From positions 1 through 32,576 of the IMG/VR virus record IMGVR_UViG_3300043395_001200: a stretch of DNA of 32,576 nt; one strand, given 5' to 3'. Shown piece by piece: positions 1-32,576 of this stretch (the first letter of the stretch is position 1; every line of letters begins with the position of its first letter). The notes beneath the pieces are model-generated. The model was not told where the DNA came from and did not search any database. It worked only from the letters and a program-made list of their open reading frames with translations. The DNA is from a virus. Both the position numbers and the translations under genes were made by a program.

Positions 1-251
1 AAGCACCAGTACTACTACAACAAGCAGATGATATCGGTGACATCGAAATCATGATGGCGCCAGCAGTATGGATAGTCATGTATCAAAATACCGCTATCAG
101 CATGGCACGTAGAACATGGACGGTGCGTGGCCAAGTGGTCAAATACATGAGAACAAATTTTAGCAATCCTGCACACGCATATAGATTGGCCGCAAAGTTG
201 AACAAGATGTTTGACACAGATGATTTTACAGTTAGGGAAATAAATATATGA
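1..251 (+). CDS. Hypothetical protein, 5'-truncated by the window edge
   Basis: This is the 3' part of the 87-aa gene seen complete at 30211-30474; the window begins inside its fifth codon. No family is recognised. The visible part has a hydrophobic stretch (MMAPAVWIVMYQ) and then a basic C-terminal half. Its stop overlaps the start of the next gene as ATGA (248-251), so it is translationally coupled to the pre-terminase genes. The truncation is an artefact of where the sequence was opened. Confidence 0.8.
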   Translation, partial: APVLLQQADDIGDIEIMMAPAVWIVMYQNTAISMARRTWTVRGQVVKYMRTNFSNPAHAYRLAAKLNKMFDTDDFTVREINI

Positions 252-484
252 GACAAGGACAAATACACGTTTATGGTGGCTATAAATCACCAGAAGAAGG
301 CGCAAGAACTATTACGCCTATTATTCAAAATGAAGCCTACGGACTTTATGTGCGTAGAACTTACATTCGAGGACAATGGCACATAGAACTTATTCGTAAG
401 ATGCCAGAATACAGTGAACCATTGATTACAGAGTTCTTTTTATCGCCGGATGAACTACAACTACTAAGGGAGAGTCTACGATGA
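248..484 (+). CDS. Hypothetical protein, 78 aa (pre-terminase operon)
   Basis: It starts at ATG 248, overlapping the previous stop by ATGA, and its own stop overlaps the next ATG at 481 in the same way. The protein mixes basic residues and aromatics and ends in an amphipathic segment (SPDELQLLRESLR). No family is recognised. The tight coupling on both sides and the intact copy at 30471-30707 support a real gene expressed with the packaging genes. Confidence 0.7.
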   Translation: MRQGQIHVYGGYKSPEEGARTITPIIQNEAYGLYVRRTYIRGQWHIELIRKMPEYSEPLITEFFLSPDELQLLRESLR

Positions 485-627
485 AATTACCGGAAACAGT
501 AGCAACAGAACAAGAACTCATGAAACAGCGAGTTCGTTTTCTAGTATTAGTAAATGGCTATCTATCAGCAGGCGCATGGATTGCCATAGCCTATGCTGGA
601 TATCGCCTAGTGGGATTATTTGCATAA
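481..627 (+). CDS. Small single-span membrane protein, 48 aa
   Basis: A short frame that fits exactly between its neighbours: ATG at 481 overlaps the preceding TGA, and its TAA shares its last A with the ATG of terS at 627. Residues 1-18 are charged and polar; residues 19-47 form a hydrophobic segment (core SAGAWIAIAYAGY) that can span the inner membrane once. Function is unknown; a holin-like or membrane-anchored accessory role is possible, but size and topology alone do not decide it. It is preserved exactly in the right-hand copy (30704-30850). Confidence 0.65.
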   Translation: MKLPETVATEQELMKQRVRFLVLVNGYLSAGAWIAIAYAGYRLVGLFA

Positions 628-1046
628 TGGCAGTTAAAGAAGGTACAAAAATAGTCCATGGATTGATTGTGGGACGCAATCAAGTTGTAGTGCCACCTGA
701 AGAAGTAGAAGATTTAGCCAGTCTAGGCTGCACTAATACTGACATAGCCAATTGGTTTGGTATCGATGACAGCACACTAACATACAATTTTAAGCAGGAA
801 CTGATAAAAGGTCGTGAAAACTTAAAGATATCATTACGCAGAGCCATGCTGAAAAATGCCTGTGTAAACTTAAATGCCGCAGTACAGATCTTCTTAGCGA
901 AAAATATGCTGGGCATGAGCGATAATGGTATGAATACAGACAACAGTAAGGTTCTACCTTTTACCGACAATGATGATGATCAAGTATCAGAAGCAGATCT
1001 AGATGAAATGCGAGAAGAACTAGCAAATCTAGATGGCACTGAGTAA
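627..1046 (+). CDS. terS: Terminase small subunit (putative)
   Basis: This is the DNA-recognition subunit of the packaging motor, expected to bind viral DNA and present it to TerL. The 139-aa protein has a helix-turn-helix-like region at about residues 26-55 (CTNTDIANWFGIDDSTL), a basic helical segment at 56-99 suited to oligomerisation, and a very acidic tail at 114-139. The frame could open upstream at 576, but ATG 627 is chosen because it overlaps the preceding stop as TAATG and the added residues look non-native. It overlaps terL by 14 nt. The call rests on position, size and the HTH; family identity is not proven. Confidence 0.75.
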   Translation: MAVKEGTKIVHGLIVGRNQVVVPPEEVEDLASLGCTNTDIANWFGIDDSTLTYNFKQELIKGRENLKISLRRAMLKNACVNLNAAVQIFLAKNMLGMSDNGMNTDNSKVLPFTDNDDDQVSEADLDEMREELANLDGTE

Positions 1047-2265
1047 AGCACAACGCATGATAGCAGATGCGCCCTTTAGATTCAGGGTTGCATGTTGTGG
1101 ACGACGCTTTGGTAAGACACATCTAGCCATGCGAGAAATTGCTAAGTTTGCCAGTAAGCCAGATCAACGTATTATCTACGTTGCACCTACCTATAGAATG
1201 GCTAAGAATATTCTATGGAAGAAACTTAAGAAGAAACTTACTTCAATCAATTGGGTGCGTAAAGTCAATGAAACTGAATTGACACTGGAATTAGTCAACG
1301 GCAGTGAAATACAACTCAAAGGTGCAGAGAACTTTGATGCACTTAGAGGAACAGGCAATAATTTTATTGTCCTAGATGAAGTTGCAGACATGCACAGTGA
1401 AGCATGGTATGAAGTACTGCGTCCTACTCTTAGTGACACAGGAGGACATGCACTATTCCTAGGCACACCCAAAGGCATGAATTGGTTCAAAGATTTGTTT
1501 GACAATGCCTTAACTAAAAAGAACTGGGTCAGTTTCCAGTTTACCACAATTGATGGAGGCAATGTTCCTGCAGAAGAAGTAGAACAAGCACGACAGGATC
1601 TAGATGCTAGAACGTTCCGTCAAGAGTTTATGGCTACCTTTGAAAACTTCTCGGGTATTATTGCTTATGCATTTGGACAGCATAACATCAAAACAGCAGA
1701 CGCAGTTCAAGCCACAGAACCCTTGATCCTAGGCATGGACTTTAACGTAAATCCAATGTCATGTGCCATATTGAGAAAAACACCACAAGGACTGCACCAA
1801 ATAGATGAGATTGTCTTACCCAGCAGTAATACTAATGAACTTATTGAAGAAATACGCAATCGTTATCCTAGTAATCCTATTAGTTGTTATCCTGACCCTG
1901 CTGGTGTCCAGCGTAAGACAAGTGCCAATGGAAATACGGATATTCGACTGCTTGAACAAGCCGGATTTACCGTGCGTTATCATAGACAGCACGCCCAAGT
2001 CAAAGACAGAATAAATGCCGCAAACAGTTTATTTTATCTGCGTGATGATTCTAGTACTAGGTTTTACATTGATCCTCGTTGCAAGCATACTATTAAAAGT
2101 CTTCAGCAGTTTTGTTATAAAGAAAATACACAAATACCTGACAAAGATTCGGGACTGGATCACATGTGGGATGCGTTAACTTATCCTATAGAATTCTTAT
2201 TCCCTATACAGAAAATACATGAGCCTAGAGCACCGCAGAGATTCGGTCATGCTTTGGCTGCATAA
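1033..2265 (+). CDS. terL: Terminase large subunit (ATPase-nuclease)
   Basis: This motor protein pumps DNA into the prohead and cuts the concatemer. The 410-aa sequence shows a Walker A-type loop at residues 23-29 (GRRFGKT), Walker B at 112-117 (IVLDEV, catalytic E116), and a coupling motif at 142-148 (FLGTPKG). A C-terminal RNase H-like nuclease has acidic residues at D236 (GMDFNVN), D288 (YPDPAG) and D377/D380 (LDHMWDAL). The length is normal for a siphovirus TerL. The start inside terS gives a 14-nt overlap. The right-hand copy differs by 32 substitutions with only two amino-acid changes, I47V and S340D, so both alleles are evidently functional. Confidence 0.97.
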   Translation: MALSKAQRMIADAPFRFRVACCGRRFGKTHLAMREIAKFASKPDQRIIYVAPTYRMAKNILWKKLKKKLTSINWVRKVNETELTLELVNGSEIQLKGAENFDALRGTGNNFIVLDEVADMHSEAWYEVLRPTLSDTGGHALFLGTPKGMNWFKDLFDNALTKKNWVSFQFTTIDGGNVPAEEVEQARQDLDARTFRQEFMATFENFSGIIAYAFGQHNIKTADAVQATEPLILGMDFNVNPMSCAILRKTPQGLHQIDEIVLPSSNTNELIEEIRNRYPSNPISCYPDPAGVQRKTSANGNTDIRLLEQAGFTVRYHRQHAQVKDRINAANSLFYLRDDSSTRFYIDPRCKHTIKSLQQFCYKENTQIPDKDSGLDHMWDALTYPIEFLFPIQKIHEPRAPQRFGHALAA

Positions 2266-2268
2266 ATA
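2263..2268 (+). promoter_or_regulatory. TAAATA box upstream of portal gene
   Basis: The sequence ATAAATATACAATA lies between the terL stop and the portal start. TAAATA boxes recur at 241, 4056, 7196, 12722, 22390, 23093, 24017, 27907, 28122 and 29344, nearly all at gene junctions. This could be a T4-type late promoter (consensus TATAAATA), but with one mismatch and AT-rich surroundings the individual site is weak evidence. Confidence 0.35.
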
Positions 2269-2292
2269 TACAATAGATCGGAGCCTCAATAC

Positions 2293-4053
2293 ATGGCAGA
2301 ATTTACCCTACAGCAGGCTTATCAAAGAGCCATTGCAACAAATCAATTATACAGTAGAAACCGCGAACGTTGGCAGTTCTACTTGGACAGTTATCAAGGC
2401 GGAGAAGATTACCGCAATGGTGCTTACCTACAGCGTTATCAATTAGAAAGCGACAAGGATTATCAACTACGTTTAGCCAACACGCCCCTAGACAATCAAT
2501 GTCGCAGTTTAATCAGTCTTTATGTCAGTTTCTTGTTTAGAACTAGCCCTAGTCGCGAATTTGGTGTGCTAGAAGACAACATGATGATTGAAGACATTCT
2601 AGAAGACGCAGACTTAGACGGTCGTAGCATGGATGCTTTCATGAAGGATGTAGCCATATGGTCCGGAGTATTTGGACACGTATGGGTCAACGTCAGTCAA
2701 CCTGATGTAGGTGCAGTCACACTGGCAGATCAATTGGCACAGGGTGTACGTCCTTATCTATCAGTGGTAACACCTTTATGTGTCACTGATTGGCGTTGGG
2801 CACGTCAGGCCAATGGATCTTGGGCCTTAGAATATATCAAAGTAGTAGAAGAAGTCAATGACACAGTCAGTGTGGTTAAAGAATGGACTGTGGACACAAT
2901 TACTACCACAGAAATCAATACAAAAAGAAACGAAGCAACAGATTATTATGTTGAACCTAATCAATTGGGTCGCTTGCCATGGATCTGTGTTTATGCAGAA
3001 CGCAGTCCAGTACGCGGTTTAGGCAACAGTCTGATATCAGATATTGCAGATCAACAGCGCATGATCTACAATGAACTAGCAGAAGTCTATGACAGCATTA
3101 GATTAGACACACATCCAAGTTTGGTAGCCACAGTGGATACTAATGTAACAGGCGCAGCCGCAGGACAGGTTATCACCATGCCCGACAACTTGCCACCAGA
3201 CATGAAGCCATATGTACTACAGTTCCAAGGCGGACAAATTGACAAGATCTATGCCAGTATCGAATATCGTCGCAAGATGATTGACAGCATGGGTAATGTT
3301 GGATCAGTTCGCGCTACTGAAACACGTGAAATGTCAGGCATTGCTATAGAAACAGAATTCCAATTGCTAAACGCACGTCTAAGTTCAATTGCAGATAATC
3401 TAGAACTAGCCGAAGAATCTATTTGGCAGGAAGTCTGCACATACCTAGGTGTAGAATGGGAGGGAACTATTGAATATCCCGGAGACTTTGCACTACGTAA
3501 CGTAGACAACGAACTAGATCAATTGGCCAAGATGAAAAGCCTAAGTGCTCAGCCTATGTTGCAAGAAGAAATTGATAAGCGCATTGCCGAAATGCTGGAT
3601 ATCGAAGAAGTATTAACACCTCCTGCTAATGCACAAGCAGCCATGGCAGAAATAACAGAAGAAGGTATGGTCGATGGTTGCCCGATACCAATGACGGATA
3701 AGGCAATGAATATTGCTAATCATAAAATCTGTGTGGAAGAAGCAAACCTAGGACCTGCTAGACCAAGTCAGCCAGGCACATTCTGGATGCAACGAGCAGA
3801 TAGACTAGGTATAACAGAACAACAAAGTCGTAGCCAAACCTGTGCTAACTGCGGATTCTATGTGAATACGCAAGGCATCAAATCATGCTGGACCAGCAAC
3901 TTGGCCGCAGGCAATATACCATTGGCCACAGAAGTCGATCCAAGTTGGGAGAATGTACCTAACCCAGCCGGCTATTGCGTCAAGTGGGATATAACCTGCA
4001 CACCAACAAGAACCTGTGATACATGGGTAGCAGGTGGACCCATAGTCGATTGA
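2293..4053 (+). CDS. Portal protein with cysteine-rich C-terminal extension
   Basis: The dodecameric portal forms the DNA channel at the capsid vertex and docks TerL and the connectors. The 586-aa protein follows terL directly, with a GGAG ribosome site upstream. Residues 1-100 contain the pattern YxGGExYRNGAYLxRY, then Yx8Rx12N, resembling DUF4055-type portals; the middle carries the long helical region expected of the stem and wing. The last about 120 residues are unusual: six cysteines at 517, 520, 532, 562, 569 and 575, including TCANCGFY, AGYC and RTCDTWVAGGP. This module is not part of the portal fold and resembles cysteine-rich segments I recall from aquatic phages. It may bind zinc or an iron-sulphur cluster; that is inference. 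Confidence 0.88.
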   Translation: MAEFTLQQAYQRAIATNQLYSRNRERWQFYLDSYQGGEDYRNGAYLQRYQLESDKDYQLRLANTPLDNQCRSLISLYVSFLFRTSPSREFGVLEDNMMIEDILEDADLDGRSMDAFMKDVAIWSGVFGHVWVNVSQPDVGAVTLADQLAQGVRPYLSVVTPLCVTDWRWARQANGSWALEYIKVVEEVNDTVSVVKEWTVDTITTTEINTKRNEATDYYVEPNQLGRLPWICVYAERSPVRGLGNSLISDIADQQRMIYNELAEVYDSIRLDTHPSLVATVDTNVTGAAAGQVITMPDNLPPDMKPYVLQFQGGQIDKIYASIEYRRKMIDSMGNVGSVRATETREMSGIAIETEFQLLNARLSSIADNLELAEESIWQEVCTYLGVEWEGTIEYPGDFALRNVDNELDQLAKMKSLSAQPMLQEEIDKRIAEMLDIEEVLTPPANAQAAMAEITEEGMVDGCPIPMTDKAMNIANHKICVEEANLGPARPSQPGTFWMQRADRLGITEQQSRSQTCANCGFYVNTQGIKSCWTSNLAAGNIPLATEVDPSWENVPNPAGYCVKWDITCTPTRTCDTWVAGGPIVD

Positions 4054-4061
4054 TATAAATA
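4054..4061 (+). promoter_or_regulatory. Exact TATAAATA late-promoter-like box
   Basis: TATAAATA sits directly after the portal stop and 62 bp before the scaffold start; a second overlapping TAAATA begins at 4060. This is the consensus of T4 late promoters. No sigma70 -35 element is seen upstream. It would place the scaffold and capsid genes under their own late promoter. Confidence 0.5.
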
Positions 4062-4122
4062 AATATATAACCGATAAGATTGACTTATCAAGATTTTAAC
4101 TTCATAGAAGGCGAGGTACACG

Positions 4123-4797
4123 ATGACCGAACAAACATCGGCAACAAACACAGTGGATACTGATAACACTGAAACAAATACTCAGGCAACGAAAACTTTC
4201 ACGCAAGACGAGGTCAATGCGTTAATGGCTAGAACTAAATCTCAATTGGAGAAAAAGTATGCAAGCCGTTATGAAGACCTAGGCGATCCAGATGAACTTA
4301 AAGCGATTGTTCAACAACATCGTAAGCATCAGGAAGAACAACAACTCAAGCGTGGCGAGTTTGATAAAATCATTCAGGATTTAGCGTCCAAGAAGGATGC
4401 AGAGATACAGAAGAGAGATAAAATAATCGAAAGTTTCAAAGTCGAGACTCCTATTCTAGAAGCCGCAGCCAAGCATCGCGCTGTGAATCCAGAACAAGTC
4501 AAAGCATTGATTAGAAATGCTGTTAGACTTAACCAGGATGGCGAAGTAGAAGTACTTGATGAAAAGGGCGGTGTTCGCTACGATGACTCAGGTCGTCCAT
4601 TATCCGTTGATAGTTTTGTCCAGACATGGCTCCAAAGCAATCCACACTTTGTTTCAGCAACACCCAGCACTACAGCCAGCCGAAGTGCAGTAAGCAATGG
4701 CGCAACGAAACCACTTGATATTTCTAAACTCGATATGTCGAAACCTGAACACAGAAAAATCTATGCGGAACACAGAAAAGCCGCTGGATTAATTTAA
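4123..4797 (+). CDS. Capsid scaffolding protein (putative)
   Basis: Scaffolding proteins guide coat assembly and leave or are degraded before packaging. The 224-aa protein lies between portal and capsid, the standard place. It has a disordered Thr/Asn-rich N-terminus, a strongly charged helical or coiled-coil region at about residues 30-115 (many K, E and Q), and a short basic C-terminal helix (KPEHRKIYAEHRKAAG) of the type that contacts coat protein. A GAAGGCGAGG leader precedes ATG 4123. No protease motif is seen. The call is from context and architecture. Confidence 0.8.
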   Translation: MTEQTSATNTVDTDNTETNTQATKTFTQDEVNALMARTKSQLEKKYASRYEDLGDPDELKAIVQQHRKHQEEQQLKRGEFDKIIQDLASKKDAEIQKRDKIIESFKVETPILEAAAKHRAVNPEQVKALIRNAVRLNQDGEVEVLDEKGGVRYDDSGRPLSVDSFVQTWLQSNPHFVSATPSTTASRSAVSNGATKPLDISKLDMSKPEHRKIYAEHRKAAGLI

Positions 4798-4813
4798 TTA
4801 AAGGAAATTTAAA

Positions 4814-5668
4814 ATGGCCGGTTCTACAACCACAACATTAAATGACTTGCTACCTAGTATCGTTGCTGAAGCAATGTTTGTAGCAAACGAGCGTTCTATC
4901 ATGCGCGGTCTCGTAAAAAATTATGCTTTGGCCGCTGGTCAAGGTAAGACTGTTACTGTTCCTGTATACCCACAGGTAAGTGCAGCCGCTATCACCGAAG
5001 GTGATATCGTTAGCAACACAGCAGTTTCTACTGGTGGTGTTACACTAACTGTTGCAACAAACGCAATCCGTACTATGGTTTCTGACTTGTCAGTTGCCGC
5101 TAGTGCTAGCAACGTTGTTGCCGACCTAGGCCGTTTATTCGGTGAAGGTATTGCACGTAAGATCGACAAAGATCTAACAGCACTTTTCGCTGGCTTCAGT
5201 GCTGGTAAAGGTGATTACACAGGTCAAATCACAGCCGCTGACATCTTCGAAAGCGTTGCCAAGTTACGTGGCGCTGGCGTTGCTCCAGAAGGTATGGTCT
5301 GCGTACTACACCCAGAAATCGCTTATGACTTGAAGAAAGCATTGACAACTAACGGTAACACAGCATTCGTTGCTGGTGCTTTTGGTCCAACTGCTAACGA
5401 AGCAATGCAAATGGGCTACGTTGGTATGCTAGCCGGTGTTCCAGTTTATGAAACTTCTAACATCGACTATGATACAAACGCTGGTGATTTCCCAGGTGCT
5501 GTTTTCCACCGCGATGCACTAGGCTTGGCAATGATCGGTGACGTTCAGATTGAAACTGCTCGTCGTATCGACTATCTAAGCACTGAGATTGTTGCTAGTT
5601 GCCACTATGGCGTTGGCGAACTTCAAGACGGTCTTGGCCGTTACTTGAAGATGGACTCCAGCATTTAA
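4814..5668 (+). CDS. Major capsid protein (HK97-fold, putative)
   Basis: This would be the icosahedral shell subunit. At 284 aa it is the usual size for a short HK97-fold coat without a delta domain. It is preceded by AAGGAAAT at good spacing, and its codon use looks tuned for strong expression (many GCT, GTT and GGT codons). The sequence begins with a helical N-arm (LLPSIVAEAMFVANERSI), then a beta-rich segment (TVTVPVYPQVSAAAI) and alternating helix/strand segments of the P and A domains. No catalytic Lys/Asn crosslink pair can be assigned by eye. The scaffold upstream and connectors downstream support the call. Confidence 0.9.
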   Translation: MAGSTTTTLNDLLPSIVAEAMFVANERSIMRGLVKNYALAAGQGKTVTVPVYPQVSAAAITEGDIVSNTAVSTGGVTLTVATNAIRTMVSDLSVAASASNVVADLGRLFGEGIARKIDKDLTALFAGFSAGKGDYTGQITAADIFESVAKLRGAGVAPEGMVCVLHPEIAYDLKKALTTNGNTAFVAGAFGPTANEAMQMGYVGMLAGVPVYETSNIDYDTNAGDFPGAVFHRDALGLAMIGDVQIETARRIDYLSTEIVASCHYGVGELQDGLGRYLKMDSSI

Positions 5669-5687
5669 TTAACGAAAGGACCCTAGG

Positions 5688-6194
5688 ATGGCATTTAATT
5701 ACGAAGATTCAACTTTTGTAAGTTTTGCAACCTATGCGGATGTCACCGCTAGGGACCAGCGTTTCTTTGAAGCGAATGAAGGCTTAACCAGCGTTCAGGT
5801 TGAAGACTTATTGGCCTTGGCCAGTCAACGTATTCTAACACAAATTAGAAACAGCGACTGGTGGAAGGATTATCAATTTAGTAGAGACACAGCATTGAAA
5901 TACGATCTGCGTCTACTACCTGCGGTAGATCCTGACAATATCAAGGCACGTGAACAAGAATTTAAAGACTTAAACATATATTTCGCCATGAGCGAATATC
6001 TGCTACCAAAAGTAGCGGACTTTGGCAATGAAACCAGCGCCGAAGTTGTGAAAATTAAGTTTTATAAAGATCTTTACACAGCCCTGTACCAAGAAGTATT
6101 ACAATCCGGCGACTGGTATGATTTCACCGGTAACGGCACAATCGCTACTGATGAAAAAGCCCCAAGTACTATTAATCGCGTGAGGACAAGATGA
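5688..6194 (+). CDS. Head-tail connector / adaptor protein (putative)
   Basis: The 168-aa helical protein follows the coat gene, with ribosome site AAAGGA. The gp6-like adaptor that extends the portal occupies this position in HK97-like phages. The N-terminal half has a pattern suited to helices (VEDLLALASQRILTQIRNSDWW), and a second helical pair is at about 85-140. Its last bases overlap the next gene by ATGA. No catalytic motif is visible. Assigned by position and helical character. Confidence 0.65.
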   Translation: MAFNYEDSTFVSFATYADVTARDQRFFEANEGLTSVQVEDLLALASQRILTQIRNSDWWKDYQFSRDTALKYDLRLLPAVDPDNIKAREQEFKDLNIYFAMSEYLLPKVADFGNETSAEVVKIKFYKDLYTALYQEVLQSGDWYDFTGNGTIATDEKAPSTINRVRTR

Positions 6195-6580
6195 GATCAC
6201 AACTACTAGATTATTTGACAACTAATTTAACTGACAGCATCAAGCCCAGTCATGAGTTGCCATTTGAACAAGGCGGTAGTGCATTATATCTTAAAAACAT
6301 GCGTAGAGTATACTTGGATGAAGATAACACTGAGCAAGAGCAGATAATAACTACTTTTGACGATGATATCGCTCAGATCATTACCACTGTTAGAGCATAT
6401 CTAGCAGTAGATGCAAAGAATCGCAACGTTGATTTGGATGACGCATTAACAATCTTAGCCAGTGCCAAAGATGGCGCCAGCATACCAAACTCTTTTCGAA
6501 AAGAATTTGACTATACTACAACCATAGACAACGATCAGTTGATCTATGAATTTGAGTATAGGTTTTATACCATAGCATAA
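6191..6580 (+). CDS. Neck / tail-terminator-like protein (putative)
   Basis: This 129-aa protein lies between the adaptor and the tail-tube gene and starts by ATGA overlap with its upstream neighbour. It has an N-terminal helix (LLDYLTTNLTDSI), a central acidic and beta-rich part, and ends in a beta segment (LIYEFEYRFYTIA) that fits a tail-terminator fold such as lambda gpU. No family motif is recognised. The position in the morphogenesis order is the main evidence. Confidence 0.55.
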   Translation: MRSQLLDYLTTNLTDSIKPSHELPFEQGGSALYLKNMRRVYLDEDNTEQEQIITTFDDDIAQIITTVRAYLAVDAKNRNVDLDDALTILASAKDGASIPNSFRKEFDYTTTIDNDQLIYEFEYRFYTIA

Positions 6581-6592
6581 GGAAAAAGCAAA

Positions 6593-7144
6593 ATGGCATA
6601 CATTAACGCTTCTAGCGCATTAACTCGCGTAAAGTTGTTTATAATTAAAAACGCGGATGCCACTACTCCTGGAACTCCTGTAGAAGCAGATTTCTACACC
6701 GCTGTTAACGCATCTACTGGTGTAGTTACGCTAACAACAGCAAATGGTCCAATCGTAGTGCCTGGTTTACAAGACGTAACCATTAACAACGCAAACGGAA
6801 GTTTCCGTTGGAAACAACTAGACCAAAGTGGTGAAAATGTTATTACAACTAACGCCACAAACAGCCTAAGTGGCAACTTCGTTCTAGATCCCCTAACATT
6901 CTGGGGTGATGGTTCAGGTAGCCTAGCCGCTGACGAAGGTATCTTCAAACTGTCCAACGACAGAACACAGATTGCCTTCTTAATCGCTCCTGAGGGTGTT
7001 ATTGATAAGACTGTTCTAATGGGAACAGGCTTTATCGGTGCTCTTGCCCCAACAGTTAGCGCAGATAGTCCAGTTTGGGTCAGCCCAATCACTATTGAAG
7101 TTAACGGCGATTATATCAAGTATGACAGCACATTGGCTGCTTAA
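6593..7144 (+). CDS. Major tail tube protein (putative)
   Basis: This is probably the subunit of the non-contractile tail tube. The 183-aa protein is beta-rich, low in charge and cysteine-free, with many Thr, Val and Asn residues. It is preceded by a strong AAGGAAAAAGC leader and followed at once by a rho-independent terminator, as expected for an abundant structural protein ending a transcription unit. It lies just ahead of the tail-chaperone frameshift pair, the canonical place for this gene. Confidence 0.8.
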   Translation: MAYINASSALTRVKLFIIKNADATTPGTPVEADFYTAVNASTGVVTLTTANGPIVVPGLQDVTINNANGSFRWKQLDQSGENVITTNATNSLSGNFVLDPLTFWGDGSGSLAADEGIFKLSNDRTQIAFLIAPEGVIDKTVLMGTGFIGALAPTVSADSPVWVSPITIEVNGDYIKYDSTLAA

Positions 7145-7165
7145 TATCTGATATTAACCAAAGAT

Positions 7166-7190
7166 AAGGCTCCGAAGGGAGCCTTTTCTT
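7166..7190 (+). terminator. Rho-independent terminator after the tail tube gene
   Basis: AAGGCTCC (7166-7173), loop GAAG, GGAGCCTT (7178-7185), then a T-rich tail. The 8-bp perfect stem with a tetraloop divides the head/tail-tube unit from the tail-assembly unit. Confidence 0.9.
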
Positions 7191-7195
7191 ATGGC

Positions 7196-7201
7196 TAAAT
7201 A
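7196..7201 (+). promoter_or_regulatory. TAAATA box between terminator and tail-assembly genes
   Basis: CTAAATATATAAAC follows directly after the terminator and precedes the GAGGAGG ribosome site of the next gene. A promoter is needed here if the terminator is efficient, and no sigma70 pair is visible in the short gap, which favours this box as a late promoter. Confidence 0.45.
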
Positions 7202-7222
7202 TATAAACACTGAGGAGGTGTT

Positions 7223-7393
7223 ATGATATTTGATAAGTTAACAACAGAAGATCTATTACGTAGCATGGAAGCAGAAGCCGCAAAGGCTATAGCAGAAATA
7301 AAATGCAGTCGTAAAGATCTAGAGCAAGCAGACGCTCGCTTACGCTTTCTATTAAGCGTTATACATCACATGAAAGATAAGATTGGAGAATAA
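7223..7393 (+). CDS. Small coiled-coil protein, 56 aa
   Basis: ATG 7223 follows an excellent ribosome site (GAGGAGG, spacing 6). The protein is almost entirely helical and charged with heptad-like spacing, and has one cysteine. It ends 3 nt before the tail-chaperone gene. No family is recognised. It is the first gene of the tail-assembly unit and may be a small chaperone or connector. Confidence 0.75.
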   Translation: MIFDKLTTEDLLRSMEAEAAKAIAEIKCSRKDLEQADARLRFLLSVIHHMKDKIGE

Positions 7394-7396
7394 GAT

Positions 7397-7699
7397 ATGG
7401 CAGTAAATCTAAAAACATTGGCAGCAAAGCCGCAACTAATTAAGATAGTACTCGATACCGAGGAAATCAAAGAACAATATGGTGACGAACTAGAATTTTA
7501 TATCTATGATCGTCAACCCATAGATAAATTCATCAAAATTGCCAGCACTATGAACACAGACTACACTGGTGCAGTAGCCATGATGAATGATCTAATCCTA
7601 GATGAAGATGGAAAACCTGTTTGCAAAGATGGCTTGGTATTACCCAGCGGCGTAATGAGCATGGCAATCCAAAAGGTTATTGAACATCTGGGAAAGTAA
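7397..7699 (+). CDS. Tail assembly chaperone, G-like (zero-frame product)
   Basis: This 100-aa protein sits between the tail tube and tape measure genes and is expected to coat the tape measure protein during tail assembly. It has a beta-rich start, acidic helices and ends at codons GGA-AAG-TAA. The last sense codons form GGGAAAG, the slippery sequence used by lambda gpG/gpGT. The -1 frame is open from here through the next reading frame, so a minor fusion product is expected. The short, acidic character matches the G-type chaperone. The frame logic is seen directly; the function is inferred from lambda. Confidence 0.85.
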   Translation: MAVNLKTLAAKPQLIKIVLDTEEIKEQYGDELEFYIYDRQPIDKFIKIASTMNTDYTGAVAMMNDLILDEDGKPVCKDGLVLPSGVMSMAIQKVIEHLGK

Positions 7700-7726
7700 C
7701 AAACGAGAGGCTCCATGAGGGGTCTC
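7690..7726 (+). promoter_or_regulatory. Programmed -1 frameshift site: slippery GGGAAAG plus hairpin
   Basis: GGGAAAG at 7690-7696 is read as G GGA AAG in the zero frame and immediately precedes the TAA at 7697. Slipping back one base gives an uninterrupted frame (next codon GTA at 7696) that reaches the in-frame ATG at 7738 and continues to 7957. Eight bases downstream a hairpin can form: GAGA (7705-7708) with TCTC (7723-7726) and CTCC (7711-7714) with GGGG (7719-7722), with a GG bulge and loop ATGA. The fusion would be 187 aa. Confidence 0.85.
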
Positions 7727-7959
7727 CCGATTTAACGATGATTATACTGATTGATACTATGGCAGAAAGATATGGACTATTACCCAGCGAAATAATTGCT
7801 CGTGGCAATACATTTGATGTCTTTGTTGCTGATACAGCAATAGGTTATAGAAATTATCTGCAGGATAAGGCCAATGGTAAAAAAGTTACCTATAGGCCAG
7901 AAGATTACAGTCAAGATGATCTCATGAATATATTAAAGGAAACTCGTGGCGAAAGTTAA
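7696..7959 (+). CDS. Tail assembly chaperone T-like domain (expressed by -1 frameshift)
   Basis: This frame encodes the C-terminal part of the predicted G-T fusion: 87 residues when read from the slip point at 7696, including 14 linker residues before M at 7738. In lambda the T extension binds the tape measure protein and recruits tail tube subunits. Independent initiation at ATG 7738 would give 73 aa (MIILIDTMAERYGLL...), but no good ribosome site precedes it, which favours frameshift expression. It overlaps the next gene by 14 nt. Confidence 0.8.
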   Translation, partial: VTNERLHEGSPDLTMIILIDTMAERYGLLPSEIIARGNTFDVFVADTAIGYRNYLQDKANGKKVTYRPEDYSQDDLMNILKETRGES

Positions 7960-8230
7960 TCGTAGTGATTTTGATAAGACTATGCGACAACTAGATAAGT
8001 TATTTGATGATTTACCTAGTCAAGCACACAAAGAATTTATCAAACAAACTCCTAAGCGTTCAGGCAATGCTAGAGCGCACACTAAATTAGAACGCAATAC
8101 GATCGTCGCCGACTATCCTTATGCAGAACGATTAGATGAGGGTTATAGTAAACAAAATCCTCGAGGTATGACGGAACCAACAGAGCAGTGGATTCGTAAA
8201 GAAATTAGTCGTAGATTGAAAGGTGTCTAA
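7946..8230 (+). CDS. HK97 gp10-like neck/tail-completion protein (putative), GTG start
   Basis: This 94-aa basic protein opens with GTG 7946, chosen because AAAGGA lies five bases upstream; the next ATG (7982) would remove the first helix. The pattern YPYAERLDEGYSKQNPRGMT followed by a C-terminal basic helix resembles HK97 gp10-like proteins, which usually act at the head-tail interface. Its place between tail chaperone and tape measure, not before the tail tube, is unusual. The stop shares its last A with the ATG of the tape measure gene. Confidence 0.6.
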   Translation: MAKVNRSDFDKTMRQLDKLFDDLPSQAHKEFIKQTPKRSGNARAHTKLERNTIVADYPYAERLDEGYSKQNPRGMTEPTEQWIRKEISRRLKGV

Positions 8231-11200
8231 TGGCAACTAATATTAAAGTAACGCTAGAAGCGGACATTAGCAAATATCAACAAGGACTACGCGATGCTAC
8301 TGCCGCCGCTGATAAGTTTACACAAACTGTCAATAAAGGCACCGCAGGAGCCGAAGCAGGTCTAAACAAACTGGCTACTAGTGCTGGTGCAGTAACAGGA
8401 GCCATGGCTAAAATTGCCACAGCCGCAGATACCGCTGCCCTGCGTGCTAATAATTTGGTAACTGCACTAAGTGGATTGGCTGCTGGTGCATTCATCAACA
8501 GTCTATTGCAAGGTGCTAGTGCCAGCAAGGATATGAGTGATGCTTTTGGTCTTTCGATTGAGAGCGTGCTAGAATTGCAAGCGGCATTTGCAGCCGCAGG
8601 TAGAGGCCCTGAGAAATTAAATCAGGCTCTAGCCACATTAAGCGATACCGCAGTTGGTGCGCTACAAGGTAACTATGCATTGAGATCCAGTTTTGAGAAA
8701 CTTGGCATTTCAATGGCAGACTTGCAAAACAAGAGTGCTAAGGAAATTATTGCTCAAATTGCCGATACAATGACCAGCGGTAATGCCAGTGCCGCACAAT
8801 TGGCAGCAACATATGATATTCTGGGCAAGAGTGCAAAAGGTCTACCATGGGGCGACTTAAAAGATAAACTGGCAGCAGTAAATGGCACAATGGGCCAAGC
8901 GGCAGATGCTACTAGAACGTTTGATGAGATCATGAAGAAACTGGAAGCCAGTGCAGGTGCAGTTAAGAAAGAATTCATGATCCTAGTTACACCGGTAGCC
9001 GATTTCTTAAATGAATTCATCGGCAAAGGTGATAATGCAAAATTAATCGCTGAAGGTCTAGCAGGTGCAATGGCATTGATTGCTGGTGCTACCATTATCA
9101 GTGGATTGAAAACAGTTGTTGGTATTGTTACAGGTCTAGCAGGTGCATTTGGTCTAAGCACGGCAGCAACCGGTGCAGCCGCGGCAGCAACCAATTCCTT
9201 AACACAAGCAGAAGTTTTATATCTCCGTGTTAAACAAGCAGAGGCCGCCGCTCGTGCAGAAAGTCTAGCAGCCACAGTAGCAGAAACTCGTGCTAGATTG
9301 GCAGAGATTGGAACATATGAAGCAGGCACAGTGGCAGCAGCCGAATATGCCGCAGCCAAGCGAGCATTGTTAATTGCCAGCGGTCAACTTGCAGCCGCGG
9401 AAGCATCAGCCGCTGCCGCTGCCGCAGGTGTAGCCACAGCCAGTGCTGCCGCAGGCACAGCCACAGCAGGTGCTGCCGTGGGCGCAACAACAGCCGCCGG
9501 AGCGTTCAGCGCGATGGCCACTGCCGCATTAGCAGCCGCTAGAGCAGTTGTATTTTTATTAGGTCGTGTGGCCATTATTGCTACCACAGTGATCGGTATT
9601 AATGAAGCAGTCAAGGCCGCATTCAGCGTAGACCCAATTGATTATTTTGCTACCAAACTAGAAAAACTAGTAAAAGAAAATTTCCCTAACCTATATGCTG
9701 CCTTAGAAAAAGTAGGTGCATGGTTTGGTATGGCTCCTGGCAAGTTCAACGAAGCGGCCAAGGCCATGGAATCCGGTGCAGACAGACTAAAACGCTTGGG
9801 TGTAACACCTAGTGAAGCAGGTGCCGGGCGTGGCACACAAGGCATGCCACAAGCGCAGGCTGGCGCAGGAGTAATGGTAGCAGGTCAAATGGCCGCAACA
9901 GGAGACAAACCGGTTGCCGCAGGTGTGCAGGCTCTTAATCCCATGGCCGCACAAGAAGAAAGTCTGCGTCGTCAATTAGAATTGTTAAAATTACAAAATG
10001 ACCAACAAGAATCCAAATTAAAATTACAGTTGCAATTAGTAGGCGTGGGTGAAGAAGCCAAAGCATTGGCACAAGCCGAATTAGATTTCAAACAAAAGCA
10101 GACCATAGAAGTCTTTAGATTAAACACCGAAATTGCCAAGTTGCAACAACAAGCAGCCAATGAACCCGGCGGTGCTGGTAAGTATGGTGCTCAAATTGAA
10201 CTGTTAAAGAAACAGCGTGATTATATTGCACAACAAAAGGATGACACCAGCGAATTAACAGCAGCCATTGTGGCAGCAGGACAAGCAGAACAAATGCGCT
10301 TGTTCTATATAGATCAACAGACCAAGAGTAAAAATCAGTTAAAAGATCTAGAACGCAGTATTGCCGACTTTAATAGAAGCGAGGATGATCGTAGACTTAG
10401 TGCTCTGCAGAACATGATTGCACTGGAACAAGAAGCCGCAGTTAAGAAGCGTCAGGATCAATTAGGCAACAAGCCAATTGGCGATCAAGAACGCTTGGAC
10501 ATCATGCAGAAGATTGCTGCCATGTATGATCCATTAATTGCCAAGCAAAAAGAATACAATGCCGCATTGGCTGCAAGTGAAGCCGCTAAATTTGCCATGG
10601 ATCTGCAGAATAAGGCCATAGAAAATCAAATTAGCCTAACTGCGGAAATGAGCAAACTTACACAAACAGCAGATCAACAGCGTATTACAGATTTGAATAC
10701 ACAGTTGGAATTGATGGCTAGACAGGAAATTGTTCGTCGTCAAAGCATGTTAGCACCTGGTCAAACTTTAGATGCACAACAACAGGCCGCTATTAGACAA
10801 CAGGTATTTGCTGCCAATGAAGCCTTGTTAAAACAAACGCAGGCTATCATTGATAAGAGCAGAGAATTTACTACAGGTTGGGAGCAGGCATTTAATCAAT
10901 ATAAAGAAGATGCTAATAATAGTGCTAATCAAGCCAAAATATATTTTGATACATTTACTAAAGGATTCGAGGATGCATTTGTACAATTTGTGCAGACTGG
11001 CAAATTTAATATAAAAGATCTTGCTAATACAATGATTGCAGAGTTTGCTCGCATACAGGCCAAAAAATTAGCCAGCGGCATATTAAATTTTGATTTTACT
11101 GGTAGTTTCAGCGGCGCAAGCGGCGGCGGTGGCCTATTCGGTGGCCTATTCGGTGGCCTAGGTGATTTCTTCGGTGGTCTATTTGCCAGTGGCGGTAATC

Positions 11201-11442
11201 CTCCAATGGGTAAAGCCAGTATTGTAGGTGAAAATGGTCCAGAATTATTTGTGCCACGTAATGCAGGAACAATTATTCCTAACAGTCAAATAGGTGGTGG
11301 CGGTGATCAAACTTATGTCACTTATAACATACAGGCTACCGATGCGGCCAGTTTCAAACAGATGATTGCACAGGATCCTAAGTTCCTACATGCAGTAGTT
11401 GAAAAAGGTCGTCGTAGTCTGCCACAAGGAGCAATGAGATGA
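8230..11442 (+). CDS. Tape measure protein
   Basis: This 1,070-aa protein should set tail length and pass through the envelope during DNA entry. The N-terminus is helical (NIKVTLEADISKYQQGL). Long Ala-rich and hydrophobic stretches lie at about residues 276-310 and 330-460, a Gln/Lys-rich coiled coil at about 560-890, and at about 900-960 the sequence GFEDAFVQFVQTGKFNIKDL matches the lambda-H-type C-terminal domain. A Gly/Phe repeat (GGLFGGLFGGL) and the motif VGENGPELFVP follow. Using about 1.5 angstrom per residue, a tail near 160 nm is inferred. It is the largest gene after the second fibre and lies next to the frameshifted chaperones, as expected. Confidence 0.95.
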   Translation: MATNIKVTLEADISKYQQGLRDATAAADKFTQTVNKGTAGAEAGLNKLATSAGAVTGAMAKIATAADTAALRANNLVTALSGLAAGAFINSLLQGASASKDMSDAFGLSIESVLELQAAFAAAGRGPEKLNQALATLSDTAVGALQGNYALRSSFEKLGISMADLQNKSAKEIIAQIADTMTSGNASAAQLAATYDILGKSAKGLPWGDLKDKLAAVNGTMGQAADATRTFDEIMKKLEASAGAVKKEFMILVTPVADFLNEFIGKGDNAKLIAEGLAGAMALIAGATIISGLKTVVGIVTGLAGAFGLSTAATGAAAAATNSLTQAEVLYLRVKQAEAAARAESLAATVAETRARLAEIGTYEAGTVAAAEYAAAKRALLIASGQLAAAEASAAAAAAGVATASAAAGTATAGAAVGATTAAGAFSAMATAALAAARAVVFLLGRVAIIATTVIGINEAVKAAFSVDPIDYFATKLEKLVKENFPNLYAALEKVGAWFGMAPGKFNEAAKAMESGADRLKRLGVTPSEAGAGRGTQGMPQAQAGAGVMVAGQMAATGDKPVAAGVQALNPMAAQEESLRRQLELLKLQNDQQESKLKLQLQLVGVGEEAKALAQAELDFKQKQTIEVFRLNTEIAKLQQQAANEPGGAGKYGAQIELLKKQRDYIAQQKDDTSELTAAIVAAGQAEQMRLFYIDQQTKSKNQLKDLERSIADFNRSEDDRRLSALQNMIALEQEAAVKKRQDQLGNKPIGDQERLDIMQKIAAMYDPLIAKQKEYNAALAASEAAKFAMDLQNKAIENQISLTAEMSKLTQTADQQRITDLNTQLELMARQEIVRRQSMLAPGQTLDAQQQAAIRQQVFAANEALLKQTQAIIDKSREFTTGWEQAFNQYKEDANNSANQAKIYFDTFTKGFEDAFVQFVQTGKFNIKDLANTMIAEFARIQAKKLASGILNFDFTGSFSGASGGGGLFGGLFGGLGDFFGGLFASGGNPPMGKASIVGENGPELFVPRNAGTIIPNSQIGGGGDQTYVTYNIQATDAASFKQMIAQDPKFLHAVVEKGRRSLPQGAMR

Positions 11443-12089
11443 GTTTACAAACAGTAATTAATTCAGCGCAGAGCATTGAAATCAATAGACAAGCATTGGT
11501 AACAACCAGTCTAAGTCGCAGTGGTCGTATGTTTACTGCGGCACGTAATTGGGTTAAGCCATGGCAATTCGTTGTTGTGCCAAAACCAGTTATGAGAATC
11601 ACAGAAGCACGAAGTGTTCTAGAAGCATTAATGACAGCGGATCGTTATACAGAACAAACTATTCAAATTGGACAAGGTGGTAGCAGTTGGGTCACTAGTT
11701 ATCAAGGCGGTGTAGGCACTACGGGTGGTGTACTTAATGGTATTACCTGCACCAGCACTAGTGGTACTAGTCTTGTTATCGCTTACACAGGCCTAAGCAA
11801 TGGCACAGTAATATTTAAAGCAGGTGATGTTATACAACCTACTGATCATAGATATCCCTATGTTGTAACAGCAGATGTTACAGCCACTGGCGCTACAGGT
11901 AGTGCCACAGCAGTATTGAATAGAGGCTTTTTACCACAGACTGATTATACCATAGCGGGCAAAACTATTCAAGTTGGCACAGCCTGTTCTTGGCGTGTGA
12001 AAGTAAGTAAATTACCTACTTACAGATATATCTCCGGCCAACTAGTAGAATTTACCAGCGATATTGAATTTATTGAAAGTGTAATCTAA
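11439..12089 (+). CDS. Minor tail protein (tail-tip, lambda M-like position)
   Basis: This 216-aa beta-rich protein starts by ATGA overlap with the tape measure gene. It has a conserved-looking N-terminal domain (MFTAARNWVKPWQFVV) and C-terminal strands. A Thr/Ser/Gly-rich insertion at about residues 88-160 resembles the beta-sandwich modules in the tip and fibre genes downstream. By order (tape measure, this gene, L-like, J-like) it would form part of the distal tail ring. Assigned from synteny; no catalytic motif seen. Confidence 0.65.
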   Translation: MSLQTVINSAQSIEINRQALVTTSLSRSGRMFTAARNWVKPWQFVVVPKPVMRITEARSVLEALMTADRYTEQTIQIGQGGSSWVTSYQGGVGTTGGVLNGITCTSTSGTSLVIAYTGLSNGTVIFKAGDVIQPTDHRYPYVVTADVTATGATGSATAVLNRGFLPQTDYTIAGKTIQVGTACSWRVKVSKLPTYRYISGQLVEFTSDIEFIESVI

Positions 12090-12724
12090 TGGCACAAACA
12101 ATCACAGCAGTCAACAATCCACACATAGAACATGGCATACTTATTGATTTAACTTTGCCAGATCCTACTACGGGAGATGCGGTACTGTATAGAATCAGCA
12201 ACTGCTACACAAACGTTACCTATAATGGACATACCTATACCGCCCTAGGCGGTTTTTTACAAGTCAGTGACGTGCAAGGTGATCTACAAAGTACCAACAA
12301 TGATATCACTGTGGCAATGAGTGCTATTCCTCCTGAATATATTGAAGCAGTGATGCAACAGGAAATCAAAGGCGGTGTGGTTAGAATCTATCGTGTGTTC
12401 TTTGATTCAGTTACACAATTGGCTTTGGAAAATCAAGTGTTCCTACGTTTTGATGGCATTATCAATAACTATGCTATTCAAGAAGATGTTAATACAGGCA
12501 GTAGTTTTTTACCAGAAATCACTTATACCATTGCTGTAACTTGCAGTAGTATTTTAAGTATTCTAGAACATAGAGTAAGCGGACGTAGAACAAACCGCTA
12601 CAGTTATCAAACTTACTATCCCGAAGCCAACATCACTGCTAGTATTGCCAATGATCCTGCTATGGATCGTGTCGTGGCACTCAAAGCCGCTACCTTTGAC
12701 TTCGGCAAGAAAGTAAACGGTTAA
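12089..12724 (+). CDS. Minor tail protein (lambda L / DUF2163-like position)
   Basis: This 211-aa beta-rich protein opens at ATG 12089, sharing an A with the previous stop. The N-terminal part (LYRISNCYTNVTYNGHTYTALG) is typical in pattern of tail-tip hub proteins that read 'ri.n...v.y.G..Y.a.g.' (DUF1833/DUF2163-like). Only a few cysteines are present, so a lambda gpL-like iron-sulphur site cannot be shown. It lies between the M-like and J-like genes. Function inferred from this pattern and order. Confidence 0.65.
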   Translation: MAQTITAVNNPHIEHGILIDLTLPDPTTGDAVLYRISNCYTNVTYNGHTYTALGGFLQVSDVQGDLQSTNNDITVAMSAIPPEYIEAVMQQEIKGGVVRIYRVFFDSVTQLALENQVFLRFDGIINNYAIQEDVNTGSSFLPEITYTIAVTCSSILSILEHRVSGRRTNRYSYQTYYPEANITASIANDPAMDRVVALKAATFDFGKKVNG

Positions 12725-12727
12725 ATA
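12722..12727 (+). promoter_or_regulatory. TAAATA box before the GNAT gene
   Basis: TTAAATATACAATAAGG overlaps the preceding stop codon and runs into the ribosome site of the acetyltransferase. It is nearly the same string as before the portal gene (AAATATACAATA in both), which suggests a functional element and not chance AT richness. Confidence 0.4.
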
Positions 12728-12744
12728 TACAATAAGGAAACGAT

Positions 12745-13212
12745 ATGCAGATTAGATTGATGACGAGAGATGATTTTGAACAGGTTACACAATTAGGCAA
12801 GTTATTTGCACAAGAAACAGGCCTAATTCCATGGAATAGCAGAGAAATCGATGATGTTCACGTGCATAGACAGTTATATCGTGCTATGACAGCAGGAATA
12901 AGTCTAGTAGCAGAATCAGAACAGGGCATCGAGGGTATATTTCTCAGTGTCAAAGACGCAGACATGTGGATTCCCAGCATCATTAGATTAAAAGAAATGG
13001 CTTGGTGGATTCGACCCGAACATAGAGGCACCAACGTTGGTGTTTTATTGTTGGACAGTTATATTGAGCGAGCAGAAGCCATGCGTGAGCGTGGTGAAAT
13101 CATGACTTACAGTATAGGTCATTATGTTTATAGTCCGGAAGTTGCAAAGAAATTGATACTGGCAAAAGGTTTTAAGTTTCTTGAATCGAACTATGTAGTT
13201 GGAGAATATTAA
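12745..13212 (+). CDS. GNAT-family N-acetyltransferase
   Basis: It probably transfers an acetyl group from acetyl-CoA to an amine; the substrate is unknown. The 155-aa protein has the GNAT layout: N-terminal strand-helix (IRLMTRDDFEQV), central strands, and motif A at residues 94-99 (RGTNVG, the Q/RxxGxG/A pyrophosphate loop) followed by a helix (LLLDSYIERA). A C-terminal strand (GFKFLESNYVVGEY) completes the fold. AAGGAAACG precedes the ATG. It takes the position where lambda has the K peptidase, between the L-like and J-like genes, so its target may be a tail protein or a host surface component; this is inference. Confidence 0.85.
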   Translation: MQIRLMTRDDFEQVTQLGKLFAQETGLIPWNSREIDDVHVHRQLYRAMTAGISLVAESEQGIEGIFLSVKDADMWIPSIIRLKEMAWWIRPEHRGTNVGVLLLDSYIERAEAMRERGEIMTYSIGHYVYSPEVAKKLILAKGFKFLESNYVVGEY

Positions 13213-16010
13213 TGGCAGTTTTTAGTGCAATCGGCGCTTGGGTAGCAACATCAGTATTCGGCTTGGCCGCTGGCACATTAGCAGCCGCAGTGGTTGGCGG
13301 TATTGTTGCTGTTGGCGCGGCAATGTTAACCAGCAGACTGATTAATGGTAGTCCAGGTACCGGTGATCAAGGACAAGGTGCAGGAGCCAGTGCAGGTAAT
13401 CGCATACAACTTAGTCCCAGCACAGAAAATAAAATTCCAGTATTGTATGGTAACGCTTACTGTCCTGGTATTGTAGTTGATGCGTACCTAGACAGCACAG
13501 ATGGTAGCACTAACAACGTGATGACTTATGTATTGGTCATCAGCGAAACTTGTAATATAGAAGGTGCCGCTTACACAGTCAAAGATATCTATTGGAACGA
13601 CATGCGTTTGTATTTTGGCAATGCCAGTGATGCAAGTCGTGCCACAGAAGGTCGCAAGTATGTGGACCATATACCAAATCCCGCAGATGCCAGTGGTCCT
13701 ACTGTGCAGATTGCCAATGAAGATTTCGTGGACACACACTTCGATGATCACGTTTACATTAACATTTACGCAGGCAATTCCAGCACAAAGATCTTTGGTA
13801 AACATGCTACTGCTCGTGCGGCAGTTAATCAATTCAAAGGTGCCGGAGAAGATCATTGGGATAACACTTATCTATATCAAGGTCTAATCTTTGCAGTTGT
13901 GCAGGTAAAATATGACAGTGAAAAAGGTTTTACCGGTTTACCACAACTGACATTCCAACTTGAAAACAATGTCAGTAATCCAGCGGCAGTATTAGCCGAT
14001 TATATGACATCGGATCGCTATGGTGCTAATATTGCTTATGCAGATATTAATGAAGACGCACTAGCAGATTTCGAAGACTTCTGTGATGAACTTGGTCCTT
14101 ATAAGCCAGTAGATTGGCAAGAAGGTGATCCAATTGTCACACAAAAACGTTACGTAATCAATGGCCTAATTGACACTAATAGAACTTGTAAAGAAAACAT
14201 TGATACTATTCTATTGAACAGTGGTGCTTGGATGAGTTATGATGTTGCGCTAGGTCAATGGCGTGTTATCCCAAAACAAGCATTACCCGGCACTACATGG
14301 AGCGGAGAATATCAAACTGGCACACCAACAGATCCAGATCCCCAAATTATCTTTAATGATGATAACATTGTCAGTGGCATACAGATCAGTAGTACACGCC
14401 TAGATAACTTATATAATGCCGCAGAAGTTGATTACTATGACAAATACAACAAAGATCAACGTGGTTATGTGGCCATTGAATTAGATGCCGAAGATAGAAA
14501 TACCAATGAACCAGATAACAGTCTACGTTTAACGCTGGATCTAACCAATAATAACATACAAGCAGAACGATTAGCCAATATCGAACTTAAACAAAGTCGA
14601 GATGATTTAGTAGTACAATTCACTGCTAGCCATTATGGTTTACAAGCACAGGCCGGTGATGTTATCGGCGTATATAATACATTATATGGATGGTGCGAAC
14701 CTTCATTCCCTAAGGGCAAATATTTTCGTGTTTTAGCCACTGTAGAAAAAGAACAAGAGCAAGGCGGTATCGTTCAAGATATACAGGCCTTAGAATATAA
14801 CAGTGATGTTTACAGCAATGAAAACATACAGGAATTTACCACCAGCAAAAACATTGGTGTTATTCCTCGCAGTGGTAGTCCTAATATCCCAGCACCAATA
14901 GTTAGATTGGTAGGTGATCCAGATAATACCAGCGGCACACCTAGTTTCAAAATTCGTGTTGAAGTACCTGGTAGTGGCGGCCCATTTGATGAACTACAAA
15001 TTTATGTAGCAGAAGGCGATGATTGGGCAGGTACCGGTGGTGATTTAACTTTCAAAGGACAGATCTTTGGCACAACATTAGATGTTATTCAATGGACTGG
15101 TCCTAATGTTGTTCGTGCTAATGCAGAAACAGCCGGCGTATATACAGAAATTGCCGGACAAGGCGTTATCACTGATACTTATGTGCAGGCATTTGGTGCT
15201 ACATTAGCAGAAGCATACGGTAATGGTAAGACTGGACAGTATACAATTAATCCAAGTCATCCTACTAATACCGGCATTAAAACAATGTATGGCTATATCA
15301 AAGATGCCAAGTTTACCGGATCAGTTAGTGGAACTACATTAACTATCACCAGCATTGCCAGCGGTACTATCGAATTACAAAGTTTATTACGTGAATTTGT
15401 GGATGCCACAGGTGGTGTACCTACTACATTGACCAATGATAGTGTTATCATCAGTCAATTAACAGGCACTACAGGTGGTGTTGGCACTTATAAATTAAAC
15501 AAGTCCAGCACAGTGGCATCAACTACTTTTGTAACTAGTAAACCATATCCCGCTGAAGAAGAATATGAATACTTTAAAAGTTTATTTGCCAAGCCAGGAT
15601 TCAAAGGTCTATTCGATGGTGGAGAAATCCGTGACAGTTTAATTACTGGATTGCCTCCTAATAACACAAATAAAAAGTATTTCTTCAAATGTCGTTTAGG
15701 TATTGGCGATGAATATGGTCCATTCAGCGATTTAAACGAAGTCGACCTAGAAGCACCAGTTGTTTATTGGAATCCTGATAGTCAAAGTGCGTTAAATATA
15801 AAAACAGAACTGGTCAAGATGGATTTTGGCAAGTTCACTATACCACGCAATGGTTTATGGCTCATGAGAACTGCAACTCAATTAGACGGTGGTAGACTAG
15901 CAGAATATAATAGAGATTACTTTAATTTAGACTTGGGTAATTTCACAGAAGAACAAGAAATCACATCAGCAGATGAGATTCAAGATTTTACATACGACCC
16001 AAATGATTAA
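13212..16010 (+). CDS. Tail tip / host-specificity protein J-like
   Basis: This 932-aa protein is expected to form the central tail tip. Residues 1-45 are strongly hydrophobic (Ala/Gly/Val-rich, two membrane-like stretches), similar to the small lambda gpI segment. A conserved-looking tip domain follows (IPVLYGNAYCPGIVVDAYLD), with a long region of tip/J-like hub sequence to about residue 560 and fibronectin/Ig-like strands beyond. Around residues 700-775 a module of the type SGTTLTITSIASGTI...GTGGVGTYKLN appears inserted. ATG 13212 shares its A with the GNAT stop. A second 107-residue frame inside it is a shadow. Confidence 0.85.
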   Translation: MAVFSAIGAWVATSVFGLAAGTLAAAVVGGIVAVGAAMLTSRLINGSPGTGDQGQGAGASAGNRIQLSPSTENKIPVLYGNAYCPGIVVDAYLDSTDGSTNNVMTYVLVISETCNIEGAAYTVKDIYWNDMRLYFGNASDASRATEGRKYVDHIPNPADASGPTVQIANEDFVDTHFDDHVYINIYAGNSSTKIFGKHATARAAVNQFKGAGEDHWDNTYLYQGLIFAVVQVKYDSEKGFTGLPQLTFQLENNVSNPAAVLADYMTSDRYGANIAYADINEDALADFEDFCDELGPYKPVDWQEGDPIVTQKRYVINGLIDTNRTCKENIDTILLNSGAWMSYDVALGQWRVIPKQALPGTTWSGEYQTGTPTDPDPQIIFNDDNIVSGIQISSTRLDNLYNAAEVDYYDKYNKDQRGYVAIELDAEDRNTNEPDNSLRLTLDLTNNNIQAERLANIELKQSRDDLVVQFTASHYGLQAQAGDVIGVYNTLYGWCEPSFPKGKYFRVLATVEKEQEQGGIVQDIQALEYNSDVYSNENIQEFTTSKNIGVIPRSGSPNIPAPIVRLVGDPDNTSGTPSFKIRVEVPGSGGPFDELQIYVAEGDDWAGTGGDLTFKGQIFGTTLDVIQWTGPNVVRANAETAGVYTEIAGQGVITDTYVQAFGATLAEAYGNGKTGQYTINPSHPTNTGIKTMYGYIKDAKFTGSVSGTTLTITSIASGTIELQSLLREFVDATGGVPTTLTNDSVIISQLTGTTGGVGTYKLNKSSTVASTTFVTSKPYPAEEEYEYFKSLFAKPGFKGLFDGGEIRDSLITGLPPNNTNKKYFFKCRLGIGDEYGPFSDLNEVDLEAPVVYWNPDSQSALNIKTELVKMDFGKFTIPRNGLWLMRTATQLDGGRLAEYNRDYFNLDLGNFTEEQEITSADEIQDFTYDPND

Positions 16011-16036
16011 GTCGTATAACAGAAAAGGATTTAAAG

Positions 16037-19000
16037 ATGGCATTGCAAATTAGACGCGGAACAAACGCAGAACGTTTAGGTATTACCCTAGTCGAAGGTG
16101 AAGTAGTTTATGTAACAGACTTCCAATTGGCCACCATTGAAGTAACCAGCATTGATGCCACAACCAATGTGCTGACAACTACATTGGATCATGGTCTAGC
16201 AGTTAATGATCAAATATTATTTCAAAGTGATACCAGCAACGGTTTAACACAGGGTACAGTTTACTATGTTAAGACTGCTCCTACTAATGTTACATTTACA
16301 TTAAGCACTACGCAAGGCGGCACAACATTAGACATTACAGGTACTGCCGCAAGTTTGGTATTTGCAGTTGGTCCGACTAATGAATTAGGTGTTCCATATG
16401 GTTATACCATATCAGCATTATACGTAGGTGATGGTGTAACAGCCGGTGGTAATCCTGCAGGTTCTAGTGTGCTAGATGATTTGTATGACGTTGAAATTGG
16501 CACTTATGGTGGAGTAGGTCAATATGGCCAAGCACTAGCAGACGGTCAAATGTTAGTTTATAATGCTGATACTAGTCGTTGGGAAAACAACAACGAAGTC
16601 AGCGTAACAGATTTAACTCGTACTGCTCAATTTACGCATAAAGGTGCATTCAGTGGTGATTCAGCAGTTATTTTAAGTCCTGCACTAAGAGTTAAAAAAG
16701 AACTTACTGATGCAACTAGTGGTACTGGCCACGGTGGTCCTGCTATTCTATTCCAAACAGATGGCACTACTACAGAAAAGAGCATTGTTCAATTAGGTGC
16801 TTATAATAACAGTTCTGGCAATCATGATTTTGTTGTTAAAATTAGTAATGATGATTTCAGCACATCAAATTCAGTTATACTAAGTGGTCCAACACGCACC
16901 AATATTAATGAAGGTGTATTGTATGTGGACAAGACAAATGGTCGTATTGGCGTTAACAATACCACACCTGCATATAGTGCAGATATAACAGGCACAGTTC
17001 ATTCAACTGGTGCCGCAACATTCGATTCTACTGTATACAGTGGTAGTACATTAACAGTTAACAACGGTACTATAGTATCAAATAGTGCTACTGGCACAGT
17101 TATGAATACAACTGCTACAACAGTCAATGCATTTGGCGCCGGCACAGCAGTTACACTAGGTGCTACTACTGGCACATTGACACTACGTAATCCAACGATC
17201 GTAGGTAGTCAAACAACACAAAATTTATTCAATACTACAGCAACTACTCTAAACATCGGTGGAGCCAGCACAACAACTGCTATCGGCAGCACCAGCAGTG
17301 GCACAACTACAGTTGGTTATGATTTAACTGTGGGCAATGATTTACGCATTAATGGTAATGATATTAAAAGCAGTTCAGGTTCTATTGCTATTACACTCAG
17401 TGGCACAGATGTAGCAGTGGCCGGTGATTTAACAGTTACCGGTAATGACATTAAGAGCAGTGGTGGTACTACTGCTATTACATTTAGTGGAGCAGATGTT
17501 ACTGTAGCCGGTGACTTACAAGTTAGCGGCAATGATATTAAAAGCAGTTCAGGTTCTACTGCTATTACACTCAGTGGCACAGATGTCACAGTAGCAGGTA
17601 ATTTAACAGTTAATGGAACTACAACAACTGTTAACAGTACAACCTTAACAGTCGATGACAAAAATATTGAACTTGGTAGTGTTGCAACACCTACAGATAC
17701 TACTGCCAATGGTGGCGGTATCACACTTAAAGGTGCTACAGATAAAACTATCATATGGTCTCAAAGCAGTGATAAATGGAATTTAAGCAATGGATTATAT
17801 GTCGATGGCCAAATAGTAAATTCCGCACATGACGTATATTTCGGTTCTGGTACATTTGCTAATAGCACAAATTATGCGTTAGTAGCCAATGGCACTACAG
17901 GTAATGTTGGCGTTGGTAATGATTTATATGTCTATGGCGACATGCTTAAACTTAATACCGGTGGTACAGGTGTTGATTGTAGCATTGTTGTAGAAAGAGG
18001 TGCAGTTGATGCTACCATACTATGGAGCGAAGCATCTAATACATGGATTATCAGTAACAATATGGTTACCGATGGTTATATCGGTACTAATGGTTATGAT
18101 TTCCACTTTAACAATGATGATGGTACTATCGATGCTAACGCATTGGTCAATTTGAATGTTAAGCGAGGTGCTGGCAGTGATGTAAGAATTCGTTGGAATG
18201 AGGCTTTAGGTCGTTGGCAATCAACTACAGATGGTAGCACTTACATTGCTTTACCAAATCAAGCATTAGACACTACAAGTAATCCTACATTTGCCGGCGT
18301 AACAGCAGGCAACGTAACAGTTGGTGTTGCCAACGACCAAACAATTACTACTACAGCAGGCAATTTAACCATCAGCAGTAATGGTGGCACAACAACTATC
18401 AGCGATATAATCAGCCACACAGGTGCCAGTGCTACATTTAACAACAATGTTACACTAGGTAGTAGTAGTGCTGATACATTAACAGTTGATGCAACACCAA
18501 CATTCAATTCCGGTGCAACTATTAATAGCGGCCTAGGAGTCAATGGTACTACAACATTATATGATAGTGTTAATATAGGTAGCAGTAGTGGTGATACTTT
18601 AGCAATTACTGCTTTGGTATCTGGAAATATTACATTTACAGACAATGGTACTACAACAAATCGTGGGGTCAGAGGTTCGATTGGATCTAATGACTATTGG
18701 AAAATTGGTGGTGCAGCCACTGGAACAAATGCAGGTTATTTAGAAATTGCCACAGGTGATGATGCAACTGAACCAATTTATGTTCGTCAATATTCAGGTG
18801 GTAGTACCACTTCACAAGGCACAGTAACAAACGAAATTCAACTGTTAGACCAATATGGTATTACACAATTAGGTGATACAACAATTACCGGTGATCTTAA
18901 TTCCAGTAACTTAGAAACTTATAACGTAAATCTTATCAGCGGTAGCAGTTATGGCAATGCATACAAAACTGTAGAAGCAAGAACTATTAATACTACAGGC

Positions 19001-19282
19001 GCAGGTGCCCAAGTTATTCCAGGTTTTAGTACCAGCATTTATAGAACAGCAAAATTATTATTACAATATAGAAAAGGTACTGATTTCCAATGCTGTGAAT
19101 TATTGGTCATGCATGATGGAACAACTGCTTACTATACGGTAAGTAATGAAATTATAATCGGTACTGCAATTGCCACTGCATTTGATGCTACAATTACTGC
19201 CGGAAATCTTTATATCACTGCTACACTAGTCAGCGGTACAAAATATATGCTTGCAGATTATACACTATTAGGTGCATATTAA
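16037..19282 (+). CDS. Tail fibre protein 1 (1,081 aa, repeat-rich)
   Basis: A receptor-binding or side-fibre protein. The first residues (MALQIRRGTNAERLGITL.EGEVVYVTD) and the later ALYVGDGVTAGG match the short N-terminal domain common in phage fibres, but here the two halves are separated by about 100 residues of inserted beta-rich sequence. The shaft is Thr/Ser/Gly/Asn-rich with three 29-residue repeats (GNDIKSSSGS...) at residues about 440-526. A module at about 522-574 is shared with the next fibre. The C-terminus (LLLQYRKGTDFQCCELLVMHDG) looks like a globular tip domain. AAAAGGATTTAAAG precedes the ATG. No enzymatic motif is recognised. Confidence 0.85.
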   Translation: MALQIRRGTNAERLGITLVEGEVVYVTDFQLATIEVTSIDATTNVLTTTLDHGLAVNDQILFQSDTSNGLTQGTVYYVKTAPTNVTFTLSTTQGGTTLDITGTAASLVFAVGPTNELGVPYGYTISALYVGDGVTAGGNPAGSSVLDDLYDVEIGTYGGVGQYGQALADGQMLVYNADTSRWENNNEVSVTDLTRTAQFTHKGAFSGDSAVILSPALRVKKELTDATSGTGHGGPAILFQTDGTTTEKSIVQLGAYNNSSGNHDFVVKISNDDFSTSNSVILSGPTRTNINEGVLYVDKTNGRIGVNNTTPAYSADITGTVHSTGAATFDSTVYSGSTLTVNNGTIVSNSATGTVMNTTATTVNAFGAGTAVTLGATTGTLTLRNPTIVGSQTTQNLFNTTATTLNIGGASTTTAIGSTSSGTTTVGYDLTVGNDLRINGNDIKSSSGSIAITLSGTDVAVAGDLTVTGNDIKSSGGTTAITFSGADVTVAGDLQVSGNDIKSSSGSTAITLSGTDVTVAGNLTVNGTTTTVNSTTLTVDDKNIELGSVATPTDTTANGGGITLKGATDKTIIWSQSSDKWNLSNGLYVDGQIVNSAHDVYFGSGTFANSTNYALVANGTTGNVGVGNDLYVYGDMLKLNTGGTGVDCSIVVERGAVDATILWSEASNTWIISNNMVTDGYIGTNGYDFHFNNDDGTIDANALVNLNVKRGAGSDVRIRWNEALGRWQSTTDGSTYIALPNQALDTTSNPTFAGVTAGNVTVGVANDQTITTTAGNLTISSNGGTTTISDIISHTGASATFNNNVTLGSSSADTLTVDATPTFNSGATINSGLGVNGTTTLYDSVNIGSSSGDTLAITALVSGNITFTDNGTTTNRGVRGSIGSNDYWKIGGAATGTNAGYLEIATGDDATEPIYVRQYSGGSTTSQGTVTNEIQLLDQYGITQLGDTTITGDLNSSNLETYNVNLISGSSYGNAYKTVEARTINTTGAGAQVIPGFSTSIYRTAKLLLQYRKGTDFQCCELLVMHDGTTAYYTVSNEIIIGTAIATAFDATITAGNLYITATLVSGTKYMLADYTLLGAY
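17354..17614 (+). repeat. Three tandem 87-bp repeats in fibre 1
   Basis: Units at 17354-17440, 17441-17527 and 17528-17614 encode GNDIKSSSGSIAITLSG..., GNDIKSSGGTTAITFSG... and GNDIKSSSGSTAITLSG.... Units 1 and 3 are nearly identical over their first 55 bp while unit 2 is more diverged, suggesting recent exchange or duplication of the outer units. Confidence 0.95.
17600..17758 (+). repeat. Shared fibre module, copy in fibre 1
   Basis: It encodes 53 residues beginning NLTVNGTTTTVNSTTLTVDD and containing KNIELGSV and GGGITLKG. The same peptide, with few changes, lies in fibre 2 at 19671-19829, but the DNA differs at many third positions, so the duplication is old or the module was acquired separately. 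Confidence 0.9.
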
Positions 19283-19310
19283 GCATAAAATTACATAGGG
19301 AAAATGAACT

Positions 19311-22300
19311 ATGACAGCAAAGAATTTTAGAGTCCGCAATGGACTAGAAGTAGGAGACGCAGTCTCCGTAGATGCCGCAACTGGTAATATTGATACCACC
19401 GGTGATATCGTCATCGATGGAACATTACAAACCGACGACGGCACAACCGGTGAAGTAACTATTGGTGGTAGTAGTCAAGGTAGAATTGAAATTGGTCAAT
19501 ACAACAGAGCCACATCAGGCACGCCATATATCGACTTTCACAGTAGTGCCAGTAATGCTGACTATGATGTTAGATTGGCGGCCAGCGGTGGTAATTCTAC
19601 CGCAGGTTCCGGCACATTAACTGTTACCGCCGCTACATTAAGCCATAGCGGAGATTTAACGGTTGGCGGTAATTTAACTGTTAACGGTACAACTACCACA
19701 GTTAATTCTACTACACTAACAGTCGATGATAAAAATATTGAATTAGGTAGTGTTAGTAGTCCCACAGATACAACGGCCGATGGCGGTGGTATTACGCTTA
19801 AAGGTACTACAGATAAGACTATTATCTATGATAAGGTTAATGAACGTTGGCAAACTAATATCGGTTTAGCCATCGCCAATGGATCTACAGTTAATGCTTA
19901 TATTGACAGCGCAAGTGGTAATTTTATCAGCGAAGGCGGCGTTAGCGTAGATGGTACTGTCACAGCAGTCACCAGTGTATCTTCTCCAATTATAACTAAT
20001 ACCGCAGGTGCATTATCTATCACATCCAGTAGCGATGGTAATATTACACTTACACCAAATGGCACAGGTGATGTAGTCTTAAGTGCCGATACGGTTAAAG
20101 TAGGTGATAGTAATGCAACAGCAACCATCACAACCAATGGTACTGGCAACTTGGTATTGAATACCAACAACGGCACTAATAGCGGTACAATTACTATCGC
20201 TCAAGGATCAAATGGAAATATTACATTAGAACCACATGGTACCGGTGATGTTCTATTAAGTGCAGATACTATTCAAATAGGTGATAGTGCCGCTACAGCA
20301 ACCATCACAACCAATGGCGCTGGTAATTTGGTATTGAATACCAACAATGGAACAAACGCAGGTAATATTACACTGGCCAACGGTGCTAATGGCAATATTA
20401 CAATTACACCAAACGGCACCGGTGACGTTGCTATCAGTGCCAGCAACGGTGGTAACTTAACTAATAATCGAAACTATGTATTTGGTGCTATTCGTAACTC
20501 AACTACAGATACCGCTGGTAATATTTGGTATAGTAATGCTAGCGCATCTACTGGTCCTGCGCAGGGCATCAGCATGGATAACAGCACTACAACTACAATA
20601 GTGCCTGCTGTGGTAAATCGCACATACAGCAATACTTCAACTACACGAGGCAGAACAATTTATGAAAAGGCTCGTTTTACTACAACGCCAGCCTCACCAG
20701 CGGCATTGCAGTCAGGTGATTACATCGGTGATATTACATTCACTGGTTACAGTAGCACAGGTTGGGTCAATGATAACTTGGCAGTTTCTCCTGGTTTGAT
20801 GTTGATGACTACAGCAGAAGGTTGGACCAGCAATACAAACTTGGGCACAAACTTTTTAATGGTTCAAGCACCAACTGCTACCACAATTAATTCAACTGCT
20901 GACTTAGTTACTACATTAGGTATTAATCCACAAGCCAGCACACAACGCAGTGATGCTTTTGGTTTTATGCAGGGTAAGACTGTTGGCTTTACAGCAACTG
21001 GCTGTAGCATTTCTGGAACTACACTTACTATCGGCACCGTAACTGCTGGTGCAGTGGCCGCTGGACAAATTATTCAAAACAGCACCAGCAGTCTAAGTGC
21101 TGGTTTATACATTGTCAGTGGTAGTGGTAGCACATGGACATTGAACTTTTCTCCTGGAACTTTATCTGCTCAAACTATCACAGGTTGGGCTGGTTTTATG
21201 ACCAACACTACAACTGCTACAACTGTGCTTAATGATTTCCGTGTGTTTAAGAATGCCATTAACAATAGTGCTAATACTACACAAGTTGCATTAAGCAGTG
21301 ATCGTAGCACATTAACTTTAACTGGTGATGCGTTCACAGTTAAAAAATCCACTGGCGGATCAAACACATTGACTATTGACAGCGATGGTAGATTTACCAT
21401 ACTTGATCCTGCTAATAACCTTAACAAGTTACAGTTAGATAATCCAACCAGCAATATCGCTGATGATAATTTAACATTGTCATTAAACTTGGCTAACAGC
21501 AATGGTGCAGGTGCAAATACCGAATATCCAGTATTCAACTTTGGAAACTACAGATACAGTGGTGGCAATTACAGCCCAACACAATCAGGTGATGTCCTAG
21601 GTGGATTTAAGTATAATGGACAATACAGTAGCACTTCTAGCCTAAGCATTGGTAGCCCAACAGTTATTTCTTGTCAAGCAGTTGAAAATTGGACTTCAAC
21701 AGCACAGGGCAGTAGTTTTGCTGTTTCTATTAATAAATTAGGCACTAATAGCAATATTACTGCAATGAACTTGGCCAGTGCCGCTTCTACATTTAAGAGT
21801 GACAGTTATACTTTCCAAGACAGCAGTGGTACAAACGTTGTAGGTAGTAGTAAAATTAACTATAACCGTGTATATGGACAGTGGCAATATGATGCTACAA
21901 TTACTCCTGCCGGAGCCAATACTGCTTATGCGTTCCCATTCCAGGGCACTAATGCTGTAACGGATTTTGCTAACATAGCGTCAGCAGCCAGCACCAGCAG
22001 AATTATTCCTGGTGCCGCAGGCACATACAGATTGGCATTTAGTTTGCAATTAGAAAATACAGACAATGCCGCTGAACATGTGGCTTATATTTGGTGGCGT
22101 AAAAATGGTGTAGATATTTCTAACAGCATGGGTCGTATATATGTAGGTAAGCAGTTATCCGTTATTGCGGCTTGGGACAACATGGTGCAGACCAGCAACG
22201 CAACAGATTATTTTGAATTAATGTATGCAGTGGATAACGTGGCGTTGATATTCCCATTCTATGCTTCAACAGCGTTTGGCCCAGCAACTGCGTCAGTATT

Positions 22301-22328
22301 CTTGAATTTAGTTCCAGTAGGTGCATAA
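19311..22328 (+). CDS. Tail fibre protein 2 (1,005 aa, repeat-rich)
   Basis: A second fibre or spike protein downstream of fibre 1. The N-terminus (KNFRVRNGLEVGDAVSVDA) resembles the attachment segment of many aquatic phage fibres. Residues about 121-173 form the module shared with fibre 1; two full 59-residue repeats and a partial third lie at about 243-380. A SGTTLTIGTV...GLYIVSG module is near 560-610. The last about 140 residues (AGTYRLAFSLQLEN...HVAYIWWRKNGVDI) look like a C1q/TNF-like jelly-roll head that could trimerise and bind a receptor. A GGGAAAATGAACT leader precedes the ATG. No peptidase or lyase motif is seen. Confidence 0.85.
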   Translation: MTAKNFRVRNGLEVGDAVSVDAATGNIDTTGDIVIDGTLQTDDGTTGEVTIGGSSQGRIEIGQYNRATSGTPYIDFHSSASNADYDVRLAASGGNSTAGSGTLTVTAATLSHSGDLTVGGNLTVNGTTTTVNSTTLTVDDKNIELGSVSSPTDTTADGGGITLKGTTDKTIIYDKVNERWQTNIGLAIANGSTVNAYIDSASGNFISEGGVSVDGTVTAVTSVSSPIITNTAGALSITSSSDGNITLTPNGTGDVVLSADTVKVGDSNATATITTNGTGNLVLNTNNGTNSGTITIAQGSNGNITLEPHGTGDVLLSADTIQIGDSAATATITTNGAGNLVLNTNNGTNAGNITLANGANGNITITPNGTGDVAISASNGGNLTNNRNYVFGAIRNSTTDTAGNIWYSNASASTGPAQGISMDNSTTTTIVPAVVNRTYSNTSTTRGRTIYEKARFTTTPASPAALQSGDYIGDITFTGYSSTGWVNDNLAVSPGLMLMTTAEGWTSNTNLGTNFLMVQAPTATTINSTADLVTTLGINPQASTQRSDAFGFMQGKTVGFTATGCSISGTTLTIGTVTAGAVAAGQIIQNSTSSLSAGLYIVSGSGSTWTLNFSPGTLSAQTITGWAGFMTNTTTATTVLNDFRVFKNAINNSANTTQVALSSDRSTLTLTGDAFTVKKSTGGSNTLTIDSDGRFTILDPANNLNKLQLDNPTSNIADDNLTLSLNLANSNGAGANTEYPVFNFGNYRYSGGNYSPTQSGDVLGGFKYNGQYSSTSSLSIGSPTVISCQAVENWTSTAQGSSFAVSINKLGTNSNITAMNLASAASTFKSDSYTFQDSSGTNVVGSSKINYNRVYGQWQYDATITPAGANTAYAFPFQGTNAVTDFANIASAASTSRIIPGAAGTYRLAFSLQLENTDNAAEHVAYIWWRKNGVDISNSMGRIYVGKQLSVIAAWDNMVQTSNATDYFELMYAVDNVALIFPFYASTAFGPATASVFLNLVPVGA
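19671..19829 (+). repeat. Shared fibre module, copy in fibre 2
   Basis: This is the counterpart of 17600-17758: 53 residues from NLTVNGTTTT to DKTIIY with changes such as GSVSSPTDTTAD for GSVATPTDTTAN. Peptide identity is high while many silent bases differ. Confidence 0.9.
20037..20450 (+). repeat. 59-residue tandem repeats in fibre 2
   Basis: Units start at 20037, 20214 and 20391 (177-bp period). Each begins GNIT(L/I)(T/E)P(N/H)GTGDV and continues through a segment with GDS.ATATITTNG and NLVLNTNNGTN; the third copy stops after about 20 residues. They probably form stacked beta turns in a trimeric shaft. Confidence 0.95.
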
Positions 22329-22410
22329 AGCATGATGCTTTACATCATAGAACCAATAATTTTCCAAACGATCGCCATTGGTCTGATATTAAATATATTA
22401 GGAGTAGACA

Positions 22411-22482
22411 ATGAGACACTTACCAGAACGTGGAATGAGAACCAAAACTAATCGCGGCAAGAAGCCGCCAAAGAAAAGATAA
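22411..22482 (+). CDS. Tiny basic peptide, 23 aa
   Basis: ATG 22411 follows TAGGAGTAGACA, a good ribosome site, with a TAAATA box at 22390. The peptide is almost entirely Arg/Lys/Pro (ends GKKPPKKR). It may bind nucleic acid or be a small assembly factor; function unknown. Its size makes the call uncertain, but the leader and its place in a row of similarly basic small genes support it. Confidence 0.5.
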   Translation: MRHLPERGMRTKTNRGKKPPKKR

Positions 22483-22492
22483 GGTGTATACA

Positions 22493-22657
22493 ATGGCAAA
22501 ACAACAGAAACATTTAATTAAAAGTGCTAGCCCTAAGGCTATTGGCAAAAACATTTCTTACGAAATGAAAAAGCATCCTAAAATGAGTCATGCTCAAGCG
22601 GTTGCTATTGCTCTAAGTACACAAAGAGCCGCGATTAAAAAACAAAAGGGCAGATGA
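22493..22657 (+). CDS. Small basic protein, 54 aa
   Basis: ATG 22493 lies 10 nt after the previous stop with AAGGTG upstream. The sequence (KSASPKAIGKNISYEMKKHP then AQAVAIALSTQR) follows a pattern that recurs in many phage genomes as a small basic helical protein of unknown role. The net charge is strongly positive. The stop is followed after one base by the next start. Confidence 0.7.
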   Translation: MAKQQKHLIKSASPKAIGKNISYEMKKHPKMSHAQAVAIALSTQRAAIKKQKGR

Positions 22658-22658
22658 T

Positions 22659-22805
22659 ATGCCAGTACATAAGGTGACTAAAAATGGAAGAACAGGATAT
22701 AAGTGGGGATCTTCAGGGAAAGCCTACTTTGGCCCTGGTGCCAAAAAGAAAGCGCAAGCACAAGCCCGCGCAATCTATGCCAGTGGATACAAAAAGCGAA
22801 AATAA
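22659..22805 (+). CDS. Small basic protein, 48 aa
   Basis: ATG 22659 comes just after the previous TGA. The pattern (VHKVTKNGRTGYKWGSSGK then AQAQARAIYASGYKKRK) is a recurrent small phage protein of unknown function. A competing frame beginning at 22684 overlaps it, but that frame's first 41 residues have no support and its real start is at 22807. Confidence 0.75.
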   Translation: MPVHKVTKNGRTGYKWGSSGKAYFGPGAKKKAQAQARAIYASGYKKRK

Positions 22806-22806
22806 T

Positions 22807-23082
22807 ATGAGTAGAGAAGAAACTGATTTGGCCACTCACGTAGAGATTTGTGCTATTCGATATCAAGGCATCCAGGAGAAATTCGATGACATCGACAAAA
22901 GATTATCTAAGGTCGAAATTGCGGTTGCTGATCTTAAAAGCCAAACTCAACAGGGATTCCACGAAATCAAAATGCTTCTTGAGCGTCAAAATACCAGTAA
23001 ACAAACTACACTGACAACTACTATTGGTACCATTATAGTAGCAGTTATTGGAGTTATTGGATACCTCATCGTCAAACACTGA
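22807..23082 (+). CDS. XhlA-like / holin-like membrane protein
   Basis: This 91-aa protein starts at ATG 22807, one base after the previous stop. Residues 1-65 are a charged coiled coil (FDDIDKRLSKVEIAVADLKS), followed by one transmembrane segment at about 69-88 (IGTIIVAVIGVIGYLI) and a short basic tail. This coiled-coil-plus-C-terminal-TM layout matches the XhlA family, which works with holins in lysis. It is the best lysis-related candidate in the genome, but no endolysin lies beside it. An unrelated membrane anchor is the alternative. Confidence 0.6.
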   Translation: MSREETDLATHVEICAIRYQGIQEKFDDIDKRLSKVEIAVADLKSQTQQGFHEIKMLLERQNTSKQTTLTTTIGTIIVAVIGVIGYLIVKH

Positions 23083-23103
23083 GACCGCAGTTTAAATAAC
23101 TGC

Positions 23104-23901
23104 ATGAGTAGAAATAGACGCAAGTGGGTAGGGAATCTTAAAACCCTACCCTTAGATCCGGACCTGGTGCTAAGTAGGTTGGTACAATGGACCAGAGATC
23201 CGCAACAGAGATTCAGCAGTTTGGATGGTCCTGAACCAGATAATCTTACCTGTGCCAGTGCATGGCAAGGTCAAGTACCTGAAGGTGCCATTGCTCGCGA
23301 AGCATTTATCTATCGAGACAAACATACTGACTTATGGATACAGGCAGTACCGTGGCGCATAGTCAATCAAAATGAAATGCCCAAATGGTGCGACATGCAA
23401 AGAGCCCTAGGTGCACAAGCAGTTTGGTATAACTATAATTCAAAACCACATCGACGTCGTAAGACCTATGCCGAACGTGAATTGATAAAAATACACAGCA
23501 ATGACATCACTTATGTAGATCTACTGCATGAATCTGGTAAACTTAAATTTGGCGATATAGATTTTACCAAATTAATACCACATGCACAGCCACGTAGTGT
23601 TGATATCGATATATTAAAATTGTTGGCACAGCAAAATCCCACAGGAAAAAGACGTTATCCAAAATTGGCTCCCGGAGAACGTCAACGACTTGCATATAAA
23701 CCAGTGCGAACTCCTTTAGGATTATTTGGCAGCGTTAATGCGGCCGCTGCCGCACATGGATTTAGTGCCAGTAAAATGAGTGTACTTATAAACAGAGATG
23801 ACGGTACAAATTATGAATTTATTGATAAAAACGATTACGCAAAACTGATTTTAAACGTAAATACCAATGAGCACAGAGAAGACTCTGAACTCGAAGAGTG
23901 A
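23104..23901 (+). CDS. Unknown 265-aa protein with NUMOD-like C-terminal motif
   Basis: No function is recognised. The protein is basic in its first half. Residues about 215-250 read PLGLFGSVNAAAAAHGFSAS followed by a short basic stretch and NYEF, similar to the NUMOD1-type helix-turn-helix repeats (TPxGxFxSxxxAAxaxG) found in homing endonucleases and other phage DNA-binding proteins. No nuclease motif (HNH or GIY-YIG) is visible. A TAAATA box at 23093 precedes the ATG and there is no clear ribosome site. It is the last gene before the structured intergenic region and could be a DNA- or RNA-binding regulator. Confidence 0.7.
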   Translation: MSRNRRKWVGNLKTLPLDPDLVLSRLVQWTRDPQQRFSSLDGPEPDNLTCASAWQGQVPEGAIAREAFIYRDKHTDLWIQAVPWRIVNQNEMPKWCDMQRALGAQAVWYNYNSKPHRRRKTYAERELIKIHSNDITYVDLLHESGKLKFGDIDFTKLIPHAQPRSVDIDILKLLAQQNPTGKRRYPKLAPGERQRLAYKPVRTPLGLFGSVNAAAAAHGFSASKMSVLINRDDGTNYEFIDKNDYAKLILNVNTNEHREDSELEE

Positions 23902-24003
23902 CACAATAGTGTAACTCGGACCTTTCTCTATATTTTCGAATATAGGATTATGGACTCAAATCTTCTTCGAATCCCCGTTAGACAACTAGTGGGGATTTTT
24001 TTA
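23901..24003 (+). ncRNA. Structured intergenic RNA 1 (candidate leader or small RNA)
   Basis: Between a coding stop and a terminator lie three hairpins: ACAC-AATA-GTGT (23901-23912), CTATATT-TTCG-AATATAG (23928-23945, a perfect stem with a UUCG tetraloop) and the terminator stem at 23970-23997. The sequence GGACTCAAA and, in the terminator loop, CGTTAGACA recur in a similar order in RNA 3 (27970-28022). It may be a processed 3' RNA or an independent small RNA. No tRNA fold fits. Confidence 0.4.
23970..24003 (+). terminator. Rho-independent terminator
   Basis: AATCCCC (23970-23976), 14-nt loop, GGGGATT (23991-23997), then a run of T. It ends the late transcript that carries the fibre and 265-aa genes. 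Confidence 0.85.
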
Positions 24004-24008
24004 TGAAG

Positions 24009-24143
24009 CGTTAAATTAAATATTAACGACAACAAGATGTTGTCAAAAAAGCGACTTTAGAGGTCTTTCCCTGCAAGTTTGGGCTTCTGGAGTTTTTCTC
24101 GTATGTTGGAACCCCTGAGTAGCAATACTTGGGGGTTTTCTTT
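24009..24143 (+). ncRNA. Structured intergenic RNA 2 (candidate)
   Basis: No coding frame is evident. It opens with CGTTAA/TTAACG (24009-24028), then GACAAC-AAGAT-GTTGTC (24028-24044), a 65-nt segment with short pairing, and closes with its own terminator. A TAAATA box lies inside the first hairpin loop (24017). Being flanked by two terminators, it would be a separate short transcript if transcribed. With RNA 1 and the promoter region this accounts for the 23902-24283 gap. Confidence 0.4.
24110..24143 (+). terminator. Strong rho-independent terminator
   Basis: AACCCCTGAGT (24110-24120), loop AGCAAT, ACTTGGGGGTT (24127-24137) pair over 11 positions including two G-T wobbles, followed by TTCTTTTTT. 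Confidence 0.9.
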
Positions 24144-24205
24144 TTTGTCAATTTAATTGAATTTTGGTGTTGCTAAAAAACGACAAACAAATTTAATGGC
24201 CAAAA

Positions 24206-24234
24206 TAGACATTTAATTGCCAATTTGCTATACT
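24206..24234 (+). promoter_or_regulatory. Sigma70 promoter (TAGACA-17-TATACT, extended -10)
   Basis: TAGACA at 24206-24211 and TATACT at 24229-24234 are separated by 17 bp, with TG-N just before the -10. It drives the two-gene unit starting at 24284. The predicted transcript start falls next to the palindrome at 24241. Confidence 0.85.
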
Positions 24235-24240
24235 ACAAGT

Positions 24241-24256
24241 GTTGTCAAAAGACAAC
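24241..24256. promoter_or_regulatory. Perfect palindrome at the transcript start (operator or 5' hairpin)
   Basis: GTTGTC-AAAA-GACAAC lies 7 bp past the -10 element. It can be a repressor operator or a 5' RNA hairpin that stabilises the message. The same half-sites occur in inverted order at 24028-24044, and similar TGTTGT/ACAACA and AACAAC/GTTGTT pairs lie at 25469-25486 and 27918-27937. Confidence 0.6.
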
Positions 24257-24283
24257 AGCATTTTTAACACACAGGAGTATAAC

Positions 24284-24487
24284 ATGATCGAAGTTAACAG
24301 CGTTGAATTAACCAAACAAGGTCAAATTGTAGCACTTAACGAAGTTATTACAAAATTGACTGGTGCTATTGCAGTGGCCACTGATGCCGAAGCAAAACAA
24401 ATTGCCATTAAATGGTTAAAACATTACCAACAACAACTTAACAAATTAACAACCAAACTTACATTGGTAAAATTGGAGCAAGTATAA
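24284..24487 (+). CDS. Small early protein, 67 aa
   Basis: ATG 24284 follows CAGGAGTATAAC, an excellent ribosome site; a GTG at 24239 would extend the frame but lies at the transcript start and is rejected. The protein is helical, Lys/Gln/Leu-rich and without cysteine (ends NKLTTKLTLVKLEQV). No family is recognised. It is the first gene after a strong sigma70 promoter and overlaps the next as TAATG. Confidence 0.8.
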   Translation: MIEVNSVELTKQGQIVALNEVITKLTGAIAVATDAEAKQIAIKWLKHYQQQLNKLTTKLTLVKLEQV

Positions 24488-24642
24488 TGCTTACACTTAA
24501 CGAGTATAAACAACTGCGTTTGCAAATTGCACAATTAACGCAACAACAAAAAACAGCAACTGATCCAGCAACACGCCGACAGTATACTAATCAAATTGTT
24601 GCACTTAACAAATTGATCAGTGCTAAACTGCACAGCAACTAA
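24487..24642 (+). CDS. Small early protein, 51 aa
   Basis: ATG 24487 shares its A with the previous stop. The protein is an amphipathic, Gln-rich helix pair (QLRLQIAQLTQQQKT then VALNKLISAKL) resembling its upstream neighbour in composition and general layout, so the two may be distant duplicates or partners. It is followed by a terminator. Function unknown. Confidence 0.75.
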   Translation: MLTLNEYKQLRLQIAQLTQQQKTATDPATRRQYTNQIVALNKLISAKLHSN

Positions 24643-24655
24643 GCACAGCAATGCA

Positions 24656-24676
24656 AACAGCCCCTTTGGGGCTGTT
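24656..24676. terminator. Bidirectional terminator between convergent units
   Basis: AACAGCCCC (24656-24664), loop TTT, GGGGCTGTT (24668-24676): a perfect 9-bp stem between the plus-strand pair and the minus-strand operon. On the minus strand it is followed by a short T tract; on the plus strand by CTCG, so it may act better on the minus strand. Confidence 0.7.
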
Positions 24677-24703
24677 CTCGCACACTTCTAAATTAGTGGT
24701 CAC

Positions 24704-24847
24704 TTACTTAATGCCTTGCATAAATTTAAGTTGATTAATTACATTACGCAAGTTAGCATTAACAACTAACTGAGTTTGTTCAGTTAATTTATTATTAGCA
24801 ATAAGTTCAAGCAGTTCTGCCAATGCGGGAATGTTATAGTTGGTCAT
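24704..24847 (-). CDS. Small early protein, 47 aa (minus-strand operon, third gene)
   Basis: Read on the minus strand, ATG at 24847 follows ACAGGAGTTAACT, a strong ribosome site. The protein begins MTNYNIPALAELLELI and is a Leu/Asn-rich helical peptide ending QLKFMQGIK. It resembles the small helical proteins on the other strand in size and character. No family is recognised. Confidence 0.75.
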   Translation of the reverse strand: MTNYNIPALAELLELIANNKLTEQTQLVVNANLRNVINQLKFMQGIK

Positions 24848-24863
24848 AGTTAACTCCTGTTAA

Positions 24864-25112
24864 TTAGTTGGGAAATTGTTGCAAGTGGGCCAATGTAGAG
24901 TCTTTGAACTCTCTACGCACACTTTTGACCAGTGCCAAAAATGGTCTGTCAATGGGACTGACCATATGCACATGACCTTGGCCTGTTTGTGTGTTGATGA
25001 TCCAAGTCTCAAAAGTTTTTTCTTCAAATTTGGGATTCAAGTAGCAGACAAACTCTTGGCCGTGGTCTTCAAATACATTTACAATGTATGCAGGATTAAT
25101 TGTATAGTTCAT
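24864..25112 (-). CDS. Hypothetical protein, 82 aa (minus-strand operon, second gene)
   Basis: The frame starts at ATG 25112 (minus strand), 5 nt after the stop of the upstream gene, so translation probably depends on that gene; no ribosome site of its own is seen. The protein is mixed alpha/beta (YIVNVFEDHGQEFVCYLN, then WIINTQTGQGHVHMV) with a basic C-terminal helix. A plus-strand frame over the same bases (24876-25121) is a shadow. Function unknown. Confidence 0.75.
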   Translation of the reverse strand: MNYTINPAYIVNVFEDHGQEFVCYLNPKFEEKTFETWIINTQTGQGHVHMVSPIDRPFLALVKSVRREFKDSTLAHLQQFPN

Positions 25113-25117
25113 AATTA

Positions 25118-25297
25118 TTAATAAGCACTAAAGTGGTTGCTAACTTGTGATCGCATTTCGGCAATCTCATTGATAGCATTCATTACTTGCTCAGTGTCAA
25201 TGTCATTGTAGCAAGCAATTTTTACTAATTGCTCAACAAGCACTTCAACTTTGCGTGCGTCGTTAATATTCAAATACTCTTGTGTAAAGTATGTCAT
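25118..25297 (-). CDS. Small early protein, 59 aa (minus-strand operon, first gene)
   Basis: ATG at 25297 (minus strand) follows GAAAGAGAGATAGAG, a purine-rich ribosome site. The protein is an acidic helical peptide (ARKVEVLVEQLVKI, then EQVMNAINEIAEM) with one cysteine. It heads a three-gene operon with gaps of 5 and 16 nt. No family recognised. Confidence 0.75.
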   Translation of the reverse strand: MTYFTQEYLNINDARKVEVLVEQLVKIACYNDIDTEQVMNAINEIAEMRSQVSNHFSAY

Positions 25298-25355
25298 CTC
25301 TATCTCTCTTTCTGTGTGTGTTATGTAACAAGCACTATTGCTTGCTACAAAGTCT

Positions 25356-25361
25356 ATTATA
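25356..25361 (-). promoter_or_regulatory. Possible promoter of the minus-strand operon (TATAAT)
   Basis: On the minus strand, a perfect TATAAT lies about 60 bp before the first gene. The matching -35 is poor (TATGCA at 17 bp), although a TTGACA occurs 30 bp upstream. It may need an activator. The rest of 25298-25507 is AT-rich and holds a TGTTGT/ACAACA inverted repeat at 25469-25486. Confidence 0.35.
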
Positions 25362-25507
25362 GGCTCAACAGGAATATTTGCATATTATTTGTGTCAATTA
25401 AAAGTGGCATTTTGACAACAATTTCGTCACTTTTTTGCGACTAATACTAAAATACTACCCAATACTTTTGTTGTATAAAAACAACACAGCAAATAATTCA
25501 TCTAAAA

Positions 25508-25536
25508 TAGACATAAATTTCCCGTTAGCATATAAT
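25508..25536 (+). promoter_or_regulatory. Sigma70 promoter (TAGACA-17-TATAAT)
   Basis: TAGACA at 25508-25513 and TATAAT at 25531-25536 with a 17-bp spacer. The 16 bp CATATAATACATACAT is repeated exactly at the promoter at 26095. It drives the gene at 25584. Confidence 0.9.
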
Positions 25537-25583
25537 ACATACATAGCGAAATGGTTTGCTATACAACACACACAGAGGACATT

Positions 25584-25757
25584 ATGGGTAAGATTTTAAT
25601 TCGCATCGCAGGGCAAGATACTTTAATTGATTTGGATCAAATTAAAGTAGAAGTCGTTTTACAAAACGAACAAGGGCAAGATATTAGTGTGTTTGATTTG
25701 GCACCTTTTATTGATGAACAATTGGATTGGGATGATCTTTTGGAGGCCGCAGAATAA
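25584..25757 (+). CDS. Acidic early protein, 57 aa
   Basis: ATG 25584 is chosen over an upstream ATG (25551) because GAGGACATT precedes it and the promoter's transcript start is only just upstream. The protein has a short beta-hairpin-like start (ILIRIAGQDTLIDLD) and a very acidic end (FIDEQLDWDDLLEAAE), net charge about -11. It is a monocistronic early gene. No family is recognised; host-takeover or anti-defence roles are possible but not shown. Confidence 0.8.
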   Translation: MGKILIRIAGQDTLIDLDQIKVEVVLQNEQGQDISVFDLAPFIDEQLDWDDLLEAAE

Positions 25758-25768
25758 ATTCCCAATAA

Positions 25769-25797
25769 TTGACATTAATTCACACTTCACTTATACT
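25769..25797 (+). promoter_or_regulatory. Sigma70 promoter (TTGACA-17-TATACT)
   Basis: TTGACA at 25769-25774, TATACT at 25792-25797, 17-bp spacer. From the -10 onward, 22 bp (25792-25813) are identical to the promoter at 26466. Confidence 0.93.
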
Positions 25798-25830
25798 AAC
25801 ACTATCGCAACAACGAAACAGGAGTGCAAG

Positions 25831-26094
25831 ATGGCTACAATCACAGCAACTTATTCTACTAAACACACTACCGGTGCTAGCACCTGGGATTTGGAACAAC
25901 TTGGCGTTGATCCTAATGCTATTGAAGACTATGACATTAAATGGGATAAACTTACCATTTGGTTCAAAGATGAAGACCTTGAGGAAGAAGAATATTTTCC
26001 AACTCATGCAGTAGTAGTCTTTGATGATGTCAATGGGCACGAATGGATCAAACACCCTGAAGAAATTATTACAGATTTGGAAATTTCCGTTTAA
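25831..26094 (+). CDS. Acidic early protein, 87 aa
   Basis: ATG 25831 follows CAGGAGTGCAAG; the open frame extends upstream to 25687 but that part lies before the promoter. The protein has about 21 Asp/Glu against 5 Lys, with alternating strands and an acidic core (KDEDLEEEEYF). The layout is suggestive of a small acidic beta protein such as a DNA mimic, but no homology is claimed. Its stop codon lies within the repeated 22-bp promoter cassette that begins the next gene's promoter. Confidence 0.85.
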   Translation: MATITATYSTKHTTGASTWDLEQLGVDPNAIEDYDIKWDKLTIWFKDEDLEEEEYFPTHAVVVFDDVNGHEWIKHPEEIITDLEISV

Positions 26095-26123
26095 TTGACA
26101 GAAATTCGCATCTCACATATAAT
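26095..26123 (+). promoter_or_regulatory. Sigma70 promoter (TTGACA-17-TATAAT, perfect consensus)
   Basis: TTGACA at 26095-26100 and TATAAT at 26118-26123 with a 17-bp spacer: both hexamers are consensus. The 22 bp at 26089-26110, including the preceding gene's TAA, are identical to 26460-26481. Confidence 0.95.
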
Positions 26124-26159
26124 ACATACATGTTCAACAAACAACGCAAGGAGCGTTAA

Positions 26160-26465
26160 ATGGCTAAAGTAAATCACAAAAACATCATTGACACAGATGA
26201 AATGCGTTCACGCATTTATGAACACGCTATTGATGTGGAATGGGATGGCATCTATCTCAAAGACGATGCTACTGAGTATAACATTTGCTGGGTCCCAGCA
26301 GAAGAACGCTGGGGCATTTGGGTCACCGAAGATGGTAAGGTAGAATTCTGGGACTTTGATGATCTGGAAAGCCACCTTGAAGCAGTCAGCGATGATGCCA
26401 TTGAAGCGTTCTACTTTGAAAAAATCGCCGAATACTTTGACGAAGATGAAGAAATTGAAGTTTAA
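26160..26465 (+). CDS. Strongly acidic early protein, 101 aa
   Basis: ATG 26160 follows AAGGAGCGTTAA. The protein carries about 31 Asp/Glu and 8 Lys/Arg (net about -23) and is Trp-rich. It has beta-like segments (YNICWVPAEERWGIWVTEDG) and an acidic C-terminal tail (YFDEDEEIEV). It sits behind a perfect-consensus promoter. Such expression and charge fit an early protein that mimics DNA or binds a basic host factor; this is inference, and no family is recognised. Confidence 0.85.
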   Translation: MAKVNHKNIIDTDEMRSRIYEHAIDVEWDGIYLKDDATEYNICWVPAEERWGIWVTEDGKVEFWDFDDLESHLEAVSDDAIEAFYFEKIAEYFDEDEEIEV

Positions 26466-26494
26466 TTGACAGAAATTCGCAGTTCGTTTATACT
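26466..26494 (+). promoter_or_regulatory. Sigma70 promoter (TTGACA-17-TATACT)
   Basis: TTGACA at 26466-26471, TATACT at 26489-26494, 17-bp spacer. Its upstream half matches the promoter at 26095 and its downstream half matches that at 25769, so it looks like a recombinant of the two. Confidence 0.93.
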
Positions 26495-26527
26495 AACACT
26501 ATCGCAACAATTTAACAGGAGTTAAAA

Positions 26528-27046
26528 ATGGGTCAAGCAAAACTTCGCAAAGCAGAAATCGCAGAACTTAAAGCAAAGAAAAGTTCTATTATGTTGATGC
26601 CACTAAGTGATGACAAACTCTACAAGGGTAAAACTCACGGCGAATACATCCGTGCTAATAGCATCCCAAATGCCATCATTACCGGTTCGGTATTTAATGC
26701 AGAACTTGGTATGCCTATCAAGGTAGCAGTATTTGTTTCTACTGATGTTAAAGACGAACAAGCCCGTGGTTTCGGTGAGTCTTGGTGGACTATGCCCGAA
26801 AACAAAGGTCCTAAATTCTTTGTTTGGTTGCCTCTTAATGATATGAAAGAAATGACTGCAAGCGGTTTGGAAAAACTCGGTCAAGGTTATCAAGGCAAAA
26901 TGCTGAGCAATCTTTTGGACTTGTTAGGTCTCAGCGAAATGTTCAAAGCAGGCATGAAGCGTATGTGCGAACAAGACCCAAGTTATATCGGTATGTTTAA
27001 TAACATCGGTCATCGTTTCGGCGACAAGATTATGGAGACAGCATAA
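26528..27046 (+). CDS. Unknown early protein, 172 aa
   Basis: ATG 26528 follows ACAGGAGTTAAAA. It is the largest gene of the promoter-rich early region. The N-terminus is a basic helix (MGQAKLRKAEIAELKAKK); the middle (VFNAELGMPIKVAVFVSTD, then GPKFFVWLPLNDMKEM) looks like a mixed alpha/beta domain; the C-terminus is helical with one Cys. No catalytic motif or family is recognised. It heads a coupled chain of five genes, each overlapping the next. Confidence 0.85.
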   Translation: MGQAKLRKAEIAELKAKKSSIMLMPLSDDKLYKGKTHGEYIRANSIPNAIITGSVFNAELGMPIKVAVFVSTDVKDEQARGFGESWWTMPENKGPKFFVWLPLNDMKEMTASGLEKLGQGYQGKMLSNLLDLLGLSEMFKAGMKRMCEQDPSYIGMFNNIGHRFGDKIMETA

Positions 27047-27219
27047 TGACTCTACAAGATTTAATGGACCAAGCATGGGCCGAGGCCTGTGCCGAAATGA
27101 ATGTAGAAGATGCTGATGCCCTTATGCCCGCAGACTTCCAAAGTCTTAATGATTTACAAACCAAAATCTTCATCAGTCTGGGTGGAGATTTGGACCAATA
27201 CTATCTGGAGACAGCATAA
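27046..27219 (+). CDS. Small acidic protein, 57 aa
   Basis: ATG 27046 shares its A with the previous TAA; GGAGACAGCATA supplies the ribosome site. The protein is acidic and helical (AWAEACAEMNVEDADALM), ending in LETA. The junction sequence at its start (27033-27049) is repeated exactly at its end (27206-27222), suggesting that the gene arose or was inserted by duplication of the junction. Function unknown. Confidence 0.75.
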   Translation: MTLQDLMDQAWAEACAEMNVEDADALMPADFQSLNDLQTKIFISLGGDLDQYYLETA

Positions 27220-27347
27220 TGAAACCCTCTTGGCACACTGGTCCTTGGACCGAAGAAGATACACTGGACCTCATTGATGAACTTAATGAGGCCAAACAAT
27301 ATCGCAGTTTAACTGCTGAAGAACGTAATTGGTTGGAGACTGTATAA
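27219..27347 (+). CDS. Small acidic protein, 42 aa
   Basis: ATG 27219 overlaps the previous stop as TAATG, with GGAG nine bases upstream. The sequence (WHTGPWTEEDTLDLIDELNE, then LTAEERNWLETV) looks like a short helical bundle with Trp anchors. No family is recognised. Its end again has the GGAGACTGTATAATG type of junction. Confidence 0.7.
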   Translation: MKPSWHTGPWTEEDTLDLIDELNEAKQYRSLTAEERNWLETV

Positions 27348-27586
27348 TGACTGACATTGTGACTACAAGTAAAGGTATTCAAGAAAACGGTAACGCCTGT
27401 GCTTCGGTGGGTATGACTATAATTATATTTGCCGGCTTGAAGATTTGGATATTTGGTGCTGGCATTTGGTCCATACTTTTAATCGTGGCTGGATTATTTT
27501 TCATGTATAAAGGTATTACACATGCCAATGTCGGTTATCAAGCAGAACTTGATGCTGTTAATAGTGTCAAGGAGAAGTCTCGATGA
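27347..27586 (+). CDS. Two-TM membrane protein, 79 aa
   Basis: ATG 27347 shares its A with the previous stop; a GTG at 27329 is rejected. Hydrophobic segments at about residues 21-36 and 38-54 form a helical hairpin with short polar ends and a charged C-terminus (AVNSVKEKSR). The topology fits a class II holin, but equally a superinfection-exclusion membrane protein. Location in the early chain directly before a lipoprotein favours the second. Its stop overlaps the next ATG as ATGA. Confidence 0.75.
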   Translation: MTDIVTTSKGIQENGNACASVGMTIIIFAGLKIWIFGAGIWSILLIVAGLFFMYKGITHANVGYQAELDAVNSVKEKSR

Positions 27587-27867
27587 AAGTATTATTTGGT
27601 CTTGGTCTAGTACTGACACTATCTGGTTGTGCCAGCAACTGCACTCATGCCTGTGTGTTTGGATTTGGTCCCGGCAATCCCATATTCAACCAAATGGCGG
27701 ATTCAGCGGATCGAGATGATCAATGCCAAACCAGAACACATAGCACACTTACTGGTGAACGCTTAAAACCAGACGGACATCAAGCGCCGGATTATTGCAA
27801 GTACCGCGGTCGCAAAGGTGCTACAATCACCGATAGGTCGGGACATACTGTTGGTTATATTCGTTGA
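27583..27867 (+). CDS. Small lipoprotein, 94 aa
   Basis: The signal peptide and lipobox are clear: MKVLFGLGLVLTLSGC, with cleavage before Cys16. Mature part has several further cysteines (NCTHAC, DQCQT, DYCKYRG) and a basic C-terminus. An AAGGAGAAG ribosome site lies upstream. It should be lipid-anchored in the host envelope, implying a diderm host. Candidate roles are superinfection exclusion by receptor masking or an outer-membrane spanin; the early location and lack of a spanin-like Pro-rich body favour exclusion. Confidence 0.8.
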   Translation: MKVLFGLGLVLTLSGCASNCTHACVFGFGPGNPIFNQMADSADRDDQCQTRTHSTLTGERLKPDGHQAPDYCKYRGRKGATITDRSGHTVGYIR

Positions 27868-27917
27868 TTTTTTCTCTTTAATCAAAGGTTTTTGTGAAGT
27901 CTTAGATAAATAAATTT
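27868..27917 (+). other. Spacer after the lipoprotein gene
   Basis: An AT-rich leader with a GATTTTTTCTCTTTAATC imperfect hairpin and a TAAATA box (27907-27912) just before the structured RNA. Whether the box starts that RNA cannot be decided by eye. Confidence 0.3.
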
Positions 27918-28029
27918 AACAACGATGCAATGTTGTTGTTAGCAGATGTGCAAGTCCAATTTGGTCATTGGACTCTAAGCCATAAGTGTTATATATATCC
28001 TGTGTTGTTTATCCGTTAGACACATCTGC
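27918..28029 (+). ncRNA. Structured intergenic RNA 3 (candidate small RNA)
   Basis: The segment has AACAAC/GTTGTT (27918-27937), then a closing stem GCAGATGTG (27942-27950) with CACATCTGC (28021-28029), 9 bp perfect. That stem encloses AGTCCAAT-TTGGTC-ATTGGACT (27953-27974, 8 bp perfect) and a looser AT-rich arm. A strong terminator follows directly. This nested multi-stem architecture is not explained by protein coding. It does not fold as a canonical tRNA: no T-loop or anticodon arm fits. It may be a regulatory RNA or an RNA decoy. Confidence 0.6.
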
Positions 28030-28030
28030 G

Positions 28031-28075
28031 AGAAAGCCCGGTTTTGTAAGGCATTATCCGGGCTTTCTTTTTGGC
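28031..28075 (+). terminator. Strong rho-independent terminator
   Basis: AGAAAGCCCGG (28031-28041) pairs perfectly with CCGGGCTTTCT (28058-28068) over 11 bp, loop 16 nt, followed by a T run. It closes structured RNA 3. Confidence 0.93.
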
Positions 28076-28116
28076 TAAATTTTACCATTATAGTTGCAGA
28101 TAATTTCTAGAACTGC

Positions 28117-28122
28117 TATACT
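28117..28122 (+). promoter_or_regulatory. Extended -10 promoter (TGC-TATACT)
   Basis: TATACT preceded by TGC, the extended -10 form, with a weak -35 (TTGCAG at 17 bp). A TAAATA overlaps at 28122-28127. It precedes the AAGGACC ribosome site of the gene at 28149, which needs a promoter after the terminator. Confidence 0.6.
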
Positions 28123-28148
28123 AAATACTTTACAACATAAGGACCACT

Positions 28149-28565
28149 ATGGAAAAAATTTACTATAAAAACAAGCCCAATCCCAATACCAGGGATACAC
28201 TGAGAGAAATCAGTGATGCTGACTATCATTGGCTACGCACAATGATGAAGGGCTATGCAGACCTACAGGACTGTGCAGATGTTAACCCTGCTTATCGCCA
28301 ATGGTTTAACATGCCCAATACCAAATTACCAGTACAGCCCCTAAAGCGTATGGAACGCAATAGCCCTGCTACATGGTCGGAGGGCATAATTAAAAAGATT
28401 GACCAAGGTCGCGGACGCAGAGACCTCAGTCCCACTCACTGCGATGGCATTGAACAGTTGACCGAACTGATGGCTGGCATATATGACGTGCCCGCAGTTA
28501 AGTTTGTGGAAAAGACTACACCTAATCCTCGTCCAAAAACTTTTAATAAAATATTTGGAGGTTGA
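28149..28565 (+). CDS. Hypothetical protein, 138 aa
   Basis: ATG 28149 follows AAGGACCACT. The protein is basic, with a helical N-terminal half (DADYHWLRTMMKGYADLQD) and a Pro/Arg-rich C-terminus. A stretch NSPATWSEGIIKKIDQGRG is charged and possibly nucleic-acid-binding. No family is recognised. It forms a two-gene unit with the next gene and has its own promoter. Confidence 0.75.
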   Translation: MEKIYYKNKPNPNTRDTLREISDADYHWLRTMMKGYADLQDCADVNPAYRQWFNMPNTKLPVQPLKRMERNSPATWSEGIIKKIDQGRGRRDLSPTHCDGIEQLTELMAGIYDVPAVKFVEKTTPNPRPKTFNKIFGG

Positions 28566-28566
28566 T

Positions 28567-28806
28567 ATGATCTACGAAATAATTAACGAACAACAAGTAA
28601 AAATAATCATTGAATTACCAGATGATGAACCTGTTATCATGGACTTTATGGATTTTTTTATGCTAATACAACAAGCATGGAGTCCCGATGAATGGCAAAC
28701 TGCACAGGTCTATGCCAACGGAGAATTCCTTACCAATTTTCTAAACAGCGATCATCCTGATCTAAGATTTGACTTAGATTCGGGAAGTGTGTTTTTTGAA
28801 AACTGA
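28567..28806 (+). CDS. Acidic hypothetical protein, 79 aa
   Basis: ATG 28567 follows TTTGGAGGTTGAT; an earlier ATG at 28483 lies within the upstream gene and lacks a ribosome site. The protein is acidic and aromatic (VIMDFMDFFMLIQQAW, then HPDLRFDLDSGSVFFEN). It closes the presumed early region. Function unknown; net negative charge recalls the other early proteins. Confidence 0.75.
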   Translation: MIYEIINEQQVKIIIELPDDEPVIMDFMDFFMLIQQAWSPDEWQTAQVYANGEFLTNFLNSDHPDLRFDLDSGSVFFEN

Positions 28807-28841
28807 ATCACAGATATAACTATATTACACAGGCACTAAAC

Positions 28842-29099
28842 ATGGCACATATTCAGGCACCAAAATCTATTTTAAACAACCCAGCGACCTAAATCCCCTC
28901 TAGGCGTGGCAGAGACCAAAGCAGGGACAATACTAACTGCAAAGTCTGTAAAAAACACAACAAGCCGTCGTGGCAGACCTCTGGGAAGGGTATATTCACG
29001 ACAACAAGTTTTAGGCGTCCATACCGACTGTCAGCGGCACGGTTTGCACTTGGCTACATTCCAGTGGCAAAGCAAATGGGGGGAGGGGTGATATTCTAA
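28842..29099 (+). pseudogene. Decayed or interrupted reading frame with CxxC motif
   Basis: A frame from ATG 28842 reaches TAA at 28890, but the same frame continues open for 68 codons to 29097 and reads like protein: SRRGRDQSRDN, then CKVCKKHNKPSW, then FRRPYRLSAARFALGYIPVAKQ. Codons such as AGG, CGG, TCG and GGG are rare elsewhere in this genome, so the sequence looks imported. In the -1-related frame, 28820-28877 also reads plausibly (GTKIYFKQPSDLNP), so a frameshift is an alternative to the stop. Probably a remnant gene; weakly supported. Confidence 0.3.
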
Positions 29100-29338
29100 G
29101 TTGTGTTTGCATTATTCACTTATCACTAAACCGCCGAACTACTGCGTAGTTCATCGGGAGCGAGACAGATTGCTTCACTGCGTTCGCACCTCTTGTCTCT
29201 TCTCATTTACTAACGACACTTCTTTCTTAAAAACAAAAAGGCATCTATATATGTCTTTGATGAAAGAGCGAAGCGAGGCGTAGCGATTCATCAAAAGACG
29301 ATTGCTCAGCAGGAGCAATCCACATGCACTAGATCTAG
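29100..29338. repeat. Cluster of inverted repeats in the longest noncoding gap
   Basis: No gene is seen. Perfect pairs are GAACTA/TAGTTC (29136-29152), GAGACA/TGTCTC (29162-29199), TTTGATGAA/TTCATCAAA (29256-29295, enclosing three AGCGA-like steps in a 22-nt loop), GATTGCTC-AGCAG-GAGCAATC (29300-29320) and the palindrome CTAGATCTAG (29329-29338). The density of hairpins between the early region and the packaging operon makes this a candidate replication origin, pac/cos site or late control region. Confidence 0.6.
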
Positions 29339-29341
29339 AGA

Positions 29342-29349
29342 TATAAATA
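29342..29349 (+). promoter_or_regulatory. Exact TATAAATA late-promoter-like box
   Basis: TATAAATA, with a second TAAATA at 29348, lies 23-30 bp before the first gene of the packaging operon. CTAGAGATAT occurs just before it (29335-29344) and again over the gene start (29364-29373), a direct repeat with 29-bp spacing. Confidence 0.5.
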
Positions 29350-29371
29350 AATACATCAAAGGACTAGAGAT

Positions 29372-29692
29372 ATGCAGTTACCACAACAGATAGAATTCAT
29401 GAGCCAAAAATGGTCTATCAGAACAGCACTACACAGAGAACTGGAAGATTGTGTGGGTCAATGCGATCCCAAGACAAATACCATAATCATAGAAAAAAAC
29501 ATGCCCAGTGACGTCATGACTCAGACATTAATGCATGAACTGACACATGTTATTGAAATGACACTACAGTTAAATCTCACAGAACAACAGGTTGACTGTT
29601 TAGCCACTGGATGGTTACATTTATTGCGTACTAATCCACATGTGGTAAAATTAATCACAGCAAAGGAATCAAAAGATGAGATTCGGACATGA
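29372..29692 (+). CDS. Small HExxH metallopeptidase-like protein
   Basis: The 106-aa protein has the zinc-binding motif HELTH at residues 55-59 in an M-H-E-L-T-H-V-I-E helix, followed by a second helix (EQQVDCLATGWLHLLR) that could supply the third ligand (E71 or nearby). This compact layout resembles small phage HExxH proteins related to the ImmA/IrrE or SprT-like groups. It is the first gene of the packaging operon, behind AAAGGACTAGAG. It may process a capsid or host protein; an endopeptidase role in lysis cannot be ruled out. It overlaps the next gene by 17 nt. Confidence 0.7.
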   Translation: MQLPQQIEFMSQKWSIRTALHRELEDCVGQCDPKTNTIIIEKNMPSDVMTQTLMHELTHVIEMTLQLNLTEQQVDCLATGWLHLLRTNPHVVKLITAKESKDEIRT

Positions 29693-30005
29693 TTATAATA
29701 AACAGGGCTTATGGGCTTGGAATGATGAACTGTTCATGAGTAAATTAACTCCAGGTGCAGAAGATGAATGTTGGCTTACACATACATTTCCACAAAGCCC
29801 ATATGGACCATTGTTTGGTGCTAGATTAACTCGGCCTGATGGCACTACACGCAGACAAATGACACAGGCTCGTCGTGTACAGGCCATGCGACACTTTGGG
29901 GATATAGTTGGCAAACAGATTAAACATACATGTGGTTGTAATGACTGCTTAAATCCCCACCATATGGAGATATTACCCAGTAGACTAAAGGTGCATCAGG
30001 GATGA
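29676..30005 (+). CDS. HNH-like zinc-binding protein (putative endonuclease)
   Basis: The 109-aa protein has CW at 32-33, YGPLFGARL at 43-51 and the terminal motif H84-x-C86-x-C88-x2-C91-x-N93-P94-x-H96. This matches the H.C....C.NP.H core of HNH_3-type nucleases. The upstream AHR usual in that family is replaced by ARR. HNH proteins often lie next to terminase genes in cos phages and are needed for DNA cutting in several of them; the order HNH-(small genes)-terS-terL fits. Activity is not proven from sequence. Confidence 0.75.
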   Translation: MRFGHDYNKQGLWAWNDELFMSKLTPGAEDECWLTHTFPQSPYGPLFGARLTRPDGTTRRQMTQARRVQAMRHFGDIVGKQIKHTCGCNDCLNPHHMEILPSRLKVHQG

Positions 30006-30211
30006 TAGAACTACGCATCAGTCATTGGGAGTTTGAACAATTCACAGAACAAATGGTGGCACAGACACGAGCAATGTGTAGAGAATATGGCACTACTTGG
30101 GGCATGGATCATGAATTTATGTTTTATTGGGTCAAGTTAACACCTGCACAATATCTAATGGCTAATTTAAAATACACAGATCTATTACTGCAACTTAAGA
30201 GGGCCAGTTAA
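30002..30211 (+). CDS. Hypothetical protein, 69 aa
   Basis: It starts by ATGA overlap with the HNH-like gene and shares its last A with the next ATG (30211). The protein is aromatic, helical and Met-rich (HWEFEQFTEQMVAQTRAM, then LMANLKYTDLLLQLK). No family is recognised. Tight coupling supports it as part of the packaging operon. Confidence 0.75.
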   Translation: MIELRISHWEFEQFTEQMVAQTRAMCREYGTTWGMDHEFMFYWVKLTPAQYLMANLKYTDLLLQLKRAS

Positions 30212-30474
30212 TGGTTAGACCCAAAGCACCAGTACTACTACAACAAGCAGATGATATCGGTGACATCGAAATCATGATGGCGCCAGCAGTATGGATAGTC
30301 ATGTATCAAAATACCGCTATCAGCATGGCACGTAGAACATGGACGGTGCGTGGCCAAGTGGTCAAATACATGAGAACAAATTTTAGCAATCCTGCACACG
30401 CATATAGATTGGCCGCAAAGTTGAACAAGATGTTTGACACAGATGATTTTACAGTTAGGGAAATAAATATATGA
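30211..30474 (+). CDS. Hypothetical protein, 87 aa (complete copy)
   Basis: This is the full-length form of the gene cut at the window start. ATG 30211 shares its A with the previous stop. The N-terminus is short and polar (MVRPKAPVLLQQADDIGDI), followed by a hydrophobic patch and a basic helical half. No function is recognised. From base 30224 onward it lies in the terminal repeat. Confidence 0.75.
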   Translation: MVRPKAPVLLQQADDIGDIEIMMAPAVWIVMYQNTAISMARRTWTVRGQVVKYMRTNFSNPAHAYRLAAKLNKMFDTDDFTVREINI

Positions 30475-30707
30475 GACAAGGACAAATACACGTTTATGGT
30501 GGCTATAAATCACCAGAAGAAGGCGCAAGAACTATTACGCCTATTATTCAAAATGAAGCCTACGGACTTTATGTGCGTAGAACTTACATTCGAGGACAAT
30601 GGCACATAGAACTTATTCGTAAGATGCCAGAATACAGTGAACCATTGATTACAGAGTTCTTTTTATCGCCGGATGAACTACAACTACTAAGGGAGAGTCT
30701 ACGATGA
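30471..30707 (+). CDS. Hypothetical protein, 78 aa (right copy)
   Basis: Identical to 248-484 in sequence and in its ATGA overlaps on both sides. It is the same gene of the unit genome, present twice only because of the terminal overlap. Confidence 0.7.
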   Translation: MRQGQIHVYGGYKSPEEGARTITPIIQNEAYGLYVRRTYIRGQWHIELIRKMPEYSEPLITEFFLSPDELQLLRESLR

Positions 30708-30850
30708 AATTACCGGAAACAGTAGCAACAGAACAAGAACTCATGAAACAGCGAGTTCGTTTTCTAGTATTAGTAAATGGCTATCTATCAGCAGGCGCAT
30801 GGATTGCCATAGCCTATGCTGGATATCGCCTAGTGGGATTATTTGCATAA
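30704..30850 (+). CDS. Small single-span membrane protein, 48 aa (right copy)
   Basis: Identical to 481-627. It sits directly before terS, with TAATG overlap. The hydrophobic C-terminal half is unchanged. Confidence 0.65.
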   Translation: MKLPETVATEQELMKQRVRFLVLVNGYLSAGAWIAIAYAGYRLVGLFA

Positions 30851-31269
30851 TGGCAGTTAAAGAAGGTACAAAAATAGTCCATGGATTGATTGTGGGACGC
30901 AATCAAGTTGTAGTGCCACCTGAAGAAGTAGAAGATTTAGCCAGTCTAGGCTGCACTAATACTGACATAGCCAATTGGTTTGGTATCGATGACAGCACAC
31001 TAACATACAATTTTAAGCAGGAACTGATAAAAGGTCGTGAAAACTTAAAGATATCATTACGCAGAGCCATGCTGAAAAATGCCTGTGTAAACTTAAATGC
31101 CGCAGTACAGATCTTCTTAGCGAAAAATATGCTGGGCATGAGCGATAATGGTATGAATACAGACAACAGTAAGGTTCTACCTTTTACCGACAATGATGAT
31201 GATCAAGTATCAGAAGCAGATCTAGATGAAATGCGAGAAGAACTAGCAAATCTAGATGGCACTGAGTAA
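30850..31269 (+). CDS. terS: Terminase small subunit (right copy)
   Basis: Identical in protein and, by my reading, in DNA to 627-1046. It overlaps the second terL copy by 14 nt, as in the left copy. Confidence 0.75.
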   Translation: MAVKEGTKIVHGLIVGRNQVVVPPEEVEDLASLGCTNTDIANWFGIDDSTLTYNFKQELIKGRENLKISLRRAMLKNACVNLNAAVQIFLAKNMLGMSDNGMNTDNSKVLPFTDNDDDQVSEADLDEMREELANLDGTE

Positions 31270-32488
31270 AGCACAACGCATGATAGCAGATGCGCCCTTT
31301 AGATTCAGGGTTGCATGTTGTGGACGACGCTTCGGTAAGACACATCTAGCCATGCGAGAAATCGCTAAATTTGCCAGTAAGCCAGATCAACGTGTTATCT
31401 ACGTTGCACCTACCTATAGAATGGCTAAGAATATTCTATGGAAGAAACTTAAGAAGAAACTTACTTCAATCAATTGGGTGCGTAAAGTCAATGAAACTGA
31501 ACTGACACTGGAATTAGTCAACGGCAGTGAAATACAACTCAAAGGAGCAGAAAACTTTGATGCACTTAGAGGAACAGGCAATAATTTTATTGTCTTAGAT
31601 GAAGTTGCAGACATGCACAGTGAAGCATGGTATGAAGTACTGCGTCCTACTCTTAGTGATACAGGTGGACATGCACTATTCCTAGGCACACCCAAAGGCA
31701 TGAATTGGTTCAAAGATTTGTTTGACAATGCCTTAACTAAAAAGAACTGGGTCAGTTTCCAGTTTACCACAATCGATGGAGGCAACGTTCCTGCAGAAGA
31801 AGTAGAACAAGCACGACAGGATCTAGATGCAAGAACGTTCCGTCAAGAGTTCATGGCTACCTTTGAAAACTTCTCGGGTATTATTGCTTATGCATTTGGA
31901 CAGCATAACATCAAAACAGCAGACGCAGTTCAAGCCACAGAACCCTTAATTCTGGGCATGGACTTTAACGTAAATCCAATGTCATGTGCTATATTGAGAA
32001 AAACACCACAAGGACTGCACCAAATAGATGAGATTGTCTTACCCAGCAGTAATACCAATGAACTTATTGAAGAAATACGCAATCGCTATCCTAGTAATCC
32101 TATTAGTTGTTATCCTGACCCTGCTGGTGTCCAGCGTAAGACAAGTGCCAATGGAAATACGGATATTCGACTGCTTGAGCAAGCCGGATTTACCGTGCGT
32201 TATCATAGACAGCACGCCCAAGTCAAAGACAGAATAAATGCCGCAAACAGTTTATTTTATCTGCGTGATGATGATAGCACTCGTTTTTACATTGATCCTC
32301 GTTGTAAACATACTATTAAAAGTCTTCAGCAGTTTTGTTATAAAGAAAATACACAAATACCTGACAAGGATTCGGGACTGGATCACATGTGGGATGCGTT
32401 AACTTATCCTATAGAATTCTTATTCCCAATACAGAAAATACATGAGCCCAGAGCGCCGCAGAGATTCGGTCATGCTTTGGCTGCATAA
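31256..32488 (+). CDS. terL: Terminase large subunit, second allele (right copy)
   Basis: Same 410-aa protein as at 1033-2265 except V47 for I and D340 for S. I count 32 nucleotide differences from 31333 to 32455 and none in the flanking repeat. All Walker, coupling and nuclease residues are retained. Nearly all changes are silent, so this is a natural allele under purifying selection and not sequencing error. Confidence 0.97.
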   Translation: MALSKAQRMIADAPFRFRVACCGRRFGKTHLAMREIAKFASKPDQRVIYVAPTYRMAKNILWKKLKKKLTSINWVRKVNETELTLELVNGSEIQLKGAENFDALRGTGNNFIVLDEVADMHSEAWYEVLRPTLSDTGGHALFLGTPKGMNWFKDLFDNALTKKNWVSFQFTTIDGGNVPAEEVEQARQDLDARTFRQEFMATFENFSGIIAYAFGQHNIKTADAVQATEPLILGMDFNVNPMSCAILRKTPQGLHQIDEIVLPSSNTNELIEEIRNRYPSNPISCYPDPAGVQRKTSANGNTDIRLLEQAGFTVRYHRQHAQVKDRINAANSLFYLRDDDSTRFYIDPRCKHTIKSLQQFCYKENTQIPDKDSGLDHMWDALTYPIEFLFPIQKIHEPRAPQRFGHALAA

Positions 32489-32515
32489 ATATACAATAGA
32501 TCGGAGCCTCAATAC

Positions 32516-32576
32516 ATGGCAGAATTTACCCTACAGCAGGCTTATCAAAGAGCCATTGCAACAAATCAATTATACA
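32516..32576 (+). CDS. Portal protein, N-terminal fragment (cut by window end)
   Basis: The first 20 codons of the portal gene, identical to 2293-2353, truncated by the end of the window. The upstream TAAATA box and GGAG ribosome site are also repeated. Confidence 0.9.
   Translation, partial: MAEFTLQQAYQRAIATNQLY

Follow-up and report, generated by a model that had tools for sequence, protein, structure and literature searches.

A cysteine module with a predicted HiPIP-like fold on a phage portal protein and on other phage head proteins

Why should a phage portal protein end in a cysteine-rich segment, and what would the cysteines hold? The question is raised by the portal gene of a virus record of 32,576 bases, the whole of which is referred to here as the window. 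The gene is flanked by the large terminase gene (1033-2265) and by the scaffold and capsid genes. Residues 16-425 of its product match the portal family phrog_145 (PHROGs, E 8.3e-58), and no PHROGs family matched the C-terminal segment, here called the module. The gene is laid out as follows.

2293..4053, + strand: portal protein gene with C-terminal HiPIP-like module, 586 aa (open reading frame; phrog_145 portal match)
2338..3567, + strand: portal core, aa 16-425 (phrog_145; module-less relatives 39-41% identical)
3568..3660, + strand: linker between core and module, aa 426-456 (bounded by the portal profile match on one side and the module profile match on the other)
3661..4050, + strand: HiPIP-like cysteine module, aa 457-586 (module profile; AlphaFold2 pLDDT 92.8; Foldseek PDB list led by HiPIPs)

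The module is 130 residues long and separate from the portal core. Twelve cysteines are present in the portal protein (70, 163, 232, 382, 463, 480, 517, 520, 532, 562, 569 and 575), of which residues 1-456 contain four and residues 457-586 contain eight. A first-pass annotation had described a six-cysteine module fused to the C-terminus of the portal; a separate module is indeed present, and the six that it counted are those from 517 to 575. The spacing that it gave, Cx2C-x11-C-x29-C, is exact for C517, C520, C532 and C562. The window also encodes, at 29676-30005, a small protein of 109 aa that contains four cysteines and a single CxxC. Positions 1-2353 and 30224-32576 repeat each other with a period of 30,223; the 32 mismatches all lie inside the large terminase gene, 26 of them at third codon positions. 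This probably reflects a genome of ~30.2 kb, circular or permuted, whose assembly ran through two strain variants and so left two copies of the terminase in the record.

To see how related portals end, we scanned viral contigs with the portal core. At least 551 of 600 candidates were confirmed and 80 were kept, of which one carries a window-type module, 21 carry a short tail and 58, four of them cut at the 3' end, carry neither. The short tail consists of 40-50 residues with four cysteines and occupies the same place in the portal as the module. The portals of a Pelagibacter phage and of DSL-LC06, with core identities of 39-41%, are without the module, and the full portal sequences at L007, L008 and L009 have no cysteine after the core. 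Besides the 80-portal set, the module is found on the portal in the window, at L091 (identical module), L092 and L094. Other portals fused to it are those at L014 and L033, and at L122 it is a separate frame starting at the portal gene end. The segment is thus not an ordinary part of all related portals, the case that the first-pass annotation had named against its own reading. The same 58 portals would suit a view of the module as no more than one of the variable C-terminal tails of this portal family. We consider this very improbable, since the module also occurs alone and on unrelated proteins, and is more conserved than the portal core.

Among the window and its three closest non-identical portal relatives (L092, L093 and L094), the modules are 75-85% identical to one another and the cores 50-70%. 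The module is therefore either under stronger constraint than the portal itself or of more recent exchange. The window core is nearest to L094 (69%, against 54% for L092) and the window module is nearest to L092 (83%, against 75% for L094). These different nearest relatives suggest, on the basis of four sequences, that the module has been exchanged between portals. As dS among the portals is near saturation, dN/dS was not used. The C-terminal slot of the portal looks like a swap site, and a second HiPIP-like form occupies it. Short four-cysteine tails at the portal gene end, at or near the Pfam HIPIP cut-off, are seen at L106, L118, L120, L136, L171 and other loci. Other recurring tails are seen in the same slot at L119, L125, L097, L138 and elsewhere; one of these ends in a GYTDEEIL..HSEIT motif and another has EPHIMC...ARTEQEH.

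The fold of the module was predicted with AlphaFold2 from 55 aligned modules, giving a model of the window module with pLDDT 92.8 and pTM 0.86. Foldseek against 350,542 PDB chains returned 28 rows at E up to 10, with HiPIPs as 17 of the first 19 and a best E of 0.11. VIA aligned 49 chains, and all 14 listed rows were HiPIPs (best 1hlq_B, Z 4.8, 2.3 Å over 63 of 74). A model of the free-standing subtype of the module (49 sequences, pLDDT 87.3) gave a Foldseek PDB list of 43 rows in which rows 1-16 were all HiPIPs (best E 0.03, probability 0.98). VIA on this model gave 14 HiPIP rows (best 3hip_A, Z 5.7, 3.4 Å over 75 of 82), and its first non-HiPIP rows were two glycyl radical enzyme chains, 2y8n_B (Z 2.5) and 9o8u_B (Z 2.1). 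Neither model had a Foldseek PDB row at E <= 0.001, and VIA Z values below 6 are middling. The single values are weak, but one family topping two lists persuades, and the models point to a HiPIP-like fold for the module. The free-standing model ends in the VIA alignment with residue 123 paired with residue 85 of 1hip; if the end is gapless, the last cysteine of the model (115) would fall on C77 of 1hip, a cluster ligand according to the title of 1js2. In BFVD, nine rows passed 0.001; they include portal, XkdF, Dps, DUF6321, DUF5824 and prohead protease proteins from uncultured phages. When the window module by itself was searched by sequence against solved structures, nothing was returned. The window-type profile against solved structures gave two rows only (LaM6 and an aldehyde oxidase subunit), which were taken for chance.

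To examine the link to HiPIP (PF01355) at the level of sequence, we compared the module, its free-standing subtype and the short portal tail with the Pfam family. At 15 bits, the window module stays under the gathering score that Pfam sets for the family, 22 bits. Pfam HIPIP is matched by 13 of 13 short portal tails; two of three short tails of related portals reach the cut-off of 22 (22.4 and 22.1), and the tail at L118 scores 23.1. With HiPIPs leading both Foldseek PDB lists as well, the resemblance that the first-pass annotation had noted with reserve is stronger than it supposed. In hhalign comparisons, the short tail aligned with HiPIP at 93.4% with all four cysteines in register, the free-standing subtype with the short tail at 95.4% (CxxC, GYC and RxC aligned) and the window type with the free-standing subtype at 99.9%. 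Directly against HiPIP, the window type reached 15%, with CxNC alone aligned, and the free-standing subtype 9%. As a control, the cysteine columns were fixed and the other columns shuffled 60 times. The real score for short tail and HiPIP was 36.2 against 20.4 for the best shuffle, and that for free-standing subtype and short tail was 44.6 against 15.2; 0 of 60 shuffles reached the real score in either case. For window type and short tail, the real score was 24.2 against 20.8 for the best of 60 shuffles. The direct comparison of free-standing subtype and HiPIP scored 21.3 against 21.9 for the best shuffle, with one of 60 shuffles reaching the real score. The direct link to HiPIP falls short of significance, and a chain through the short tail is therefore needed.

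The module carries the four-cysteine arrangement CxxC, C and C-x2-aromatic. The strict HiPIP signature, which we take to be C-x(6,9)-[LIVM]-x3-G-[YW]-C-x2-[FYW], was found in 17 of 19 HiPIPs and in 0 of 125 phage modules (0/55 window-type, 0/49 free-standing and 0/21 short tails). The form C-x(11,15)-C-x2-[FYW] is present in 52 of 55 window-type modules, 49 of 49 free-standing modules and 21 of 21 short tails. HiPIPs are small exported proteins; the module consists of residues 457-586 of a portal.

Identical modules (6) were left out before counting. The window-type alignment holds 55 of 79 distinct modules from viral contigs (the window and 54 others), the free-standing alignment 49 of 74 and the short-tail alignment 13 of 21. 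Wider counts were made on 163 distinct modules, comprising 83 of type I (the window type) and 80 of type II (the free-standing type). The cysteines concerned are the following.

3841..3852, + strand: predicted cluster ligands 1 and 2, C517 and C520 (CANC); in 163/163 modules, aligned to the HiPIP CxxC
3976..3978, + strand: predicted ligand 3, C562 (GYC); in 163/163, aligned with the third ligand of the short HIPIP-type tail
4015..4017, + strand: predicted ligand 4, C575 (RTCDTW); in 163/163, x12 from C562, aligned to ligand 4 of the short tail
3679..3681, + strand: extra cysteine C463, typical of the window-type module; in 83/83 type I and 4/80 type II
3886..3888, + strand: extra cysteine C532, type I only; in 83/83 type I and 0/80 type II
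3997..3999, + strand: extra cysteine C569, between ligands 3 and 4; in 162/163

C463, C517, C520, C532, C562, C569 and C575 are invariant in the 55 aligned modules. The search patterns forced some positions (517/520 or 562/569) and left 463, 532 and 575 free; the conservation of the cysteines exceeds chance. The sole module of the 163 without an equivalent of C569, at L255 (5001-5339), keeps the four predicted ligands. The spacing between ligands 3 and 4 is x12 in 163 of 163 modules, and that between ligands 2 and 3 ranges from 30 to 42. The profile chain with its shuffle controls, the subfamily that lacks C532 and the rigid x12 spacing of C562 and C575 together indicate that the ligands are probably C517, C520, C562 and C575. 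The site implied by the earlier spacing, C517/C520/C532/C562, probably does not hold, and C532 was rejected as third ligand: it is missing in all 80 free-standing-type modules. Fold and profile comparison argue that the module cysteines come together.

The same fold could instead hold zinc, or its cysteines could form disulphides, leaving a purely structural domain with no Fe-S cluster. A CxxC followed by two cysteines also suits zinc, and small zinc domains are frequent in phages. A disulphide would fit the extra conserved cysteines C463, C532 and C569, the first two of which mostly occur together or are missing together in a given subfamily, as expected of a pair. Against zinc, both models lead to HiPIPs and to no zinc ribbons, the clear Pfam match of the short tail is to HIPIP in 13 of 13 cases, and the CxNC followed by an aromatic residue and the C-x12-C-x2-W end are HiPIP-like traits. 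We consider a module of this kind unlikely, and [4Fe-4S] the likely metal centre.

To determine how far the module has spread, profiles were run on viral contigs. The module profile confirmed at least 563 of 600 pattern stretches, the free-standing subtype profile at least 488 of 600 (the two sets may overlap and are not additive) and the short-tail profile 296 of 386. At least several hundred viral contigs thus carry the module. Of 50,697 phage records, only seven contained a clear relative of the window module; a match in Aeromonas phage phiA005 (E 0.3, 70 aa) was set aside as a chance CxxC match. Relatives occur in lake, spring and marine phages, which bears out the earlier suspicion of a widespread domain. 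That the domain was also unnamed is partly true, as the GenBank copies that are separate genes are labelled 'high potential iron-sulfur protein'. Bacterial genome contigs yielded one relative among 17 pattern matches, on a Betaproteobacteria MAG contig that may be viral or host. Roseobacter phage CRP-13 gp68 (L352, 2861-3181) is a marine, free-standing relative annotated as hypothetical, with five cysteines in the expected order. The cultured Pontimonas phage phiPsal1 (L351, 3330-4784) has a prohead protease with a short HiPIP-like stretch near its N-terminus.

Fusion to other structural genes, which the first-pass annotation had proposed to count, was assessed by Pfam on 75 module ORFs. The 80 module loci kept were the best matches of the at least 563 and not a random sample, and the 75-ORF set leaves out L001-L006, the portal relatives L091-L094 and five identical-module loci. 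The partners are Peptidase_S78_2 (the XkdF-type protease, 17), DUF5824 (16), Peptidase_S78 (6), DUF6321 (5), Phage_capsid (3), Ferritin (3), Phage_portal (1) and SPP1_portal (1), where one ORF may match several families. PHROGs agree, giving head maturation proteases, major head proteins and portals. The 76 short-tail ORFs are 71 portals and 5 fragments. The module is mobile: it occurs free-standing or on portals, head maturation proteases, protease-capsid polyproteins and Dps-like proteins. Neighbouring proteins were annotated for 43 of 62 in the free-standing subtype and 59 of 244 in the other subtype, leaving out module ORFs cut by contig ends, and many of those annotated match nothing. Neighbours of free-standing copies include the head maturation protease, phrog_858, which we take to be Dps (5 of 43), terminase and portal; those of the other subtype include terminase, portal and scaffold. 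Some free-standing copies adjoin non-head genes, for example at L005, where ninB and methyltransferase genes are close by and a terminase gene lies ~3 kb on.

The C-termini of SPP1- and P22-type portals form a crown or barrel inside the head, and maturation proteases act inside the prohead. Since both lie inside, the prohead interior is the common factor of the fused partners, and the module may well be located there. The separate module, the prediction of a HiPIP-like fold, the conservation of the ligands, the mobility and the head-protein partners are computational results. The explanation that we favour, by a modest margin over even odds, is that the module is a HiPIP-fold [4Fe-4S] accessory domain of phage heads that works inside the prohead. 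One [4Fe-4S] cluster would be bound through C517, C520, C562 and C575 (Cx2C-x41-C-x12-C-x2-W), with a helical insert between ligands 2 and 3 and the three further conserved cysteines outside the site. As part of the portal, the module would hang from the crown end inside the head; as part of a maturation protease or a protease-capsid polyprotein, it would sit within the prohead while the latter is being assembled. It could then serve as a cluster-clamped docking or conformational module for prohead assembly, bringing the portal together with scaffold, protease or internal proteins, and would act like the HiPIP-fold accessory subunits of glycyl radical enzymes rather than as a diffusing electron carrier. 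This role in head assembly is put forward tentatively, at somewhat less than even chance.

A different function would be that of a redox or iron device of the virion, in which clusters on the portal and the Dps-like partners protect the packaged DNA, sense redox state at ejection or bring iron into the host. In favour of this, the HiPIP fold is a redox fold, three of the 75 ORFs join the module to a Ferritin-like domain, phrog_858 makes up five of the 43 neighbours of free-standing copies, and one BFVD match is annotated Dps. Proteases and portals are nevertheless the commoner partners, and none of the window's genes named in its partial annotation points to iron handling. A HiPIP fold also need not mean redox, as PMC12358834 describes such folds as accessory subunits in glycyl radical enzymes. 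This last point leads us to favour the docking or conformational module and to rate a redox or iron role lower, as improbable. Equally improbable is its most elaborate form, a ring of HiPIP-type [4Fe-4S] clusters inside the head, one per portal subunit and so twelve if the portal is the usual dodecamer. With the same domain also on maturation protease, capsid polyproteins and Dps-like proteins, the head would carry a redox or iron system through which assembly, protection of the genome or ejection would respond to redox state.

That at least several hundred viral contigs carry the module, and that several head proteins unrelated to one another bear it, suggests that it could have a general place in the head assembly of aquatic phages. 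It could be tested at the bench, as two phages with named hosts, Pontimonas phage phiPsal1 and Roseobacter phage CRP-13, carry it. We know of no Fe-S cluster on the DNA gate of a phage head. A literature search of titles and abstract starts, whose scope lay within journals other than preprints and most subscription titles, gave no paper on HiPIP in a phage head. As far as this literature goes, the portal and protease fusions, the two HiPIP-like forms in one portal slot and the corrected ligand set are new.

The GenBank genes labelled 'high potential iron-sulfur protein' in DSL-LC01 and Manatee Spring phages encode the same module, but as separate genes and not on portals; the main text of PMC10611076, which names DSL-LC01, contains no iron-sulfur, high potential or HiPIP. 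With HiPIP (PF01355) the module shares the predicted fold and the order of CxxC, third cysteine, fixed short gap, fourth cysteine, x2 and aromatic residue, and the short portal tail scores above or close to the Pfam cut-off. The window module differs in having 41 residues between ligands 2 and 3, RTC and not GWC at ligand 4, three extra conserved cysteines and a portal fusion in place of a small exported protein. According to PMC10721106, virion Fe-S clusters are known at tail tips, in lambda gpL and RcGTA gp13. Lambda gpL likewise carries a four-cysteine C-terminal Fe-S domain on a phage structural protein, but at the tail tip and not in the head, and the role of its cluster is described there as still open. 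Its ligands, Cys173, 182, 205 and 212, include no CxxC and give C-x8-C-x22-C-x6-C (PMC10721106), in contrast to Cx2C-x30..42-C-x12-C in the module. The accessory subunits of glycyl radical enzymes (MASS beta/gamma, BSS beta/gamma and the HPAD small subunit) are, in PMC12358834 and PMC12590467, HiPIP-fold [4Fe-4S] domains with accessory or conformational functions and variable cysteine spacing. BSS beta is thought there to act in conformational regulation; soluble expression is helped by BSS gamma and by the HPAD small subunit. These subunits differ in having enzyme partners in anaerobes where the module has a portal, and 2y8n_B and 9o8u_B reach only the Z values given above. They follow the HiPIPs in the VIA list of the free-standing model, and the comparison with the phage module is one of fold.

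Follow-up and report, generated by a model that had tools for sequence, protein, structure and literature searches.

Introduction

The closest described counterparts of the element examined in this study are small RNAs (sRNAs) encoded by phages. OOP RNA of phage lambda and sar RNA of phage P22 are short antisense RNAs that pair with phage mRNA and block its expression, while PreS (lambda), VpdS (VP882), and 24B_1 are stand-alone sRNAs that reach their mRNA targets in trans (PMC12197685). Hfq is bound by PreS and VpdS, whose action is directed at least in part to host mRNAs, and the sRNAs covered by the review of this field originate mostly from phages of cultured hosts (PMC12197685).

The element lies in a 32,576-nt stretch of viral DNA (IMG/VR record IMGVR_UViG_3300043395_001200), referred to here in its full length as the window. 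With moderate confidence, we interpret it as a stand-alone phage sRNA of ~155 nt that blocks translation of the neighbouring gene 28149 through pairing in trans between a strip of the RNA and the leader of that gene. As a short phage RNA proposed from its sequence to block a phage mRNA by pairing, it would resemble OOP and sar; however, the window RNA is encoded on the + strand like 28149, does not overlap that gene, and shows complementarity that is short and often bipartite. An antisense phage RNA of the OOP/sar type was rejected on these grounds of strand and position. Compared to PreS and VpdS, the window RNA is predicted to target leaders of the phage itself, the first being that of the gene next to it. 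The RNA would thus be of a kind already known, a base-pairing phage sRNA, and its novelty would lie in the lack of an Rfam family, in not being encoded antisense to its target, and in a locus that appears to stay fixed while sequence and target change together.

Genomic context and predicted structure

The window represents a ~30.2-kb siphovirus-type phage genome, the sequence running slightly beyond its own start, in which genes for terminase, portal, scaffold, capsid, tape measure, and tail fibre were recognised. Positions 1-2353 and 30224-32576 form a direct terminal repeat (2353 bp, 32 mismatches), which may represent either a circular genome, sequenced beyond its starting point and with strain variation, or a chimeric closure. 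A small protein with a match to the putative metallopeptidase DUF6782 is encoded at 29372-29692, in a stretch upstream of the terminase that is among the better conserved ones. The element itself sits between a 94-aa gene (27583-27867), the last of the lysis/late side and encoding a protein with a lipoprotein-like start, and 28149, the first gene of the next operon. The initial annotation had placed it in a phage early region, a description that can be refined: late/lysis-type genes end on one side of it, and the promoter of the next operon lies on the other. Annotated phage DNA resembling the element region was not found, and a replication origin at the element was rejected, as GC skew has no turning point at 28 kb.

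Every helix reported in the initial annotation is present in the sequence (Table 1), as is the separate terminator that it had described. The AACAAC/GTTGTT hairpin also exists, but its stem comprises 10 bp rather than the reported 6. The view that neither an open frame nor a tRNA fold accounts for the element likewise held, with all open reading frames there at or below 37 aa and 0 tRNA or tmRNA genes detected by ARAGORN. Within the domain closed by the outer stem P1, the predicted fold of the window RNA leaves a long strip exposed. A riboswitch or attenuator was not indicated, since in the predicted folds no strand is common to the terminator and the other stems, and a separate promoter follows the terminator.

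Table 1. Positions of the RNA element and neighbouring features in the window.
Feature	Position	Strand	Sequence	Basis or remark
ATAAATA promoter-like box, putative -10 element of the RNA gene	27906..27912	+	ATAAATA	Putative promoter function, from strand bias and position
5' hairpin, 10 bp	27917..27941	+	TAACAACGAT (27917-27926), loop GCAAT, GCAAU in RNA (27927-27931), GTTGTTGTTA (27932-27941)	Fold; compensation in L010
Domain closed by 9-bp outer stem P1	27942..28029	+	GCAGATGTG (27942-27950) with CACATCTGC (28021-28029)	
Inner 8-bp hairpin	27953..27974	+	AGTCCAAT (27953-27960) with ATTGGACT (27967-27974)	Sequence and fold
Proposed target-pairing strip	27998..28008	+	UCCUGUGUUGU	Complementary to 28132-28143 and to the ribosome-binding site of 26160; p 0.07 alone
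Intrinsic terminator, 11-bp stem and T tail	28031..28073	+	AGAAAGCCCGG (28031-28041) with CCGGGCTTTCT (28058-28068), then T's	
Promoter of next operon, overlapping a TAAATA box (28122-28127)	28094..28127	+	TTGCAG-17-TATACT	Sequence; TATAAT and TAAATA aligned in relatives
Proposed target, leader and Shine-Dalgarno of gene 28149	28132..28143	+	ACAACAUAAGGA	Second of 38 ribosome-binding sites for the strip
138-aa gene, function unassigned, proposed target	28149..28565	+		Open reading frame; 47% identical to the gene behind the L107 RNA

The 158-nt segment 27915-28072 folds with -55.9 kcal/mol compared to -33.3 +/- 4.0 for shuffled sequences (z -5.7; 0 of 200 shuffles as good), and the wider span 27890-28090 yields a z of -5.2. 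When one strand of the genome was scanned in sliding segments of 150 nt, segments with a stronger z than the element were found, the best at 23856. Because other parts of the genome also have low values, z alone would not single out the element, whereas comparison with relatives does.

Promoter-like boxes

In the window and its close relatives, 92 copies of ATAAATA lie on the gene strand and only 3 on the opposite one, mostly in intergenic sequence and often ~25-32 nt before start codons, as upstream of the portal gene. The boxes in the window are located at 240, 2262, 4055, 27906, and 29343, with others in the relatives, and TAAATA boxes also lie upstream of packaging and capsid genes. In all relatives, a TAAATA box stands 3-6 nt ahead of the first stem of the RNA, whatever gene lies upstream. 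From this placement we infer that the TAAATA box would act as the promoter of the RNA, which would begin at its first stem. We take ATAAATA to resemble the -10 word of T4-type late promoters (TATAAATA), and the position of the boxes before packaging and capsid genes is a second likeness to these promoters. The present system differs from T4 in its ~30-kb siphovirus-type genome and in that no gp55-like or otherwise recognised late sigma factor was found among the proteins scanned. With TAAATA boxes also found ahead of packaging and capsid genes, late accumulation of the RNA would be expected.

Structured RNAs at the same locus in related phages

Close relatives were retrieved by means of the terminase, yielding 27 at 75-88% identity, and L010 (80% identity) is the sole relative with the architecture seen in the window. 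Its homologue of the element (4249-4388; nhmmer E 1.3e-4) has a predicted fold nearly superimposable on that of the window RNA, with a 10-bp hairpin that again has a GCAAU loop, P1 stacked directly onto it, an inner hairpin with a 6-nt loop, an exposed strip, and a terminator. The 5' hairpin is kept with compensating changes. P1 reads CUGGUCCA/UGGACCAG in L010 versus GCAGAUGUG/CACAUCUGC in the window, such that seven of the eight comparable pairs are changed on both sides and none is broken; an anchored stem such as the L010 P1 arose twice in 200,000 shuffles. At the level of sequence comparison, this compensatory replacement shows the outer stem to be real, and the uncompensated changes in paired bases for which the initial annotation had suggested a search were absent from it. 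The 8-bp inner stem is weaker, with a 4-bp counterpart in L010. A scan for the AACAAC..GCAAT..GTTGTT hairpin produced 11 matches, with box, stem, and terminator together in L010 only; the exact pattern of 9-bp and 8-bp stems was not found in IMG/VR; and relatives sought through the proteins of 28149 and 27583 amounted to one spurious match and none, respectively.

At the same genomic place, thirteen further relatives have a core of another kind, here termed type A. The type A RNA has an invariant UAUUUGCC(A/C)AAGU, often a GCAAN hairpin, and a terminator, and its P1 also shows changes on both sides among relatives. A covariance model of the type A core (R1) was constructed from ten sequences; it detects L107, L144, and L125 with significance, and L006 only weakly. 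In the window, R1 scored at most 4.4 bits across 27850-28150 with filters off; only the place and flanks are common, and because R1 gives no match, the window RNA was not filed as type A. A scan of genome contigs for the type A core returned five matches, none of which has the structure. Further architectures lie upstream of the same kind of promoter in L027 and the more distant L031. The aligned loci have a common 3' boundary, a TTTTGGCTxAATT tail followed by a TATAAT-type promoter fused to a TAAATA box, and the terminator occupies the same place in relatives, with the same loop AAGGCATT and tail. Searches of Rfam returned 0 matches above the gathering threshold in the window and 0 in seven relatives, and a relaxed cut-off gave weak matches at chance level.

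Several of these RNAs have the GCAAU/GCAAN hairpin, at differing positions. Such recurrence would fit an RNA whose main role is to bind a phage or host protein through this hairpin, or one whose strip is directed at host mRNAs; we consider either role very unlikely, as the match of these RNAs to their own leaders would then need a separate explanation.

Additional structured stretches were observed elsewhere in these genomes. A second structured RNA follows a TAAATA box in L003 (2237-2430) and L096 (2252-2430), with a GCAAU hairpin, a conserved inner core, and a long outer stem that is wholly replaced between both phages (z -5.7 and -7.0); the L003 copy has no Rfam match. In the window, the non-coding stretch 23900-24145 (z about -5 to -6) combines a TAAATA box with a GACAAC/GTTGTC hairpin and stems resembling a terminator, and has no clear homologue among the relatives' loci examined.

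Complementarity to the leader of the next gene

In nearly all relatives, the outer stem encloses a strip whose sequence is complementary to the following gene's leader or ribosome-binding site. Among type A phages, UAUUUGCC meets GGCAAAUA in 10 of the 13 next-gene leaders, with perfect runs of 14 bp in L145, 12 bp in L191 and L026, 11 bp in L018 and L107, and 9-10 bp in the rest, and a G.U version of the match in L006; the seed is ~40% unpaired in predicted folds, i.e., partly paired. The motif is absent from this leader in L003 and L096, where a segment ACAUAUAUUCCUUUA covers UAAAGGA(G)AUAUAUGU, the Shine-Dalgarno sequence plus AUG. In L010, UCCUUUUGU pairs with ACAAAAGGA (9 bp) and UGCCCC with GGGGCA (6 bp); for its exposed strip, the phage's own leader is the best of 2158 segments in the contig, and p is 0.06-0.14 when all inner sequence is included. 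L027 has an 11-bp match, a run length reached by 0 of 2467 segments, and 15 of 16 nt are complementary in L031. When pairing energies were permuted over seven loci, the true assignment of RNAs to leaders was the best of 5040, and it was the best of 120 for the five loci left after omission of L018 and L145; in these comparisons, strips and leader limits were picked by eye and duplex energies ignore competing structure. Taking one locus per architecture, Fisher's p is 3e-9, for loci that are metagenomic sequences, many of them related to one another.

In the window, UCCUGUGUUGU and ACAACAUAAGGA form 11 bp with one G.U and one bulge, including 6 nt of unbroken Watson-Crick pairing. Of 38 starts, the ribosome-binding site of 28149 ranks second for this strip and that of 26160 first. 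Taken alone, the pairing is not significant (p ~0.07) and is the weakest of the set, and 436 of 1448 random segments match as well when the whole inner region of the window RNA is used. Across the group, strip-leader complementarity is thus shown, whereas the window's own is weak. With regard to the usual marks of a trans-acting sRNA, the window has an intrinsic terminator with a U tail, a TAAATA box that is correctly placed and strand-specific as a putative promoter, and a seed match that is weak (p 0.07) compared to those in relatives.

The weakness of the window's own match would be expected if the element were only a structured 3' end and terminator, its stems stabilising the 3' end of the late transcript and insulating the next operon with no base-pairing regulator involved; the position at the end of the late gene block and the strong terminator before a new promoter in all relatives agree with this. 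Nevertheless, we regard such an insulator as unlikely, as a promoter-like box lies at a fixed 3-6 nt before the first stem, independent of the upstream gene, and insulation needs neither an invariant core of unpaired type in 13 relatives nor a match to each phage's own leader. A general anti-Shine-Dalgarno reading (UCCU in all) also lost weight, as enrichment over shuffles is clear in some members only and own-leader matching explains more.

The complementarity extends beyond the adjacent gene. In type A phages, 18.3 kb of intergenic sequence contain 14 copies of GGCAAATA compared to 0-1 for permuted words. In L107, L144, L026, and L111, the motif lies 7-12 nt upstream of the start codons of distant genes (HNH endonuclease, AAA ATPase, and genes of unknown function), which are candidate trans targets. 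These distant sites favour trans action over pairing after read-through, and control of translation over a DNA operator. Pairing in cis supposes that, once late transcription has read through the terminator, the strip folds onto the leader within one transcript and hides the ribosome-binding site, such that translation of early genes would depend on transcripts from their own promoter. Strip and target do lie on the same strand about 130-160 nt apart, and the same complementarity fits equally well; however, a strong terminator separates the two, a discrete box starts the RNA, and the GGCAAATA sites include those 1.6-2.5 kb away, making this arrangement rather improbable. We give still less weight to a DNA element in which the near-palindromes TTTGCCAAA and TTTGGCAAA serve as operator sites for a repressor looping across the early promoter, a reading that we judge extremely unlikely. 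Although the leader site of L107 is a full palindrome (GTATTTGGCAAATAC), other phages keep only the half complementary to the RNA (AGAAGGCAAATAAC, ACAGGCAAATAAGG), strip-leader spacing varies from 128 to 161 nt, and stems change with compensation. Moreover, such a palindrome is lacking in L010, L027, L031, and the window, and yet L010, L027, and L031 show good complementarity.

Proposed mechanism and implications

Under the preferred interpretation as a trans-acting sRNA, the RNA would start just after the phage-specific TAAATA promoter-like box, end at its own intrinsic terminator, and fold into the GCAAU-loop hairpin, the P1-closed domain, and the terminator, with the domain presenting the strip. 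The strip would act in trans, pairing with the Shine-Dalgarno sequence and leader of 28149, and probably with those of 26160 as well, and pairing would block ribosome access. As the positions of the TAAATA boxes suggest, the RNA may accumulate late and shut down early genes. Over evolutionary time, the locus would be kept, with core and pairing strip rewritten together with the target leader. The 28149 protein is 47% identical to the protein behind the L107 RNA, and therefore the same target gene would be served by two unrelated RNA-leader pairs.

Three possibilities had been raised in the initial annotation, namely a regulatory RNA, a decoy, and an undescribed structured class. Of these, the first is favoured by a terminated RNA gene at the same place, compensation in P1, and leader complementarity across relatives, while the decoy found no support. 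Regarding a class, we tentatively suggest, with less than even confidence, that a group of siphovirus-type phages holds a fixed slot for an sRNA whose structure and strip are rewritten with the neighbouring leader, forming an undescribed class of early-to-late translational switch that is driven from phage-specific TAAATA promoters and has extra targets in trans. To our knowledge, few sRNAs of strictly environmental phages are known, and metatranscriptomes offer a direct place to look for the RNA families identified here. If the proposed interpretation is true, it would provide a simple RNA account of early-gene silencing, and an sRNA gene that is kept in place as its core and target site change together would constitute a natural series of matched RNA-target pairs.
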